From Ruania albidiflava DSM 18029 (GTDB lineage: Bacteria; Actinomycetota; Actinomycetes; Actinomycetales; Beutenbergiaceae): a stretch of DNA of 64,000 nt. The stretch is taken from NCBI RefSeq assembly GCF_000421225.1, contig NZ_ATWL01000002.1:248001-312000 (forward strand), in the 5' to 3' direction. The notes under the pieces are model-generated. The model worked only from the letters and a program-made list of their open reading frames with translations. It searched no databases and was not told the origin of the DNA. Shown piece after piece: positions 1 through 64,000 of the stretch. Numbering within the stretch: the stretch's first letter is position 1; each line of letters opens with the position of its first letter. The position numbers and the translations under genes were made by a program.

Positions 1-1
1 C

Positions 2-349
2 ACCAAGGCCGCCTTCGAGGCCTGGTTGCGCTGCCTCGGACCGGAGGCCGCCGCCGACGGCATCCGGATCAGCACCGTGCAGCTGCCGCTGGTACGCACG
101 GCGATGAGCGCCCCCACCCGCGCCTACGACCGCCTCCCGGCGATGACCGCCGACGAGGCAGCGGCCCTCCTCTGCCGAGCGATCGTGCACCAGCCCCGGC
201 TGATCAGCCCGTGGTGGGCGCGGACCGGTGCGCTGCTCACCGCCGCGGCACCAGGAACGGCAGAGCGGGTGGCCGCGCTCGTCGACCAGGTCGGGGCCCG
301 CCGGACCGGCGCCGCGCACCCCGCGCCGAACATCCGCGAGACAGGATGA
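2..349 (+). CDS. Short-chain dehydrogenase/reductase, C-terminal part (cut by window edge)
   Basis: The reading frame is open from base 2 to a TGA at 347-349. It begins T-K-A-A-F-E-A-W, the helix that follows the catalytic Tyr-x3-Lys of SDR oxidoreductases, then has IRISTVQLPLVRTAMSAPT, typical of the SDR substrate loop after beta-strand 6. The Rossmann domain and the catalytic residues lie upstream of the window. The stop overlaps the start of the following AMP-binding gene by 4 nt, so the two are probably co-translated; acyl or fatty-acid metabolism is a guess from that pairing. The substrate cannot be told from this piece. Confidence 0.75.
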   Translation, partial: TKAAFEAWLRCLGPEAAADGIRISTVQLPLVRTAMSAPTRAYDRLPAMTADEAAALLCRAIVHQPRLISPWWARTGALLTAAAPGTAERVAALVDQVGARRTGAAHPAPNIRETG

Positions 350-1734
350 TCCGGTCCGCCCACGCGCACCGGCCGCTGTGGCACCTGCTGCCCGAAGCGG
401 CCACGCTGCTCGCCGCCGCGCGGCCACGACCAGGCGACCTACGCGCAGTGCGCCACCTGCTCACCCGGCCGGGGGCCGGCGGCCGGCTGAGCCTGGCCGG
501 TGTCGGGCTCTGGGCCGCTCACCGTGCCAGGGAGCAGACCGTGCTCGTCGACTCCGAAGGGGTGGTCACCGGCACCGAGCTGATCCGCCTGGTTGCCGCC
601 CGGGCCGAGCAGCTGCGCGGCGCCGGGGCGGTGCTGCTGCACGACCAGGACGACCGCCGGCTGGTGACCACACTGGTGGCCGCCGGGGTGGCGGGCGTGG
701 ACGTGGTGCTCCTCGGTGCCCGGGCCGGTGCCGAGGAGGTGACGGCAGCCGAGGCCCGGGTGCAGCAGCTGGCAGCCACCCGGGGCGCCGGGCGGGCGCC
801 GGCGGTGGTGCTGCACAGCTCCGGCACCACCGGTCACCCCCACCCGCGCACCCAACGGGCGGTGCGCCTGGGCCAGCTGCCCACAGTGGTCTCGCTGGCC
901 GCAGCGCTGGGCGCCCGGCGTGCGGAGCCGATGCTGGTCGCGGCGCCGGTCGCGCACGGGCACGGCCTGTCGGCGCTGGCTGCTGCGTTCGCGCTCGGCG
1001 CCCCGGTGCTGCTCGGCGCAGCCGCACGCCCCGACCGTGGCCTGGACCTGATGGTCGAGCACCGGGTGCGCACCTGGGTGGGGTTGCCCACCCAGCTCGC
1101 CGACCTGCTGCACGCCGCCGGAGAGGAGGCAGACCGGATGGCAGCGCTGCGCCGGTTGCGGCGCGTCGTCACCGGTTCGGCGCCGGTGCCCACCGAGGTG
1201 GTGACGCAGGTCCACCAGCGAGTGGGGGAGGTGCTGGTCAGCTACTACGGCACCACCGAGGCCGGCACCGCCACGATCGCCCGGCCCGCCGACCTGGCTG
1301 CCGCCCCCGCCACAGCCGGTCGCCCGGCCACCGGGGTGCGCGTGCAGGTACGCGACCAGGCCGGTCGCCTGGCACCCGTGGGCCAGGTGGGGCAGGTGGT
1401 GCTCCGCTCCCGCTGGCGGGCACCGGGGGAGCCGGAGTGGGTGCACACCAAGGACCGGGGCCGTCTGGATGACAGCGGCCGGCTGCTGCTCGCCGGCCGC
1501 AGCGACGACGCTGTCCTCGTCGGTGGGCACGTGGTGCACCTGGCGGCGGTGACCAGCTGGCTGCGCAACCATCCCGAGGTGCAGCAGGTGCAGGTGCGCG
1601 CCGTCCCGCACGAACGGCTGGGCAGCGCGCTCGAGGCCCGGGTGCGCAGCACCGGCTCTCTGGCGGCCCTGCACGCCCAGGCCCGTGCCGCCCTCGGGGA
1701 CGCCGCCGCACCCCGGCTGCTGCTGCCCTGGTGA
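346..1734 (+). CDS. AMP-binding (ANL superfamily) acyl-CoA synthetase-like protein
   Basis: About 462 residues from an ATG that overlaps the stop of the SDR gene (ATGA); a longer upstream frame is a shadow of the SDR. ANL motifs are visible in order: the phosphate-binding loop HSSGTTGHPHPRTQR near residue 155, YYGTTEAGTATIA (A5) near 300, and a hinge region TKDRGRLDD...LAGRSDD (A7/A8) near 370-390. The usual Lys of the P-loop motif is replaced (HPHP instead of xPKG). The protein is shorter than typical fatty acyl-CoA synthetases (about 500-550) and lacks much of the mobile C-terminal domain with its catalytic Lys. It may adenylate an acyl or aryl acid, perhaps with reduced activity; the substrate is unknown. 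Confidence 0.8.
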   Translation: MIRSAHAHRPLWHLLPEAATLLAAARPRPGDLRAVRHLLTRPGAGGRLSLAGVGLWAAHRAREQTVLVDSEGVVTGTELIRLVAARAEQLRGAGAVLLHDQDDRRLVTTLVAAGVAGVDVVLLGARAGAEEVTAAEARVQQLAATRGAGRAPAVVLHSSGTTGHPHPRTQRAVRLGQLPTVVSLAAALGARRAEPMLVAAPVAHGHGLSALAAAFALGAPVLLGAAARPDRGLDLMVEHRVRTWVGLPTQLADLLHAAGEEADRMAALRRLRRVVTGSAPVPTEVVTQVHQRVGEVLVSYYGTTEAGTATIARPADLAAAPATAGRPATGVRVQVRDQAGRLAPVGQVGQVVLRSRWRAPGEPEWVHTKDRGRLDDSGRLLLAGRSDDAVLVGGHVVHLAAVTSWLRNHPEVQQVQVRAVPHERLGSALEARVRSTGSLAALHAQARAALGDAAAPRLLLPW

Positions 1735-1839
1735 CCGCCGCACCCCGGCGAGCACCGCGCCGGACCACGGGCCTGCCCGGGCGAGCTCCGCCGTCGACGA
1801 CCGCCAGCGGCCCCCGCCGCTGGCACCCGAGCCGACCCC

Positions 1840-1845
1840 TAGAGT
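1840..1845 (+). promoter_or_regulatory. -10 box (TAGAGT) of a leaderless promoter for the NYN gene
   Basis: TAGAGT ends 7 nt before the ATG at 1853 and no Shine-Dalgarno sequence is present. This geometry places transcription start at or next to the start codon, the usual leaderless arrangement in actinobacteria. It also decides the start of the NYN gene. Confidence 0.6.
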
Positions 1846-1852
1846 GGCAGGT

Positions 1853-2971
1853 ATGGACTCCGAAGAGCGTATGGCCGTGTTCCTCGACTACGAGAACCTC
1901 GCGCTGGGCGCGCGCGAGCACCTCGGCGGGATGACCTTCGACTTCGGACCGATCGCCGATGCGCTCGCCGTGCGCGGACGGGTGGTGGTGCGCCGGGCCT
2001 ACGCCGACTGGTCCTACTTCGACGAGGACCGCCGCTCGCTCACCCGGCACCAGGTCGAGCTGATCGAGATGCCGCAACGGATGGGAGCCTCCCGGAAGAA
2101 CGCTGCCGACATCAAGATGGTGGTGGACGCCATCGAGATGGCCTTCGAGCGCGACTACATCACCACGTTCGTGATGTGCACCGGGGACAGCGACTTCTCC
2201 CCGCTGGTGCACAAGCTGCGTGAGCTCAACCGCCGGGTGATCGGCGTCGGGGTGGAGAAGTCCACCTCGCGGCTGCTGCCCCCCGCCTGTGACGAGTTCC
2301 TGTTCTACGACCGGCTCGAAGGGGTGGAGGGACCGGACGAGACCGAACCGGCCCCACGCCGTCGACGCGGCCCACGCCAGCCCGGCGCCGAGGGCACGAG
2401 CCCGAGCGCTGCGGTCGGACCTGTGCCGCCGGTCCAGCCCGCACCGGCACCAGCACCCTCCCCCGCAGCAGGATCACCGGAGGACGAGGACTCCGACGGT
2501 CCCAGCCAGCCGCTGGAGGTGCTGGTCGCCCAGACCCTCGCCGGGTTGCAGACCTCTACCAGCGGCGCGATCACCGCCTCGGTGCTCAAGCGCGCCCTGC
2601 TGCGCAAGGACCCCACGTTCAGCGAGTCCGACCACGGATTCCGCAGCTTCTCCGAGGTACTACGCCACCTGGCCGAACGCGGCATCGTGGAGCTGGCCGC
2701 CGGACCGGCAGCCGGCGATCCCGAGGTGTCCCTGCCGGAGCGGGGCGAGACCAAGGACGCGTTCGCGCTGCTGCGCACCGTCGTCGGCTCCTCGGGCGGA
2801 CCGGCACCGCTGTCCGGGCTGAAGAACGTGCTGCGCAAGGAACGGCCAGACTTCAGCGAGAAGGCGCTCGGGTACCGCAGCTTCCTGCAGTTCGTTAAGG
2901 GCGCCGAGGCCGCCGGGGTGGTGCAGCTGCGCTGGGCCGAGGATGCCGAGGACTACCTGCTGACCACCTAA
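1853..2971 (+). CDS. NYN-domain protein with two OST-HTH (LOTUS) domains
   Basis: 372 residues. Residues 1-157 are a NYN (PIN-like, LabA/DUF88) nuclease fold with acidic residues where the metal site is expected: D12 and N15 in AVFLDYENLAL, D86 and D92, and D112/D114 in CTGDSDFSPLV. A Pro/Ala-rich linker (about 160-220) leads to two OST-HTH/LOTUS modules (about 222-285 and 297-372, each with the F-x-S-F-x-E/Q pattern). Proteins of this layout are thought to bind and perhaps cut RNA. The start is the ATG just after a leaderless -10 box; an in-frame upstream start would overlap the AMP-binding gene. It stands alone between unrelated genes, so its target is unknown. Confidence 0.85.
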   Translation: MDSEERMAVFLDYENLALGAREHLGGMTFDFGPIADALAVRGRVVVRRAYADWSYFDEDRRSLTRHQVELIEMPQRMGASRKNAADIKMVVDAIEMAFERDYITTFVMCTGDSDFSPLVHKLRELNRRVIGVGVEKSTSRLLPPACDEFLFYDRLEGVEGPDETEPAPRRRRGPRQPGAEGTSPSAAVGPVPPVQPAPAPAPSPAAGSPEDEDSDGPSQPLEVLVAQTLAGLQTSTSGAITASVLKRALLRKDPTFSESDHGFRSFSEVLRHLAERGIVELAAGPAAGDPEVSLPERGETKDAFALLRTVVGSSGGPAPLSGLKNVLRKERPDFSEKALGYRSFLQFVKGAEAAGVVQLRWAEDAEDYLLTT

Positions 2972-3011
2972 GGTGGGCGGGCCCCGGGCAGATCAGGTTG
3001 CCGCCCTCCGC

Positions 3012-3017
3012 TAGACT
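3012..3017 (+). promoter_or_regulatory. -10 box (TAGACT) of the ileS T-box transcript
   Basis: TAGACT lies about 10 nt before the start of the T-box fold and gives a leader of roughly 200 nt before the ileS ATG. No convincing -35 hexamer is visible. Confidence 0.5.
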
Positions 3018-3023
3018 GGCCGA

Positions 3024-3222
3024 ACAAGGCGTCGACCCGGCCATCACCGGTGAGCCTCCGGAAGAACAGCCCGCACGGGCTCAGTAGAACCGGACGGGTA
3101 GGCCCGTCACAGCCGTCGATGAAGTGGCCGACCTCCCGGGTGGGCAATCGAGGTGGTACCGCGGGACGCGCCTACCGGGTGCGGATCGTCCTCGGAGCAG
3201 ACCGACCTCGAAGGACCCGCGG
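3024..3222 (+). promoter_or_regulatory. T-box riboswitch, isoleucine-specific (translational type), ileS leader
   Basis: The T-box bulge sequence TGGTACCGCGG stands at 3154-3164. It is flanked by complementary arms CGAGG (3149-3153) and CCTCG (3190-3194) that build the tRNA-acceptor-binding domain. A very short Stem I carries the specifier ATC (Ile) at 3043-3045 between two CCGG arms, as in other actinobacterial ileS leaders. No poly-U terminator follows, so uncharged tRNA-Ile probably controls access to the ribosome-binding site (AAGGAC, about 3211) instead of termination. Expected effect: more IleRS made when charged tRNA-Ile is scarce. Confidence 0.92.
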
Positions 3223-6200
3223 ATGAGCAGCGAGCGCCACTACCCCCGGCACACCGACGCTGACGGGGTGAACCCCTCCCCGACGTTCCCCACCGTCGAG
3301 ACCGACGTGCTGGCCTACTGGCAGGCCGACGGCACGTTCCAGGCCTCGATCGACGCCCGCCCGGCCGGCAAGAACGGGGAGAACGAGTTCGTCTTCTACG
3401 ACGGCCCACCGTTCGCCAACGGGCTGCCGCACTACGGGCACCTGCTCACCGGGTACGTCAAGGACGTCGTGCCCCGGTTCCAGACCATGATCGGCAAGCG
3501 GGTCGAGCGTCGGTTCGGCTGGGACACCCACGGCCTGCCCGCCGAGCTGGAGGCCGAACGGCTGCTCGGCATCACCGACAAGACCCAGATCGAAGAGATG
3601 GGCATCGAGGCGTTCAACGCCGAGTGCCGCGAGTCCGTGCTCCGGTACACCAAGGAGTGGGAGGAGTACGTCACCCGGCAGGCCCGCTGGGTCGACTTCG
3701 AGAACGACTACAAGACCCTCGATGCCACCTACATGGAGTCGGTGCTCTGGGCGTTCAAACAGCTCTACGACAAGGGTCTGGCCTACGAGGGGTACCGGGT
3801 GCTGCCCTACTGCTGGCGCGACCAGACCCCGCTGTCCAACCACGAGCTGCGGATGGACGACGACGTCTACCAGATGCGCCAGGACCCGGCGGTGACCGTG
3901 GGGCTGCGGCTGGCCACGGGCGAGCTCGCCCTGGTCTGGACCACCACGCCCTGGACGTTGCCCTCGAACCTGGCGGTCGTCGTCGGTGAGGACATCGACT
4001 ACGTGGTGGTGAGCTCGAATGCCACCGGCCGGACCGAACGGTACGTGCTCGCCGAGGCACGGCTGGCCGCCTACGCCCGCGAGCTGCAGGACGAGGACGT
4101 CGAGGACATCACCGACCAGGTGGTCGAACGTCTCAAGGGCGCCGACCTGGTCGGACGGTCCTACACGCCGCCGTTCGCCTACTACCTGGGGCACGAGAAC
4201 GCCTTCCGGGTGGTGGCCGCCGACTTCGTCACCACTGGCGACGGCACCGGGCTGGTGCACACCGCCGGCGCCTTCGGTGAGGACGACAAGGTAGTCACCG
4301 ACCGGGAGAACATCGAGGCCGTCATGCCGGTGGGCCCGGACGGGAAGTTCACCCCGCCGGTCACCGACTACGCCGGTCAGCTCGTGTTCGACGCGAACGC
4401 CCCGATCATCGCCGACCTGAAGGCCGCCACCCGCGGTGAGACTGCGGGATCGGTGACACCCGGGACCGTGCTGCTGCGGCACGAGACCTACGACCACTCC
4501 TACCCGCACTGCTGGCGATGCAAGAACCCGCTGATCTACAAGGGCGTCTCCTCCTGGTTCATCTCCGTGAGCCAGTTCCGGGACCGGATGGTGGAGCTGA
4601 ACGAGCAGATCACCTGGGTGCCCGAGCACATCAAGCACGGCCAGTTCGGCAAGTGGCTAGAAGGCGCCCGGGACTGGTCGATCTCCCGCAACCGGTACTG
4701 GGGCACCCCGATCCCGGTGTGGGTCAGCGACGACCCGGCCTACCCGCGCGTGGACGTCTACGGCTCGATCGCCGAGCTGGAGGAGGCGTTCGGGCAGCAG
4801 GTCACCGACCTGCACCGCCCGTTCATCGACAACCTCACCCGGCCGAACCCGGACGACCCCACGGGTCGATCCACGATGCGGCGCATCCCCGACGTGCTGG
4901 ACGTGTGGTTCGACTCCGGGGCGATGCCGTTCGCACAGGTGCACTACCCGTTCGAGAACGCCGACTGGTTCGAGAACCACTACCCCGGTGACTTCATCGT
5001 GGAGTACATCGGGCAGACTCGCGGCTGGTTCTACACGCTGCACGTGCTGGCCACCGCCCTGTTCGACCGGCCCGCGTTCCGCACCTGCGTCTCGCACGGC
5101 ATCGTGCTCGGCAACGACGGCCGCAAGGCGAGCAAGTCGCTGCGCAACTACCCCGACCCGGCGGAGATGTACGACCGGCACGGGTCCGACGCGGTGCGCC
5201 TGGCGCTGATGGGCTCACCGGTGCTGCGCGGCGGCAACCTGGTGGTCGCCGAGGAGTCGATCCGCGACCAGGTGCGCCAGGTGCTGCTGCCCCTGTGGAA
5301 CACCTGGTACTTCTTCTCCCTGTATGCCAACACCTGCAACGGTGGCGCCGGGATCGACGCCCGCGCGCCGCGCCCGGAGGAGGTGCCCGACCTGGCGGTC
5401 ATGGACCGCTACCTGCTCGCACGCACCCGCAGCCTCGTCGAGACTGTGCGCACCGACCTGGAGGGCTATGAGATCGCCGGTGCGGTCGCCCGGGTGCGCG
5501 AGCACCTCGACCTGCTCACCAACTGGTACGTGCGCACCTCCCGGAACCGGTTCTGGGAGGAGGACCCCGGCGCCTACCGCACCCTGTACGCGGCGCTGGA
5601 GGTGCTGCTGCGGGTGGTGGCTCCGCTCGCGCCGATGGTCACCGAGGAGATCTGGCGCGGGCTGACCGGCGGACGCAGCGTGCACCTGACCGATTGGCCG
5701 GTACCCGGCGACGTGGCGGATGTCACCGCTGCCGCCCTGGTGGCCGACGAGCAGCTGGTTGCGGCGATGGACGCAGTCCGCGAAGTCGTCTCCACCACGC
5801 TCGGACTGCGCAAGGCGAACCAGCTGCGGGTACGCCAGCCGCTGCGCCGGGTGCGCGTGGCCACGGATGAGCCGGAAGCGCTGGCCCCGTTCACCGACCT
5901 GATCGCCGAGGAGGTGAACGTCAAGTCGGTGGACCTGCTCGACCTGGCCGACGGGGCTGCTACCGAGTACGGCGTCTACACCAAGCTCACGGTCAACGCC
6001 CGCGCCGCCGGTCCCCGGCTGGGCCGGCAGGTGCAACAGGCGATCGCCGCCTCCCGCTCCGGCGCCTGGGAGCAGCTCGCCGACGGCACGGTGGTCGCCG
6101 ACGGGATCACTCTGCAGGAAGGGGAGTTCACCCTCAGCACGGAGATCGAGGACCGGTTCGGCGACACCATCGCCGCCGGCGTGCTCGACGGTGGCGGGTT

Positions 6201-6492
6201 CGCCGTGCTCGACCTGGAGCTGGACGACGAGCTGCTCGGCGACGGCTACGCTCGGGACGTGGTGCGCCAGGTGCAGGACGCGCGCAAGACCGCCGGGCTG
6301 CACGTCGCCGACCGGATCACCCTCTCCCTCGGGGTGCCGGGGAACTGGGCGCAGGCCGTGCTCGACCGGTCCGACTTCATCGCCGCCGAGACGCTGGCCA
6401 CCTCGGTACGGGTCGACCCGCTGCCGGCCACCAACGACCCGGACCACGCCGTGGGCGTGAACCTGGCCAAGGACGAGAGCTGGACACCGTGA
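3223..6492 (+). CDS. ileS: Isoleucyl-tRNA synthetase
   Basis: 1089 residues, the normal size of the class I enzyme that charges tRNA-Ile with isoleucine in the cytoplasm. Visible: the HIGH-type signature [12 protein letters not shown] near residue 65, the CP1 editing domain ([13 protein letters not shown]), a GWDTHGLP motif, and the KMSKS-type loop [10 protein letters not shown] near 625. The anticodon-binding domain follows. The ATG at 3223 is chosen because it ends the T-box leader; the frame is open 33 codons further upstream inside the riboswitch. The stop overlaps folC by 4 nt (GTGA). Confidence 0.97.
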
Positions 6493-7877
6493 CCGGGAAC
6501 AACACCGAACCGGGCGCGGCAGCCGTCGAGGCGGAGGCTGCGGCGATCTACGCCGACATCGTCGCCCGCGCGCCCGAGCACAAGATCTCCCCGACGATCG
6601 ACCGGGTGACCGAGCTGGTGGACCTGCTCGGTTCCCCACAGCACGCCTACCGTGCGATCCACCTCACCGGCACGAACGGGAAGACCTCCACCGCCCGGAT
6701 GGTGGAGCGGCTGCTGCGGGAGGTGGGGCTGCGCACCGGCCGGTACACCTCCCCGCACCTGCACTCGGTGCGCGAACGGATCTCGATCGACGGCCAACCG
6801 ATCAGCGCGCAGACGTTCGTGGACACCTGGCGGGACATCGCACCGTACGTGCAGATGGTCGACGCGAACCTGCTCGAACGTGGACACAGCCGGCTGAACT
6901 TCTTCGAGGTGCTCACCGGTATGGCCTACGCGGCGTTCGCCGACGCACCGATCGAGGTGGCAGTGGTGGAGGTGGGTCTCGGCGGGCAGTGGGACTCCAC
7001 CAACGTCATCGACGGCGAGGTGGCGGTGTTCACCCCGATCGCCCGGGACCACCAGCGCTGGCTCGGGCACAGCCTGGAGGAGATCGCCACCATCAAGTCC
7101 GGCATCATCAAGAAGCTGGACCCACCGGCGGTCGTGGTCTCGGCCGACCAGCCAGAGGAGGTGGCGTTCGTGCTCGCCCAGCGGGCGGTGGCCCAGGGAG
7201 CCCGCGTGGTGGCGCAGGGATATGACGCCGAGGTGGCTGATCGGGCCGTGGCTGTGGGCGGACAGCTGGTGAACCTGCGCACCCCCGCCGGGCTGTACAC
7301 CGACATCTTCCTGCCGCTGCACGGGGCACACCAGGCGCAGAACGCGTTGCTCGCACTCATCGCAGTGGAGCAGTTCCTCGGCGGCGGCGCGCTGGACGGG
7401 GCCGTGGTGGAGGCCGCGTTCGCGGACGTCACCTCCCCGGCACGGTTGGAGCTGGTGCGGTCCAGCCCGACGGTGCTGGTCGATGCGGCGCACAACCCGG
7501 CCGGTGCCCAAGTGCTGGTGGACGCAGTGGAGGAGGCGTTCGCGTTCAGCCGCCTGGTCGGGGTGGTCGGAGTGATGGCGGACAAGGACGCCGACGGCAT
7601 CCTGTCCGTGCTGGAGCCGCTGCTGGACGAAGTGGTGATCACCCAGTCCACGTCGATGCGGTCGATGGACCCCGACGAGCTCGCCGAGATCGCCCGGGAC
7701 GTCTTCGACGAGGACGTGGTGCACGTGCAGGCCAACCTGGCCGAGGCGATCGCCCTGGCTGCAGACCTGGCCGAGCAGGGGGACCGCGACCAGATCGCCA
7801 CCGGCACCGGGGTGCTGGTCGCCGGTTCGGTCATCCTCGCCGCCGACGCCCGGGCCGTGTTCGGCAAGAGGGACTGA
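6489..7877 (+). CDS. folC: Dihydrofolate/folylpolyglutamate synthase
   Basis: 462 residues from a GTG overlapping the ileS stop. The Mur-ligase-type P-loop [13 protein letters not shown] is near residue 58, followed by [13 protein letters not shown], the conserved SPH segment that binds folate, and a C-terminal domain with [10 protein letters not shown]. FolC adds L-glutamate to dihydropteroate or folates, retaining them in the cell as cofactors for one-carbon metabolism. Coupling to ileS by overlap is the classic actinobacterial arrangement. DUF4233 and ndk usually follow directly but here are displaced to 22.1 kb. Confidence 0.96.
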
Positions 7878-7903
7878 CGCCGGAGTCCTTGCGCGGTCTC
7901 CCT

Positions 7904-7938
7904 GTCGGTGGCCCGGTCGCACGGTCGGGCGCACCGAC
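7904..7938 (+). terminator. Hairpin terminator after folC
   Basis: A 12-bp GC-rich stem (GTCGGTGGCCCG with CGGGC-g-CACCGAC, one bulge) closes a 10-nt loop. A second 8-bp inverted repeat (7880-7887 with 7939-7946) encloses it. There is no U-tract, as is common in actinobacteria. It would end the ileS-folC transcript. Confidence 0.55.
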
Positions 7939-8043
7939 GACTCCGGGCTGTCCACAGCCCCCTCGGAGCTGCTGAGCGGGCTGGGTCGCTGCTGTAGTGG
8001 AATGGTGCGTCTCGATGGGCCAGACTGGGAGGAGGTGAACGCG

Positions 8044-8562
8044 ATGGCGATGGAGATGTGGGTCTCGCTCGGCGGCCTCCTGGTCGCGGTGCTAGCGCTC
8101 CACGCCTCGCTGAGCAGGCCGATCAGGCGACTCGACGCGGCCATCGGCGAGCTGCGCCGTGAGCTGACGGGTGACCTGGGGGCGTTGCGCAGTGAGCTGA
8201 CGGGGGACCTGGGGGCGTTGCGCAGTGAGCTGACGGGTGACCTGGGGGCGTTGCGCAGTGAGCTGACGGGCGGCCTGGGGGCGTTGCGCAGTGAGCTGAA
8301 GGCGGACATCGCGGGGTTGGACGAGCGGTTGAGCAGCGTCGAAGAGCGTCTGACCGGCGTAGACGCGCGCGTGATCCGGCTCGATGAGCGAGTCGCGCGC
8401 CTGGACGACCGGGTGGTGGGGGCGGATACCCGGGTCGCACGTCTCGATGACCGCGTCGCAGGCCTGGACGACCGGGTGTACGCGCTGGCGGTCGGCCTCC
8501 GGCCGCAGCTGCACCAGCGCGAGGGATCGGAGCCCGGCGGGGCGGCGGGGTCCGCCGGCTGA
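8044..8562 (+). CDS. Membrane-anchored coiled-coil protein with 11-residue repeats
   Basis: 172 residues. An N-terminal hydrophobic segment (residues 6-19) is followed by four near-identical 11-residue repeats (ELTGDLGALRS, about 40-83). After these come 7-residue repeats of the form V-x-x-L-D-x-R (about 100-150), and a Gly-rich tail. Hendecad then heptad spacing predicts a right-handed turning to left-handed coiled coil projecting from the membrane. The ATG at 8044 is chosen for the strong Shine-Dalgarno GGAGGAGGTG 8 nt upstream; an in-frame start at 8002 lacks one. I do not recognise the family; the function is unknown. Confidence 0.75.
   Translation: MAMEMWVSLGGLLVAVLALHASLSRPIRRLDAAIGELRRELTGDLGALRSELTGDLGALRSELTGDLGALRSELTGGLGALRSELKADIAGLDERLSSVEERLTGVDARVIRLDERVARLDDRVVGADTRVARLDDRVAGLDDRVYALAVGLRPQLHQREGSEPGGAAGSAG
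8161..8292 (+). repeat. Four tandem copies of a 33-bp repeat inside the coiled-coil gene
   Basis: Units at 8161-8193, 8194-8226, 8227-8259 and 8260-8292 differ by only a few bases, and a fifth unit starts at 8293 and diverges. 33 bp equals 11 codons, so changes in copy number keep the frame. The near identity at DNA level points to recent slippage or unequal recombination. Confidence 0.9.
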
Positions 8563-8579
8563 CCGGATCCAGGCCTCAG

Positions 8580-8585
8580 TAGGCT
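8580..8585 (+). promoter_or_regulatory. -10 box (TAGGCT) of a leaderless promoter for galE
   Basis: TAGGCT ends 6 nt before the galE ATG at 8592; no Shine-Dalgarno sequence fits between them. Confidence 0.6.
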
Positions 8586-8591
8586 GAGCCT

Positions 8592-9593
8592 ATGAAGGTT
8601 CTCGTCACCGGCGGTGCCGGCTACATCGGTTCGATCACCGCCACCGCTCTGCAGCAGGCCGGTCACACGCCGGTGCTGCTGGACTCACTGGTCAACGGGG
8701 AGCAGGCGTTCACCGAGGGCCGGATCTTCTACCAGGGTGATATCGCCGACCGGCCGCTGCTGCGCCGCATCGTCGCCGAGCACCCGGAGATCGAAGCGTG
8801 CGTGCACATGGCGGCGCTGACGATCGTCCCGGACTCGATCGCTCGGCCGTACGCGTACTACCAGAACAACGTGGCCAAGTCGCTGGAGCTCTTCGACGAG
8901 ATCACCCGGCTCGGCTGCACCCGGCTGCTGTTCTCCTCTTCGGCGGCGGTGTACGGTCCGGCACCGGACTTCGAGGTGTACGAGGACCATCTGCTGGCCC
9001 CGTCCTCACCGTACGGTCGCACCAAGCTGATGATCGAGCAGATGCTCGCCGACCTGGCCGCGAGCACCGACCTGCGAGCTGTGGTGCTGCGCTACTTCAA
9101 CCCGATCGGCTCCGACCCGCAGCTGCGCAGCGGGGTGTACGCCGGCATCCCCAGCCACGTGCTCGGCCAGCTGGTGCGGACCGTGCTGGGCGAGCAGGAC
9201 ACCTTCACCCTCACCGGCACCGACCTGCCCACCCGGGACGGCACCGGGCTGCGGGACTACGTACACGTGTGGGACCTCGCCCGGGCGCACGTGCGCGCCC
9301 TGGAACGCTTCGACGCGGCGCTCGAAGCAGCCGACAGCGAGCACCTGGTACTGAACGTGGGCACCGGCCAGGGGGTGACGGTCCGGGAGCTGCACGCCGC
9401 CGTCGAACGGGTGAGCGGGGTGAGCGTCCCGGTGGTGACGGCACCTCCCAGGCCGGGGGACGCCGTCGGCGCGTTCGCGAACGTGGACCGGGCAGCCGAG
9501 CTGCTCGGCTGGCGCGCCGAGCTCAGCCTGGAGGACGGCATCGCCTCCTCGCTCGCCTGGGCACGGCAGCGCAACCAGGTCCTCAAGCGCTAG
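8592..9593 (+). CDS. galE: UDP-glucose 4-epimerase
   Basis: 333 residues, the usual size. The NAD-binding Rossmann motif TGGAGYIGS is at residues 7-15. The catalytic Ser-Tyr-Lys set appears as SSSAAVYG (about 117-124) and SPYGRTKLMIEQ (Tyr about 141, Lys 145). It interconverts UDP-glucose and UDP-galactose in the cytoplasm, feeding galactose use or cell-envelope glycans. It is monocistronic with a leaderless promoter, and a long palindrome at 9602-9663 separates it from the convergent DinB-like gene. A related NDP-sugar epimerase activity cannot be excluded. Confidence 0.9.
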   Translation: MKVLVTGGAGYIGSITATALQQAGHTPVLLDSLVNGEQAFTEGRIFYQGDIADRPLLRRIVAEHPEIEACVHMAALTIVPDSIARPYAYYQNNVAKSLELFDEITRLGCTRLLFSSSAAVYGPAPDFEVYEDHLLAPSSPYGRTKLMIEQMLADLAASTDLRAVVLRYFNPIGSDPQLRSGVYAGIPSHVLGQLVRTVLGEQDTFTLTGTDLPTRDGTGLRDYVHVWDLARAHVRALERFDAALEAADSEHLVLNVGTGQGVTVRELHAAVERVSGVSVPVVTAPPRPGDAVGAFANVDRAAELLGWRAELSLEDGIASSLAWARQRNQVLKR

Positions 9594-9601
9594 CCCCCCG
9601 G

Positions 9602-9663
9602 TCGCGAACGCCCTGCTTCGCGGCTCCCACCCGGCGTGTCGCCGCAAAGCGGGGCGTTCGCGA
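9602..9663. repeat. Intergenic palindrome, copy 1 (TCGCGAACG family)
   Basis: 62 bp between the convergent ends of galE and the DinB-like gene. The 23-bp arms (9602-9624 and 9641-9663) match with two mismatches around a 16-nt loop. The outer ends TCGCGAACGCCC and GGGCGTTCGCGA are shared with the copy at 18623-18688. It probably acts as a bidirectional terminator; as a repeat it may also be a REP-like element. Confidence 0.75.
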
Positions 9664-9671
9664 GGTGTGGG

Positions 9672-10187
9672 TCAGCCTTGCCGGGCCAGCACACCGGCCA
9701 CGTAGGCCACCTGGCCGGTGTGCTGATGGTCCTCACCGAGAACGCTCATCAACCGCACCGCCAGGGTCACCGGCGGATCCCAGGAGTCGTCCACCACCCG
9801 GTCCAGGTCCGCCTCAGTGACCGTGGTCAGGTACTGCTCGGTCGCAGCCAGCGTGGCCCGGTGGTAGCCGAGCAGGTCCTGGGCGCTGATCCCACGCACC
9901 TGGCCCACCTGGTCGCTGTTGTGCCCGAAGCCGGTGTCATCGGAGGCGAACGGCAGGGCGAACCGGTCGGCCCAGCCGCCACTGGTCCACACCTGCTCCG
10001 TGCCGGCCACGTCGGCCACATGGTCGTCCTGCACCCGGGTCAGGTGCCAGACCAGCCAGGCGATGGAGTTCGCCTCCGGGTCGATGCGGGCTTCCAGCTC
10101 CACGGCTCCCAGGCCGTCGAGCGTGCCGGTGAGCACCTGCTCCACACGAGAGAACCCGTCGGTGAGCAGTTCGGTTGCCGCAGTCAT
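9672..10187 (-). CDS. DinB/DUF664-family metal-dependent protein
   Basis: 171 residues. Four-helix DinB-like fold with histidines placed as in the metal triad of this superfamily: WHLTRVQDDH near residue 48-57 and GEDHQHTGQ near 152-160. Members include thiol-dependent transferases (bacillithiol or mycothiol transferases) and many uncharacterised proteins; in an actinobacterium mycothiol is the likely thiol if it is active (inference). An AGGAG Shine-Dalgarno sits 4 nt before the ATG. A short inverted repeat (10218-10232) lies in its upstream region. It is alone in its transcription unit. Confidence 0.8.
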   Translation of the reverse strand: MTAATELLTDGFSRVEQVLTGTLDGLGAVELEARIDPEANSIAWLVWHLTRVQDDHVADVAGTEQVWTSGGWADRFALPFASDDTGFGHNSDQVGQVRGISAQDLLGYHRATLAATEQYLTTVTEADLDRVVDDSWDPPVTLAVRLMSVLGEDHQHTGQVAYVAGVLARQG

Positions 10188-10322
10188 GGTGCTCCTCTCA
10201 GTGCGGTCACCATCGTTTCGTGCGAGGCACGATTTGGTGCGCTGAGGTGCGCTCTTCCCACCTCGGTGTCCCCATGGTGCCTCAGTCGGCTGTGCAGGCC
10301 GTAGGTGCGGGCTCGTCGGCGG

Positions 10323-11285
10323 TCACAACAGTCCTTCCTCGGTGAGCCAGTCGCTGGCGATCGTGGCCGAGTCCTGCTGGTCGTTGACGCTGGCAGCGTT
10401 CATCTGGATCAGCGCCTCTGTGGTCAGCGCAGCACTGACCGGATCAAGCACCTCCGCCAGCTCCTCGCTCAGGTCGGCGGAGACCAGCGGTACCACGTTC
10501 TGCGCCAGGATCATGTTCTCCGGATCCTCCAGGGTGACGAAGTCACCCGTGGCCAGGTCCGGGTCCGCGGTGTAGATGTCACCCATGGTGATCGTGCCGT
10601 CCCGGATCGCATCCTTGGTGAGTGGTCCTCCACTGTCACCGATCGCAGTGAACTCCACGTCGACCCCGTAGAACTCCTGCAGCCCCGGTGGGCCGTACGG
10701 GCGGGACTCCAGCTCGGCGTTGCCACCGATGGTGATGGTGCCGTCATAGTCGGCGAGGTCGGCGAGGCTGGTGATGCCGTTGGACTCGGAGAACTCAGCG
10801 GTCACGTTGTAGGAGTCGGCGTCCTCGGCCTCGGCGTAGTCCAGCACGGCCAAGTCGTCCGGCAAAGCGTCCGGGAGTGCGGCCGCGACGTCCTCGGGGC
10901 TACGCGCCTCGGTGTCGGGTGTGTAGAACTGCAGCAGGTTGCCGGTGTACTCCGGGAGGACCTGGACCTCTCCGCCCTCCATCGCCTGCAGGTAGGCGTC
11001 CCGCTGCCCGATCTGGAACTGCCGCTCCACGGTGTAGCCGGCGTCCTCGAGCACCTGGGCATAGGCCTCGGCGATGATCTCGTTGGAGTAGTAGGCCTGG
11101 GAACCCACCACGATGGCTGCACCGTCGCCGGAACCGCCGTCGGTGCCGGAACCGCCGTCGGTGCTGGAAGCATCCGGATCGGCGAGGGGGTCCCCCGACC
11201 CACATGCCGCCACCAGTGCGAGGGCGGCGCCGGTCACAAGGGCGCCGGGCACGGTGCGGCGCCAGGAGCGTTGGTGTGTGGTCAT
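10323..11285 (-). CDS. Osmoprotectant ABC transporter, substrate-binding lipoprotein
   Basis: 320 residues. The N-terminal signal peptide ends in a lipobox LVAAC with Cys28, so the protein should be lipid-anchored outside the membrane. A Ser/Gly/Asp-rich linker precedes the mature OpuAC/OsmF-type domain (IVVGSQAYYSNEIIAEAYAQ, LPEYTGNLLQ). The family binds glycine betaine, choline, carnitine or proline betaine. It is the last gene of a four-gene operon, with its start overlapping the preceding permease stop by 4 nt. A longer in-frame extension upstream overlaps that permease and is rejected. The exact ligand is unknown. Confidence 0.9.
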   Translation of the reverse strand: MTTHQRSWRRTVPGALVTGAALALVAACGSGDPLADPDASSTDGGSGTDGGSGDGAAIVVGSQAYYSNEIIAEAYAQVLEDAGYTVERQFQIGQRDAYLQAMEGGEVQVLPEYTGNLLQFYTPDTEARSPEDVAAALPDALPDDLAVLDYAEAEDADSYNVTAEFSESNGITSLADLADYDGTITIGGNAELESRPYGPPGLQEFYGVDVEFTAIGDSGGPLTKDAIRDGTITMGDIYTADPDLATGDFVTLEDPENMILAQNVVPLVSADLSEELAEVLDPVSAALTTEALIQMNAASVNDQQDSATIASDWLTEEGLL

Positions 11286-12055
11286 GAGGATCCTTCCGTT
11301 GCAGCAGCGGGAGAGCGCGAGGTCTGGTCCTGGGCGGTCCCAGCGGCAGTCTCTGCGGGGCCAGGGCCGCCGAGGTCGCCGGGGCGCACCGGGGTACGGC
11401 GGGCGCGAGTGATCAACCAGGTCGCCAGCGCGAACACACCGTCCAGGACGAGCGCGAGCACCACGATCACCAAGGCACCGCCGAGCATCTGCTCGTACGC
11501 GCGGATCGCGATGCCGCGGATGATGTAGATGCCCAGCCCACCCAGGCCCACGTAGGCGGCCAGCACGGCCGTGGCCACGATCTGCAAGGTGGCGCTGCGC
11601 AGCCCACCGAGCAGCAGGCCCAGGCCGATCGGTGCCTCCACCCGCAGCAGGATCTGCCACTCGGTCATGCCCATCGCCCGGGCGGCGTCCACCACGTCGG
11701 GGTCCACCGACTCGACCCCGGCGTAGGCGCCGGCCAGCACGGCCGGTACGCCGAGCACCACGAACACCACAGTGGCAGCCAGCACTGCGTCACCGACGCC
11801 GACCAGCAGGGTGAGGATGGTCAGCAGGCCCAGCGAGGGCAGCGCCCGGGCGGCGCCGGAGCACGCCACCGCCACCTGCTTGCCACGGCCGGTGTGCCCG
11901 ATCCAGTAGCCGATCGGGATCGCGATGACGGCGGAGATCACCACAGCGATCGCGGTGTACAGCAGGTGCTCACCCAGCCGGACGAGCACAGCGTCGGCGC
12001 CCACCTGCTGCTCCGGTGCGAACAGCCAGGCGAACGCCTCTCGGAACAGGTTCAT
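11282..12055 (-). CDS. Osmoprotectant ABC transporter, permease 2
   Basis: 257 residues with five to six membrane helices. The cytoplasmic coupling motif of importer permeases is seen as ARAMGMTEWQILLRVEAPIGLG (EAA loop, about residues 130-152), followed by ATLQIVATAVLAAYVGLGGLG. The ATG overlaps the stop of permease 1 region by 4 nt. A Pro/Ala-rich C-terminal tail of about 40 residues is unusual but harmless. It pairs with the other permease to form the channel of a quaternary-amine importer. Confidence 0.9.
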   Translation of the reverse strand: MNLFREAFAWLFAPEQQVGADAVLVRLGEHLLYTAIAVVISAVIAIPIGYWIGHTGRGKQVAVACSGAARALPSLGLLTILTLLVGVGDAVLAATVVFVVLGVPAVLAGAYAGVESVDPDVVDAARAMGMTEWQILLRVEAPIGLGLLLGGLRSATLQIVATAVLAAYVGLGGLGIYIIRGIAIRAYEQMLGGALVIVVLALVLDGVFALATWLITRARRTPVRPGDLGGPGPAETAAGTAQDQTSRSPAAATEGSS

Positions 12056-12765
12056 TCGGCCACCTCCGCTGCCGTAGCACCCCGGGCCGAGGTGCGCGAG
12101 GAGCGCCACGGCAACCAGCGCCGTCGCCGGGGCGGGCGCCGGGCCCAGGGCATCAGCAGGCGGCCGGCCAGGGCGATCACCAGGTCGAGCACGAGCGCGA
12201 TCACCACGGTCATCACGATCCCGGTGGCGATCTCGGCGAGGATGCCTCGCTGCAGCCCGTCGGTGAACAGCAGCCCCAGAGAGTCGATCCCCACCAGGAT
12301 GCCCACGGTCACCAGGCTCACCGTGCTCACCGCCACCACCCGTAGACCGGCGAGCAGCGCTGGCCCGGCCAGCGGTAGGTCGACCGCCCAGAACCGCCGC
12401 CACGAGGAGTAGCCGATCGCCACTGCGGAGCGGCGCACCACCGGATCGACCGCCGCGAACGCGTCCGCGGCGAACCGGGTCATCAGCGCTACTGCGTAGA
12501 TGCTCAGCGCGATCACCAGGTTCGCATCGGCCAGCACGCTGATCCCGATCACCGGCGGCAGCAGCACGAACAGCGCCAGCGAGGGGATCGTGTACAGCAG
12601 TCCGATCACGCTCAGCAACCCGCCGCGCAACCACCGGTACCGCCATGCCACCAGCCCCAGCGGTACGGCGATCACGAAACCGATGACGATCGGTTGCACG
12701 CTGAGCCACAGGTGCAGGACGCTGAGGTTCCACACCTGGGCGATGTTGGCCCCGACCCAGGTCAC
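12052..12765 (-). CDS. Osmoprotectant ABC transporter, permease 1
   Basis: 237 residues from a GTG overlapping the ATPase stop (GTGA). Hydrophobic helices include PIVIGFVIAVPLGLVAW and YTIPSLALFVLLPPVIG. The EAA-like loop is RRSAVAIGYSSWRRFWAVDL. The C-terminus is strongly Arg-rich (residues about 205-230). An upstream in-frame extension on the same strand only overlaps the ATPase gene and has no coding sense. Confidence 0.9.
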   Translation of the reverse strand: MTWVGANIAQVWNLSVLHLWLSVQPIVIGFVIAVPLGLVAWRYRWLRGGLLSVIGLLYTIPSLALFVLLPPVIGISVLADANLVIALSIYAVALMTRFAADAFAAVDPVVRRSAVAIGYSSWRRFWAVDLPLAGPALLAGLRVVAVSTVSLVTVGILVGIDSLGLLFTDGLQRGILAEIATGIVMTVVIALVLDLVIALAGRLLMPWARRPPRRRRWLPWRSSRTSARGATAAEVAE

Positions 12766-13589
12766 TGCCTGGGTACCCCCTCTGCGAGCACTCCGGCTGG
12801 CCGGCCGCGCCCATCTACCACCACCTGGGTGCCGTTGTGGTCCTCCACCCGCAGCGCGCGCTGGCCTCGTTCGGCACCGATGAAGGTAGCGACGAAGTCG
12901 TCGGCCGGGTCGGCGAGGATCTCCGCCGGGGTGCCCTGCTGGGCGATCACCCCGCCGGGCTTGAGAATGACGACCTGGTCGCCAAGGATGAACGCCTCCT
13001 CGATGTCGTGGGTGACGAACAGCACCGTCTTGTCCAGCGTGGACTGCAGCCGCAGCAGCTCGTTCTGCAAGTCGGTGCGCACGATCGGGTCGACCGCGCC
13101 GAACGGCTCGTCCATCAGCAGGATGTTCGGGTCCACCGCCAGCGCCCGTGCCACCCCGACCCGCTGTTGCTGCCCGCCGGAGAGCTGACCCGGGTAGCGT
13201 CGCGCCAGCGCACGGTCCAGCCCCACCGTGTCCATCAGCTCCAGCCCGCGTTCCTCCGCAGACCGGCGGCGCACGCCGTTCAGCCGTAGCACGGTGACGA
13301 TGTTGTCCAGCACCCGCCGGTGCGGCAGCAGCCCGCCGCCCTGCAGCACGTACCCGATCCGCCGGCGCAACGTGACCGGGTTCAGCGTGGCCACGTCCTC
13401 GTCGTCGATGCGCACCTGCCCGCTGCTGGGCTCGACCATCCGGTTGACCATCCGTAGCAGGGTGGTCTTGCCGGAACCGGAGGAGCCGACCAGCACGGTG
13501 GTGCGCCGGGAGGGCACGGTCAGAGTGATCTCCCGCACGGCCTCCGTGCCGTCCGGGAATCGCTTGGCGACGCGATCGAACTCGATCAC
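12762..13589 (-). CDS. Osmoprotectant ABC transporter, ATP-binding subunit
   Basis: 275 residues. Walker A GSSGSGKTT (about 36-44), signature LSGGQQQRVGVARALA, Walker B ILLMDEPFGAVDP and the H-loop VTHDIEEAF are all intact. Closest in layout to OpuCA/ProV-type ATPases, but it ends about 35 residues after the ATPase core, too short for the tandem CBS domains that sense ionic strength in OpuA/OpuC, so osmotic gating by CBS is unlikely. First gene of the operon (ATPase-permease-permease-binding protein), started by GTG. The promoter lies in the divergent region shared with dhaK. Confidence 0.92.
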   Translation of the reverse strand: MIEFDRVAKRFPDGTEAVREITLTVPSRRTTVLVGSSGSGKTTLLRMVNRMVEPSSGQVRIDDEDVATLNPVTLRRRIGYVLQGGGLLPHRRVLDNIVTVLRLNGVRRRSAEERGLELMDTVGLDRALARRYPGQLSGGQQQRVGVARALAVDPNILLMDEPFGAVDPIVRTDLQNELLRLQSTLDKTVLFVTHDIEEAFILGDQVVILKPGGVIAQQGTPAEILADPADDFVATFIGAERGQRALRVEDHNGTQVVVDGRGRPAGVLAEGVPRQ

Positions 13590-13645
13590 GAAGGCGTAGC
13601 TCCGGTGTGGTGCGGCCCACGGAGGCGATCACGCAACATTCCTCG

Positions 13646-13651
13646 AGCCTA
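13646..13651 (-). promoter_or_regulatory. -10 box (TAGGCT on minus strand) for the osmoprotectant operon
   Basis: TAGGCT read on the minus strand, 56 nt before the GTG of the ATPase gene. It would give a leader of about 50 nt that contains a weak GGAG Shine-Dalgarno. Confidence 0.4.
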
Positions 13652-13721
13652 ACGTGACCGGGTGACATCGGCGCGAGCGCAGCCGCCCGTCCGCGCGATC
13701 GGTGCAGTCGCGGTTCAATGG

Positions 13722-13769
13722 TCGTGGACCGACCTTGCCGCTGGCGAGCGGGCTGCGACAGGTCCACGA
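13722..13769. promoter_or_regulatory. Spaced 9-bp inverted repeat upstream of dhaK, possible operator
   Basis: TCGTGGACC (13722-13730) and its exact complement GGTCCACGA (13761-13769) are separated by 30 nt. They lie 60-107 nt before the dhaK start, in the divergent intergenic region. The spacing (39 bp between arm starts, close to four helical turns) would suit a looping regulator or a dimer pair. No regulator gene is adjacent, so the role is unproven. Confidence 0.35.
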
Positions 13770-13828
13770 TAGGAACCCCACAGTGGTCTTCTGCCCGACC
13801 CACGGGCGGTGCGTGCGAAGGAGCTGTC

Positions 13829-14832
<1,004 letters not shown>

Positions 14833-14836
<4 letters not shown>

Positions 14837-15477
14837 TGACAACTCTGGACGTGACCTGGGCGAGAGACTGGGTCAAGGCGAGCGCCGCCGTCGTGGCGGA
14901 GCACCGGGTCGACCTGATCGACCTGGACCGCGCGATCGGCGACGGGGACCACGGTGAGAACCTGGACCGTGGTTTCACCGCCGTGCTGCGCAAGCTGCAG
15001 GAGGCCGAGCCGGAGACGATCGCAGACGTCTTCACGCTGGTGGCCAAGACCCTGATGTCCACGGTCGGCGGGGCCGCAGGACCGCTGTACGGGACCGCGT
15101 ACCTGCGGGCTGCCAAGGCCGCCGACGGGCAGAGTCTGGACGCAGCGGGCGTGGCGGACATGCTGGACGCGGCCCTCGGCGGCATCGTCGCCCGCGGCAA
15201 GGCCGAGGTCGGGGACAAGACGATGGTGGACGCATGGTCGCCGGCCGTGGCTGCGGCCAAGGAGGTTGCCACCAGCGGGGGCAGTGCCGGTGCGGCGCTC
15301 GCGGCTGCAGCGGACGCGGCCGCGCAGGGGGCGCTGGACACAGAGCCGCTGGTTGCCCGCAAGGGCCGCGCCTCCTACCTCGGGCAGCGTTCTGCCAACC
15401 ACCGCGACCCGGGTGCGCAGTCGACCGCGCTGCTGCTGCGCGCCGCTGCGGACGTCGCCGCAGGCGGGCGCAGATGA
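14833..15477 (+). CDS. dhaL: Dihydroxyacetone kinase subunit DhaL (ADP-binding)
   Basis: 214 residues. The ADP/Mg-binding motif IGDGDHGENLDRGF is at about residues 36-49, with the Asp residues that hold two Mg ions, and GGAAGPLYGTAY near 78-89. In the PTS-dependent system the ADP stays bound and is rephosphorylated by DhaM. The start overlaps the dhaK stop (ATGA); an ATG three bases later is equally possible. Confidence 0.95.
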
Positions 15478-16214
15478 GCCGCCCGACGGCACTGCTGCTG
15501 GTCTCGCACTCCGCCCAGCTGGCTGCCGGGGTCGCCGAGGTTGCCGAGCAGATGGCACCGGACGTGCTCATCCGGCCTGCTGGGGGCACGGAGGACGGCC
15601 GGATCGGTACCAGCTACGACCTGGTAGACGATGCGGTGACCGGGCTGCTGGACGAGGGCGCGCAGGCCGTGGTGCTGCTCACCGACCTCGGCTCGGCGGC
15701 GCTGACCGCCGACTCGGTGCTGGAGCTGCGGGACGATGCGCGGCTGCAGCTGGCCAACGCCCCGTTCGTCGAAGGTGCGGTGGCTGCGGCGGTGGCCGCG
15801 CAGGGCGGCGGGGATGCCGTCGCCGTGCTGAGCGCAGCCCAGGATGCAGCAACGATCTTTGCCGACGACGGCGCAGCCGGGCCTGGTGCGCAGCCTCACC
15901 CAGGTGCAGGTGCTGGGGGCGATGCGGTCCCGGCCGGTGCCGGGACGACGGGGGAGGAACCGGTGCAGCGCACCCTGGTGCTGCGCAACGAGCTCGGTCT
16001 GCACGCGCGGCCGGCAGCCCAGCTGGCCCGGAAGATGAGCGAGCTGGATGCGCGGGTGTGGGTGAACGGCGTGGACGCGGCGAGCGTGCTGGCGCTCATG
16101 GGTCTGGGCCTCACCGGAGGAGCGGAGATCCAGGTGGAGGCTAGCGGCCCGCAGGCCGAGGAGGCGATCGCAGTGCTGGAGGCGGACGTGGAGGCCGGTT
16201 TCGGCGAGGAGTGA
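15474..16214 (+). CDS. dhaM: PTS phosphoryl donor DhaM (EIIA-Man + HPr)
   Basis: 246 residues in two domains. Residues 1-130 are an EIIA-mannose fold with phospho-acceptor His12 (LLLVSHSAQLA). A Gly/Ala/Pro linker (132-162) leads to an HPr domain (165-246) with His177 in NELGLHARPAAQLA. The E. coli DhaM has a third, EI-like domain that is absent here. Phosphate should therefore come from a separate general EI protein, via HPr to EIIA to DhaL-ADP. Last gene of the operon; a strong hairpin follows. Confidence 0.93.
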   Translation: MSRPTALLLVSHSAQLAAGVAEVAEQMAPDVLIRPAGGTEDGRIGTSYDLVDDAVTGLLDEGAQAVVLLTDLGSAALTADSVLELRDDARLQLANAPFVEGAVAAAVAAQGGGDAVAVLSAAQDAATIFADDGAAGPGAQPHPGAGAGGDAVPAGAGTTGEEPVQRTLVLRNELGLHARPAAQLARKMSELDARVWVNGVDAASVLALMGLGLTGGAEIQVEASGPQAEEAIAVLEADVEAGFGEE

Positions 16215-16228
16215 GCGGCTGGGGTCTT

Positions 16229-16268
16229 GCGAGGGTCGGTCGCCCCGGAGCCGGTGACCGGCCCTCGC
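16229..16268 (+). terminator. Hairpin terminator after dhaKLM
   Basis: 13-bp stem (16229-16241 with 16256-16268) with a single G-T position and a 14-nt loop, starting 15 nt after the dhaM stop. No U-tract. Confidence 0.65.
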
Positions 16269-16344
16269 TGCTGCCCGGGACCGGTGTGAGCGAACTCACG
16301 GCACACAGGTGGGCTCTGCGCTCGATGCCTCAGCGCACGAAGCG

Positions 16345-16365
16345 TAAACTTGCACATCGTGCAAG
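16345..16365 (+). promoter_or_regulatory. -10 box (TAAACT) with overlapping 17-bp TetR operator
   Basis: TAAACT (16345-16350) is followed by a dyad CTTGCAC-ATC-GTGCAAG (16349-16365) with perfect 7-bp arms. The dyad covers the end of the -10 box, the transcription start and the GTG start codon. A TetR dimer bound here would block its own leaderless promoter and so also the downstream exporter gene. Confidence 0.65.
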
Positions 16366-16982
16366 AAGATGGGCTGGGGCTGCGGGAGCGGAAGAAGCGT
16401 GCCCGCCGGGACGCATTGATCGACGCCACCCACGAGCTGGTTCGCGAGCAGGGCCTGGAGCAGGTCACCGTCGAGGACATCTGCGACCGGGTCGGTGTCT
16501 CCGTGCGCACGTTCTTCAACTACTTCGACTCCAAGATCGATGCCGTGTTCGGGGTCGCGCCGACCACGTTCGACCGGCAGGTGGCCGAGGTCTACGCCAC
16601 CGGCGGGCCCACTGGCGACCTGGCTACTGACACCCGCACCCTGGTCAGCGCGCTGCTGGAGTTTCCCGGACCCTCCAAGGAGCGGGTGGGAGTGGCCATC
16701 GAGCTGATGAAGGTCGAACCCACGCTGTTCTCCCGGCACATGGAGCTCTTCGATGCGATCCGCCAAGAGATGCAGAGCGTGATCGGGCGCCGGCTGGACC
16801 GGGAGCGCGCTGAGGCAGCTGCCCGACCGGAGCTGATCGCGGTGGCGGTGTTCCACATCGCCCGCTGCGCCACCACCCTCTGGTACGAAGCCGGCAGCGC
16901 CGGACACCCGCGCGACTACATCGACGCCGCCTACCGCGACCTGCACACTGTGCTCGGCCCGCAGCCGCCGCCCGCCAGCTGA
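16359..16982 (+). CDS. TetR-family transcriptional repressor
   Basis: 207 residues. N-terminal TetR helix-turn-helix: LIDATHELVREQGLEQVTVEDI...VGVSVRTFFNYFDSK (about residues 20-58). The C-terminal ligand domain is variable as usual. GTG at 16359 is chosen because it lies 8 nt after TAAACT and there is no Shine-Dalgarno; the frame is open to a TTG at 16350 inside the -10 box. The gene lies 47 nt before a drug exporter, the typical repressor-exporter pair. The inducer is unknown. Confidence 0.88.
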   Translation: MQEDGLGLRERKKRARRDALIDATHELVREQGLEQVTVEDICDRVGVSVRTFFNYFDSKIDAVFGVAPTTFDRQVAEVYATGGPTGDLATDTRTLVSALLEFPGPSKERVGVAIELMKVEPTLFSRHMELFDAIRQEMQSVIGRRLDRERAEAAARPELIAVAVFHIARCATTLWYEAGSAGHPRDYIDAAYRDLHTVLGPQPPPAS

Positions 16983-17029
16983 CGCGCCCACCGAGCCCAC
17001 CGCACCACCACAGACCTCGAAGGAACCTG

Positions 17030-18616
17030 ATGACCGCAGCAACTGCGCCCACAGAGGGCCGACCCACAGTGGTGCTGAACCGGCGCACCGTCTGGCTGAT
17101 CTTCGCTGCCCTGATGTCGGGCATGTTCATGGCCTCGCTGGACCAGTCCATCCTGGGCACCGCGATGCCGACCATCGTCGGCGAGCTGAACGGGGTGGAG
17201 CACCAGGGCTGGCTGATCACCGGCTACATCCTGGCCGTGGCCATCGTGATGCCGCTGTACGGCAAGTTCGGTGACATCTGGGGCCGGCGCTGGCCGTTCC
17301 TGGTGTCGATCGCGCTGTTCACCGTCGCCTCTGCGGCCTCCGGCTTCGCCACCAGCTTCGGCGCCCTGGTGTTCTTCCGCGCCATCCAGGGCCTGGGCGG
17401 TGGTGGCCTGATGATCCTGTCCCAGGCGATCATCGCCGACGTGGTGCCCGCCCGGGAACGCGGTAAGTACATGGGTCCGATGGGGGCCCTGTTCGGGGTG
17501 TCGGCGGTGCTCGGACCGCTGCTCGGCGGTTTCTTCACCGACCACATGGACTGGCGCTGGTGCTTCTGGCTGAACATCCCGATCGGGTTGGTCGCCTTCG
17601 GTATCGCCTGGGTGACGCTACGGCTGCCCAGCCGCTCGGCGAAGAAGCGCCTCGACGTGCCGGGCATGATCCTGCTCGCCCTGGGCACCTCCGGTATCGT
17701 GCTGGCCGCCAGCTGGACTTCCTGGACCGGCAACACCGGCTACGACTGGGCCGACCCGTCCCTGATCGCCCTGGTGGTCGGCACCCTGGTGGCGATCGGC
17801 CTGTTCATCGTCGCCGAGACCCGCGCCGAGGACCCGCTGCTGCCGCTGCACCTGTTCAGGAACCGCACCTTCACCCTGGCCGCGGGCATCGGCCTGGTGA
17901 TCGGGATGAGCATGTTCGCCGCCCTGGGCTTCCTGCCCACGTTCCTGCAGATGTCCACCGGGTCCGGGGTCACCCAGTCTGGTCTGCTGATGCTGCCGAT
18001 GATGGCCGGCGTGATGCTCACCTCGATCACCTCCGGGCTGGCGATCGTGAAGATCGGCAAGTACCGGATGTTCCCGATCGCCGGGATGGCCATCGCGACG
18101 GCGGGTCTCATCTGGCTCACCCGGCTCACCGGGGACATCTCGCTGCTGCTGTTCTCGGTGATGATCTTCGTTCTCGGCGCGGGCCTGGGCCTGGTGATGC
18201 AGACCATCGTGCTCGCCGTGCAGAACTCGGTGGACCCGCGCGAGATCGGCACCGCGACCAGTGCGAACAACTTCATCCGGGAGATCGGTGCAGCCGTGGG
18301 GACCGCCCTGTTCAGCACCATCTTCACCTCCCGGCTGGTGGACAACCTCACCGAGGGCTTCGCCAAGGCCGGTATGACGCCGGGAGCCTCCGGTGGGTTG
18401 GGCGTGGACTCGCTCACCCCGGAGGCGGTCAACCAGATGCCGGAGGCGATCAAGCAGATCGTGGTCAGCTCCTACGCTGATGCGCTGGCGCCCTCGTTCT
18501 GGTACCTGGTGCCGCTGATGGCCGCCGGCTTCGCCCTGGCCCTGTTCCTGCGCGAGGTGAAGCTTTCCGAGACCGCCGGGATGGTCGCCCGCGGCGAGGC
18601 GGTGACCACCCACTAG
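17030..18616 (+). CDS. MFS drug exporter, DHA2 family (14 TM, EmrB/QacA type)
   Basis: 528 residues with about 14 hydrophobic helices. Motifs: LDQSILGTAMPTIVGEL (motif D1, residues 31-47), GKFGDIWGRRWPF (motif A, loop 2-3), FRAIQGLGGGGLM (motif B, with Arg) and GPLLGGFFTDH (motif C, antiporter signature). A proton-driven exporter of hydrophobic or cationic compounds in the plasma membrane. AAGGA lies 5 nt before the ATG. Probably co-transcribed with, and repressed by, the TetR gene upstream. Substrate not predictable. Confidence 0.93.
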   Translation: MTAATAPTEGRPTVVLNRRTVWLIFAALMSGMFMASLDQSILGTAMPTIVGELNGVEHQGWLITGYILAVAIVMPLYGKFGDIWGRRWPFLVSIALFTVASAASGFATSFGALVFFRAIQGLGGGGLMILSQAIIADVVPARERGKYMGPMGALFGVSAVLGPLLGGFFTDHMDWRWCFWLNIPIGLVAFGIAWVTLRLPSRSAKKRLDVPGMILLALGTSGIVLAASWTSWTGNTGYDWADPSLIALVVGTLVAIGLFIVAETRAEDPLLPLHLFRNRTFTLAAGIGLVIGMSMFAALGFLPTFLQMSTGSGVTQSGLLMLPMMAGVMLTSITSGLAIVKIGKYRMFPIAGMAIATAGLIWLTRLTGDISLLLFSVMIFVLGAGLGLVMQTIVLAVQNSVDPREIGTATSANNFIREIGAAVGTALFSTIFTSRLVDNLTEGFAKAGMTPGASGGLGVDSLTPEAVNQMPEAIKQIVVSSYADALAPSFWYLVPLMAAGFALALFLREVKLSETAGMVARGEAVTTH

Positions 18617-18622
18617 CTGGGT

Positions 18623-18688
18623 AGTCGCGAACGCCCTGGTTCGCGGCCGCTGAACCGATTCAGGCCGCAAACCAGGGCGTTCGCGACT
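18623..18688. repeat. Intergenic palindrome, copy 2 (TCGCGAACG family)
   Basis: 66 bp almost filling the 74-bp gap between the convergent exporter and oxidoreductase genes. Outer arms are near-perfect over 25 bp, with an inner CTGAA/TTCAG pair; the core CTGAACCGATTCA also occurs in the copy at 52555-52617. A bidirectional terminator fits its place. Confidence 0.8.
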
Positions 18689-18690
18689 GA

Positions 18691-19701
18691 TCAGTGCACG
18701 GGGACGACCTGGCCGGTGGCGGCCGACCGCTGTGCCGCTGTCACGATCGCGAGCGTGCGTGCGCCCGTCTCGCCGTCGGGCTGAGGCCTGCGACCGGTGC
18801 GCACCGCGTCCAGGAACTCGCCGATCATCGCCGCATCCAGGTCGGGACCGAACGACTCCCAGAGCGCGCCCTCGGCGTCGTACCCAGCCACGTGAGCGTC
18901 GAACGGGTCGATGCGCATCGACCCGGCGGTGCCGTGCACCTCGAGGGTCAGCCCACCCCAGGTGGGCGCAGAGTCCGGCAGGCTCCAGGAGCTGTCCAGC
19001 TGGGCGATCACCCCGCTGGGATAGCGCACGCTCACCGCGGCACCGGTCTCCACGTCTCGGCCTGCGTCCGAACGCAGGATCCGGTTCGTCACGGCATGCA
19101 CCTGCGCTGCGGGTTCACCGAGCAGCTCGTCCAGCAGGTCCGCCAGGTGCACCACGTGGTCGACCAACGCACCACCGCCGGAGCGCGCCGGGTCGGTGAA
19201 CCAGGACCGCTCCGCCAGCGGCATCTTGCCGTTGTTCGTGCCGTGCACGGAGAGGATCTGCCCGAGCTGCCCCTCCCGGACGCGCCCGACCAGCTCGGCG
19301 AACTCCGGGGAGAACCGCACCGGGTAGGCGGTCATCAGCAGCACACCGGCCTCCTGGGCCGCGTGCACCATCGCGTCCGCGTCCGCATCGGTGGTCGCCA
19401 GCGGCTTCTCGCAGAGCACGTGCGCACCGGCGGCCACCGCCTGCTCCACCAGGTCGCGGTGGTCGGCATTCTCTGCCGCCACCACCACTGCGTCCGGCCG
19501 CTCGGCCAGCAACGCGGCCACGTCCGGGACGTACCGCAGGCCCAGGGACTCTGCGAACGCCGCACCGCGCAGCGTCCCGGGGTCCGCCTCGCCCACGTCC
19601 GTGGTCACCAGGTCTACCCCGGGCGCACCAGACAGGTACCGGGCGTAGCTGGTGGCGTGCGTGTGGGCGAAAGAGACCAACCCGACCCGTAGCTGCTTCA
19701 T
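18691..19701 (-). CDS. Gfo/Idh/MocA-family oxidoreductase
   Basis: 336 residues. The N-terminal Rossmann start is VGLVSFAHTHATSYARYL, degenerate from the usual GxGxxG. The family motif CEKPLATT (Lys of the catalytic site) is near residue 97, and GALVDHVVHLADLLDEL lies near 185-200, where Asp/His of the active site sit. Members oxidise or isomerise sugars, inositols or sugar acids with NAD(P). Last gene of a minus-strand operon of three paralogous oxidoreductases; its start overlaps the stop of the preceding one. The weak glycine motif makes cofactor use less sure. Confidence 0.85.
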   Translation of the reverse strand: MKQLRVGLVSFAHTHATSYARYLSGAPGVDLVTTDVGEADPGTLRGAAFAESLGLRYVPDVAALLAERPDAVVVAAENADHRDLVEQAVAAGAHVLCEKPLATTDADADAMVHAAQEAGVLLMTAYPVRFSPEFAELVGRVREGQLGQILSVHGTNNGKMPLAERSWFTDPARSGGGALVDHVVHLADLLDELLGEPAAQVHAVTNRILRSDAGRDVETGAAVSVRYPSGVIAQLDSSWSLPDSAPTWGGLTLEVHGTAGSMRIDPFDAHVAGYDAEGALWESFGPDLDAAMIGEFLDAVRTGRRPQPDGETGARTLAIVTAAQRSAATGQVVPVH

Positions 19702-20765
19702 CGTCCCTCCTCCGTCCGCTCCGGAGCCGGTACAGCGTCCGCCGCCTCCTCGGTGTCGCCCGCGAGCCGAGCGTCGGCAGGGGCCGGGACCTCGACCGGT
19801 TCGCCGGTGTGGATCGAGCTGAGCACCGCCTCGGCCACCAGCACGGCGCGGGCCCCGTCCGCACCGGTCACGTTCGCCGGCTGCCCGCTGGTGATGGCGG
19901 CGGCGAAGTCGACGATCTCGGCGGTGTACGGGCTGCTGGCCACATCTGTCGGCGGCAGGTACCCGCCGCTGCGCGGGTCGGCCACCTGCACGCGGGTGCC
20001 GTCCTGGCGCGCTGAGTCGTGGCTGAGCACGCCCCGGTCTCCGGCGATGTGGAACGAGGAGGAGAACGGCAGGTGCGGATGCCCCCACACGCCGTAGCAC
20101 TGGCTGACCGCCCCGGACGCGTGCGTCAGGGTGACGGTTGCGCTCGCCGCCCGGGCTCCGCCGTCATCGGTACGTGCGATCGACTGGGCGAACACGCGCA
20201 CCGCAGGGCCTGCGAACCATTCCGCCTGGTCCAGGTCGTGGATCATCTGGTCCAGCACGATCCCACCGGAACGCTGCTCGTCGAAGAACCAGTCGGCGGT
20301 CGGAGCCGCGCTCATCCGGCGGAATCGGCACACTGCCACCCGCCCGACCCGCCCGGCGGCCACTGCCGCGTGCGCCTGGGCATAGGCGGGGAAGTAGCGC
20401 ACCACGTGCGCCGGGAACAGGTGCACCCCGGCCGACCGCGCGGCCGAGACCACTTCGTGGGCGGCGGCCGTGCTGCGGGCCAACGGCTTCTCGCAGACCA
20501 CGTGCTTGCCACGGGCGATCGCCGCCAGCGCCAGGTCGGCATGGGTGTGGGTGGGCGTGACGATGTCCACCACGTCCACCCGGTCCCACAGCTCGTCCAG
20601 GGTGCTCACCGGGGAGAGGCCGTGGGCGCGGGCGAGGGCCTCGGCGCCGGTCAGCGAGTGCACGCTGACCTCAGCGCCGAGGGACCGCCAGGCAGGGGCG
20701 TGCACCTGGGAGATGCTCCCGGCGCCGATCAGCCCCACGCGCAGCGGGGGAGGAGAGGACTGCAC
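19698..20765 (-). CDS. Gfo/Idh/MocA-family oxidoreductase
   Basis: 355 residues from GTG. The Rossmann motif GLIGAGSISQVHAPAW is at residues 11-26, with CEKPLARS near 94-101 and GGIVLDQMIHDLDQAEWF near 167-184 (the D-x-x-x-H-D-x-D pattern of the family). A Pro/Ala/Glu-rich tail (about 325-355) is extra. A GAGG stretch 10 nt before the GTG could serve as Shine-Dalgarno. It lies between two paralogues on the same strand, with an 80-nt gap holding a hairpin upstream and a 4-nt overlap downstream. Confidence 0.87.
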   Translation of the reverse strand: MQSSPPPLRVGLIGAGSISQVHAPAWRSLGAEVSVHSLTGAEALARAHGLSPVSTLDELWDRVDVVDIVTPTHTHADLALAAIARGKHVVCEKPLARSTAAAHEVVSAARSAGVHLFPAHVVRYFPAYAQAHAAVAAGRVGRVAVCRFRRMSAAPTADWFFDEQRSGGIVLDQMIHDLDQAEWFAGPAVRVFAQSIARTDDGGARAASATVTLTHASGAVSQCYGVWGHPHLPFSSSFHIAGDRGVLSHDSARQDGTRVQVADPRSGGYLPPTDVASSPYTAEIVDFAAAITSGQPANVTGADGARAVLVAEAVLSSIHTGEPVEVPAPADARLAGDTEEAADAVPAPERTEEGR

Positions 20766-20785
20766 AGCTGGGACACCTCATCTCT

Positions 20786-20810
20786 TCTGCAGGGCAGGAG
20801 CGCCTGCAGA
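20786..20810 (-). other. Hairpin between two oxidoreductase genes
   Basis: 8-bp arms TCTGCAGG (20786-20793) and CCTGCAGA (20803-20810) around a 9-nt loop, in the only sizeable gap of this operon. It could be a partial terminator or an mRNA processing or stability element. It ends 21 nt before the GTG of the gene starting at 20765. Confidence 0.4.
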
Positions 20811-20845
20811 GGTCGGGGCTGGAGTGCGTTCTTGTGCCCAGTCCA

Positions 20846-22027
20846 TCACGACCGGGCACCGAAGTGGGCGACGACGTGCTGAGGCAGCGCAGGTACGTCC
20901 CGCGGCTGGGAGCCGTCCCGCAGCGACTGGGTCGCGGCCACCGCTGTGGCCACTGCCTGCCGGGCCGCCACCGGTGAGGTGATCGTCCGGCTGCCGTGAG
21001 CGAGGTGGTCGAGGAACTCGGTCATCGTGTCCTGGTCGGCGTCACCGTGCCCGGCACTCTCGCCGGTGATCGGGAACTCCCGGTCGCCGGCAGCCTGGTA
21101 CTCGCACCGGTGGTCCCACAGCCGCACCACACCGCCGGCGCCGTCGCCGAAGTTCTCGATCCGTCCCTCGGTGCCGATCACGGTGTAGTTGCGCCAGTAG
21201 TCCGGGGTGTAGTGGCACTGCTGGTAGGAGGCCAGCACCCCGTTGTCCAGCCGCATCTGCACCATGGACAGGTCCTCCACGTCGATCACCGGGTTCAGCT
21301 CGCGCAGGCTCAGCGGGGGCCAGCCGTCCCGGTCGAACCAATCCGGCATGGTGCGGTCGGAGTTGTCTCGCCGGTCGCTGATCTGGTCGTACAGGGTGAG
21401 CCCGCCCATACCGACCACCCGGGTGCTGTAGCCGCCGGCCAGGTGGTGGATGACGTCCAGGTCGTGGGCCCCCTTCTGCAGCAGCAGACCGGTGCTGCGG
21501 GACCGGTCGGCGTGCCAGTCCTTGAAGTAGAAGTCCCCGCCGTGGCCCACGAAGTGCCGGCACCAGATCGCCTTCACCTGACCGATCTCGCCACGGGCGA
21601 TGATCTCGCGCATCGTGCGCACCACCGCCATGTGCCGCATGTTGTGCCCCACATACAGCGGGGTGCCGGTCCGCGCAGCGGTCAGCAGCACCGCATCGGC
21701 ATCCTCGGTGCTGATCGTCATCGGCTTCTCCACGTACACCGCCACCCCGGCCTCGAGCAGCTGGGTGGCCACCTGCGCGTGCGTGTCGTCCGGGCTGAGC
21801 ACGAGGGCCGCCTCAGGTGCCGCTGCGGAGCCGAGCAGCTCGGTCACCGAGGAGAACTCCGGTGCCGGTGCGCCGATCCGCTGCGCGAGCCGCTGGGCTG
21901 CACCCGGGGCGGGGTCCACGTAGGCGACGACCTGGGCGCGTCCGCCAGCGAGGGCGTGGGCCGTGATACCGGCCCGGGCGCCGCAGCCGACCACTGCGAG
22001 AGGAATGGCGTGATCCGAGAGAGTCAT
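20846..22027 (-). CDS. Gfo/Idh/MocA-family oxidoreductase
   Basis: 393 residues from ATG 22027; a longer frame to 22072 would run into the divergent promoter. Rossmann motif VVGCGARAGITAHAL (about 11-25), VEKPMTISTEDAD near 104, and LLLQKGAHDLDVIHHLAGG near 186-204 (KGxHDxD pattern of the active site). Longer than the other three paralogues, with an acidic insert around residues 230-260. First gene of the operon, divergent from DUF4233-ndk with 61 nt between starts. A role in inositol or sugar catabolism is inferred from neighbours. Confidence 0.86.
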   Translation of the reverse strand: MTLSDHAIPLAVVGCGARAGITAHALAGGRAQVVAYVDPAPGAAQRLAQRIGAPAPEFSSVTELLGSAAAPEAALVLSPDDTHAQVATQLLEAGVAVYVEKPMTISTEDADAVLLTAARTGTPLYVGHNMRHMAVVRTMREIIARGEIGQVKAIWCRHFVGHGGDFYFKDWHADRSRSTGLLLQKGAHDLDVIHHLAGGYSTRVVGMGGLTLYDQISDRRDNSDRTMPDWFDRDGWPPLSLRELNPVIDVEDLSMVQMRLDNGVLASYQQCHYTPDYWRNYTVIGTEGRIENFGDGAGGVVRLWDHRCEYQAAGDREFPITGESAGHGDADQDTMTEFLDHLAHGSRTITSPVAARQAVATAVAATQSLRDGSQPRDVPALPQHVVAHFGARS

Positions 22028-22076
22028 CGCGCCATCATGGCAGCCTCGGCCGGTCTGGTACCGCAGCGGCAACGGC

Positions 22077-22082
22077 TACCCT
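22077..22082 (+). promoter_or_regulatory. -10 box (TACCCT) of a leaderless promoter for DUF4233
   Basis: TACCCT ends 6 nt before the GTG at 22089; no Shine-Dalgarno is present. Confidence 0.55.
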
Positions 22083-22088
22083 GGATCG

Positions 22089-22520
22089 GTGACCACCCAA
22101 CCTGAGGCGGAGCACCCCGGTGGTGCTGCCGATGCCACCGCTCCCGCGGCCGCGCGCAAGCAGCGGCCCGCCCGCGTGGTGTTCGGCAGCACTGTGCTCT
22201 GGTCCGAGGTGTTCGTGGTGTTCTTCGCGCTGCTCGTCGCCTACGGTCTGCGGGTAGCCGAGCCGACCACGCTGAGCATCCTCGCTGGTATCGGCATGGT
22301 CTCCTGCGCAGTGGCCGCACGGCTGCAACGCAGCCGTGCCGGGATCGTGCTCGGTTCGGCAGTGCAGGTGCTGCTGCTGTTCGGCGGTCTGCTGGTGCCG
22401 ATGATGTTCGTGGTCGGTGGCATCTTCACGGTCATCTGGGCGCTCGGCGTGTGGCTCGGGCTGAAGATCGACCGCGAGCGTGCCGAGCGGGACGCGAGCG
22501 CCAGTACGCTCGGGGCATGA
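22089..22520 (+). CDS. DUF4233 membrane protein
   Basis: 143 residues. An Ala-rich N-terminus is followed by four hydrophobic helices (about residues 40-55, 62-78, 84-100 and 101-122) and a charged end. I recognise it as the small DUF4233 membrane protein that sits between folC and ndk in many actinobacteria; no function is established. Its stop overlaps the ndk start by 4 nt. Here folC is 14 kb upstream. Confidence 0.8.
22505..22510 (+). promoter_or_regulatory. Possible internal leaderless -10 box (TACGCT) for ndk
   Basis: TACGCT lies inside the DUF4233 coding end, 6 nt before the ndk ATG, matching the spacing of other leaderless promoters in this window. It may give ndk its own transcript. 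Confidence 0.4.
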
Positions 22521-22945
22521 GCGAACAGAGCGAACGCACCCTGATCCTGATCAAGCCGGACGGGGTCCGCCGTGGGCTGACCGGGCAGATCCTCGCCCGC
22601 GTGGAGGCCAAGGGCTACACCCTGACCGCTGTCGAGCTGCGGGATGCCGACGACCAGCTGCTCGCAGCGCACTATGCCGAGCACGAGGGAAAGCCGTTCT
22701 ACGCCCCGCTGGTGGAGTTCATGAAGTCCGGTCCGGTGCTGGCCGCCGTGGCCGAGGGGCACCGGGTCATCGAGGGGTTCCGTGCGCTCGCCGGCGCCAC
22801 CGACCCCACGTCCGCGCTCCCAGGCACTATCCGGGGTGACTTCGGCAGGGACTGGGGTCTGGCGGTGCAGCAGAACCTGGTGCACGGTTCGGACTCGGTG
22901 GCCAGCGCGGAGCGGGAGATCGGGCTGTGGTTCCCAGGCCGCTGA
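22517..22945 (+). CDS. ndk: Nucleoside diphosphate kinase
   Basis: 142 residues, standard size. The phospho-acceptor is His123 in NLVHGSDS, and [18 protein letters not shown] is the conserved N-terminal strand-helix. It moves the gamma phosphate of ATP onto other NDPs to balance the nucleotide pool. The start overlaps the DUF4233 stop (ATGA). Confidence 0.97.
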
Positions 22946-23001
22946 CCGGTATCTGACGGCCGCCGACTATGTGACTGACATGGCCGGTTCCAGAACCTGC
23001 A

Positions 23002-23047
23002 TTTGTCCTGACAAAGGTTGCGTGCGGGTGTGTGGTGGTGGGACGAT
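23002..23047 (+). promoter_or_regulatory. Promoter and operator-like dyad upstream of the mmsA/iolA-type operon
   Basis: The perfect dyad TTTGTC-CT-GACAAA occupies 23002-23015. It touches a plausible -35 (TTGCGT, 23018-23023), which is 18 nt before a -10 (GACGAT, 23042-23047). Short dyads of this form are typical of GntR- or LacI-class regulators of carbon catabolism. No regulator gene is adjacent, and no second copy was found in front of the divergent oxidoreductase operon. Confidence 0.5.
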
Positions 23048-23119
23048 GGACCGACCACCGCACCGCCCGTCGCCAGCGTTGGACGCTCGGGTCGCCGCGG
23101 ACCGACCGTCAGGAGGATC

Positions 23120-24631
23120 ATGGCCCCGCGAACCATCCAGCACTTCATCAACGGTCGGCTTCTCGACGGTGCCGGTGCACCGATCCCGGTGCACGACCCG
23201 GCCACCGGCGAGGTCACCGGCCAGGTCAACGCGGCCGGCGCCGACGAGCTGGCTGACGCGGTGGCAACAGCCGGTGCCGCGTTCCTGGACTGGTCGCAGC
23301 AGTCGCTGAGCAAGCGCGCCGCCGTCCTGTTCGCGTTCCGCGAGCTGGTCGCCGCCAGCACCGACCGGATCGCCGCGGCCATCTCCGCCGAGCACGGCAA
23401 GACGCTCGCCGACGCAGCCGGTGAGGTCGCCCGCGGGCTGGAGAACATCGAGTTCGCCTGCGGGCTGCCGCAGCACCTGCAGGGCGCCTACGCCGACCAG
23501 GTGAGCACCGGGGTGGACGTCTACTCCTACCGCGAGCCGCTCGGCGTCGTTGCCGGTATCACCCCGTTCAACTTCCCGGCGATGGTGCCGCTGTGGATGG
23601 CGCCGATCGCGATCGCCTGCGGCAACGCGTTCATCCTCAAGCCATCCGAACGCGACCCCTCCGCCTCGCTCGTGCTGGCGGACCTGTGGCAGCAGGCGGG
23701 CCTGCCGGACGGCGTGTTCACCGTGCTGCAGGGCGGGCCCGACCTGGTCGACGCCATCCTGGACCACGAAGAGGTCGCGGCGGTCTCGTTCGTCGGCTCC
23801 ACCCCGATCGCCCGGCACGTCTACCAGCGCGCCTCGGCCGCCGGGAAACGGGTGCAGGCCCTCGGTGGGGCGAAGAACCATGCTGTGGTGCTCCCGGACG
23901 CCGACCCGAGCAGCACGGCCGCCCACCTGGTGGCGGCCGGCTACGGCTCCGCCGGACAACGGTGCATGGCGATCTCCGCCGTCGTGGCCGTGGGCACCGA
24001 CGAACAGGTCGAACCGCTGCTCTCCGAGCTCACCGCCCAGTCCCGCCAGGTGGTGGTCGGGCCGTACACGAACGAGGCTGCCGAGATGGGACCGGTGATC
24101 ACCGCTCAGGCCCGGGACCGGATCTGCGCGGTCATCGGCCAGGCCGAGGCCGGCGGCGCCCGCATCCTGCTCGACGGCCGCGAGCACCAGGTCCCCGGCG
24201 CCGAGGGCGGCTACTTCCTCGGCCCCACCCTGCTCGACGAGGTCACCCAGGACTCGGTCGCCTACACCGAGGAGGTCTTCGGTCCGGTGCTGGTGGTGCT
24301 GCGCGCCGCCGACCTGGCCGAGGCGCTGGCGATCGTCAACAGCAACCCGTTCGGCAACGGGGCCGCCATCTTCACCGGTGACGGCGCAGCCGCCCGCCGC
24401 TTCCAGCGTCAGGTGCAGGCCGGCATGGTGGGGATCAACGTACCCATCCCGGTACCGGTCGGCTCCTTCTCCTTCGGCGGCCGCAAGGACTCCCTGTTCG
24501 GCGACACGCACGTCTACGGCAGCGAAGGGGTGGCGTTCTACACCCGGGCCAAGGCGGTCACCGCCCGCTGGCCCGAGACCTCCGCACACCGGACCGCCTC
24601 GATGGCCTTCCCCTCGGAGGCACGCCGATGA
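23120..24631 (+). CDS. mmsA: CoA-acylating methylmalonate-semialdehyde dehydrogenase
   Basis: 503 residues. Aldehyde dehydrogenase fold with ITPFNFPAMVPLWM (about 147-160), catalytic Cys282 in GSAGQRCMAIS, and GGAKNHAVVLPDA (249-261), the signature that separates this CoA-dependent type from ordinary aldehyde dehydrogenases. It converts malonate or methylmalonate semialdehyde to acetyl- or propionyl-CoA, the last step of inositol (as IolA) or valine (as MmsA) breakdown. AGGAGG lies 3-8 nt before the ATG. It leads a three-gene operon with an IolE-like protein and an oxidoreductase, which favours the inositol or sugar role. Confidence 0.9.
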   Translation: MAPRTIQHFINGRLLDGAGAPIPVHDPATGEVTGQVNAAGADELADAVATAGAAFLDWSQQSLSKRAAVLFAFRELVAASTDRIAAAISAEHGKTLADAAGEVARGLENIEFACGLPQHLQGAYADQVSTGVDVYSYREPLGVVAGITPFNFPAMVPLWMAPIAIACGNAFILKPSERDPSASLVLADLWQQAGLPDGVFTVLQGGPDLVDAILDHEEVAAVSFVGSTPIARHVYQRASAAGKRVQALGGAKNHAVVLPDADPSSTAAHLVAAGYGSAGQRCMAISAVVAVGTDEQVEPLLSELTAQSRQVVVGPYTNEAAEMGPVITAQARDRICAVIGQAEAGGARILLDGREHQVPGAEGGYFLGPTLLDEVTQDSVAYTEEVFGPVLVVLRAADLAEALAIVNSNPFGNGAAIFTGDGAAARRFQRQVQAGMVGINVPIPVPVGSFSFGGRKDSLFGDTHVYGSEGVAFYTRAKAVTARWPETSAHRTASMAFPSEARR

Positions 24632-25530
24632 ACCTGCGGCTCGCGAACGCACCGGTCTCCTACGGCGTCTTCGAGCTCGGTGCCGAGGCAGGGGTGGACC
24701 TACCTGGCCCGGAGCAGCTGGCCAGCATGATCGCCGCCGCCGGCTACGAGGGCATCGACTCCGGTCCGATCGGCATGCTCGGCCGCGGCCAGGAGCTGCG
24801 GGACCGTCTGGCGCGACACTCGCTGGCGCTCGCCGGCGGGTGGGTGGACCTGCCGCTGTCCGACGCCGAGGCGTTCACCGCGGCGCTGCCCGGCTACCGG
24901 GACGCGCTGGCGTTCTTCACCGAGGGCAGCGATCCGGACCGGCCCGCCCGGCCCACGCTCGCCGACTCCGGATCTGAGGCGCGCCGCGCCCGCCCGGGCG
25001 GGGGCCCGGGCCTGAGCCTGGACCCCCGCGGGTGGGACACGCTCGCGACCAACGTGCGCACCGCCGTCGACCTGGCCCGCCAGGCGGGACTGGAACCCAC
25101 GTTCCACCCGCACGCCTGCACCTACGTGGAGACACCTGCGGAGATCGACGAGCTGCTCGCACGCACCGACGTCGGCCTCACCCTGGACACCGGCCACCTC
25201 ATCCTCGGCGGTGGGGACCCCTTGACCGGGCTGCGCCGCTGGGCCGACCGCATCGACCACCTGCACCTGAAGGACGTGCGCCGCGCGGTGCTGGAGGAGG
25301 CGGTCGCCACCGGTGCTGGGATGCGCCGGGTGTGGACCGGTCGGGCGTTCGTCCCGCTCGGCGACGGGGACCTAGACCTGGCGGCGGTGATGGAGCTGAT
25401 CACCGGCGGGCAGCACACCGGGTGGCTGGTGGTCGAGCAAGACGTCATCCCGCAGGTCGGCGACGAGCCGGACCGACCGCAGCGCGAACAGGTGCACAAC
25501 CGCCAGGTGCTGCGCCGGTGGTTCCCGTGA
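24628..25530 (+). CDS. IolE-like TIM-barrel protein (xylose isomerase-like)
   Basis: 300 residues. NAPVSYGVFEL at the N-terminus resembles the start of inosose dehydratases. Metal-site segments of the AP-endonuclease-2 fold follow: THPHAC-like TFHPHACTYVET (about 151-162), LTLDTGHL (Asp/His, 182-189), DHLHLKDV (210-217) and VVEQD near 276. Residues about 96-130 form a Pro/Arg/Gly-rich insert. It may dehydrate or epimerise an inosose or keto-sugar; assignment as true IolE is uncertain. Its ATG overlaps the dehydrogenase stop and its stop overlaps the next gene. Confidence 0.8.
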   Translation: MNLRLANAPVSYGVFELGAEAGVDLPGPEQLASMIAAAGYEGIDSGPIGMLGRGQELRDRLARHSLALAGGWVDLPLSDAEAFTAALPGYRDALAFFTEGSDPDRPARPTLADSGSEARRARPGGGPGLSLDPRGWDTLATNVRTAVDLARQAGLEPTFHPHACTYVETPAEIDELLARTDVGLTLDTGHLILGGGDPLTGLRRWADRIDHLHLKDVRRAVLEEAVATGAGMRRVWTGRAFVPLGDGDLDLAAVMELITGGQHTGWLVVEQDVIPQVGDEPDRPQREQVHNRQVLRRWFP

Positions 25531-26645
25531 GGCTGCGCATCGCGGTGCTCGGTCTGGGCGCGGTCGCCCAGAGCGTGCACCTGCCGCTGCTGCTGCGCCG
25601 CTGGGCCGAGTTCCAGGTGGTCGCCGTGGCCGACCTGTCCGCCGAGCGGGCCGCCCAGGTCGCCGACCGGTACGGCATCGGCGAGGTGTTCTCCTCCCGG
25701 GAGGAGCTGATCGCCGCGCACACCGACGGCCGCTGCCGGCTGGACGCCGTGCTGGTGGCCACCTCGGGAAGCCACGGCGGCGACGTGCTCGCGCTGGCCG
25801 AGGCCGGCATCGCCGTACTCTGCGAGAAGCCGCTCGCCCTCGCCGAGGCGGAGATCGTCCGGATCGAGGCGGCCGGGGCACGCGTCCAGCTCGGCTACAT
25901 GAAGGAGTACGATCCGGCGACGGCGGAGCTCGCCCGGGTGCTGGAGGGATCGTCCGTGCGGGCGGTCACCGTGGAGATCCTGCATCCCTCGGCCGCTCGT
26001 CAGCTCGCCTTCGCCAACCTGCTCCCGGCGCCGGCCGACATCGACCCGGACCGGGTAGCAGCCGCTGCGCAGGCCACCCAGGACGCCCTGGACGTGGCGC
26101 TCGGCACCAGGACCGAGCGGCGCTGGCGGGAGCTGTACGCGAACGTGGTGATCGGATCGATCGTGCACGACATCTCGCTGCTGCGGCACCTGGGCCACCC
26201 GATCGAGCAGGTGCACACCGCCCGCCGGTGGGGTGCGCAGGGTGCGGATCCCGGGTCGGTGGAGTTGACCGGGTCGCTGGCCGGCGGGGCGCGCCTGCAC
26301 CTGGGCTGGCACTACCTGCCGGACTACCCGGACTACACCGAGACGGTCACCTTCCACCACGAGACCGGCAGTGCGAGCCTGACCTTCGGGGTGCCGTACC
26401 TGTTGAACACGCCGACGGTGCTGACTGTGGTGGCGGCCGCTGCGGACGGTCAGTCCCGCACCGAGTACCGGTGGGCGCAGCAAGAGGCGTTCGAGAACGA
26501 GCTGCGCGCCTTCCACCAGTTCGTGGCCACCGGCACCCGGCCACGCGCCCAGACCGCGGAGGGTCGGGCGGACCTGGTCGTCGCCCAGCAGATCATCGCC
26601 CGCCTGGCCGGTGGTGCGGTGGGCGGCGAGGCCGCCAGTCGCTGA
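25527..26645 (+). CDS. Gfo/Idh/MocA-family oxidoreductase
   Basis: 372 residues from GTG overlapping the preceding stop (GTGA). Rossmann motif AVLGLGAVAQSVHLPLL (residues 5-21), CEKPLALA near 96-103, and VVIGSIVHDISLLRHLG near 207-223, where the active-site His and Asp of the family sit. Fourth Gfo/Idh paralogue within 8 kb, but on the other strand from the first three. Probably supplies the NAD(P)-dependent oxidation step of the same catabolic route. Followed by palindrome copy 3. Confidence 0.87.
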   Translation: MRLRIAVLGLGAVAQSVHLPLLLRRWAEFQVVAVADLSAERAAQVADRYGIGEVFSSREELIAAHTDGRCRLDAVLVATSGSHGGDVLALAEAGIAVLCEKPLALAEAEIVRIEAAGARVQLGYMKEYDPATAELARVLEGSSVRAVTVEILHPSAARQLAFANLLPAPADIDPDRVAAAAQATQDALDVALGTRTERRWRELYANVVIGSIVHDISLLRHLGHPIEQVHTARRWGAQGADPGSVELTGSLAGGARLHLGWHYLPDYPDYTETVTFHHETGSASLTFGVPYLLNTPTVLTVVAAAADGQSRTEYRWAQQEAFENELRAFHQFVATGTRPRAQTAEGRADLVVAQQIIARLAGGAVGGEAASR

Positions 26646-26675
26646 CCCACGCTCACCCACCACCCCACCCACCTC

Positions 26676-26737
26676 TCGCGAACGCTCGCTCGTGCGGCCG
26701 GCAACCGCTTTCCGGCCGCACGAGCGAGCATTCGCGA
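26676..26737. repeat. Intergenic palindrome, copy 3 (TCGCGAACG family)
   Basis: 62 bp between the oxidoreductase and pheA, both on the plus strand. Arms of 26 bp (26676-26701 with 26712-26737) differ at one position around a 10-nt loop. The ends match the other copies, but the middle of the arms (GCTCGCTCGTGC) is different while still complementary. It probably terminates the catabolic operon. Confidence 0.8.
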
Positions 26738-26768
26738 ACCAGGGGAGGCAGCGTGGGAAGATGCACAG

Positions 26769-27620
26769 GTGACACGACGCATCGCCTACCAGGGAGAGCC
26801 CGGCGCGAACTCGGACATCGTCTGCCGGCAGCACTATCCAGACTGGGAGCCGCTGCCGCGGGCGTCCTTCGAGGACGTGTTCGCCGCAGTGGCCAGCGGT
26901 GAGGCACAGCTCGCGCTGCTGCCGATCGACAACTCGCTGGCCGGCCGCGTGGCCGACATCCACCACTTCCTGCCCACCTCCGAGCTGCACATCATCGCCG
27001 AGCACTTCCTGCGCATCCGGTTCGTGCTGATGGCTGTGCCCGGGGCGAGCCTGGAGGAGATCACCACCGTCCGGTCGCATGTGCACGCGCTCGGGCAGTG
27101 CCGCCAGGTGATCCGCGACCTGGACCTGACCCCGGTCGTCGCCGGTGACACTGCGGGAGCGGCCCGCGAGGTCGCCGAGCTCGCCGACCGCCAGCAGGCT
27201 GCGATCGCCCCACCCCTGGCCGCGGAGATCTACGGGCTGGAGATCCTGGCCACCGACGTCGAGGACGCCGAGCACAACACCACCCGGTTCGTCACCCTGT
27301 CCCCGGAGGAACGCCGCGCACCCTCCGGTGTGGGCCCGGTGGTGACCACTTTCGTGTTCAAGGTGCGCAACCTGCCCGCGGCGCTGTACAAGGCGCTCGG
27401 CGGGTTCGCCACCAACGGGGTGAACATGACCAAGCTGGAGAGCTACATGGTCGGCGGCGAGTTCGTCGCCACCATGTTCCTCGCCGAGGTGGACGGCCAC
27501 CCGGACGACCTGCCGCTGAAACGCGCACTGGAAGAGCTGGAGTTCTTCACCACCGAGCTCACCGTGCTCGGCGTCTACCCGGCGGACGGCTACCGGCTGG
27601 AGTCCGGCTCCCCAGTGTGA
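26769..27620 (+). CDS. pheA: Prephenate dehydratase
   Basis: 283 residues, monofunctional size. The catalytic domain (about 1-180) begins RRIAYQGEPGANSDIV and holds LLPIDNSLAGRV (about 56-67) and AEHNTTRFVTLS (about 170-181, the essential Thr-Arg-Phe). The C-terminal ACT domain (about 195-280, with LESYMVGGEFVATMFL) should bind phenylalanine for feedback inhibition. It makes phenylpyruvate from prephenate. GTG at 26769 lies 6 nt after a weak -10 (GAAGAT), so it may be leaderless. Confidence 0.95.
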   Translation: MTRRIAYQGEPGANSDIVCRQHYPDWEPLPRASFEDVFAAVASGEAQLALLPIDNSLAGRVADIHHFLPTSELHIIAEHFLRIRFVLMAVPGASLEEITTVRSHVHALGQCRQVIRDLDLTPVVAGDTAGAAREVAELADRQQAAIAPPLAAEIYGLEILATDVEDAEHNTTRFVTLSPEERRAPSGVGPVVTTFVFKVRNLPAALYKALGGFATNGVNMTKLESYMVGGEFVATMFLAEVDGHPDDLPLKRALEELEFFTTELTVLGVYPADGYRLESGSPV

Positions 27621-27709
27621 GTAGGGCGGCTGCCAACCGCGCCTGCGGGCGCAGTAGCGCATCGGCCGGTGCGGGGCCAAGATGGGAACCCCCGACGACA
27701 GGAGGAACG

Positions 27710-27943
27710 ATGAGCACACGGCCCGGTCCGGACTCCTGGAACGACACCGGACTCGTCGACGAGCCCGACGAGGAACCGGTCAACCTGGTACAGGAGTCCG
27801 AGGACACCGAACCTCGAGACCGCGGTGAGGACTACCAGCCCCTGACTGCCCGGCCCGACCGGGACGGTCACGCCGACGAGGCGGACGTGGCCGACCAGGC
27901 CGTCGTCGTCCCCGAGGAGGACGACGACGAGGAAGACCTCTGA
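27710..27943 (+). CDS. Small acidic protein of unknown function
   Basis: 77 residues, strongly acidic and ending in EEDDDEEDL, with no membrane segment or known motif. The ATG is well supported by GGAGG 4 nt upstream, and codon usage matches its neighbours; a frame extending to 27617 is not needed. The segment ARPDRDGHADEADVADQ looks like a conserved core, but I do not recognise the family. A hairpin terminator follows 17 nt after the stop. Confidence 0.65.
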   Translation: MSTRPGPDSWNDTGLVDEPDEEPVNLVQESEDTEPRDRGEDYQPLTARPDRDGHADEADVADQAVVVPEEDDDEEDL

Positions 27944-27960
27944 ACCCAGGACACCTCGAC

Positions 27961-27993
27961 CAGCCCCGCCCGGACCCGTGCCGGGCGGGGCTG
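27961..27993. terminator. Bidirectional terminator hairpin
   Basis: A perfect 13-bp GC stem (27961-27973 with 27981-27993) with a 7-nt loop, between the convergent small acidic gene and the PHP gene. Confidence 0.75.
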
Positions 27994-28019
27994 GTCCACG
28001 TGACAAGGGTCCCGACAGG

Positions 28020-29276
28020 TCAGCGACAGACGGCCAGCACCCGCCGGACCGGATCCTGCAGGTGGTACGGGCCCCGACCCCAGTGGCCGGCGACCCGCTC
28101 CTGATCACCCCGGATGCGCCGTCGAACGCCATCGGCGTCCACCAGCACCGCCCCCGCTGCGGCCAGTGCGAGCAGGTCGCCCTCGTGCCGCACCAGGAGC
28201 GGCGTACCCAGCGGGTCCGGGCTGGCGTCCGGACGCACACCCAGGCTGATCGCCGTACGTCCGGCCCGCATCCCCGCCAGGATCGCCTCCGGTGAGGGCT
28301 CCTCCGCTGCCACCCAGGTGGTCGGGGTGCCGAGCGTCCACCCGCTGCCCGGGGTGTGGAAGTCTGAGCCGCCGATGAGTGCGGTGGCCTCGCTTCCGGG
28401 CAGGTGCTCCAGCAGCTGCCAGAACGCCCAGGGGGCCGTCGCGGTCAGGTCGCGGAACCAGGAGATGTGCCACAGCTCCACTGCGTGCGGGGCGCGGTCC
28501 AGACGGTGCTGCCAGGCGCAGTCGACCTCCACCGGGTGGCTCAGCGCCAGCAGCCCACCACGCTGTTCCACCTGGTCCAACCAGTGCTGCCCGGGCTGGC
28601 GGAAGTCCACCCAGCCGATGTCGCCGTAGGCGCAGGCGTGCCCGCGTGCCGTGGTGATCTCCTGACCGGGCAGCACCATCACGCCGTGCCGCGCGGCCGG
28701 ACCGCGCAGCAGGCGGTGGTGGCTGGTGGTGTTGTGGTCGGTGATCGCGACGAAGTCCAGTCCGGAGGTCGCCGCCCGGGCGATCAGCTGGTCGATGCTC
28801 TCCGTACCGTCGGAGTGCACGGTGTGCGCGTGCAGGTCGCCGGCATACCAGGTCAGGCCCGCCTCGGCAGGAATGCCGCGCGTGTGCCCGCGTACGGTCT
28901 CGGCCACCGGCGCCCGGGCCTCGACCTCCACCTCACCGGCTCCGTCCAGCTCGACCTCCAGCTGCACCTGCACCCCCTCGAGCGGCAGCTGGTGCAGGCC
29001 GAGCACCACCTGCCAGGTGCCGGGTTCCAGACCGGGCAGGAAGCCTGGGGTCGCCTCCTCCGGGCGCACCACGAACCGGCGCCTGGCCCCACCTGCCCAG
29101 CCGCACCACCGGGAGGGCGCCATGCAGCCCAGGTCGATCACCGCCGTCGGGTCGGCCACCTGCAGCCGCACCTCGATGCTGCCAGCACCCGCAGGAACCT
29201 CGAACGGCACCTCGAGGTAGCGCTCGCGGATCTGATCGTCAACGCTGAGCCGCCGGTCGAACCGCGCAGGTGTCAT
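28020..29276 (-). CDS. PHP-domain phosphoesterase-like protein (CehA/McbA type)
   Basis: 418 residues. The N-terminal beta-rich half (about 1-150) is followed by the PHP metal-site motifs GDLHAHTVHSDGTES (about 161-175), ITDHNTTSHH, LPGQEITTARGHA, LSHPVEV and GGSDFHTPGS. These are the His/Asp set of the polymerase-histidinol phosphatase superfamily, often a phosphoesterase. ATG 29276 is the first start after the gap to smc; the same frame stays open far into smc on the opposite strand, which is a shadow. A TAGGGT box lies only 2 nt upstream, so transcription may start further in or from another site. Substrate unknown. Confidence 0.85.
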   Translation of the reverse strand: MTPARFDRRLSVDDQIRERYLEVPFEVPAGAGSIEVRLQVADPTAVIDLGCMAPSRWCGWAGGARRRFVVRPEEATPGFLPGLEPGTWQVVLGLHQLPLEGVQVQLEVELDGAGEVEVEARAPVAETVRGHTRGIPAEAGLTWYAGDLHAHTVHSDGTESIDQLIARAATSGLDFVAITDHNTTSHHRLLRGPAARHGVMVLPGQEITTARGHACAYGDIGWVDFRQPGQHWLDQVEQRGGLLALSHPVEVDCAWQHRLDRAPHAVELWHISWFRDLTATAPWAFWQLLEHLPGSEATALIGGSDFHTPGSGWTLGTPTTWVAAEEPSPEAILAGMRAGRTAISLGVRPDASPDPLGTPLLVRHEGDLLALAAAGAVLVDADGVRRRIRGDQERVAGHWGRGPYHLQDPVRRVLAVCR

Positions 29277-29393
29277 CGACCCTACCCGACCAGGTGTCCG
29301 GGCGAGAGTCAATGGTCTGCTGGTGCGAGCACGTGCCGGTGAGCACGGTGCCAGCCCGTGCCCGAGGTCCGTGAACGGGCGCACCGGAGCCGC

Positions 29394-29399
29394 TAGCCT
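29394..29399 (+). promoter_or_regulatory. -10 box (TAGCCT) of a leaderless promoter for smc
   Basis: TAGCCT ends 7 nt before the GTG at 29407; no Shine-Dalgarno lies between. Confidence 0.55.
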
Positions 29400-29406
29400 G
29401 GGCACC

Positions 29407-32400
29407 GTGCACCTGAAAACGCTGACGCTGCGCGGCTTCAAGTCGTTCGCGTCCGCGACCACGCTCAGCCTGGAGCCGGGCATCACCTGCGTGGTGGGAC
29501 CGAACGGGTCCGGCAAGTCCAACGTGGTGGACGCGCTCGCCTGGGTGATGGGGGAGCAGGGCGCAAAGTCCTTGCGCGGTGGCGCGATGGCGGACGTGAT
29601 CTTCGCCGGCACCTCCTCGCGGCCGCCGCTGGGCCGGGCCGAGGTGTCGCTGACCATCGACAACGCTGACGGTGCCCTGCCGATCGAGTACTCCGAGGTC
29701 ACCATCTCCCGCACCCTGTTTCGCAACGGCGGCTCGGAGTACGCCATCAACGGCGCCGCCTGCCGTCTGCTGGACATCCAGGACCTGCTCTCGGACTCCG
29801 GGCTCGGCCGGGAGATGCACGTGATCGTCGGCCAGGGGCGGCTGGACTCGGTACTGTCCGCAACACCTGAGGACCGGCGCGGCTTCATCGAGGAGGCGGC
29901 CGGGATCCTCAAGCACCGCAAGCGCAAGGACAAGGCGCTGCGCAAGCTGGAGGCCACGGCCGCGAACCTGGCCCGGCTCACCGACCTGACCAGCGAGATC
30001 CGCCGCCAGCTCGGCCCGCTGGCCAAGCAAGCCGATGTCGCCCGCCGCGCCCAGGTGGTGCAGATCGACCTGCGTGACGCCCGGGCCCGGCTGCTCGCCG
30101 ACGACCTGGTGCAGCTCACCTCTTCCCTCGCCCAGGAGATCGCCGACGAGACCGCGCTGCGCGAGGAGCGCGCCACGGTGGAGGCCGCCCAGGCCGAGGC
30201 CCGGGAACGACTCACCCGGGTGGAGACCGACGCGGCAGCGGCCGCACCGGCACTGCGTGAGGCCAGCGAGATGTGGTACCGGCTGTCCTCCCTGGCCGAA
30301 CGCCTGCGCGGCACGCACACCCTGGCCGCAGAACGCTGCCGCCTGCTGGGCACGCCCACCACCGAGGACACCTCCGGTCGCGACCCGGCCGACCTGGACG
30401 CCCAGGCCGCCCGCGCCCGGGAGGCGGAGGCCGAGCTGTCCACCGAGGCGGAGAAGGCCCGCGCCGACCTGGAGGCGATGGTCACCGAACGCACCCACAC
30501 CGAGCAGCGCGCCGCGGAGGCCGAACGTGCACTGGCTGCGGTGCACCGCGGCGTGGCCGACCGGCGCGAGGGGCTGGCACGCCTCACCGGGCAGGTGGCC
30601 GCGATGCGCTCCAAGGTGGAGGCCAGCGAGGCGGAGCTGGACCGGCTACGCCGCAACCTGACCGGAGCCCTGGAACGTGCCGAGGCCGCCGAGGCCGAGT
30701 TCGTCGCCCTGGAGCAGCAGGCGGTCGGCGCCCAGGAAGGTGAAGAAGGCCTGGACGAGGCCCACGAGCGCGCCCTGGCGGTCCTGGAGGAGGCGAGTGC
30801 CGCCGTCACCGACCTCACCGAGACAGAACGGGACGCCGAAGCGGACAAGACCACCTGGACCGCCCGGCTGGACGCCTTGCAGATGTCGCTGGCACGCAAG
30901 GACGGGACCGGTGCGCTGCTGTCCGCCGAGCTGCCTGGTGTGCTCGGCTCCGTGGCGGACCTGCTCACCGTGGAGTCCGGCTACGAGAACGCGATCGCCG
31001 CGGCGCTCGGCCACCTCGCCGATGCTGCCGCCGCCGAGTCCGTGGACGTGGCCGTGGACGCGTTGCGGCACGTGCGCGAGGCCGACGCCGGTCAGGCCCG
31101 GGTGCTGATCGCCACCGACCAGGCGGCACCGCAGCGCCGGGACGCACCGGAGGGCGGCCGGTGGGCCGCCGAGCTGGTCCGCCCGGACGAGCAGGTGGCC
31201 GCCACCATCACCGGACTGCTCGCCGACGTCGTCGTGGTGGAGGACCTGCACGCGGCCCGCCAGCTGTGCGCGGGCGACCCAGACCTGGTCGCGGTCACCA
31301 CCGACGGCGATGTGCTCGGCACCACCCAGGCTCGGGGCGGCGCTGCTGGCGGTCCTAGCGTGCTCGAGCTGCACGCCGCCCGGGACGAGGCCGAGACCAA
31401 GCTCGCCGACGCTCTGGCCCGCATCGAACGCACCCGGTTCGCGATCGGGCCCGCCCGCGAGGCGGTGCAGGCCGCCCAGGCGGAGGTGGACTCCACCCTG
31501 GAGGCGCTGCACGCTTCGGACGCCAACCTCGCCGCAGTGGCCGACAAGCTCGGCCAGCACGGGTCGGCGATGCGCGCCGCCCGCGCCGAGGCGGACCGCA
31601 TCCGGCCGGCGATCGAGCAGACCGAGCAGACCGTCCAGACCCGTGCCGCCGAGCTGGCTGAGCTCACCCAGCGGCTGGAGACCGTTCAGCAGGAGCCCGA
31701 GGACGAGGGGGTGGACCTGGAGCAGGCCACCGCCGAACGCGACACCCGCGCCGCGGCCGCTACCGCCGCTCGCGCCAAGGAGACCGACGCCCGGCTGGTG
31801 CTGCGCACGGTGGAGGAGCGGCTGAAGGCCATCACCGGCCGTGCCGACTCCCTGGAACGGGCCGCGCAGGCGGAACGCCGTGCCCGCGAGGTCGCCGCCG
31901 AGCGGGCCCGCCGCCGCGCAGCCCAGGCACAGGTCGCCGCAGCGGTGCGGGACGGTGCCGAGCGCGCCCTGACGGCCATCGAGGGCTCCCTGGCCCAGGC
32001 GGAGCGCCGCCGCCAGGCCGCCGAGGCCGAACGCGACGCCCGGGAGGAAGAGCTCACCGAGCTGCGCACCGCGCTGGACGAACTGTCCGCCAAGCACGCC
32101 GAGCTCACCGATGTGGTGCACCGGGACGAGGTGGCTCGGGCCCAGCAGAAGCTGCGGGTGGAACAGCTGGAGCAGCGCGCCATCGACGAGCTAGGGCTGG
32201 AGGTGGACGTGCTCACCGCCGAGTACGGTCCCGACCAGCTGGTGCCTCAGGTGCCGCCGCCCGGTTCGGAGGAGGACCCGGGTCCACCGCGACCGTACGT
32301 GCGCGCCGAGCAGGAGAAGCGGCTGCGCGCGGCCGAACGGGCCCTGAAGCTGCTCGGCAAGGTCAACCCGCTCGCCCTGGAGGAGCACGCCGCTCTGGAG

Positions 32401-32958
32401 GAACGTCACCAGTTCCTCTCCGAACAGCTGGCCGACCTGAAGAAGACCCGGGCAGACCTGCTGGACATCGTCGCCGAGATCGACGAACGGGTGCAGCAGG
32501 TGTTCACCGAGGCCTATCACGACACCGCGGCCCAGTTCGAGCAGGTGTTCGCGCGGCTGTTCCCGGGCGGTGAGGGCCGACTGGTGCTCACCGATCCCGA
32601 GGACATGCTCACCACCGGTATCGAGGTGGAGGCCCGCCCGCCGGGGAAGAAGGTGAAGCGGCTCTCGCTGCTCTCCGGAGGGGAACGGTCGTTGACCGCG
32701 GTGGCGCTGCTGGTCGCGATCTTCAAGGCCCGGCCCAGTCCGTTCTACGTGATGGACGAGGTCGAGGCCGCCCTGGACGACGTGAACCTGGGCCGGCTGC
32801 TGGAGATCTTCCGCGAGCTGCGCGAGGACTCTCAGCTGATCGTCGTCACCCACCAGAAGCGCACGATGGAGGTCGCCGATGCGCTCTACGGGGTGACCAT
32901 GCGCGGTGACGGCGTCACCACCGTGATCTCCCAGCGGCTGGCAGAAGAGGCGGTCTGA
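29407..32958 (+). CDS. smc: Chromosome segregation ATPase SMC
   Basis: 1183 residues. Walker A GPNGSGKSN is at 31-39; a long Ala/Glu/Arg-rich coiled coil follows (about 170-500), then a hinge (about 505-670 with LLSAELPGVLGSVADLL), a returning coiled coil (about 670-1010), and the C-terminal head with signature LSGGERSLTAVALL and Walker B FYVMDEVEAALDD. With ScpA/ScpB it forms the condensin ring that organises and resolves the chromosome. The GTG start follows a leaderless -10; the frame is open 28 codons upstream. It begins the conserved smc-ftsY-ffh block. Confidence 0.97.
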   Translation: MHLKTLTLRGFKSFASATTLSLEPGITCVVGPNGSGKSNVVDALAWVMGEQGAKSLRGGAMADVIFAGTSSRPPLGRAEVSLTIDNADGALPIEYSEVTISRTLFRNGGSEYAINGAACRLLDIQDLLSDSGLGREMHVIVGQGRLDSVLSATPEDRRGFIEEAAGILKHRKRKDKALRKLEATAANLARLTDLTSEIRRQLGPLAKQADVARRAQVVQIDLRDARARLLADDLVQLTSSLAQEIADETALREERATVEAAQAEARERLTRVETDAAAAAPALREASEMWYRLSSLAERLRGTHTLAAERCRLLGTPTTEDTSGRDPADLDAQAARAREAEAELSTEAEKARADLEAMVTERTHTEQRAAEAERALAAVHRGVADRREGLARLTGQVAAMRSKVEASEAELDRLRRNLTGALERAEAAEAEFVALEQQAVGAQEGEEGLDEAHERALAVLEEASAAVTDLTETERDAEADKTTWTARLDALQMSLARKDGTGALLSAELPGVLGSVADLLTVESGYENAIAAALGHLADAAAAESVDVAVDALRHVREADAGQARVLIATDQAAPQRRDAPEGGRWAAELVRPDEQVAATITGLLADVVVVEDLHAARQLCAGDPDLVAVTTDGDVLGTTQARGGAAGGPSVLELHAARDEAETKLADALARIERTRFAIGPAREAVQAAQAEVDSTLEALHASDANLAAVADKLGQHGSAMRAARAEADRIRPAIEQTEQTVQTRAAELAELTQRLETVQQEPEDEGVDLEQATAERDTRAAAATAARAKETDARLVLRTVEERLKAITGRADSLERAAQAERRAREVAAERARRRAAQAQVAAAVRDGAERALTAIEGSLAQAERRRQAAEAERDAREEELTELRTALDELSAKHAELTDVVHRDEVARAQQKLRVEQLEQRAIDELGLEVDVLTAEYGPDQLVPQVPPPGSEEDPGPPRPYVRAEQEKRLRAAERALKLLGKVNPLALEEHAALEERHQFLSEQLADLKKTRADLLDIVAEIDERVQQVFTEAYHDTAAQFEQVFARLFPGGEGRLVLTDPEDMLTTGIEVEARPPGKKVKRLSLLSGGERSLTAVALLVAIFKARPSPFYVMDEVEAALDDVNLGRLLEIFRELREDSQLIVVTHQKRTMEVADALYGVTMRGDGVTTVISQRLAEEAV

Positions 32959-33064
32959 GCAGGCGCTGGGGCCGCAGCGGACTGTGGCTGATCTCATTCC
33001 CGACGGCGGGTCTCACGTCGGCGTGTCGGGTCGCGATCCGTAGGGGGCGGGCGAGAATAGGCAC

Positions 33065-33358
33065 ATGACCGGCCCCTTCGTCGCTGTGCTCGCGGCCATG
33101 GTCGCCGCCTGCAGCCTGCTGCTCGCGCTGGTACGCCGGCACGTGCCGGCGGAAGGTCTGCTGCCCTGGCTCCGGGAGTCCTACCGCTCGGTGCGGGCCG
33201 AGCACGGCGAGCAGGCTCAGGCCCCGCTGAGCTCCGCCGTCGACGAGGGGTCCACGGCTCATGTGGCCGACCTGCTGGAGATGGGTGAGGACGGCCCCGC
33301 CTACCACCGTCCGCCGGACCTGCTCGAGCGCTTCGGGCGCCGCCGCAGCAGCCGCTGA
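33065..33358 (+). CDS. Small single-pass membrane protein, unknown
   Basis: 97 residues: a hydrophobic helix at 4-23 (FVAVLAAMVAACSLLLALV) then a charged cytoplasmic tail ending RRRSSR. The ATG lies 6 nt after GAGAAT, a possible leaderless -10. No family recognised; its place between smc and ftsY may only reflect convenience. Confidence 0.6.
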   Translation: MTGPFVAVLAAMVAACSLLLALVRRHVPAEGLLPWLRESYRSVRAEHGEQAQAPLSSAVDEGSTAHVADLLEMGEDGPAYHRPPDLLERFGRRRSSR

Positions 33359-33402
33359 GCACGATTCGCATCACCGCCTGGGCGTAGGCCACACTGGAGC
33401 AC

Positions 33403-34614
33403 GTGCTCGAGAACCTCTGGCTGTACCTGGTCATCGCCGCCGTCATCCTGGTCGGCGGAATCTCCGCGCTGGTCTCCACCCGTCGACGGCGTGGCGGCAC
33501 GGACACGCTCGACGAGGCGCCCCCTCGTCCGGCTGCGCCGCCGCCGGCCGGCGAGGAGGACGGGGGCGGTGTCACGACCGCGGCACCACCGGGCCCAACA
33601 GCCCCGGCCGCACCAGGGGAGGAGGCACCGGCCACCGCTAGCCCGGTGGAGACCGCCCCGGCGGTGGAGCAGCCGGAGTCCGCCGCCGGCCGGATGGTGC
33701 GGCTGCGCGCTCGGCTGGCCCGCTCCGGTGCGCTCGGTGCCACGCTGCTGAACCTGCTCTCCCGCGGCGACCTGACCGAGTCGGACTGGGAGGAGATCGA
33801 GGAGACCCTGCTGCTCGCGGACGTCGGCGCGGGCCCCACCGACGAGCTGATGGAGGCGCTGCGCACCAAGGTGAAGGTGCTCGGCACCTCCGACCCCGCA
33901 CAGGTGCGAGCGATGGTGCGCGAGGAGCTGCTCACCTTGGTGAACCCGGAGCTGGACCGGCGTCTGGCCGCCAGCCCAGTGGTCGGCGACGACGGCGAAC
34001 CCCACCCGGCCACCATCCTCATGGTCGGGGTGAACGGCACCGGCAAGACCACCACGGTGGGCAAGCTCGCCCGGCTGCTGGTGGCCGAGGACCGGGACGT
34101 GCTCCTCGGTGCCGCGGACACCTTCCGCGCGGCGGCCGCCGACCAGCTGGCCACCTGGGGGCAACGGGTCGGGGTCGAGGTGGTGCGCTCCGAGCGGGAG
34201 GGTGCCGACCCAGCCTCGGTGGCCTTCGACGCGGTCAAGACCGGCCGGGAGTCGGGTGTGGACGTGGTGATCGTGGACACCGCCGGGCGGTTGCAGAACA
34301 AGGCCGGTCTGATGGACCAGCTCGGCAAGATCCGCCGGGTCGTCTCCCGCGGGGCCCCGGTCTCGGAGGTGCTGCTGGTGCTGGACGCTACCACCGGGCA
34401 GAACGGCATGCGCCAGGCGCAGGTGTTCGCCGAGGCGGTAGAGATCACCGGCATCGTGCTCACCAAGCTCGATGGCACCGCCAAGGGCGGCATCGTCGTC
34501 TCCGTACAGCGTGAGCTGGGGGTTCCGGTGAAGTTCGTCGGACTGGGGGAGGGGCCGGACGACCTCGCCCCGTTCGACCCGGAGGCGTTCGTGGACGCGC
34601 TGCTGGAGAGCTGA
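33403..34614 (+). CDS. ftsY: Signal recognition particle receptor FtsY
   Basis: 403 residues. Residues 1-25 are a membrane helix and 30-95 a Pro/Ala/Glu-rich linker, as in other actinobacterial FtsY. The NG GTPase domain follows: GVNGTGKTTTVGKLA (G1, about 208-222), DTFRAAAADQL (G2), VDTAGRLQNK (G3), TKLDGTAKGG (G4). It docks the SRP-ribosome complex at the membrane for co-translational insertion. GTG start, with CACACT 7 nt upstream as a possible leaderless -10. Confidence 0.96.
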   Translation: MLENLWLYLVIAAVILVGGISALVSTRRRRGGTDTLDEAPPRPAAPPPAGEEDGGGVTTAAPPGPTAPAAPGEEAPATASPVETAPAVEQPESAAGRMVRLRARLARSGALGATLLNLLSRGDLTESDWEEIEETLLLADVGAGPTDELMEALRTKVKVLGTSDPAQVRAMVREELLTLVNPELDRRLAASPVVGDDGEPHPATILMVGVNGTGKTTTVGKLARLLVAEDRDVLLGAADTFRAAAADQLATWGQRVGVEVVRSEREGADPASVAFDAVKTGRESGVDVVIVDTAGRLQNKAGLMDQLGKIRRVVSRGAPVSEVLLVLDATTGQNGMRQAQVFAEAVEITGIVLTKLDGTAKGGIVVSVQRELGVPVKFVGLGEGPDDLAPFDPEAFVDALLES

Positions 34615-34618
34615 ACCG

Positions 34619-34638
34619 AGCCGGCGCGGCTGCCGGCT
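34619..34638. terminator. Bidirectional terminator hairpin
   Basis: 7-bp stem AGCCGGC/GCCGGCT with a 6-nt loop in the 28-bp gap between the convergent ftsY and membrane-protein genes. Confidence 0.5.
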
Positions 34639-34642
34639 GTGC

Positions 34643-35681
<1,039 letters not shown>

Positions 35682-35707
35682 TGACCGACTGCCTGAGGAT
35701 TCTCCCA

Positions 35708-37303
35708 GTGTTCGCCAGCCTCTCTGATCGACTCTCGGCCACGTTCAAGTCCCTGCGGGGCAAGGGCCGGCTGTCCGAGTCCGACATCGAGACCACGGTC
35801 TCCCAGATCCGGCGCGCGCTGCTGGATGCGGACGTCGCCGTGCCCGCCGTGCGGGCATTCACCGCCGCCGTGCGCGAGCGCGCTTCCTCGGTGGAGGTGT
35901 CCCAGGCGCTGAACCCGGCCCAGCAGATCGTCAAGATCGTGCACGAGCAGCTGGTCGAGATCCTCGGCGGCGACTCCCGGGCGCTCACCTTTGCCAAGCA
36001 CCCGCCCACGGTGATCCTGCTCGCCGGTCTGCAGGGTGCCGGTAAGACCACGTTGGCCGGCAAGCTCGGTGCCTGGCTGAAGGAGCAGGGGCACACCCCG
36101 CTGCTGGTGGCTGCCGACCTGCAGCGCCCGAACGCGGTCACCCAGCTGCAAGTGGTCGGCGAGCGGGCCGGGGTGCCGGTCTGGGCGCCGGAGCCTGGTA
36201 ACGGGGTCGGTGACCCGGTGGCCACGGCGCGCTCCGGGGTGGACCGGGCTCGCGAGCAGTACCACGACGTGGTGGTGGTGGACACCGCCGGCCGTCTCGG
36301 TGTGGACGCGGAGATGATGCAGCAGGCGATCGACATCCGGGACGCGGTCAGCCCGGACGAGATCCTGTTCGTCGTCGACGCGATGATCGGTCAGGACGCG
36401 GTCACCACAGCGCAGGCGTTCGCCGAGGGGGTCGGCTTCACCGGGGTGGTGCTGTCCAAGCTCGACGGCGATGCTCGCGGTGGTGCGGCCCTCTCCATCC
36501 GTACGGTCACCGGGGCACCGGTGCTGTTCGCCTCCACCGGGGAGAAGCTCGCCGACTTCGAGCGGTTCCACCCGGACCGGATGGCCTCCCGCATCCTGGA
36601 CATGGGCGACATGCTCACGCTGATCGAGCAGGCGGAGAAGGCGTTCGACGAGGACCAGGCCGCTGACATCGCCAACAAGATCGCCGGCGACGGGGACCTC
36701 ACCCTGCAGGACTTCCTGCAGCAGATGCAGCAGATGAAGAAGCTCGGCCCGATGAAGAAGATGCTCGAGATGCTGCCCGGGATGGGGCAGATGCGCGAGG
36801 AGCTGGAGAACTTCGACGAGTCCGAGGTCACCCGCATCGAGGCGATGGTGCAGTCGATGACGCCCGCCGAGCGGACCAACCCGAAGATCATCAACGGTTC
36901 CCGGCGCTCCCGCATCGCCCGTGGTTCGGGCACCACGGTCAGCGAGATCAACGGGCTGCTGGAGCGGTTCGAGCAGGCGAAGACGATGATGCGCTCGATG
37001 GCCCGCGGCGGCGGCGGGATGCCCGGGATGGGCGGGATGCCCGGGATGGCTGGCCTGCCCGGGATGGGGGCGATGCCCGGCAGCGGGAAGAAGTCCAAGG
37101 GGCGGATGGCGCCGCCGAAGAAGAAGAAGGGCAAGTCCGGCAATCCGGCCAAGCGCGCCCAGCAGGAGCGGGAGGCCGCGGAGCGGGCCGCCCGGGCTGC
37201 GAAGGCGCCGAGCGGTTCCTCCTTCGGGCTGTCCGGTCATGAGGACGTGGACCCGGCGTCGCTGAACCTGCCGGCTGGGTTCGAGAAGTTCCTCGGCCGC
37301 TGA
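35708..37303 (+). CDS. ffh: Signal recognition particle protein Ffh
   Basis: 531 residues. N domain 1-85; GTPase G domain with GLQGAGKTTLAGKLG (about 107-121), VDTAGRLGVDAEM and SKLDGDARGG; Met-rich M domain (about 325-440) with KMLEMLPGMGQM that binds signal peptides and SRP RNA. A repeated Gly-Met-Pro tail (about 434-460) and a Lys-rich stretch (PKKKKGK) follow, common in actinobacteria. GTG 35708 gives MFASLSDRLSATFKSLRGKG, the normal N-terminus; the frame is open about 900 nt further upstream but that is noise. The SRP RNA gene is not in this window. Confidence 0.97.
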   Translation: MFASLSDRLSATFKSLRGKGRLSESDIETTVSQIRRALLDADVAVPAVRAFTAAVRERASSVEVSQALNPAQQIVKIVHEQLVEILGGDSRALTFAKHPPTVILLAGLQGAGKTTLAGKLGAWLKEQGHTPLLVAADLQRPNAVTQLQVVGERAGVPVWAPEPGNGVGDPVATARSGVDRAREQYHDVVVVDTAGRLGVDAEMMQQAIDIRDAVSPDEILFVVDAMIGQDAVTTAQAFAEGVGFTGVVLSKLDGDARGGAALSIRTVTGAPVLFASTGEKLADFERFHPDRMASRILDMGDMLTLIEQAEKAFDEDQAADIANKIAGDGDLTLQDFLQQMQQMKKLGPMKKMLEMLPGMGQMREELENFDESEVTRIEAMVQSMTPAERTNPKIINGSRRSRIARGSGTTVSEINGLLERFEQAKTMMRSMARGGGGMPGMGGMPGMAGLPGMGAMPGSGKKSKGRMAPPKKKKGKSGNPAKRAQQEREAAERAARAAKAPSGSSFGLSGHEDVDPASLNLPAGFEKFLGR

Positions 37304-37307
37304 GCTG

Positions 37308-38441
37308 ATGGTCGCCGCTGCCACGTGGCACCTCACCGGGTGCGTGCTGGCTGATGTGGCGGCTCCTGCTGGCGGGGCCGAGCCGGGTGGCAGCGTGCAG
37401 GAGCTGCCCGAGGTGTGGGTGCACCAGGGCCGGTTCACGTTCACCGACCCGGGCCTGGACGCGCACGAGCTGACCGGGTACGTGCTGCCCGGCCTGGTGG
37501 ACGTGCACTGCCACATCGGCCTGGGCACCCAGGGGGCGGTGGACCAGGACACGTCCCTGGCGCAGGCTCGCGCCGACCTGGAAGCCGGCACCCTGCTGGT
37601 GCGCGATGCCGGATCCCCGGCGGACACCCGCTGGCTGGAAGGGCGCAGCGACGCGCCCACGATCCTGCGCGCCGGGCACCACCTGGCCCGCCCGAAGCGG
37701 TACCTGCGCTACTACGCCCGCGAGCTGGACGACGTCGCCGATCTGCCCGAGGCGATGGCCGAGGAGGCAGGTCGCGGCGACGGCTGGGTGAAGATCGTCG
37801 GCGACTGGATCGACCGCGCGCGGGGCGCTGACAGCGTGCTCGAGCCGCTCTGGCCGCTCGAGCAGGTGCGCGCCGGGGTGGCTGCCGCGCACGAGCACGG
37901 CGCCCGGGTCACCGTGCACACCTTCGAGACCGAGACCTCTGGGCAGATGCTCCAGGCGGGGGTGGACTGTATCGAGCACGGCACGGGGATGACCGCCGCG
38001 CAGATCGAGCAGGCCGCCGCAGCCAGGGTGCCGGTGGTGCCCACGCTGCTGCAGGTCGCCCGGTTCGATGCGATCGCCGACCAGGGCGCCGTGAAGTTCC
38101 CGCAGTACGCCGCGCAGATGCGCACCATGCACGCTCGCCGCTACCAGCAGGTGCGGGACTTCTACGAGGCCGGGGTGCCGCTGCTGCTCGGTACCGACGC
38201 TGGCGGCACGATCCCGCACGGCAAGCTGGCCGCCGAGGCGGCCGAGCTGGTCCGTGCCGGGGTGCCGGTGGCCGAGGTGGTCGCCGCTGCGAGCTGGCGG
38301 GCCAGGGACTATCTCGGTGTACCCGGCATCGCCGAGGGTGCAGCTGCGGACCTGGTCGTGTACACCGAGGATCCGCGGGAGAACATCGGCGTGCTCGCCC
38401 ACCCGGCGGCAGTGCTACGCGCCGGCGTGCGCGTGCGCTGA
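37308..38441 (+). CDS. Amidohydrolase
   Basis: 377 residues. Metal-dependent hydrolase barrel: GYVLPGLVDVHCHIGLG (HxH, about 57-73), a carbamylated-Lys candidate in WVKIVGDWID (about 161-170), TVHTFETET (about 205) and LLLGTDAGGTIPHGK (catalytic Asp, about 295-309). The ATG is 4 nt after the ffh stop, so it is translated from the ffh transcript. A homologous amidohydrolase follows ffh in mycobacteria; the substrate is unknown (imidazolonepropionase- or prolidase-like). Confidence 0.88.
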   Translation: MVAAATWHLTGCVLADVAAPAGGAEPGGSVQELPEVWVHQGRFTFTDPGLDAHELTGYVLPGLVDVHCHIGLGTQGAVDQDTSLAQARADLEAGTLLVRDAGSPADTRWLEGRSDAPTILRAGHHLARPKRYLRYYARELDDVADLPEAMAEEAGRGDGWVKIVGDWIDRARGADSVLEPLWPLEQVRAGVAAAHEHGARVTVHTFETETSGQMLQAGVDCIEHGTGMTAAQIEQAAAARVPVVPTLLQVARFDAIADQGAVKFPQYAAQMRTMHARRYQQVRDFYEAGVPLLLGTDAGGTIPHGKLAAEAAELVRAGVPVAEVVAAASWRARDYLGVPGIAEGAAADLVVYTEDPRENIGVLAHPAAVLRAGVRVR

Positions 38442-38483
38442 GCCCTGCGGCGGCCCACCACCCGGCACCGTGCGCCGGCGATG

Positions 38484-38538
38484 CCTGCTGCGCCGAGGCG
38501 ATACCCGAGAGCACGTCCGGGCGCAGCAGGTATCGCCT
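38484..38538. other. Interlocking inverted repeats (pseudoknot-capable element)
   Basis: Segment A (38484-38494) is exactly complementary to A' (38520-38530), 11 bp. Segment B (38496-38505) is exactly complementary to B' (38529-38538), 10 bp. The order A-B-A'-B' is that of an H-type pseudoknot, or of two mutually exclusive hairpins, since A' and B' share two bases. It lies between the amidohydrolase stop and the GntR operator. The bases just after it (ATCGATTCAC) resemble the core of the TCGCGAACG palindrome family. Confidence 0.6.
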
Positions 38539-38593
38539 GGATCGATTCACGACGGCGGGGCGTGCGGGGGCTGTTGACGCTCGCCTGGTTCTA

Positions 38594-38619
38594 TGGTTCA
38601 TTAGTCCAGTAATGAACCA
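38594..38619 (+). promoter_or_regulatory. Operator dyad for the GntR (YtrA-type) repressor
   Basis: TGGTTCATTA (38594-38603), a 6-nt spacer and the exact complement TAATGAACCA (38610-38619), 17 nt before the gene start and just ahead of its GGAGG. It is AT-richer than its surroundings and sits where the repressor would block the promoter of its own operon. Confidence 0.75.
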
Positions 38620-38635
38620 GTGAACGGAGGTCGGC

Positions 38636-38995
38636 ATGTTCGACGGGCGCGACCCGATCTACGTGCAGATCGCTGACCAGATCAAGGCCGACGTCATCGC
38701 TGGCCGGCTCCGCGAAGGGGACCAGGTCATGTCCACCACCCAGTACGCGCAGACCTACCGGATCAACCCGGCCACTGCGGCGAAAGCGTTCGCCGAGCTC
38801 GTCGACGACCAGGTGCTCTACAAGCGCCGGGGGGTCGGCATGTTCGTGGCTGACGGCGCCACGACGCGGCTGCGCGGCAGCGGTCGCAAGGAGTTCTTCA
38901 CCGACCGCCTCGACCCCGTCCTCGCCGAGGCTCGCGACCTGGGCATCAGCGTCGCGGACATCCTCGCCCACATCCACGCCACGGAGGAACGATGA
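38636..38995 (+). CDS. GntR-family regulator, YtrA subfamily
   Basis: 119 residues: a GntR winged helix (PIYVQIADQIKADVIAGRL, then YRINPATAAKAFAELVDD, residues 7-60) plus a short C-terminal helical part without a ligand domain, the YtrA layout. Such regulators head ABC-transporter operons and are often released by cell-envelope stress or antibiotics. GGAGG 5-9 nt before the ATG; the stop overlaps the ATPase gene by 4 nt. The 26-bp dyad just upstream is the likely operator. Confidence 0.92.
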   Translation: MFDGRDPIYVQIADQIKADVIAGRLREGDQVMSTTQYAQTYRINPATAAKAFAELVDDQVLYKRRGVGMFVADGATTRLRGSGRKEFFTDRLDPVLAEARDLGISVADILAHIHATEER

Positions 38996-39897
38996 CCACC
39001 CCGACCGCCAGCCCGCCGGAGGTCCGGCTGCGGCAGGTGACCGCCAGCTATGGCTCCACCACGGCCCTGGACACCGTCGACGTGACGTTCCCGGCGGGGG
39101 CGATCACCGGTCTGCTCGGCCGGAACGGCTCCGGCAAGACCACCATGCTCTCCCTGGTCGCCTCGTTGCGCCGGCCGAACGCCGGAGCGGTGCTCGTCGA
39201 CGGACAGGACCCGTTCGAGGACGAGGCACTGATGGAGCAGGTCTGCCTGATCCGGGAGTCCGGAGACGTGCTGGAGGACGAGAAGGTCGCCGTCAACCTG
39301 CGCTACGCCGCGGACTCCCGGCCCACCTGGGACGCGGAGCTCGCCGGGCGGGTGATGGAGACCTTCCAGATCGATCCGACGAAGACCGTCCGTCGACTCT
39401 CCCGCGGGCAGCGTTCGGCGTTCGGCACCGTGCTCGGCCTCGCCTCCCGGGCGCCGGTGACCATGCTCGACGAGGTCTACCTCGGCATGGACGCTCCGTC
39501 CCGGTACGCCTTCTACGACCTGCTGCTGGAGGACTACCTCGCCCACCCGCGCACCATCATCCTCTCCAGCCACCTGATCGTGGAGATCGAGAACCTGCTC
39601 GAGCACGTCGTCATCCTCGACCGTGGCCGGGTGCTGGTCGCCGAGGAGGCGGAGGACCTGCGCACCCAGGGGCTGCAGGTCACCGGTCGAGGCGCGGACC
39701 TGGACGCGTTGCTGCCGACGCTGGCCGGTGTCACCGTGCTGGCCACCCGCACGCTCGGGCCGACCCGCCAGGCCACTCTCACCGGCCAGCCCGAGCTGCT
39801 CCGGGCCGCCGAGTCCGAGCTGCGCGCGGCCGGGATGGAGATAGGCGGAATCGACCTGCAAGACCTGTTCGTCCACCTCACCGGGAGGGCTGCATGA
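38992..39897 (+). CDS. ABC transporter ATP-binding protein (YtrB-like), altered signature
   Basis: 301 residues. Walker A GLLGRNGSGKTT (about 38-49). The signature reads LSRGQRSAFGTVLGLASRAP instead of LSGGQ, and Walker B is VTMLDEVYLGMD (Glu present). The H-loop is LSSHLIVEIENLL. Residues about 220-301 are an extra C-terminal domain. LSRGQ is known in YtrB-type exporters of this operon class. It should pair with the permease encoded next, whose start overlaps by 4 nt. Confidence 0.88.
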   Translation: MTTPTASPPEVRLRQVTASYGSTTALDTVDVTFPAGAITGLLGRNGSGKTTMLSLVASLRRPNAGAVLVDGQDPFEDEALMEQVCLIRESGDVLEDEKVAVNLRYAADSRPTWDAELAGRVMETFQIDPTKTVRRLSRGQRSAFGTVLGLASRAPVTMLDEVYLGMDAPSRYAFYDLLLEDYLAHPRTIILSSHLIVEIENLLEHVVILDRGRVLVAEEAEDLRTQGLQVTGRGADLDALLPTLAGVTVLATRTLGPTRQATLTGQPELLRAAESELRAAGMEIGGIDLQDLFVHLTGRAA

Positions 39898-40688
39898 GCT
39901 CCGACGCCACCACTCAGGCTGCGCTGAGCGGCACGGTCAGCGGTGCTGGCCGCTGGTTCGGACGTCCGAACCCGCACCGGCCGCAGTGGCGCCGCACGCT
40001 GCGCTGGCTGCTCGGCATGCAGGCCTACCTCGGGCTCTGGTTCTGGGCCATCATCCTGCTGCTCGAGGTGATCGCGGTGACCATCGCTGCCCAGCTCGGG
40101 CCGGTGCAGGTCTCGATGTTCCAGTTCGCCACCCACGGTGCGCTCTGGTTCCCGTTCTCGATGATGATCATCATCTCCGCGGCGACGATCACCACGCACG
40201 TGGCCCAGGGCCGCACCCGCCGCTCGTTCATCCAGGCCAGCCTGGTCACCGCGCTCGTCGTGGCGATCGTCTACGGCGCCATCATGACGGCGGGACTCGC
40301 CCTGGAAGGGGTGGTCTACGACGCGTTCGGGTGGACCCAGGCCCACGTCTCCGAAGCGGTCGCCGGTGCCGAGCCGTCCGTGCCCTGGCGGGAGCCGGTC
40401 GCCCTGACCCTGCTCACCTACACCACCCGCACCGGTGGCGGCGCGATCGCCGGGCTGCTGGTCGGGGTCACCTACTACCGGTACCGGGCCTGGCGCGGCA
40501 CCGCCCTGCTCCTGGTCACCGCCCTGCCGGCGCTCGCCGCACAGGAGTCGATCAGCGGGCTGCTGCGCGAACAGGTCCACAACGAGCTGCTGGTCACCAG
40601 CCTGGTGTCGCTCGTCCTGATCGTCCTCGGCGCGTTCGCCTACCACCTGCTCACCCGTGCCCTGCCCATCAACCTGCCTAGGAGCTGA
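39894..40688 (+). CDS. ABC transporter permease of the GntR-regulated operon
   Basis: 264 residues with about six hydrophobic helices (for example LWFWAIILLLEVIAVTIAA, FPFSMMIIISAATITTHV, LVTALVVAIVYGAIMTAG, TALLLVTALPALAAQ, LVSLVLIVLGAFAYHLL). A charged loop GRTRRSFIQA after helix 2 recalls the contact with the ATPase. No solute-binding protein is encoded, so export or bacteriocin/antibiotic defence is likelier than uptake. Confidence 0.82.
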   Translation: MSSDATTQAALSGTVSGAGRWFGRPNPHRPQWRRTLRWLLGMQAYLGLWFWAIILLLEVIAVTIAAQLGPVQVSMFQFATHGALWFPFSMMIIISAATITTHVAQGRTRRSFIQASLVTALVVAIVYGAIMTAGLALEGVVYDAFGWTQAHVSEAVAGAEPSVPWREPVALTLLTYTTRTGGGAIAGLLVGVTYYRYRAWRGTALLLVTALPALAAQESISGLLREQVHNELLVTSLVSLVLIVLGAFAYHLLTRALPINLPRS

Positions 40689-40690
40689 TC

Positions 40691-41608
40691 ATGCCTGTCC
40701 TCGAAGCCCGCCACCTGCGCAAGGCCTACGGCAGCACGCTCGCCGTCGACGATGTCAGCCTGACCCTCGAGGAGGGGCAGATCGTTGCCGTCCTCGGACC
40801 CAACGGGGCCGGCAAGACCACCACGGTGGAGATGATCGCCGGGCTGCGTCAGGCCGACGCCGGCACCGTGCGCGTCCTCGGTCTGGATCCGCAGGCCGAC
40901 CCGCACGCGGTACGGGAACAGCTCGGTATGCAGCTGCAGGCCGCCCGGCTGCCGGGGCGGATCACGGTGGCCGAGGCCGTGCAGCTGTACGCGTCGTTCT
41001 ACACCGACCCTGCCGACCCGGCCGAGCTGCTCGAGCTGCTCGGCCTGACCGGCAAGGTCGACACGAAGTTCAAGGACCTCTCCGGTGGGCAGCAGCAACG
41101 TCTGTCCATCGCCCTGGCCCTGGTCGGCCGCCCGAAGATCGCCATCCTGGACGAGCTCACCACCGGGCTGGACCCGCACGCCCGCCGGGAGGTGTGGCAG
41201 CTGATCGAGTCCGTACGCGGCTCGGGCGTGAGCATCCTGCTGGTCACCCACTTCATGGAGGAGGCCGAACGGCTCGCGGACCGCGTGGTGATCGTCGACG
41301 AGGGACGTGTGGTAGCCCAGGGCAGCCCCACTGAGCTGACCGCCCGGGCAGAGGGTGACTACGCCTTCCAGATGCAGTTCGCCGAGCAGCTACCGGCCGA
41401 GCTGGTCGAGTCGCTGCGCAGGCTGCCGGAGGTCACCGACCTGACGATCGGTGACCACGGCTGCACGGTGACCGGGCTGCCCATGGCGCTGCCCGCCGTC
41501 GTCGGCCGGCTCGGCGCGGCCGACCGTGTCCCGACCGACATCCACACCATGACCCGCTCGCTGGAGGACGTGTTCGTCCAGCTGACCTCGGAGGTACCCG
41601 TACCATGA
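40691..41608 (+). CDS. ABC-2 type transporter, ATP-binding protein
   Basis: 305 residues. Walker A LGPNGAGKTTT (about 36-46), signature LSGGQQQRLSIALAL, Walker B KIAILDELTTGLDP and H-loop LVTHFMEEAERLADR are canonical. A C-terminal DrrA-like extension (about 215-305) is typical of exporters. Its Walker B ends ILDE-LTTGLDP (Leu for Pro), common in daunorubicin-type exporters. It pairs with the ABC-2 permease downstream. Confidence 0.9.
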   Translation: MPVLEARHLRKAYGSTLAVDDVSLTLEEGQIVAVLGPNGAGKTTTVEMIAGLRQADAGTVRVLGLDPQADPHAVREQLGMQLQAARLPGRITVAEAVQLYASFYTDPADPAELLELLGLTGKVDTKFKDLSGGQQQRLSIALALVGRPKIAILDELTTGLDPHARREVWQLIESVRGSGVSILLVTHFMEEAERLADRVVIVDEGRVVAQGSPTELTARAEGDYAFQMQFAEQLPAELVESLRRLPEVTDLTIGDHGCTVTGLPMALPAVVGRLGAADRVPTDIHTMTRSLEDVFVQLTSEVPVP

Positions 41609-42375
41609 CCGTCCTGTCCCCACTGTCCCGCGGTACCGGTGCGCTGGTGCGCAACGAGACCCGGTTGTTCCTGCGCGACGGTGGCTCCCTGTTCTTCGCG
41701 CTCGTGTTCCCCGCAGTCCTGCTGATCGGCGTCGGGCTCGCGATTCCCGGGATGGACGAGCGCATCCCAGCAGGCGCTGGCGCGGGCCTACCGATGATCG
41801 CGTTCATGATCCCCCCGGTGCTCGCTGCCGCAGTGGCCACCCCCTCGCTGTCCACTGTGCCCGCCACGATCGCCGCGTACCGCGAGCAAGGTGTGCTCAC
41901 CCGGCTGTCCACCACGCCGATGCGTCCGGCCGGCGTGCTGGTCGCCCAGCTGGTGGTCGGTGTGGCGGCCTTCCTGGTGGCCACGGTGCTGGCACTGGCC
42001 GTGGGGGCGCTGGTGTTCACCATCCCGGTGCCGCAGCAGCCTCTCCTGGTGGTTGTCGCGGTGCTTCTCGGTGCGGTCGCGATGTTCTCGGTCGGGATGA
42101 TCATCGCTGCGCGGGCCACGAAGGCTGCCACGGCGCAGGGGGTCGGCATGCTGGTCTACTTCCCGATGCTGTTCTTCGCCGGGCTGTGGACCCCCGGACC
42201 GGTGATGCCGGACGCGGTCGCGGCAGTGGCCACCTGGACCCCGCTCGGCGCCGCGAGCCAGGCGATCTCAGCCGGCTGGCTCGGTGGTGGCACCCCGTGG
42301 CTGCAGCTCGCGGTGCTGGTCGGCTACACCGTGATCGGGATCGCGATCTCCGCACGGGTCTTCCGCTGGAGCTGA
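41605..42375 (+). CDS. ABC-2 type transporter, permease
   Basis: 256 residues, six helices, with the ABC-2 membrane fold: an N-terminal amphipathic segment NETRLFLRDGGSLFFAL, GVLTRLSTTPMRPAGVLVAQ after helix 2, and LVYFPMLFFAGLWTPGPVMP near the conserved ABC-2 signature region. The ATG overlaps the ATPase stop (ATGA). With the preceding gene it forms a second exporter in the same GntR-controlled operon. A hairpin follows. Confidence 0.9.
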   Translation: MTVLSPLSRGTGALVRNETRLFLRDGGSLFFALVFPAVLLIGVGLAIPGMDERIPAGAGAGLPMIAFMIPPVLAAAVATPSLSTVPATIAAYREQGVLTRLSTTPMRPAGVLVAQLVVGVAAFLVATVLALAVGALVFTIPVPQQPLLVVVAVLLGAVAMFSVGMIIAARATKAATAQGVGMLVYFPMLFFAGLWTPGPVMPDAVAAVATWTPLGAASQAISAGWLGGGTPWLQLAVLVGYTVIGIAISARVFRWS

Positions 42376-42392
42376 GTCGCCCGGCCCGCCGA

Positions 42393-42409
42393 CCCCCGCT
42401 GCGCGGGGG
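42393..42409 (+). terminator. Hairpin terminator after the ABC operon
   Basis: 7-bp stem CCCCCGC/GCGGGGG with a 3-nt loop, 18 nt after the permease stop. Confidence 0.55.
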
Positions 42410-42432
42410 ACTACCGCCCGCGCCGCCGACCC

Positions 42433-42468
42433 GGTATTTTATAACAGAGGGTTGTGAATAAAAGGAGG
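42433..42468 (+). promoter_or_regulatory. AT-rich promoter/operator region and strong Shine-Dalgarno for the CopD-TusA pair
   Basis: The 30 bases from 42433 (GGTATTTTATAACAG, then GGGTTGTGAATAAAAGG) are by far the most AT-rich stretch in the window. They form an imperfect dyad of TTTTATaACA and TGTgAATAAAA around GAGGG. AAAGGAGG (42461-42468) lies 7 nt before the GTG start. A regulated promoter is likely; TATAAC is a -10 candidate. Confidence 0.5.
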
Positions 42469-42475
42469 TAGGTCG

Positions 42476-43423
42476 GTGAGCGAGTCGATCGGGCACCTCG
42501 GCGTGCGGGACGGCGCCCGGGTGCAGACGCTGCAGGTCGTGGTCAAGGAAGAGACGCCGTTCCTGCCGAAGGTCGCGTTCGTGCTGATCTCGCTGGCCTC
42601 CCTCGGTGGGGCGGTCTTCACCGGCCTGGGGCTCGGTGTCGCCCCCGCCGGTCTGGGGCTGCGGTGGCTGACGTTGTGGTCCCTGGCGCTGGCGGGCGGA
42701 TTCCTCCTCTGGCGGCTGGTCTACCTGCGCAGCACCGAGCCCGGGGTGGACCAGTCGCGGCTGGAGGCGCTGAACCACACCGCACTGGCCCGTGCGGACC
42801 GGGTAGCGCGCATGGTCGCGGTGCTCGTGCTCGCCGGTGCGGCCGGTGCGTTCGTGGTGCCGCACCTGGACGGGGCGCCGCTGCAGCGCGGCCTGCTGGT
42901 GGCCGGGTCCGTGCTGCTGGCCGGGCTGCTGGCCCTCGGCGTGCAGCGGCGAACGGTGGCGGCAGCGGCCCTGACCGTCGTCGCGCTGCTCCTGCTCGGC
43001 TGGGCGATCACCGACGCCGGAACCGGCTGGCCCCTGCTGCTGCGGGCGCTGCACCTGACCGCCTTCGCACTCTGGCTGGGCGGCGCGCTCTGGAACATCG
43101 CAGTGGCGATGCCGGCCGGGCGGCAGCACGCGAACGTGCCGGCCGTGCTGGCCGGTGCCAAGCAGCTGGACCGGTTCCGCTGGGTGGTGCGGTTCGCGCT
43201 GCCCACGATCATCGTCACCGGGCTGGTGATGGCCGGGGCGTTCCGTGCCTTGCCACTGGACTGGTGGACGTCCTTCCCCGGTGTGCTGATCCCGCTCAAG
43301 GTGCTCGCGATCGTCGCGCTGGTGGTGGTGTTCATCACCTGTCCGCTGTTCCGGCACTGCTCGCCGGTACAGGGCGTGTGCAACGTCGATGACCTGGACC
43401 GCTCGGAGAGGACGGAGCCGTGA
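42476..43423 (+). CDS. CopD-like integral membrane protein with C-terminal Cys cluster
   Basis: 315 residues, about eight hydrophobic helices (first near 30-58, last near 270-290). The segment ALHLTAFALWLGGALWNIAVA (about 195-215, with His and the W-L-G-G turn) is the hallmark of the CopD/PF05425-type copper resistance membrane domain. After the last helix, CPLFRHCSPVQGVC places three cysteines at the membrane face. GTG start after AAAGGAGG. Its stop overlaps the TusA-like gene (GTGA), so the two work together. A redox, heme/copper or sulfur role is possible; classic CopD partners (CopC) are absent. Confidence 0.75.
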   Translation: MSESIGHLGVRDGARVQTLQVVVKEETPFLPKVAFVLISLASLGGAVFTGLGLGVAPAGLGLRWLTLWSLALAGGFLLWRLVYLRSTEPGVDQSRLEALNHTALARADRVARMVAVLVLAGAAGAFVVPHLDGAPLQRGLLVAGSVLLAGLLALGVQRRTVAAAALTVVALLLLGWAITDAGTGWPLLLRALHLTAFALWLGGALWNIAVAMPAGRQHANVPAVLAGAKQLDRFRWVVRFALPTIIVTGLVMAGAFRALPLDWWTSFPGVLIPLKVLAIVALVVVFITCPLFRHCSPVQGVCNVDDLDRSERTEP

Positions 43424-43671
43424 CTGGTGAGCGGGTGCTGCTGGACAACCGCCGCACCCCGTGCGCCGTCGGGCTGATCCGCGCGGACGAGACGATCGGC
43501 GACCTGGCGCCGGGCACGGTGCTGGAGATCTGGAGCAAGGACCGGTTCGCGCCGATGGAGATCCCGCTGTGGGCCGAACGTGACGGCCACCGGGTGCACC
43601 TGCGTGGCCGTGCCGGATGGTGGCCGCTGCGCTACTTCGTCTTCGAGGTCACCAGGGGCGCACGTGGGTGA
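43420..43671 (+). CDS. TusA/SirA-like sulfurtransferase domain protein
   Basis: 83 residues. The TusA-type fold begins VLLDNRRTPCAVGLIRADE, where Cys15 sits in the conserved position (LDxRxxxCPxP in the family; here PCAVG). W-A-E-R-D-G-H replaces the usual end. TusA proteins carry sulfur as a Cys persulfide between partner proteins. Overlap with the CopD-like gene suggests delivery of sulfur to or from the membrane protein's cytoplasmic cysteines (inference). Confidence 0.75.
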   Translation: MTGERVLLDNRRTPCAVGLIRADETIGDLAPGTVLEIWSKDRFAPMEIPLWAERDGHRVHLRGRAGWWPLRYFVFEVTRGARG

Positions 43672-43851
43672 CGGCGCTCGCGACGGGTGCCCCGGGCTGC
43701 CCGGAGCACCTCGGCCCACTCCGACGGCCAGGTCATGTTCGCTGGATCCCCGGTGGCCCGATCGGCGGGACGTCGATCCGCCAGCCGGACCATAGCCACC
43801 GGCGTCGGGCGTCTGCGCACCCAACGTGTCCGAGCGCACGTCCGGTGCGGG

Positions 43852-44011
43852 TTGGGGTCGCAGGCCCGGACCTGGCATACTGTGCTGCTGTACTCAGCCC
43901 AGGCGGGACCCTCTCACCTGCCGGGACTGGACCCAGGACGCCGCCGGTGCCACACCCCACCAGGTCTCGCGCGCGTGTCCACCCCGAACAAGCTCAGGAG
44001 TGTCCACCACA
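43852..44011 (+). promoter_or_regulatory. rpsP promoter and structured leader
   Basis: -35 TTGGGG (43852-43857), 18-nt spacer, -10 CATACT (43876-43881): one of the few complete promoters seen here. It gives a leader of about 120 nt. The leader holds the motif CAGCCCAGGCnnGACCCTC (43895-43913), also present in the rplS leader, and ACGCCGCC (43938-43945). AGGAG (43996-44000) precedes the GTG. Nothing else is seen in 43672-43851; small frames there lack coding character. Confidence 0.6.
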
Positions 44012-44515
44012 GTGGCAGTCAAGATCCGTCTCAAGCGCCTCGGCAAGATCCGGGCGCCGTACTACCGAGTTGTCGTCGCTGACTCGCGCACCAAGCGTGA
44101 CGGTCGCGTGATCGAGGAGATCGGCAAGTACCACCCCACCGAGGAGCCCTCGCTCATCGACATCGACGGCGAGCGCGCCCGGTACTGGCTGGGCGTCGGC
44201 GCCCAGCCGAGCGACCAGGTCCTCGCCCTGCTGAAGGTGACCGGCGACTGGCAGGCTCATCTGGGCCTCGACGGCGCCGAGGGCACCCTCAAGCGCAAGG
44301 AGACCGCCGAGGACGCTGCCGCGGAGGCGATCAAGGCCGCCGAGGCCGACGCCGAGCTGCGCAAGGCCAAGGCCGCCGAGGCCAAGGCTGCTGCGGAGGC
44401 AGAGGCTGCCACGGAGGAGGCTGACGAGGGCGCCGCTGGCGAGACCGAGTCCACGGACACCGAGGCTGCTGCCGAGGAGACCGAGGACGCCGAGTCGAGC
44501 GAAAAGTCTGAATGA
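44012..44515 (+). CDS. rpsP: Ribosomal protein S16 with long acidic tail
   Basis: 167 residues. Residues 1-85 are S16 proper ([19 protein letters not shown], then [21 protein letters not shown]). From about 90 on, an Ala/Glu/Asp/Lys-rich tail of about 75 residues follows; most S16 proteins are 80-100 residues, though tails occur in actinobacteria. It is an early 30S assembly protein. The GTG at 44012 is the normal S16 start; the upstream open frame lies in the leader. The stop overlaps khpA by 4 nt. Confidence 0.96.
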
Positions 44516-44754
44516 TGCTCGCCGACGCGCTGGAGCACCTGGTCCGTGGCATCGTCGACCATCCGGACGACGTGCAGATCCGGTCCAAGTCGCTGCGCCG
44601 CGGTGACCTGCTCGAGGTCCGGGTCAACCCCAGCGACCTCGGTCGGGTGATCGGCCGCTCCGGCCGCACCGCTCGGGCGCTGCGGACCGTGGTCGGTGCA
44701 CTGGCCACCGACGGCCCGGTGCGCGTGGACGTGGTGGACGTCGACCGGCGCTGA
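44512..44754 (+). CDS. khpA: KH-domain RNA-binding protein KhpA
   Basis: 80 residues, a single type II KH domain with the GxxG loop in [19 protein letters not shown] (about 42-60). KhpA with KhpB binds many RNAs and affects cell elongation in Gram-positives. Always found between rpsP and rimM in actinobacteria. ATGATG at 44512/44515: the first overlaps the S16 stop and is chosen. Confidence 0.93.
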
Positions 44755-44774
44755 CCGGCGAGAACGATGAGTCG

Positions 44775-44810
44775 AGCGCAGGTCCGCTCCCGCGGGAGCG
44801 GACCTGCGCT
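44775..44810. terminator. Perfect 36-bp palindrome, terminator
   Basis: Two 18-bp arms without loop, 20 nt after khpA and 30 nt before rimM. In RNA it forms a long GC hairpin that would end or attenuate the rpsP-khpA transcript and so lower rimM-trmD expression. No U-tract. Confidence 0.75.
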
Positions 44811-44840
44811 CGGTTCGTCCCAGAGACCCAGGGGGAACAG

Positions 44841-45392
44841 GTGAACCAGCCCAGCGGTGACGAGGAGGTCTACCTGCGCGTGGCCACCATCGGCGCGCCG
44901 CGCGGACTGGCCGGGCAGGTGCGCCTGCGGCTGCACACCGACGACCCACGTACCCGGCTGGCCACCGGGACGCTGCTGAGCACCGAGCCGGCCGCCGTCG
45001 GGCCGCTGCAGGTGGCCAGCATCCGGCAGGTGCAGCAGCACTGGTACGCCACCTTCGCCGGCATCACCGACCGGACCGGCGCCGAAGCGCTGCGCGGTGT
45101 GGTGCTGCTCGCCGCACCGGACGAGAGCGAGCCGGAGGCCTGGTACCCGCACCAGCTGGCCGGGCTACGCGCCGAACGCGCCGACGGCACCCTGCTGGGC
45201 AGCATCGACGGCGTGCAGCACCTGCCCGCCCAGGACGCCCTGGTGCTGCACGAGGTCGGCGGTCAGCGCACCCTGGTGCCGTTCGTCACCGCGATCGTTC
45301 CGGTGGTGGACGTCCCGGGCGGCCGGGTGGTGCTCGACCCGCCGACCGGGCTGCTCGCCAGCGACCCTGACGAGCGCGGCGGGCAGCGATGA
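44841..45392 (+). CDS. rimM: Ribosome maturation factor RimM
   Basis: 183 residues. N-terminal domain with [23 protein letters not shown] (the GxxGxxGxxR element of RimM); C-terminal PRC-barrel with [22 protein letters not shown] and [23 protein letters not shown]. It binds S19 and helps 30S head assembly. GTG at 44841 after a GGGGGAAC-type site. The stop overlaps trmD (ATGA). Confidence 0.95.
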
Positions 45393-46645
45393 CCGGCCGG
45401 ATCGACGTCGTCACGATCTTCCCTGGCTACCTCGCCCCGCTCGAGCTCAGCCTGGTCGGCAAGGCCCGCGCCGCCGGGCTGCTCACCGTGGACGTGCACG
45501 ACCTGCGGGACTGGACCACAGACGCCCACCGCACCGTGGACGACACCCCGTTCGGCGGCGGTGCCGGGATGGTGATGCGTCCGGACGTGTGGGGCCGCGC
45601 GCTGGACGAGGTGCTCGCCGCCGGCGCGGACGCCAGCCGCACCGTGCTCGTGCCCACCCCCGCCGGAGAACCCTTCACCCAGGCGATGGCCGAGGAGCTC
45701 GCCCTGCTGCTGTGCGCCGGCGGCCAGCTGGCCCTTGCCTGCGGACGCTACGAGGGCATCGACGCCCGCGTCGCCGAGCACTACCAGGGCACCGGTGAGG
45801 TCACCGTGCGGGAGGTGTCCATCGGCGACTACGTGCTGAACGGCGGAGAGGTCGCCGCCCTGGTGATCATCGAGGCGGTCGCCCGGCTGCTGCCCGGGGT
45901 GATCGGCAACCCGGACTCCCTGGTGGAGGAGTCGCACGGCTCCGCCGGGCTGCTGGAGTACCCGGTGTACACCAAACCCCCGGGCTGGCGCGGGCTGGAC
46001 GTGCCCGAGGTGCTGCTCTCCGGCGACCACGGCCGTATCGCCCGCTGGCGCCGCCGCCGCGCCGTGGACCGCACCGCCGCCCGCCGCCCCGACCTGATCG
46101 ACGCCCTCGGCCCGGCGCAGGTGCGCCCCGCCCGTGCTGCGGACGCCGAGGCGCTGGCCGAGGTGGCGGGCCGCACCTTCCCGCTGGCCTGCCCGGCCTC
46201 GGTGCCCGCAGCGGACGCCGCCGCGTTCGTGGCCGAGCAGCTGAGTGCGGAGATGTTCCGCCGCTACCTGCGCGACCGTCGCCGGCACGTGCTGGTGGCC
46301 GAGCTGGCCGGCGCCATCGTCGGGTACACGATGCTGGCGGTCGGTGCGCCGGAGGACGAGCAGGTGCGCGCCGCTGCCCCCGGCGCGGGTGCTGAGCTGA
46401 GCAAGTGCTACACGCTCGAGGGCTTCCACGGCCGCGGGGTGTCCGGGGCACTGCTGGCCGAGACGCTCGACCTGGCCGCACGGCTCCGGGTGGACACGCT
46501 GTGGCTCGGGGTGAACCAGGCGAACGAGCGCGCCCAGCGGTTCTACCGCAAGCACGGCTTCCAGCGGGTGGGGGAGCGTACCTTCACCGTGGGCTCGCGC
46601 ACCGAGCACGACTACGTGATGGCGCGCACACTCGTCCGCCCCTGA
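45389..46645 (+). CDS. trmD: tRNA (guanine37-N1)-methyltransferase TrmD fused to a GNAT acetyltransferase domain
   Basis: 418 residues in one uninterrupted frame. Residues 1-243 are complete TrmD ([29 protein letters not shown]; the trefoil-knot AdoMet site [10 protein letters not shown] and [43 protein letters not shown]). Residues 245-418 are a GNAT fold: [35 protein letters not shown], and the acetyl-CoA loop [16 protein letters not shown], ending [22 protein letters not shown]. TrmD alone is about 230-280 residues. No stop, frameshift or internal Shine-Dalgarno separates the parts. TrmD makes m1G37 that prevents frameshifting; the acetyl acceptor is unknown. Confidence 0.93.
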
Positions 46646-46669
46646 TTTCACCGGCCCGCACCGGTGTGG

Positions 46670-46814
46670 CAGACTGGGCCAGTCATGCCGGGCGCTCACC
46701 GCCTCTGCCACAGGGGAGCGGGATCTACAGCCCAGGCCTGACCCTCGACTCGAAGGCGGCGCACGCCGCCCGGACTAGCGCGGGTGACCTGTGGCAGCCG
46801 TGGGAAGGTACACG
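46670..46814 (+). promoter_or_regulatory. rplS promoter and structured leader, candidate L19 regulatory RNA
   Basis: -10 CAGACT (46670-46675), then about 130 nt of leader. A perfect 10-bp long-range stem (46705-46714 with 46788-46797) encloses a 6-bp hairpin GGCGGC/GCCGCC (46755-46770) and the motif CAGCCCAGGCnnGACCCTC (46728-46746), shared with the rpsP leader. The outer stem ends 4 nt before the GGGAAGG ribosome-binding site, so folding could control translation. Confidence 0.6.
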
Positions 46815-47171
46815 ATGAACATCCTGGACAACGTCGACGCCGCTTCGCTGCGTGAGGACATCCCGGACTTCCGGCCCGGTGACACTGTGAAGGTGCACGT
46901 GAAGGTCATCGAGGGCAACCGGTCCCGGATCCAGATCTTCCAGGGTGTCGTCCTGGCCCGCTCCGGCGGTGGCGTGCGCGAGACCTTCACGGTCCGCAAG
47001 GCCTCCTTCGGTGTCGGTGTGGAGCGTACCTTCCCGCTGCACTCGCCCACCGTGGACCACATCGAGGTCGCCAGCCGGGGCGTGGTCCGCCGCGCCAAGC
47101 TCTACTACCTGCGCGACCGGCACGGCAAGGCTGCCAAGATCCGCGAGCGCCGCGAGACCGCCGCGAAGTGA
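46815..47171 (+). CDS. rplS: Ribosomal protein L19
   Basis: 118 residues, standard: [20 protein letters not shown] (about 16-35), [26 protein letters not shown] and the end [18 protein letters not shown]. It sits at the interface of the 30S and 50S subunits. ATG 46815 follows GGGAAGG; an in-frame upstream start is in the leader. A hairpin terminator follows at once. Confidence 0.97.
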
Positions 47172-47175
47172 TCAC

Positions 47176-47202
47176 CGGCTCGGGACCGCCGGTCCCGAGC
47201 CG
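47176..47202. terminator. Terminator hairpin after rplS
   Basis: 12-bp stem CGGCTCGGGACC/GGTCCCGAGCCG with a 3-nt loop, 4 nt after the stop. Confidence 0.8.
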
Positions 47203-47247
47203 CACGAGCACACTGGGCGTGAGCCCGCGCGAGGAGGACGGGGTGAC

Positions 47248-48075
47248 ATGGCGGCTGGCGACGAGCACGAGGACAGCCAGTCCGCCAGTGCTCGTGCGGA
47301 CGACGTGAGCGAGCAGACGGGCCGGGCCCGTTCGGAGGACGCCGCCGCACCCGGCTCCTCGACACCAGAGGCCGGCGAGGCGACCAGCGCGTCGGCCAGC
47401 GCGAAGAACCGCCGCCGGCGGCACCCGATCCGCGCGTTCCTGCGAGAGAGCGTGATCGTGGTGGTCTGCGCGCTGGTGCTCTCCCTGGTCATCAAGACAT
47501 TCCTCGCCCAGGCCTTCTACATCCCGAGCGTCTCGATGGAACCGACCCTGATGGTCGGGGACCGGCTCGTGGTGAACAAGCTGGTGCCGCAGGTGATGGA
47601 CATCGACCGCGGTGATGTGGTGGTCTTCCTCGACCCCGGCGGCTGGCTGGACACCCCACCGCACGAGCTGAACGCTGCCGAGCAGGTGCTCACCTGGATC
47701 GGGCTGCTGCCCGAGCACGCCGACGAGCACGTGATCAAGCGGGTGATCGGCACCGGCGGCGACCATGTGGTCTGCTGCACCGCCGAAGGGCTGATCACCG
47801 TGAACGGGGAACCGATCGAGGAACCGTATCTCGTGCCCGGTGCAGTTCCGAGCGAGAGACCGTTCGACGTCACCGTGCCGGAGAGCCACCTGTTCGTGCT
47901 CGGCGACAACCGGCCGCGCTCCGCAGACTCCCGGGCACATGCCGGCGCAGTGGGCCGCGGGTTCGTCCCGGTGCGTAATGTGGTGGGCAGAGCATTCGTC
48001 ATCACCTGGCCACTGGACCGCATCACATGGCTGAGCAACCCCACCGAGACCTTCGCCGACGTCCCCGACCCGTGA
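47248..48075 (+). CDS. lepB: Signal peptidase I
   Basis: 275 residues. A disordered acidic N-terminus (1-55) and an RRRR stretch precede one membrane helix (about 69-88). The Ser/Lys catalytic dyad is Ser96 in [11 protein letters not shown] and Lys164 in [12 protein letters not shown]. Box E appears as [13 protein letters not shown]. It cuts signal peptides on the outer face of the membrane. GAGGAGG lies 9 nt before the ATG. The stop overlaps rnhB (GTGA). Confidence 0.96.
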
Positions 48076-48872
48076 GACCGCCCACCCGCGCGCTGGAGCG
48101 TGAGCTGCTCGCTGCCGGGCACTCGCTCGTGGCCGGGATGGACGAGGTCGGTCGCGGGGCCCTGGCCGGGCCGGTGAGCGTCGGTGCCGTTGTCGTGGAC
48201 GCGACCACCGGGCGGATGCCGGCCGGGCTGCGGGACTCCAAGCTGCTCACGCCGGAGGTGCGGCAGAAGCTGCAGGCACCGATCCGTCGCTGGTGCGTCG
48301 GTGGTGCGGTGGGGCACGCCGAGCCGGCCGAGATCGACCGGCTGGGCATCATCGCCGCCCTGCGGCTCGCCGGTACCCGTGCGCTGACCGCGCTCTCCGA
48401 GAACGGTCTGCTGCCGCCGGTGGTCATCCTGGACGGCTCCCACGACTGGCTCACCGCTCCCGGGTCGACGACGGCGCCGGGCCTGTTCGAAGGACCGTTG
48501 CCACCCGTGGTGCGTACGCAGGTCAAGGCCGACCTGCGGTGTGCAGTCGTGGCCGCCGCGAGCGTGCTCGCCAAGTGCGAGCGGGACGCGATGATGGTCG
48601 CCCGGCACGAGGACTACCCGGTCTTCGGCTGGGCGCAGAACAAGGGCTACTCCGCTCCGGACCACCTCGCCGCACTGCGTGAGCACGGCCCGTGCGAGCT
48701 GCACCGGCGCAGCTGGTCGTTGCCCACCGGTGCACCGGAGGAGCTGGACGAACCCGACGAGCATCCGGCACTGCTGCAGGAGGCTGGGGACGTGCTGGCC
48801 CAGGGGAGCACCGAGCTGGTGCTGGGCGAGCTGGAGGTCGGGGTCGCCGACGGCGGCACCGGTCGGCACTGA
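48072..48872 (+). CDS. rnhB: Ribonuclease HII
   Basis: 266 residues. The motif [14 protein letters not shown] (22-35) carries the first two catalytic acids (D24, E25); the third is in VVILDGSHD and the fourth near residue 165 ([19 protein letters not shown]). It removes ribonucleotides from DNA. About 45 extra acidic residues follow the normal end. GTG 48072 overlapping the lepB stop is chosen; the frame is open to 48027 inside lepB. Confidence 0.95.
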
Positions 48873-48960
48873 CCCACCGGGCCCGGTGCGCCGGTCTGTC
48901 TCTGCCGCCGAGCCGGCCGACCTGCGACCCGCACCTGGCGCTGCGGTGCATCATGGAGGG

Positions 48961-49266
48961 GTGAGTAGTGAGGACCTGGAGAACTACGAGACCGACATGG
49001 AGCTCGCGCTGTACCGCGAGTACCGCGACGTGGTCAGCCTGTTCTCCTACGTGGTGGAGACCGAGCGGCGCTTCTACCTGGCCAACCACGTGGACCTGCA
49101 GGTGCGCTCGGCCGGCGGAGAGGTGTTCTTCGAGCTCACCCTGGCGGACGCGTGGGTGTGGGACGTCTACCGCTCCGCACGGTTCGTGAAGTCGGTCCGG
49201 GTGGTGACGTTCAAGGACGTGAACGTCGAGGAGCTGGCCAAGCCGGAGCTCGACCTGCCCAGCTGA
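48961..49266 (+). CDS. DUF2469 protein
   Basis: 101 residues: SSEDLENYETDMELALYREY at the N-terminus, then YVVETERRFYLANHVDLQVR and WVWDVYRSARFVKSVRVVTFKDVNVEEL. This is the very conserved actinobacterial DUF2469, always between rnhB and yraN; its function is unknown. GTG 48961 lies 6 nt after CATCAT, the spacing of leaderless promoters here, although GGAGGGG immediately before it could also act as Shine-Dalgarno. Confidence 0.92.
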   Translation: MSSEDLENYETDMELALYREYRDVVSLFSYVVETERRFYLANHVDLQVRSAGGEVFFELTLADAWVWDVYRSARFVKSVRVVTFKDVNVEELAKPELDLPS

Positions 49267-49293
49267 CGCACCTGTCCCAGCTGACGCACGTGG
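49258..49293 (+). repeat. 18-bp tandem duplication spanning the DUF2469 stop codon
   Basis: Units 49258-49275 and 49276-49293 share CCCAGCTGACGCAC and differ only in the last four bases; a third, decayed unit follows to about 49310. The first unit holds the last codons and TGA of DUF2469. Confidence 0.7.
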
Positions 49294-49311
49294 CCCGACC
49301 CGACTGACGCA

Positions 49312-49334
49312 GCCGGCCGCCAACTGCGGCCGGC
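49312..49334 (+). terminator. Terminator hairpin after DUF2469
   Basis: 9-bp stem GCCGGCCGC/GCGGCCGGC with a 5-nt loop. Confidence 0.6.
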
Positions 49335-49453
49335 CGGGCTGCGGCCGAGCGGACGAGCCGGGACGGTCCCCACGGCGGATGGGCTCCGCCGTCGTGCCCC
49401 GGTTTCCACAGGGGGCCCTACCCGCTCCGACGAGCCGTGCGCGCACTGCCGCA

Positions 49454-49475
49454 GGATCACCACAGGAGGTGATCC
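49454..49475 (+). promoter_or_regulatory. yraN: Hairpin that buries the yraN Shine-Dalgarno
   Basis: GGATCACC (49454-49461) is exactly complementary to GGTGATCC (49468-49475) around ACAGGA. The right arm belongs to AGGAGGTGATCC, a 12-base full match to the 16S rRNA 3' end, 1-12 nt before the ATG. The left arm copies the 16S anti-Shine-Dalgarno sequence, so the RNA can mask its own ribosome-binding site. Confidence 0.6.
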
Positions 49476-49476
49476 G

Positions 49477-49833
49477 ATGGCCGCCAAGGACGACCTCGGT
49501 CGCACCGGGGAAGAGCTTGCCCGCCGCTGGTTGGAACGTCGTGGCTGCACGGTGCTGGACCGCAACTGGCGCTGCCGGACCGGGGAGATCGACCTGGTCG
49601 CCCAGGACGGTGACGATCTCGTCGTCGTGGAGGTGAAGACCCGGCGCAGCCTGCGCACCGGCCACCCGGCCGAGGCGGTGACCCCGCGCAAGCTCGCCCG
49701 GCTGCGGCTGCTCGCGGGGCTGTGGCTGGCCGAGCACGAGGTACGAGCTGCCGGGTTGCGGGTGGACGTGGTCGCCGTCTGGCTGCCCCGCGGTGGCCCG
49801 GCCAGGATCGACCATCGGCAGGGGGTGGCCTGA
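49477..49833 (+). CDS. yraN: UPF0102 (YraN) endonuclease-like protein
   Basis: 118 residues. The fold is that of Holliday-junction-resolvase/restriction endonuclease-like proteins: GRTGEELARRWLERRG, then RTGEIDLVAQDGDDLVVVEVKTRR with the PD-(D/E)xK residues (D39, E52, K54 approximately). The role is not settled. Normal neighbours (rnhB side, yifB). Its start carries an unusually complete Shine-Dalgarno. Confidence 0.93.
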   Translation: MAAKDDLGRTGEELARRWLERRGCTVLDRNWRCRTGEIDLVAQDGDDLVVVEVKTRRSLRTGHPAEAVTPRKLARLRLLAGLWLAEHEVRAAGLRVDVVAVWLPRGGPARIDHRQGVA

Positions 49834-49834
49834 G

Positions 49835-51391
49835 GTGACCGGTCAGCCGCTGCGCGCCGCCCGCGCACTGTCCGTGGCCGTGGTGGGGCTCGAAGGGTTG
49901 CTGGTGGAGGTGGAGTCCGCGTTGCACCAGGGGCTGCCCGGTGTGCAGCTGATCGGCCTGCCGGACACTGCTGCCGCGGAGGCCCGCGAACGGGTCCGCG
50001 CCGCCGTGATCGCCACCGGGCTGACCTGGCCCAGCCTGCGCCTCGTGGTCAACCTTCGCCCCGCGGACGTACGCAAGTCCGGTTCGGCCTTCGACGTCGC
50101 CGTAGCGGTCGCAGTGCTGCTCGCCGCCGGCCTGGCCACCGACCGGCGTGCCGAGAACCGGGTGCACCTCGGCGAGCTCGGCCTGGACGGCACAGTGCAC
50201 CCGGTGCACGGAGTGCTGCCGGCGGTCGCTGCCGCCGTGGCGGCGGGGCACCCCGAGGTGGTGGTCCCCAGCGAGAACGTGCCTGAGGCCGAGCTGGTGC
50301 CCGGCGCCCGGGTCACCGGGGTGCGGCACCTGAGCGAGGTGGCGCACGGCTACGGCGCCGAAGGGGTGCGGATGCTGCAGCCGGTCGCACTGGAACGCAG
50401 CACCCCGGCGCCGGTCGCCGAACCCGCCGCCAAGGACCTGGCCGACGTGATCGGTCAGGAACAGGCCCGGCACGCCCTGGAGGTCGCCGCCGCCGGTGGC
50501 CACCACCTGTTCCTGTCCGGCCCACCGGGAGCCGGAAAGTCGATGCTCGCCGCCCGGCTGCCCAGTCTGCTCCCAGACCTGGACGATGCCGCCGCTGTAG
50601 AAGTCACCACCGTGCACTCCGTGGCCGGCACCTACCGGTCCAGCAGCGGACTCATCCGCAGGCCCCCGTACGAAGCACCGCACCACACCGCCAGCAAGGC
50701 CGCCATCATCGGCGGCGGCAGCCGTACCCTGCAGCCCGGTGCCGTGGTGCGTGCACACCGCGGGGTCCTGCTGCTCGACGAAGCCGCAGAGTTTCCCAGG
50801 ACGGTGCTGGACACGTTGCGCCAACCGATCGAGGAGGGGCAGGTGGTGCTGGCGCGAGCCAGCCAGCGGGCCATCTTCCCGTGCCGGGTGCAGCTCGTGC
50901 TGGCCGCCAACCCGTGCCCGTGCGGCTGGGCCAGCGGGAAGGCGCTGCGCTGCCGATGCACCCCGAAAGCGTTGCGGGACTACGCCGGCAAGCTCTCCGG
51001 ACCGCTGCTGGACCGGGTGGACATCCGGGTGGACGTGGCGGCGGTGCCGCGGGCCCAGCTGCTCAGCAGCCGGAGGGGCGAAACCAGCGCCACGGTCGCC
51101 GCCCGGGTGGCTGCCGCCCGCGCCGCACAGGCCGAGCGGTGGAAAGACACCCCGTGGCGCACCAACGCCGAGGTGGATGGGCCCTGGTTGCGGGACTACA
51201 CCGGCCGCATCGACCCGCACCTGCTCACCCCGTTGAAACGGGTGGCCGACACCCCCGAGCTGAGCATGCGCGGGGTGGACCGGGTCGTCCGGGTCGCGTG
51301 GACCCTGGCCGACCTGCACGGGCTGGAACACCCCGGGCCCGCCGAGCTCGGCGCCGCCCTGACGCTGAGGAATCGAGACCTTGATGCCTGA
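49835..51391 (+). CDS. YifB/ComM-family AAA+ Mg-chelatase-like protein
   Basis: 518 residues from GTG, 1 nt after the yraN stop. N-terminal Lon-like domain (residues 1-180, VEVESALHQGLPGVQLIGLP). AAA+ domain with Walker A SGPPGAGKSMLA (about 226-237), Walker B GVLLLDEAAEF (about 309) and LVLAANPCPCGW followed by CRCTPKALRDY (Cys cluster), then the Mg-chelatase C-terminal domain. ComM helps branch migration in natural transformation in Gram-negatives; the actinobacterial role is unknown. The dprA gene overlaps its end. Confidence 0.93.
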   Translation: MTGQPLRAARALSVAVVGLEGLLVEVESALHQGLPGVQLIGLPDTAAAEARERVRAAVIATGLTWPSLRLVVNLRPADVRKSGSAFDVAVAVAVLLAAGLATDRRAENRVHLGELGLDGTVHPVHGVLPAVAAAVAAGHPEVVVPSENVPEAELVPGARVTGVRHLSEVAHGYGAEGVRMLQPVALERSTPAPVAEPAAKDLADVIGQEQARHALEVAAAGGHHLFLSGPPGAGKSMLAARLPSLLPDLDDAAAVEVTTVHSVAGTYRSSSGLIRRPPYEAPHHTASKAAIIGGGSRTLQPGAVVRAHRGVLLLDEAAEFPRTVLDTLRQPIEEGQVVLARASQRAIFPCRVQLVLAANPCPCGWASGKALRCRCTPKALRDYAGKLSGPLLDRVDIRVDVAAVPRAQLLSSRRGETSATVAARVAAARAAQAERWKDTPWRTNAEVDGPWLRDYTGRIDPHLLTPLKRVADTPELSMRGVDRVVRVAWTLADLHGLEHPGPAELGAALTLRNRDLDA

Positions 51392-52547
51392 CGACATCCC
51401 CTTCGACATCGCCGACGACCGGCTCGCCCGCGCCGCCTGGTCCCGACTCGCCGAACCCCGCGACGCAGAGGCCGGAGCCCTGCTCCAGGCGCTGGGCGCG
51501 GGTCCCGCGCTGGACTGGCTCGTGCGCGCCGCCAGAACCTGGGTCGACCCACCGGTGCTGGCAGCTGGCGCCCGCTGGCACACGGCGGCCCAGCGCTGGA
51601 TCCCCCGTCTGGCCACCCTGGACCCGGTGCGGGAGCTGCAGGTGCTCACCCGTCGTGGTGGACGCCTCATCATCCCCTCCGACCCGGACTGGCCGGACGC
51701 CCTGGCCGACCTGGGCACCGACACCCCACCCTGCCTGTGGCTGCTCGGCGACGTGGACGTGCTGGCGCCGGTCGCGGTGGCCGTCGTGGGTTCTCGCGCC
51801 TGCAGCCCCTACGGTGCAGAGACCACCGGTGCGATCACCAGCGAGCTGGCTGCCGAGGGGGTGGCCATCGTCTCTGGTGGCGCATTCGGTGTGGACGCCG
51901 CCGCGCACCGCACCACCCTCGCCGGGGACGGTATGCCGGTTGCCGTGATGGCCGGCGGGCTGGACCGGTACTACCCGACGGGCAATGCTGCGCTGCTGGC
52001 CGAGGTGGCCCGGTGCGGTGCTGTGCTCTCCGAGGTGCCGCCGGGCAGCTCCCCGATGCGGCACCGGTTCCTGTCCCGGAACCGGCTGATCGCGGCACTC
52101 GCCGAGGTGGTCCTGGTGGTGGAGGCGTCCTGGCGGTCCGGGGCGCTGAACACTGCCGGACACGCCGCCGACCTGGGCCGCACCGTGGCTGCCGTACCAG
52201 GTCCGGTGACATCCTCCACGTCCGCCGGGTGCCACCGGCTGATCCGGGAGGGCGCTGTGTGCGTCACAGACGCGGCCGAGGTGCTCGAGCTGCTGCGGCC
52301 GATGGACGCAGCCGGCGGGCCCGCGCCACCGCCGGTCGCCGCCGGCCTCCTGGACGGCCTGGACCCCGCGCAGGCGATCGTGCTGGACGCACTCCCGGCA
52401 CGTGCCGGCGCCGAGCTCGCCAGCCTGGTGCGCAGCAGCGGGCTCGCGGAGGGAGAGGTGCGCTCCGCGCTCGGGTTCCTCGAGCTGGCCGGCCGGGTGG
52501 AACGGGACGGTGTGCGCTGGCGCCGGGCCCGGCGCAGCGCCGCCTGA
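51384..52547 (+). CDS. dprA: DNA-processing protein DprA
   Basis: 387 residues. Rossmann-like DprA core (about 110-320) with VAVVGSRACSPYGAETT, VSGGAFGVDAAAHR, MAGGLDRYYPTGN, SEVPPGSSPMRHRFLSRNRLIAAL and VVEASWRSGALNTA. The C-terminal winged helix (about 335-385) is present. DprA loads RecA on incoming single-stranded DNA. ATG 51384 overlaps the yifB stop by 8 nt; a TTG three bases earlier is less likely. The presence of yifB-dprA does not by itself show natural competence. Confidence 0.95.
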   Translation: MPDDIPFDIADDRLARAAWSRLAEPRDAEAGALLQALGAGPALDWLVRAARTWVDPPVLAAGARWHTAAQRWIPRLATLDPVRELQVLTRRGGRLIIPSDPDWPDALADLGTDTPPCLWLLGDVDVLAPVAVAVVGSRACSPYGAETTGAITSELAAEGVAIVSGGAFGVDAAAHRTTLAGDGMPVAVMAGGLDRYYPTGNAALLAEVARCGAVLSEVPPGSSPMRHRFLSRNRLIAALAEVVLVVEASWRSGALNTAGHAADLGRTVAAVPGPVTSSTSAGCHRLIREGAVCVTDAAEVLELLRPMDAAGGPAPPPVAAGLLDGLDPAQAIVLDALPARAGAELASLVRSSGLAEGEVRSALGFLELAGRVERDGVRWRRARRSAA

Positions 52548-52554
52548 CCCCAGG

Positions 52555-52617
52555 TTCGCGAACGTTCTGGTTTGCGGCCGCTGAACCGATTCACGTCGCG
52601 AACCAGAGCGTTCGGGA
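52555..52617. repeat. Intergenic palindrome, copy 4 (degenerate, TCGCGAACG family)
   Basis: 63 bp between dprA and xerC. It shares TTCGCGAACG at the left and the core GCCGCTGAACCGATTCA with copy 2, but the right arm has several mismatches, ending in GTTCGGGA instead of GTTCGCGA. It looks like a decaying copy. Confidence 0.7.
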
Positions 52618-52673
52618 CAGGGGAAGCTGCCTGCCTCCGCCTCGTGTGCCCCAGCTCGTGCCACCCTGGGGCC

Positions 52674-53624
52674 ATGACCCGGGCAGAGGAGCAGCGTGAC
52701 GCTGGGCTGCTGGACGCCTTCGCCGGCCACCTGGCCCTCCAGCGCGGACTGTCCGAGCACACTGTGCGCGCCTACTGCGGGGACGTGCTCACCCTCCTCG
52801 CGCTCCTGCCGCACGGCCCGGACGGGAACGCACCCGCCGACCTCGGCGCCCTCACCCTGGCCACGCTGCGCCGCTGGCTGGCCCAGGAGTCCGGCCGCGG
52901 ACTGGCCCGAGCCACCCTGGCCCGACGGGTCGCAGCGGTGCGCTGCTTCACCGCCTGGGCCCAGCGCACCGGCCGGATCGCCACCGACCCCGGCGGGCGG
53001 CTGCTCTCCCCCGGGCCGGATGCCACCGTGCCGCAGGTGCTCACCGCCGAGGAGGCCGCCGCCGTGATGGACACCGCCCGGGAGCAGGCCGCCGCAGCAG
53101 GCACGCCCGCAGCCCGGGCGAGGGCAACCCGGGACTGGGCGGTGCTGGAGCTGTTGTATGCGACCGGGGTGCGCGTCGCCGAGCTGGTCGGTGCCGACGT
53201 GGGCGACGTGAACCTCGCCGAACGGCTGCTGCGGGTGCTGGGCAAGGGGGACAAGGAACGCATGGTGCCCTTCGGACGCCCGGCGAGCGACGCCGTCGAG
53301 CAGTGGCTGGCCGCACGCCACCACCTGCTCCCGCAGCAGACCAGCGACCCCGGAGCCCTGTTCCTCGGCGCCCGCGGCGGTCGGCTCGGGGCCCGCCAGG
53401 TGCGCGACCTTGTCCACCGCAGCACCGCACTCGCCGGCGTGCGCGACCTCGCCCCGCACGGACTGCGCCACTCGGTCGCCACCCACCTGCTCGACGGCGG
53501 GTCGGACCTGCGCTCGGTGCAGGAGGTGCTCGGGCATGCCTCGCTGTCCACCACCCAGCGGTACACGCACGTGTCCACCGAACGGCTCCGGTCCGCCTTC
53601 ACCCAGGCCCATCCCCGCGCCTGA
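52674..53624 (+). CDS. xerC: Tyrosine recombinase XerC
   Basis: 316 residues. An N-terminal SAM-like core-binding domain (10-100) and a catalytic domain with R167 (TGVRVAEL), K191 (GKGDKERMVPF), H262-x-x-R265 (PHGLRHSVATHLLD), H288 (LGHASLSTT) and the nucleophile Y297 (QRYTHVS). All six catalytic positions are intact. It resolves chromosome dimers at dif. The ATG is 6 nt after CACCCT (leaderless-type). XerC is expected here, between dprA and rpsB. Confidence 0.95.
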   Translation: MTRAEEQRDAGLLDAFAGHLALQRGLSEHTVRAYCGDVLTLLALLPHGPDGNAPADLGALTLATLRRWLAQESGRGLARATLARRVAAVRCFTAWAQRTGRIATDPGGRLLSPGPDATVPQVLTAEEAAAVMDTAREQAAAAGTPAARARATRDWAVLELLYATGVRVAELVGADVGDVNLAERLLRVLGKGDKERMVPFGRPASDAVEQWLAARHHLLPQQTSDPGALFLGARGGRLGARQVRDLVHRSTALAGVRDLAPHGLRHSVATHLLDGGSDLRSVQEVLGHASLSTTQRYTHVSTERLRSAFTQAHPRA

Positions 53625-53666
53625 CGGGTAGTCCGCCCGTGCCTCCGGGGCTGCACCGCAGGTGCT

Positions 53667-53687
53667 CCTGACCCGGCACAGGTCAGG
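53667..53687 (+). terminator. Small hairpin after xerC
   Basis: 7-bp stem CCTGACC/GGTCAGG with a 7-nt loop, 42 nt after the xerC stop; a weak terminator at best. Confidence 0.35.
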
Positions 53688-53711
53688 GGTGCAGGCCACC
53701 GGCGGCTGGCT

Positions 53712-53717
53712 TAGGCT
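53712..53717 (+). promoter_or_regulatory. -10 box (TAGGCT), leaderless
   Basis: TAGGCT ends 6 nt before the methyltransferase ATG at 53724; the spacer GGAGGC could alternatively be a Shine-Dalgarno that is too close. Confidence 0.55.
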
Positions 53718-53723
53718 GGAGGC

Positions 53724-54515
53724 ATGGCAACGATGCCCGCATGCTCCCCGGACGCGGCGGCTCGCTACGACCGGACCGCCGAGCCGCTGATGGCCCCGTT
53801 CGCTGCCGTGCTCGTAGACGCGGCCCAGGTCCGGCCCGAGGCAGCGGTGCTCGATCTCATCTGTGGTCCGGGGTTCGCCGCCCGGATCGCTGCCGAACGG
53901 GCCGGACCGATGGGCACTGTGGTGGGCGTGGACCACGACCCGGCCATGCTGGAAGTGGCCTCTGGCCATGGCGCCGGGTACGCGATCGAATGGCTGCAGG
54001 CGGCACCAGACCACCTGCCGCTGACCACCGACAGCATGGACGTGGTGGTCAGCCTGCACGGCATCGGCGCCCTGCGTGAGCCGCGTCCGGTGCTGACCGA
54101 GGCCCGTCGCGTGGTACGCGAGACCGGCTCCTTCGCGGCCACCGTGTGGTCACCGGTGGAAGCCAACCCGTACCTCGCGGCACACCAGCGCGCACTGGGA
54201 GAGGTGGGCGCCCAGGGTGGCCTGCAGGCGCTGCAGGACGCCACCGGGTACGGCAGCGACGAGCTGATCCACGACCTGCGCGGAGCCGGCTGGCACGAAC
54301 CGGTCAGCCGCGAGGTCACCCTGCGCGTGCGACTGGCCGGGACCACGGCGGCCGCAGCAGAGCGGCTCCGCGGCATGCCGTGGGGTGCCCGGCTCACCCC
54401 GGACGAAGCTCTGGCAGCGGCCCGGTCGGTGCTCACCGCACTGAGCGAGTTCGCCGAGGCGGACGGGTCGTTGGTGGTGCCCTTCCGTGCCCAGCTGATG
54501 CATGCCTATCCCTGA
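53724..54515 (+). CDS. Class I SAM-dependent methyltransferase
   Basis: 263 residues. Methyltransf_11/25-like core: VLDLICGPGFAARIAAERAG (motif I, with Ile-Cys instead of the common G-x-G start), VVGVDHDPAMLEVA (motif II acid), and LPLTTDSMDVVVSLHGIGAL (motif IV). Residues about 135-263 form the substrate domain. Similar to ubiquinone/menaquinone-type or small-molecule methyltransferases; no specific substrate can be given. It is convergent with the peptidase gene 10 bp downstream, with no terminator between. Confidence 0.85.
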   Translation: MATMPACSPDAAARYDRTAEPLMAPFAAVLVDAAQVRPEAAVLDLICGPGFAARIAAERAGPMGTVVGVDHDPAMLEVASGHGAGYAIEWLQAAPDHLPLTTDSMDVVVSLHGIGALREPRPVLTEARRVVRETGSFAATVWSPVEANPYLAAHQRALGEVGAQGGLQALQDATGYGSDELIHDLRGAGWHEPVSREVTLRVRLAGTTAAAAERLRGMPWGARLTPDEALAAARSVLTALSEFAEADGSLVVPFRAQLMHAYP

Positions 54516-54525
54516 GCCGCCCCGC

Positions 54526-55128
54526 TCAGCCTGGTGGATAGAGCCGGATCCTCACCTCCTGACCGACCAGCAGCAGCGGGTCGAGGTAGCGGTCTGTCCC
54601 CGTACGCAGACCCCAGTGCAGGCAGGCGGTCGCGCAGTGCGCTCCCGTGTCCACCAGCTGCCCGAGCACCGTTCCCGTCTCGACGGCGTCCCCCGCCTGG
54701 ACCTGCGCCGTCACCGGCTCATAGGTGGTGCGCAGCCCACCGTCGTGCTGGATGGACACCACCGGCCGGCCGGCGACCTGCCCGGCGAAGACGACTGTGC
54801 CCGGCCCGGCTGCCCGCACCCGCGCTCCGGCCACGGCAGCCAGGTCCACTCCCCGGTGCCCGGGCAGCCACGGCTTTGGCGGTGGGTCGAAGACCTGCAC
54901 CACCTGGGGCGGGTCGCCGGCCACCGGCCAGTCGTAGCCGGTGGCGGCGGGAGCATCAGCGGGTGGCGACAGCCACACCTGCCGCTCGATAGGGCCTAGC
55001 CCGGCGGTGGCACCGAGCGACCCCGCAGCCGCACCGACAGCCGGGCCGGTCAGCCCGGTCAGCACAGCCAGGGCGAGCACGACGCGAGCGGCTCGCCGCC
55101 CAGCAGAGGGTGGTAGGGCGGGTTCCAT
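54526..55128 (-). CDS. Secreted M23 (LytM-type) peptidase domain protein
   Basis: 200 residues. An N-terminal signal helix (about 13-35) is followed by an M23 domain: [21 protein letters not shown] (zinc ligands His and Asp, about 89-109), [29 protein letters not shown], and [13 protein letters not shown] near 174-186 with the final His. The first His of the usual HxH pair is replaced by Cys-Leu-His, so activity is uncertain. Likely acts on peptidoglycan outside the membrane. Found upstream of rpsB in mycobacteria too. The ATG 55128 gives a sensible signal peptide; a long open frame upstream lies in the rpsB leader. Confidence 0.85.
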
Positions 55129-55258
55129 CCATCGAGTCCAGCAGAGGTGTGCGGGCACCCCGGGGCGACCCCGGGAGGGGGTGTGGACGACGAGGCATCG
55201 GCCGACCACCAGGTCCGCACCGGCCGCGCTCGCCAGCGGCTGCACCACTGCGATCCGG

Positions 55259-55493
55259 TACCATGTGCACTGCAGGTGGTGTGTCTTCGGGCATCCCGCC
55301 TGACATCGCGTGCGCACCGCCGGGGAACCCCGGGATCCTGCGGCGAGGTCCGGCACCTGGTGCCGGTGCCGTAGGTCGTGCGCACCAGGCATGGGCAGCG
55401 CCGGTACGGGCCGCCCAGAACACCAACCGAATCCGCCCGCGCCTGGTCGTGGGCACGAGCGTGTGGGCTTGCCCACACCAGGAAGGACGAGCC
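55259..55493 (+). promoter_or_regulatory. rpsB promoter and long leader with hairpin next to the ribosome-binding site
   Basis: TACCAT (55259-55264) is the best -10 candidate and gives a leader of about 220 nt. A perfect 8-bp hairpin GTGTGGGC-TT-GCCCACAC (55461-55478) stands directly before GGAAGGA (55481-55487). No gene is visible in 55129-55493 on either strand. Leader length and hairpin suggest S2 autoregulation, as known in other bacteria; this is an inference. Confidence 0.5.
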
Positions 55494-56540
55494 ATGGCCG
55501 TCGTCACCATGCGCCAGCTCCTCGAGAGCGGCGTGCACTTCGGGCACCAGACCCGGCGCTGGAACCCGAAGATGAAGCGCTTCATCTTCACCGAGCGCAA
55601 CGGTATCTACATCATCGACCTGCAGCAGTCCCTGCAGGACATCGACCGTGCGTACGAGTTCGTCAAGGAGACGGTCGCCCACGGCGGCACCATCCTGTTC
55701 ATCGGCACCAAGAAGCAGGCCCAGGAGGCCGTCGCCGAGCAGGCCACCCGCGTGGGCATGCCGTACGTGAACCAGCGTTGGCTGGGCGGCATGCTGACCA
55801 ACTTCGGCACCGTGAGCCGCCGCCTGCAGCGGCTCAAGGAGCTCGAGGAGGTCGACTTCGACGACGTCGCCGCCAGCGGGTACACCAAGAAGGAGCTGCT
55901 CATGCAGCGCCGGGAGCGGGACAAGCTGGCCCGCACCCTGGGCGGGATCCGGGACATGGCCAAGCTGCCCTCCGCCGTCTGGGTGGTGGACACCAAGAAG
56001 GAGCACCTGGCCGTCGCGGAGGCGCGCAAGCTGAACATCCCGGTCGTGGCGATCCTGGACACCAACTGCGACCCGGACGAGGTGGACTACCCGATCCCGG
56101 GCAACGACGACGCGATCCGTGCCGTCAGCCTGCTCACCCGCGTGGTCGCCGACGGCGCCGCTGAAGGTCTGGTCGCCCGCCACGGTGGTGGCGGCGCCGC
56201 TGGCAGCAGCGACGCCGAGCCGCTGGCCGAGTGGGAGCGAGAGCTGCTCGCGACCCACGAGCAGGAGAAGGCTGCTGCCGCGCCCGCCGGTGCGGAGAGC
56301 GCCTCGGGCGCAGAAGCCGTCCCGGCTGCCGAGGCTCCCGCCACCGACGCCGCCGCTGATGCCGCTGCCGCGGTCTCCCCGGCCGCAGCCGACGCCCCCG
56401 CCGCCGGCTCTGCACCGGCCGCAGAGGAGCCCGCCGCCGAGGCGGCAGCCGAGGCTGCTGCGGAGAGCCCGGCCACCGAGGCCCCGGCCCAGCCCGCTGC
56501 CGAGGCAGGGGCCAAGGACGCCGAGACCGCGCAGGACTGA
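55494..56540 (+). CDS. rpsB: Ribosomal protein S2 with long Ala/Glu/Pro tail
   Basis: 348 residues. Residues 1-235 are standard S2 ([69 protein letters not shown]). About 110 low-complexity residues follow (Ala 50 percent or more by eye, with Glu and Pro); S2 is usually 230-300 residues. ATG 55494 after GGAAGGA. Operon with tsf, 29 nt apart. Confidence 0.96.
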
Positions 56541-56569
56541 CCACCACCCGATCTGCGAGAGGATCATTG

Positions 56570-57409
56570 ATGGCGAACTACACCGCCGCTGACATCAAGG
56601 CACTGCGCGAGCGCACCGGCGCCGGCATGCTCGACGTGAAGAAGGCCCTCGACGAGGCCGACGGCGACCAGGCCAAGGCCCTGGAGATCATCCGGGTCAA
56701 GGGCCTGAAGGGTGTGAGCAAGCGCGAGGCCCGTTCCGCCTCCGACGGCCTGGTGGCCAGCTCCATCACCGCCGACGGCGCCGGCCAGGTCGGTGTGCTG
56801 GTCGAGGTGAACTCCGAGACCGACTTCGTGGCGAAGAACCAGGTGTTCACCACGCTGGCCGACCAGGTCGTGGCCGCCGCTGTCACCTCCGGTGCGACCG
56901 ACACCGAGGCGCTGCTCGCTGCCGAGGTCGAGGGCAGCACCGTGGCATCGCTCGTCGAGGACGCCGCCGCCACCCTGGGTGAGAAGATCGTGGTCCGCCG
57001 CGTCGCCCGGGTTGCCGGTGAGAAGGTGAGCGAGTACCTGCACCGCACCAACAAGGACCTGCCCCCGCAGGTCGGTGTGCTGGTGGCCAGCGACGAAGCG
57101 GGTGCTGCAGTGGCCCGCGACGTGGCGATGCACATCGCCGCGTTCTCCCCGACCTACCTCAGCCGTGAGGACGTCCCGGCGGAGAAGGTCGCCGACGAGC
57201 GCCGGATCGCCGAGGAGACCGCCCGGAACGAGAACAAGCCGGAGAAGGCGCTCCCGAAGATCGTCGAGGGTCGGCTGAACGGCTTCTTCAAGGAGGTCGT
57301 GCTGCTCGACCAGCCGTTCGCGAAGGACCCGAAGAAGACGGTCGGTCAGATCGTCACCGAGGCCGGCGGCACGCTCACCGGCTTCGCCCGGTTCCGCGTG
57401 GGCGCCTGA
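56570..57409 (+). CDS. tsf: Elongation factor Ts
   Basis: 279 residues. TAADIKALRERTGAGMLDVKKALDEADGD (the conserved N-terminal TDF-like element), VEVNSETDFVAKNQVF (EF-Tu contact) and the C-terminal QPFAKDPKKTV. It releases GDP from EF-Tu. ATG 56570 with GAGAGGA 6 nt upstream; a TTG at 56567 is less likely. A terminator hairpin follows. Confidence 0.97.
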   Translation: MANYTAADIKALRERTGAGMLDVKKALDEADGDQAKALEIIRVKGLKGVSKREARSASDGLVASSITADGAGQVGVLVEVNSETDFVAKNQVFTTLADQVVAAAVTSGATDTEALLAAEVEGSTVASLVEDAAATLGEKIVVRRVARVAGEKVSEYLHRTNKDLPPQVGVLVASDEAGAAVARDVAMHIAAFSPTYLSREDVPAEKVADERRIAEETARNENKPEKALPKIVEGRLNGFFKEVVLLDQPFAKDPKKTVGQIVTEAGGTLTGFARFRVGA

Positions 57410-57424
57410 GCCGCGAGGCACCCT

Positions 57425-57461
57425 GGTGTGGCTCCGGTCCCGCGCGGACCGGGGCCACACC
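57425..57461. terminator. Terminator hairpin after tsf
   Basis: A 16-bp stem with one G-T position (57425-57440 with 57446-57461) and a 5-nt CGCGC loop, 15 nt after the tsf stop. TACCAT (57464-57469) just behind it may be the -10 of the pyrH promoter. Confidence 0.75.
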
Positions 57462-57553
57462 CGTACCATCACCATCAGCGGCGTGGCCGGCAGCGGTCAC
57501 GCGCACCGGGTGCGCACGCACCCTGCCGTCCGCACCACTCTGGGAGGAAGCCG

Positions 57554-58309
57554 ATGACCACTGCATCACCCGGCGCGCGCCGCGTCCTGCTCAAGCTCTC
57601 CGGTGAGGTCTTCGGCGGCGGCTCGGTCGGCCTCGACCCGGACGTCGTCGCCGCGATCGCCAAGGAGATCGCCACCGCCGTGCACTCCGGCGTGCAGGTG
57701 GCGATCGTGGTCGGCGGCGGAAACTTCTTCCGCGGCGCCGAGCTCTCCCAGCGCGGCCTGGACCGCGCCCGGGCGGACTACATGGGCATGCTCGGCACAG
57801 TGATGAACTGTCTGGCGCTGCAGGACTTCCTGGAGAAGGCGTCGGTGAACACCCGGGTGCAGACTGCGATCACCATGGGACAGGTCGCCGAGCCGTACAT
57901 CCCGCTGCGCGCCATCCGGCACCTGGAGAAGGGCCGGGCGGTGGTGTTCGGCGCTGGCGCCGGCATGCCCTACTTCTCCACCGACACCGTGGCGATCCAA
58001 CGTGCCCTGGAGACGCACTGCGACGAGGTGCTGGTCGGCAAGAACGGTGTCGACGGCGTCTACACCGCAGACCCGCGCACCGACCCGACCGCAGTGCGCA
58101 TCGACCACCTCACCTTCGAGGAAGCCATCCGGCGCGACCTGCGCGTGGTGGACTCCACCGCACTGGCGCTGTGCCGGGACAACGACCTGACCATGCGGGT
58201 CTTCGGCATGGGCACCCCCGGTAACGTCGCCGGAGCGCTCCAAGGTGAGAAGATCGGAACTATCGTGACGTCCCAGCCAGTCCCCGAACCCACCAAGGAG
58301 CAAGCGTGA
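57554..58309 (+). CDS. pyrH: Uridylate kinase
   Basis: 251 residues. Amino-acid-kinase fold: [14 protein letters not shown] (about 10-23), [15 protein letters not shown] (about 50-64), [15 protein letters not shown] and [15 protein letters not shown]. It phosphorylates UMP to UDP and is usually controlled by GTP and UTP. GGGAGGAAG precedes ATG 57554; the frame is open 42 codons more upstream over the promoter. Stop overlaps frr (GTGA). Confidence 0.97.
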
Positions 58310-58863
58310 TCGACGACACCCTTCTCGAAGCCGAGGAGAAGATGGACAAGGCCGTCGAGGTGGCCCGTGAGGACTTCGCCGGGATCCGCTCCGGGCGTGC
58401 CAACGCCGGCATGTTCGAGAAGATCGAGGTGGACTACTACGGCGCGCCCACCCCGCTGCAGCAGCTCGCCTCGATCACCATCCAGGAGGCCCGCACGGTG
58501 CTCATCGGCCCCTACGACAAGGGGGCGATGACCACGATCGAGAAGGCACTGCGGGAGTCCGACCTCGGGGTCAACCCTGGTAACGACGGCAACGTGATCC
58601 GCGTGGTGCTGCCCACCCTCACCGAGGAGCGCCGGCGTGACTATGTCAAGCTCGCCAAGACGAAGGGGGAGGACGCGCGCGTCTCCGTGCGCAACATCCG
58701 CCGCCGCGCCAAGGAGGAGCTGGACCGGATCGCCAAGGACGGCGAAGCCGGTGAGGACGAGGTCGCCCGTGCGCAGACCGAGCTGGACGGTCTGACCAAG
58801 AAGCACACCGACATCATCGACTCTCTGCTCGCCGGCAAGGAGAAAGAGCTCCTCGAGGTCTGA
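58306..58863 (+). CDS. frr: Ribosome recycling factor
   Basis: 185 residues, exact family size. [33 protein letters not shown] at the N-terminus, [18 protein letters not shown] near 105-122 and [12 protein letters not shown] near 130-142. With EF-G it splits post-termination ribosomes. GTG start overlapping pyrH. Confidence 0.97.
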
Positions 58864-58871
58864 GGCGCCCC

Positions 58872-59909
58872 ATGCCCGCTGACACCCCTAGCTCCGAGCC
58901 CGGTCCGGGCGGCACCGCTCCGGCGACCTCTCGCCGGGCTCGTCGGGCGGCAGAGCGGGCGGCCCAGCTGGAGGCCGAGCTGGCCGCTGAGCAGGAGGTG
59001 GTCAGCACCGGCCAGCTGCCGCTCGGCGAGGCGGAGCTGCCCGCCCAGCCGGCCGAGCAGGCCGAGCCGCGCGAGCTGCTCACCGAACCAGGAGCCACCT
59101 CACGTGCGGGTCGGAACCTCCCGGTGGCGATCGCGGTCGGCCTCGGTCTGGGCGCTGCGCTGCTCGCATCGTTGTTCTTCCGCAAAGAGATCTTTCTCGC
59201 CCTGGCGGTGCTGGTCTGCATCGGCGGTCTGTGGGAGCTGGACCGCGGCCTACGCACCCGGGACATCCGGCTGCCGCTGCTGCCGCTGGCGGTGGGCACT
59301 GTCGGCATGCTCGTCTCCGCCTACACCGCCGGCATCGAAGCGCTGCTGGTGGCGTTCGTGCTCACCGCGGGCGGGGTGTTCGTCTGGCGGGTGGTCGACG
59401 GCGGCGGAGTGGCGGCGCTGCGCGAGGCCACCACCGGTATCTTCGCCGCCGCCTACATCCCGTTCCTCGCCGGCTTCCTGACCATCATGCTCTCCGCCGA
59501 CGACGGCCAGTGGCGGGTGCTCATGCTCATCGCCCTGGTGGTGGCCAACGACACCGGCGGCTACACCGCAGGCGTGCTGTTCGGCCGGCACCCGATGGCA
59601 CCCAGCGTCAGCCCGAAGAAGTCCTGGGAAGGAGCCGTCGGTTCGCTCGTGCTGGCCGTCGCAGTCGGTATCGGGTTCGCACTCTGGCGCCTGGACCTGG
59701 ACTGGTGGGCCGGTGCGCTGCTCGGGGTGGCAGCCGTGATCGGCGCAGTCTTCGGTGACCTGGCCGAGTCGATGCTCAAACGGGACCTGGGCATCAAGGA
59801 CATGGGCACCCTGCTGCCCGGCCACGGCGGCATCCTGGACCGGGTGGACTCCATCCTGCTGGCGGCCCCGGTGGTGTTCGCCCTGATGCTCGTGCTGGCA
59901 CCGACATGA
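58872..59909 (+). CDS. cdsA: Phosphatidate cytidylyltransferase
   Basis: 345 residues. A cytoplasmic N-terminus of about 80 residues (Ala/Glu/Arg-rich) is followed by eight or so membrane helices. The CDS signature lies near the C-terminus: [13 protein letters not shown] (about 252-264), [18 protein letters not shown] and [14 protein letters not shown] (about 312-325). It makes CDP-diacylglycerol for phospholipids. ATG 58872 is 8 nt after the frr stop; stop overlaps rlmN. Confidence 0.96.
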
Positions 59910-61078
59910 GCGAGAATGGCCCCACGATGACTTCTCAGCCCCAGGTCCTGCCCGGCCATGCGCCAGACGCCGGATCCCGCCCGCAGCTGTCCTTCGCCGT
60001 CCCGCGCCGCGGGAAGCCGCCGCGGCACCTGGCCGACCTGACCCTGCCCGAGCGGGCCGAGGTGCTCGCCGAGCTCGGCGAACCCGGCTACCGGGCCAAG
60101 CAGCTGTCCACGCACTACTTCGCCCACCTCTCCCGCGAAGCGGCCGACATGACGGACATCCCGGTCACCTCCCGGGCGCAGATGACCGACCTGCTGCTGC
60201 CCGACCTGCTCCGCGAGCACCGCCGGCTCACCTCCGACGACGGTGCCACGATCAAGACGTTGTGGACGCTGTTCGACGACGTCAAGGTGGAGTCGGTGCT
60301 GATGGCCTACCCGGGCCGGGCCACTCTGTGCGTCTCCAGCCAGGCCGGCTGCGGGATGGCCTGCCCGTTCTGCGCCACCGGCCAGCAGGGTCTCACCCGG
60401 AACCTGTCCACCGGCGAGGTGATCGAGCAGGTGCGTCGTTCGGCGGTGATGTGTCGTGACGGCGAGCTGGCCGGCGGCCAGCGGCGGCTGACGAACGTGG
60501 TGTTCATGGGCATGGGGGAGCCGCTGGCGAACTACAAGACGGTGATCGGCGCGGTGCGTCGGATGGTCGGGCCACCGCCCGAGGGGCTGGGCATGTCCGC
60601 CCGACACATCACCGTCTCCACGGTCGGGCTGGTGCCGGCGATCCGCAAGCTCACCGCCGAGGCCATCCCGGTCACGCTGGCGCTGTCCCTGCACGCCCCG
60701 GACGACGAGCTGCGATCGGAGCTGGTGCCGATCAACACCCGCTGGTCGGTGGCCGAGGCGCTGGACGCAGCCCGGGCCTACTTCGACGCCACCGGGCGCC
60801 GGGTGAGCATCGAGTACGCGCTGATCAAGGACATGAACGACCACGCCTGGCGGGCGGACCTGCTCGCCACCGAGCTCCTCGAGCGGGGCAGCGGCTGGGT
60901 GCACGTGAACCCGATCCCGCTCAACCCGACCCCGGGCTCGATCTGGACAGCGAGCGAGAAGGACGTGGAAGCGGAGTTCGTGGCACGCTTGCGTGCTGCG
61001 GGCATCCCCACCACTGTGCGGGACACCCGCGGCAGCGACATCGCCGGCGCGTGCGGGCAGCTCGCCGCCCAGGAGTAG
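59906..61078 (+). CDS. rlmN: 23S rRNA/tRNA adenine-C2 methyltransferase RlmN
   Basis: 390 residues. Radical-SAM cluster motif [11 protein letters not shown] (about 148-158), [19 protein letters not shown] and the C-terminal catalytic Cys in [10 protein letters not shown] (about 384). Both the 4Fe-4S cysteines and the methyl-carrying cysteines are present. It methylates A2503 of 23S rRNA and A37 of some tRNAs. ATG 59906 overlaps cdsA; a second ATG 21 nt later is possible. Confidence 0.95.
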
Positions 61079-61131
61079 CGGCGGCACCGTGGCCGCGCAC
61101 AGAGTCGGACCGATCGAGAGGACGAGGGCGG

Positions 61132-61677
61132 ATGGCAGACCTGTTCCCCACAGTCAAGGGCTGGGGCAGTGGGTATGACCGGCAGGAGGTCGAAGACTTC
61201 TTCGACCGCGCCCGCTCTGCCTACGAGGACGGCTCCGAGGACATGGACGCCGGGGACGTACGTGCCGTCGCCTTCGAGCTGACCCGCGGCGGGTACGACC
61301 CTGCTGCCGTGGACGCGGCGCTGGACCGGCTGGAGGCGGCGTTCGTGCAACGTCGCCGTGCCGACCACATCGCCGCCCACGGTCAGGAGCACTGGATGGA
61401 GCAGGTCGCCGAACGGGCCACCACGCTCTACCCGCGGCTGGTGCGGCCCACAGGTGAACGCTTCGCGCCCCCGCGCCGCGGCCGAGGATACGAGGCGGCG
61501 GCGGTGGACGCAGTGCTCGACAAGCTCGTGGACTACTTCGACGCCGGCGCCCCGCTGACCGCCAGCCAGGTCCGGGCGGTGACGTTCCCAGCCGCGCGCG
61601 GCTCGCGTGCCTATGCCGAGGGGCCGGTGGACGCGTTCCTGGACCGCGCGGTGGACGTGCTGCTGGCAGTCGAATGA
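61132..61677 (+). CDS. DivIVA-like domain protein
   Basis: 181 residues. Two DivIVA-type N-terminal repeats without a long coiled coil: FPTVKGWGSGYDRQEVEDFF (5-24) with DVRAVAFELTRGGYDPAAVDAALDRLE (42-68), then RGRGYEAAAVDAVLDKLVDYF (119-139) with VRAVTFPAARGSRAYAEGPVDAFL. The pattern G-Y-x-x-x-x-V-D-x-x-L/F occurs four times. Such proteins follow rlmN in several Micrococcales; function unknown, perhaps membrane-curvature or division related. ATG 61132 after GACGAGGG; the frame reaches 61051 without a Shine-Dalgarno. Confidence 0.8.
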   Translation: MADLFPTVKGWGSGYDRQEVEDFFDRARSAYEDGSEDMDAGDVRAVAFELTRGGYDPAAVDAALDRLEAAFVQRRRADHIAAHGQEHWMEQVAERATTLYPRLVRPTGERFAPPRRGRGYEAAAVDAVLDKLVDYFDAGAPLTASQVRAVTFPAARGSRAYAEGPVDAFLDRAVDVLLAVE

Positions 61678-61780
61678 CCCCCACGGTCACCCTCCTGGGA
61701 CCGACCGGGTCGATGGGGCCGCACGGGCCGGGCAGCGGGCCCAGGTGCCTGTCAGGAACGCGACGTACTCTGGAGAGGTC

Positions 61781-63133
61781 ATGGACTTCTTGGTAGGCGT
61801 GCTGATCGTCGCGGTGGGACTGATCCTGTCCATCGCGCTGCACGAGCTCGGGCACCTGCTGCCGGCGAAGCTGTTCAAGGTGAAGGTCTCCCAGTACTTC
61901 GTCGGCTTCGGCAAGACGCTGTGGTCCACGCACCGTGGTGGCACCGAGTACGGCATCAAGATGCTGCCGCTGGGTGGGTACGTCCGCATGGTGGGGATGT
62001 TCCCGCCGGGCCGGGACGAGCGCAGCGAGGACGCCCAGGCGGAGGACCGGATCCGGCGCACCGGCCTGCGGGGGCTGACCACAGCGCTGATCGAGGACAC
62101 GCGCGCCGCCTCCGGTGCGGAGATCGCCGACGAGATTCGCCCAGGTGAGGACAAGAAGCCGTTCTACGAGCTGACCACACCGCGAAAGCTCACCGTGATG
62201 TTCGGTGGCCCGGTGGTGAACCTGATCATCTCTGCCGTGCTGTTCGCGATCATCCTCACCGGATTCGGTGTGGCCACCCCGTCCAACCGGCTCGGCACGG
62301 TCGCCGAGTGCGTCCTGCCGGCCACTGCCGATCGCGACTGCACCGCCACCGACCCGGTCTCCCCGGCCGCGCAGGCCGGTCTGCAGCCGGGGGACCGGAT
62401 CGTGGCCTGGGACGGCCAACCGGTGGACTCCTGGGCGGACCTGACCGCCGGTATCGAGGCCACCGGCACCGAAGCGGTCCCGGTGCAGGTGGAGCGGGAC
62501 GGGCAGACGCTCACCCTGACCGTCACCCCGGAGCTGTCCGAGCGACCGCAGGTGCGCGACGGGCAGTACGTGCTCGACGAGAGCGGCGACCCGGTGCTCT
62601 CCGAGCAGCCGTACGTGGGCATCGGTGCCAGCTACGAGCTCTACCAGCAGCCGCTCAGTGAGGTGCCGGGGTTCGTGGGCAACGTGCTGGTGGCCACTGT
62701 GGACGTGGTGCTGCACCTGCCGCAGCGGCTGGTCTCGATCACGCGGTCCACGTTCAGCGGGGGTGAACGGGACCCCGGCGTGGTGGGGCTGATCGGCGTG
62801 GGCCGGTACGCCGGTGAGATCGCCTCGATCGATGCCGACCAGTACGGGATGACCGAGCGAGCCGCCGACCTGCTCTCCCTGCTCGCATCGCTGAACATGG
62901 CGTTGTTCGTGTTCAACATGATCCCGCTGCTGCCGCTCGACGGCGGGCACATCGCCGGGGCCCTGTTCGAGGGCGCCCGTCGGCGGCTCGCCCAGCTGTT
63001 CGGCAGGCCGGATCCTGGGCACGCGGACACCGCCAAGCTGATGCCGTTGACCTATGTGGTGCTCGTGGTGCTGGTCGGGATGAGCCTGATGCTGGCCGTG
63101 GCCGACATCGTCAACCCGGTCACGCTCACCTGA
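61781..63133 (+). CDS. Site-2 protease, M50 family (RseP/Rip1-like)
   Basis: 450 residues. The zinc motif HELGH is at 21-25 in the first membrane helix; the second metal ligand Asp is in NMIPLLPLDGGHIAGAL near 380-390. A PDZ domain lies at about 180-250 (PAAQAGLQPGDRIVAWDGQPV). It cuts transmembrane anti-sigma factors or similar substrates within the membrane. ATG 61781 with TACTCT 9 nt upstream and GGAGAGG between. In relatives dxr precedes and ispG follows this gene; neither is here. Confidence 0.94.
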   Translation: MDFLVGVLIVAVGLILSIALHELGHLLPAKLFKVKVSQYFVGFGKTLWSTHRGGTEYGIKMLPLGGYVRMVGMFPPGRDERSEDAQAEDRIRRTGLRGLTTALIEDTRAASGAEIADEIRPGEDKKPFYELTTPRKLTVMFGGPVVNLIISAVLFAIILTGFGVATPSNRLGTVAECVLPATADRDCTATDPVSPAAQAGLQPGDRIVAWDGQPVDSWADLTAGIEATGTEAVPVQVERDGQTLTLTVTPELSERPQVRDGQYVLDESGDPVLSEQPYVGIGASYELYQQPLSEVPGFVGNVLVATVDVVLHLPQRLVSITRSTFSGGERDPGVVGLIGVGRYAGEIASIDADQYGMTERAADLLSLLASLNMALFVFNMIPLLPLDGGHIAGALFEGARRRLAQLFGRPDPGHADTAKLMPLTYVVLVVLVGMSLMLAVADIVNPVTLT

Positions 63134-63254
63134 CCGAGCGTCTCGGCCCGTGCCCGACCTCGCAGCGGGCCACCGGGACATCTCGGGGCAGACCGGCACC
63201 GGTACGATGCCGGTCCGATGACCGCGACCGTCTCCGGACCGCCGTTGGGTGCGG

Positions 63255-63260
63255 CACAAT
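63255..63260 (+). promoter_or_regulatory. -10 box (CACAAT), leaderless, for the GNAT gene
   Basis: CACAAT ends 6 nt before the ATG at 63267. Confidence 0.45.
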
Positions 63261-63266
63261 CGCAGC

Positions 63267-64000
63267 ATGCCGTCTTGGCCCCGCCACACCCGGAGCACCC
63301 CTCCAGCACCTGCGCTGGAGGTCCAGGACGCGCGCAGCCTGCGGGCGACCGACATCCGGGCGTTCTGCCTGCAGGCGCCGGTGGAGGCCGCGCTGCTCGG
63401 TGAGCACGTCGAGGCGCTGGGCCGGTACGCCTTCTACGGGGACCAGCTGTGGTGCCTGGTCAGTGGCGGACGGCTGGAAGGCCTGTGCTGGACCGGCGGG
63501 AACGTGGTGCCCTACCGGCTGCCGCCCGGCGGCGCGGAGCTGATCGCCGAGCGGCTCCGGTCCCGTCGACGGCGCTACTCCTCGATCGTGGGTCCTGCGC
63601 AGGACGTGCTCGGCCTCTGGTCGCACCTCGAGCAGGGGGCACCGGCACCACGGGAGGTGCGCGCCGACCAGCCGTCGCTGACCATCACCGGCACCCCGCT
63701 GGTGGAGCCGAACCCGCTGGTACGGCTCTCCGACCGGGCCGACCTGGACGTGCTGCTGCGAGCCTGTGTGGCGATGTTCACCGAAGAGGTCGGCTACTCG
63801 CCGCTGGACTCCGGCAGCGGGTACGAACGGCGGGTGCGGGCGCTGGTGGAGTCCGGGCGGTCCCTGTCCTGGGTGGCGGACACCGATCATGGGCGAGAAG
63901 TGATCTTCAAGGCCGAGCTGGGCACCGTAGCGCTCGGGGTGACCCAGGTGCAGGGGGTGTGGGTGAACCCGCGCTACCGCGGCCGGGGCTACGCGGCTGC
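63267..64000 (+). CDS. GNAT acetyltransferase with N-terminal DUF4081-like domain (cut by window edge)
   Basis: At least 244 residues, open to the end of the window. Residues about 15-130 (ALEVQDARSLRATDIRAFCL, YAFYGDQLWCLVSGGRLEGL) match the DUF4081 domain that precedes GNAT in the actinobacterial gene near proS. From about 150 the GNAT fold follows, breaking off in the acetyl-CoA loop NPRYRGRGYAA. Start ATG 63267 chosen for the leaderless -10. Its directly adjacent position after the M50 protease shows that ispG is missing. Confidence 0.85.
   Translation, partial: MPSWPRHTRSTPPAPALEVQDARSLRATDIRAFCLQAPVEAALLGEHVEALGRYAFYGDQLWCLVSGGRLEGLCWTGGNVVPYRLPPGGAELIAERLRSRRRRYSSIVGPAQDVLGLWSHLEQGAPAPREVRADQPSLTITGTPLVEPNPLVRLSDRADLDVLLRACVAMFTEEVGYSPLDSGSGYERRVRALVESGRSLSWVADTDHGREVIFKAELGTVALGVTQVQGVWVNPRYRGRGYAA

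Follow-up and report, generated by a model that had tools for sequence, protein, structure and literature searches.

Separate conserved leader RNAs before rplS and rpsP in actinobacteria, the rplS leader with two complementary hairpin loops

In Firmicutes, the leader of the L19 gene contains the Rfam family L19_leader, which we take to be RF00556 and which is presumed to be an L19 feedback element. In the part of a 2020 survey cited here (PMC7247131), the L19 leader is extended to Flavobacteria, and a predicted S16 r-leader upstream of rpsP and rimM is listed for Flavobacteria (Table 1 of that survey). The same part lists Actinobacteria, or groups within them, with the L17 and L31 leaders. In mycobacteria, S15 feedback through a 5' pseudoknot of the rpsO leader has been reported, the pseudoknot being needed for feedback on translation (the cited part of a 2021 study, PMC8470358). 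That part describes ribosomal protein-mediated regulation in Actinobacteria as a subject with almost no information. Similarly, the cited part of a 2024 review (PMC10931766) states that regulation of expression of the trmD operon (rpsP, rimM, trmD, rplS) is so far without information.

We analyzed a window of 64,000 nt from Ruania albidiflava DSM 18029, in which the gene order is rpsP-khpA-rimM-trmD-rplS. The S16 gene rpsP (44012..44515, + strand; GTG start; PF00886, 7.9e-24) is followed by the gene for the KH-domain protein KhpA (44512-44754; PF13083), by those for RimM (from 44841) and a TrmD-acetyltransferase fusion (from 45389), both assigned with Pfam, and by the L19 gene rplS (46815..47171, + strand; PF01245, 2.5e-50). 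The leader features described below are all on the + strand.

The leaders of rpsP and rplS are two separate conserved structured RNAs and not one element. The original prediction for this locus had held that both genes carry regulatory leaders undescribed for actinobacteria and that these share a single site. The wider suspicion stands, but the single shared site does not. In openly licensed PubMed Central papers, we found no description of an actinobacterial leader for either rplS or rpsP. The rplS element shares its place upstream of the L19 coding sequence with the Firmicutes L19_leader, but at family cut-offs no Rfam family, L19_leader included, was matched in the window or in ten relatives. 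At E <=10, three other families appeared between 43800 and 47000 (E 1.5-6.6), none of them over a leader and none of them L19_leader. The two L19 elements are set apart here by search score rather than by a column-by-column comparison of consensus. The rpsP leader has the same gene and the same proposed ligand as the S16 r-leader that the cited part of the survey lists for Flavobacteria; we liken the two by gene and ligand, not by motif. The mycobacterial rpsO leader, as far as the cited part describes it, is also an actinobacterial ribosomal protein leader, but it has another gene and ligand and a pseudoknot in place of the two hairpins that appear to be joined loop to loop here.

The 19-nt motif common to both leaders

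The single site had been proposed because the motif CAGCCCAGGCnnGACCCTC occurs in both leaders, where one regulator would bind it and co-control rpsP and rplS. Both copies are exact, at 43895-43913 in the S16 leader and at 46728-46746 in the L19 leader, and have an identical spacer, which speaks for the proposal. ACGCCGCC, read directly from the sequence, is also present in both leaders, at 43938 and 46763. We detected no third match to CAGCCCAGGCnnGACCCTC within the 64,000-nt window at up to 3 mismatches. Across the whole assembly, there were 3 matches at up to 2 mismatches, consisting of the two exact copies and one with 2 mismatches. When the two leaders alone were dinucleotide-shuffled, 17/19 identity was reached in 2/2000 cases, again in favor of a shared site. 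The pair would thus be unusual in isolation, but probably not among the many leader pairs that a reader can compare. Same-strand pairs of 19-mers at >=17/19 amount to 450 distinct events in the window, including those in coding sequence and local repeats. The 19-mer pair is therefore not beyond chance once the search is counted, which argues against a dedicated site.

Conservation of the motif in relatives' leaders had been named beforehand as the point on which the proposal would turn, and the motif is not kept in them. At best, 10-13 of the 17 fixed positions were matched in 20 rpsP orthologs from the family and 9-14 in 20 rplS orthologs, the range that shuffled leaders also cover (8-14 of 17). 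In neither leader did any of the 20 family orthologs exceed 14/17, and none of the 20 other genomes had an rpsP/rplS leader pair of its own above 15/19. The nearest relative by L19 (L091, 96% identity) scores 12/17 before rpsP and 10/17 before rplS. One point for conservation comes from a congener (L095), which retains CAGCCCAGGC in its rplS leader and reaches 14/17, a score that shuffles equal in 4/2000 cases; its rpsP leader reaches only 11/17. The two copies also differ in where they lie. The first copy (43895..43913) comprises the 5' arm and loop start of a hairpin, P1, in which the arm is lineage-specific and the loop is conserved, and it is not conserved as a unit. The second copy sits in a poorly conserved linker between two hairpins, which further argues against a shared regulator site. 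Taken together, these data make a shared site for one regulator highly improbable, and the 19-mer common to both leaders is most likely a coincidence.

Complementary hairpin loops in the rplS leader

In kissing complexes such as that of ColE1 RNA I/RNA II, about 7 bp form between two hairpin loops. The rplS leader presents a predicted pairing of similar size, but its two hairpins belong to a single mRNA leader and are separated by a variable linker. A promoter-like extended -10 element (TGG + CAGACT, 46667..46675) can be read from the sequence, with similar elements seen by eye in many orthologs, and would place the transcription start at about 46682. Hairpin H1 (46699..46721) follows, with a stem of CTC/GAG and CCG/CGG whose pairs covary, and a loop, UGCCACAGGG, that contains the 5' half of the loop-loop helix (CCACAGG, 46708..46714). 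The linker (46722..46778) is poorly conserved in sequence and holds the second 19-mer copy. Its own small hairpin (46755-46770) has counterparts in near relatives, and its length ranges from 41 to 175 nt across the anchored rplS leaders, a set that includes doubtful anchors. Hairpin H2 (46779..46802), whose register was tested as described below, has the loop ACCUGUGG with the 3' half of the loop-loop helix (CCUGUGG, 46788..46794). A Shine-Dalgarno-like GGAAGG (46803..46808), read from the sequence, abuts H2.

The same arrangement recurs in orthologs, with a 5' hairpin whose loop reads UGCCRCAGGG, a 3' hairpin whose loop reads ACCUGYGG and an H2 end at or close to the Shine-Dalgarno sequence. 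Seven base pairs can form between the two loops, which fits a kissing complex. Orthologous rplS leaders were collected from 20 family genomes, 80 named loci and 80 of the 117 listed class regions. Of 181 rplS leaders, 174 remained after removal of duplicates. We aligned 28 rplS leaders without structural guidance (alignment A2), delimiting rows by motif patterns and two rows (L012, L014) by hand. Across the three helices, 14 of 20 pairs changed on both sides (H1, 4/5; loop-loop helix, 3/7; H2, 7/8). Paired cells amounted to 89.9%, compared with 77.4% after shuffling and 26-56% for slid partners, and the covariation score for the three helices together was 0.374 versus 0.164 shuffled. Four of the seven loop-loop pairs are invariant in A2 and are uninformative either way.

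We then asked how pairing holds in larger sets. Among 64 distinct leaders, 305/384 H2 stem cells were paired, whereas shifting the register by 1 or 2 gave 30-46%, and 244/320 H1 cells were paired versus 118-181 shifted. The four variable loop-loop pairs held in 62-64 of the 64 leaders, a set picked by a regular expression that partly fixes arm letters, so that invariant pairs are in part due to selection. At the four variable positions, pairing is kept through A-U/G-C/U-A, C-G/U-A, A-U/G-C and G-C/A-U. In a wider anchored set (118/174), which includes doubtful carriers (e.g. L112, L124, L126, L131, L173, L188 and some Pseudonocardiaceae), the H2 register is paired at 74% versus 32-46% shifted, and the first three H1 pairs at 83% in place versus 86% (-2) and 78% (-1). 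The exact register of H1 is thus less sure and not unique, because a G run lets shifted registers pair about as often.

We placed the pair states on a quickly built tree from TrmD and L19 (64 rows, 59 including TrmD), where the four variable positions of the loop-loop helix require 9, 2, 4 and 2 changes. Among the independent-pair tests listed, a change of one base went with a concordant change of its partner or with none, with one position averaging 0.1 in the opposite direction and one H2 position having a mostly static partner. Sign tests of single pairs on the tree were underpowered (best median p 0.125 among the tests listed).

As a control for selection, we used anchors that leave key loop positions free. 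These were passed by 129/174 distinct leaders, of which 109/129 pair at >=6/7 and 101 at 7/7, a count that scores as negative some leaders with an extra base in the arm (e.g. L012, L014) that by eye resemble carriers. Shuffled leaders passed the same anchors in 793/3480 cases, and 54/793 of these pair at >=6/7. Pairing was found in 45/80 class regions and in 51/78 distinct named loci. By contrast, 0/17 distinct Pseudonocardiaceae leaders pair at >=6/7. The rplS element consists of two hairpins with complementary loops in which all helices covary, as would be expected of a kissing-loop RNA with stems and loop-loop helix in the same molecule. Folding of single sequences gave structures no stabler than shuffles (z 0.21 for rplS, -0.09 for rpsP), z-scores that are uninformative, and for the rplS leader of the window the predicted energy minimum differs from the two-hairpin form.

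The original prediction had also described a perfect 10-bp stem in the rplS leader. This stem (46705-46714 with 46788-46797) is real when read from the sequence, and is the longer form of a loop-loop helix that many families of the class possess. A perfect long-range stem in the window raises the alternative of a leader that switches between mutually exclusive folds, with the two hairpins formed locally in one and opened by a long-range helix of 9-10 bp in the other. In agreement with such a switch, CCUGYGG is followed by C in 117/118 anchored leaders and by U in the remaining one; this base has two possible partners, one in H1 and one in H2, each of which is G in 118/118, although the anchors partly favor these letters. 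However, the 7-bp core lies inside both loops and uses neither stem, and covariation extends over stems and loop helix alike, such that exclusivity is not needed. We consider a switch of this kind unlikely and favor two hairpins that would be held together through their loops.

A C-rich hairpin in the rpsP leader

The rpsP leader is built from other parts. A promoter-like extended -10 element (TGG + CATACT, 43873..43881), read from the sequence, would direct transcription from about 43888, and by eye a TGGCANAAT-like element is present at a similar place before rpsP in many orthologs. Hairpin P1 (43892..43932), which is supported by covariation, carries a conserved C-rich loop with the sequence CCCUCU (43909..43914). 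A second C-rich element, CCCCAC (43955..43960), is conserved downstream of P1, and a Shine-Dalgarno AGGAG (43996..44000) can be read before the gene.

We collected 166 rpsP leaders, of which 156 were kept after removal of duplicates and of leaders <100 nt; at least two of the 156 (L116, L124) end at contig ends and show coding sequence instead of leader. CCCUCU is present in 128/156 distinct leaders and lies 92-127 nt before the S16 match; 4% would be expected after shuffling. The motif falls inside a predicted hairpin loop in 117/128 carriers, compared with 140/640 when the flanks are shuffled. CCCCAC accompanies it in 103/128 carriers, with 11% expected after shuffling.

In an alignment of 27 rpsP leaders (A1, rows delimited by motif patterns), in which the GGAG of the Shine-Dalgarno sequence is invariant, 81.8% of P1 cells were paired compared with 21-48% for slid partners, and the covariation score was 0.407 versus 0.160 shuffled. 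The upper stem is paired in only 65.7% of cells, and two of five P1 measures were unexceptional relative to shuffles (58 and 102 of 500). Of the 27 aligned leaders, 25 have the two outermost pairs (A-U, C-G), which are missing from the copy in the window. Covariation support is stronger for the rplS leader than for the rpsP leader. We considered whether the CCCUCU loop might pair with the rpsP Shine-Dalgarno sequence, but by eye found only 4 bp and set this aside.

C exceeds G in 128/128 CCCUCU carriers (mean 40% vs 27%), unlike in rplS leaders (35% vs 33%) or at the start of the rpsP coding sequence (30% vs 32%). This composition, together with the position of P1 near the presumed 5' end, speaks for Rho-dependent attenuation or a 5' stabilizer in place of ribosomal protein binding. 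Neither of these accounts for a covarying stem that encloses a conserved loop sequence, and we regard both as improbable. KH domains prefer C-rich RNA, and the C-rich rpsP loops would be plausible targets for KhpA, which is encoded between rpsP and rplS and could read the leaders alone or with KhpB; RimM, another factor of the cluster, could do so instead. The two leaders yielded no shared motif, so nothing points to a single reader, and such a role for a cluster factor seems equally improbable. Binding by S16 is the reading that we carry forward for the rpsP leader.

Distribution and proposed regulation

We built covariance models from the 28 rplS leaders (R1) and the 27 rpsP leaders (R2), with the window's copies in both training sets and E-values that are rough. 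At E <=0.1, R1 matched 52/148 genomes of the class at one place each, and 51/52 matches lie directly before rplS, no more than 30 bases from the rplS match, with G039 as the exception (E 0.073). R2 matched 76 places in 67 of 148 class genomes. Of these, 65/76 are directly before rpsP and 11/76 are not beside a found S16 gene, 3 of the latter being in two genomes without an S16 match. Counts from both models are lower bounds owing to stricter filters, and reading the leaders reveals carriers that were missed (e.g. L147 from G213). Phylum-wide, R1 matched at least 8/396 genomes with the best 8 candidates per genome scored, a search that is uninformative on absence outside the class since it missed genomes found in the class search (e.g. 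G163).

We also considered mimicry of ribosomal RNA. At threshold, no rRNA was found in the window's own assembly, and a congener (G002) was used instead. The longer loop patterns, themselves short, are absent from its 16S and 23S loci; CCCTCT with a following C or A is likewise missing. CCACAGG by itself does occur in these loci, but without its partner nearby. Resemblance to the rRNA site of the protein is frequent among autogenous leaders though not a requirement, and these short patterns gave no clear sign of it.

Ribosomal protein leaders are expected to lie in the 5' leader of a ribosomal protein gene and to have a conserved structure with covariation. The positions of the R1 and R2 matches and the covariation in both alignments agree with this. 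Because each element is directly upstream of a ribosomal protein gene, L19 and S16 are the first candidate ligands; the cited part of the survey (PMC7247131) also uses this position to assign other predicted r-leaders. We therefore favor, with moderate confidence, two autogenous leaders, one for L19 (rplS) and one for S16 (rpsP), each with its own promoter-like element. The pairings would form in the mRNA, the ribosomal proteins would be the ligands and the effect would be repression of translation.

In the model that we propose for rplS, H1 near the 5' end and H2 touching the Shine-Dalgarno sequence would present their complementary loops, and a 7-bp kissing helix would form across the variable linker. 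Free L19 may bind and stabilize this complex, keeping the 30S subunit off the adjacent Shine-Dalgarno sequence. Since H2 abuts that sequence, a protein-stabilized loop-loop complex would hinder 30S binding. Incorporation of L19 into ribosomes would then open the complex and permit translation of rplS. For rpsP, the 5'-proximal hairpin with the CCCUCU loop and the downstream CCCCAC would most likely be bound by S16, following the same feedback logic. More tentatively, it is possible that a kissing complex beside the Shine-Dalgarno sequence controls L19 in many actinobacterial families, with the loop-loop helix as protein target or switch state, and that a separate hairpin with a C-rich loop controls S16.

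Both leader RNAs are probably functional, that of rplS being one of unusual loop-loop architecture. If the proposed regulation is correct, the rpsP-khpA-rimM-trmD-rplS cluster has two independent feedback valves. The rplS leader would then be a ribosomal protein leader built on a loop-loop interaction, for which natural compensatory changes are available. The rplS and rpsP leaders offer concrete, testable elements for the gaps in what is known of trmD operon regulation and of ribosomal protein regulation in actinobacteria.

The window's assembly and its TrmD protein

The assembly that contains the window is rated 98% complete, yet searches of it for 16S and 23S rRNA returned no match at threshold. 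Of the 14 genomes that served as controls, 9 and 10 gave a match in identical searches. Between rimM and rplS, the window encodes a tRNA methyltransferase-acetyltransferase fusion (45389-46645), in which TrmD (PF01746, residues 24-234) is followed by a C-terminal GNAT acetyltransferase domain (PF00583, residues 286-391).

Leaders of Pseudonocardiaceae and family f22

The pairing of two rplS leader hairpins, H1 (46699-46721) and H2 (46779-46802), through their loops was absent from 17/17 distinct Pseudonocardiaceae leaders (loci L015, L016, L020, L021, L022, L049, L059, L061-L063, L071, L075, L080, L082, L083, L086 and L089). Many of these leaders have other leader sequence in common, as judged by eye. 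CCCTCT, the loop of rpsP leader hairpin P1 (43892-43932), was found in 11/13 Pseudonocardiaceae rpsP leaders. By eye, all four family f22 rpsP leaders (L112-L115) lack the CCCTCT hairpin; what they have in common instead is GCAAAACCGG...CGCTGAATTGC, which may be another leader element.

An additional base in the H2 arm

When the rplS leaders of L012 and L014 were read by eye, the H2 arm resembled CCTGTGCGCA, with an extra base 3' of the loop-pairing letters. A similar arm with the extra base lies upstream of rplS in L019, L060, L097-L100 and L108-L109, also by eye. These sequences suggest that a bulge is tolerated in the long-range arm of the rplS leader.
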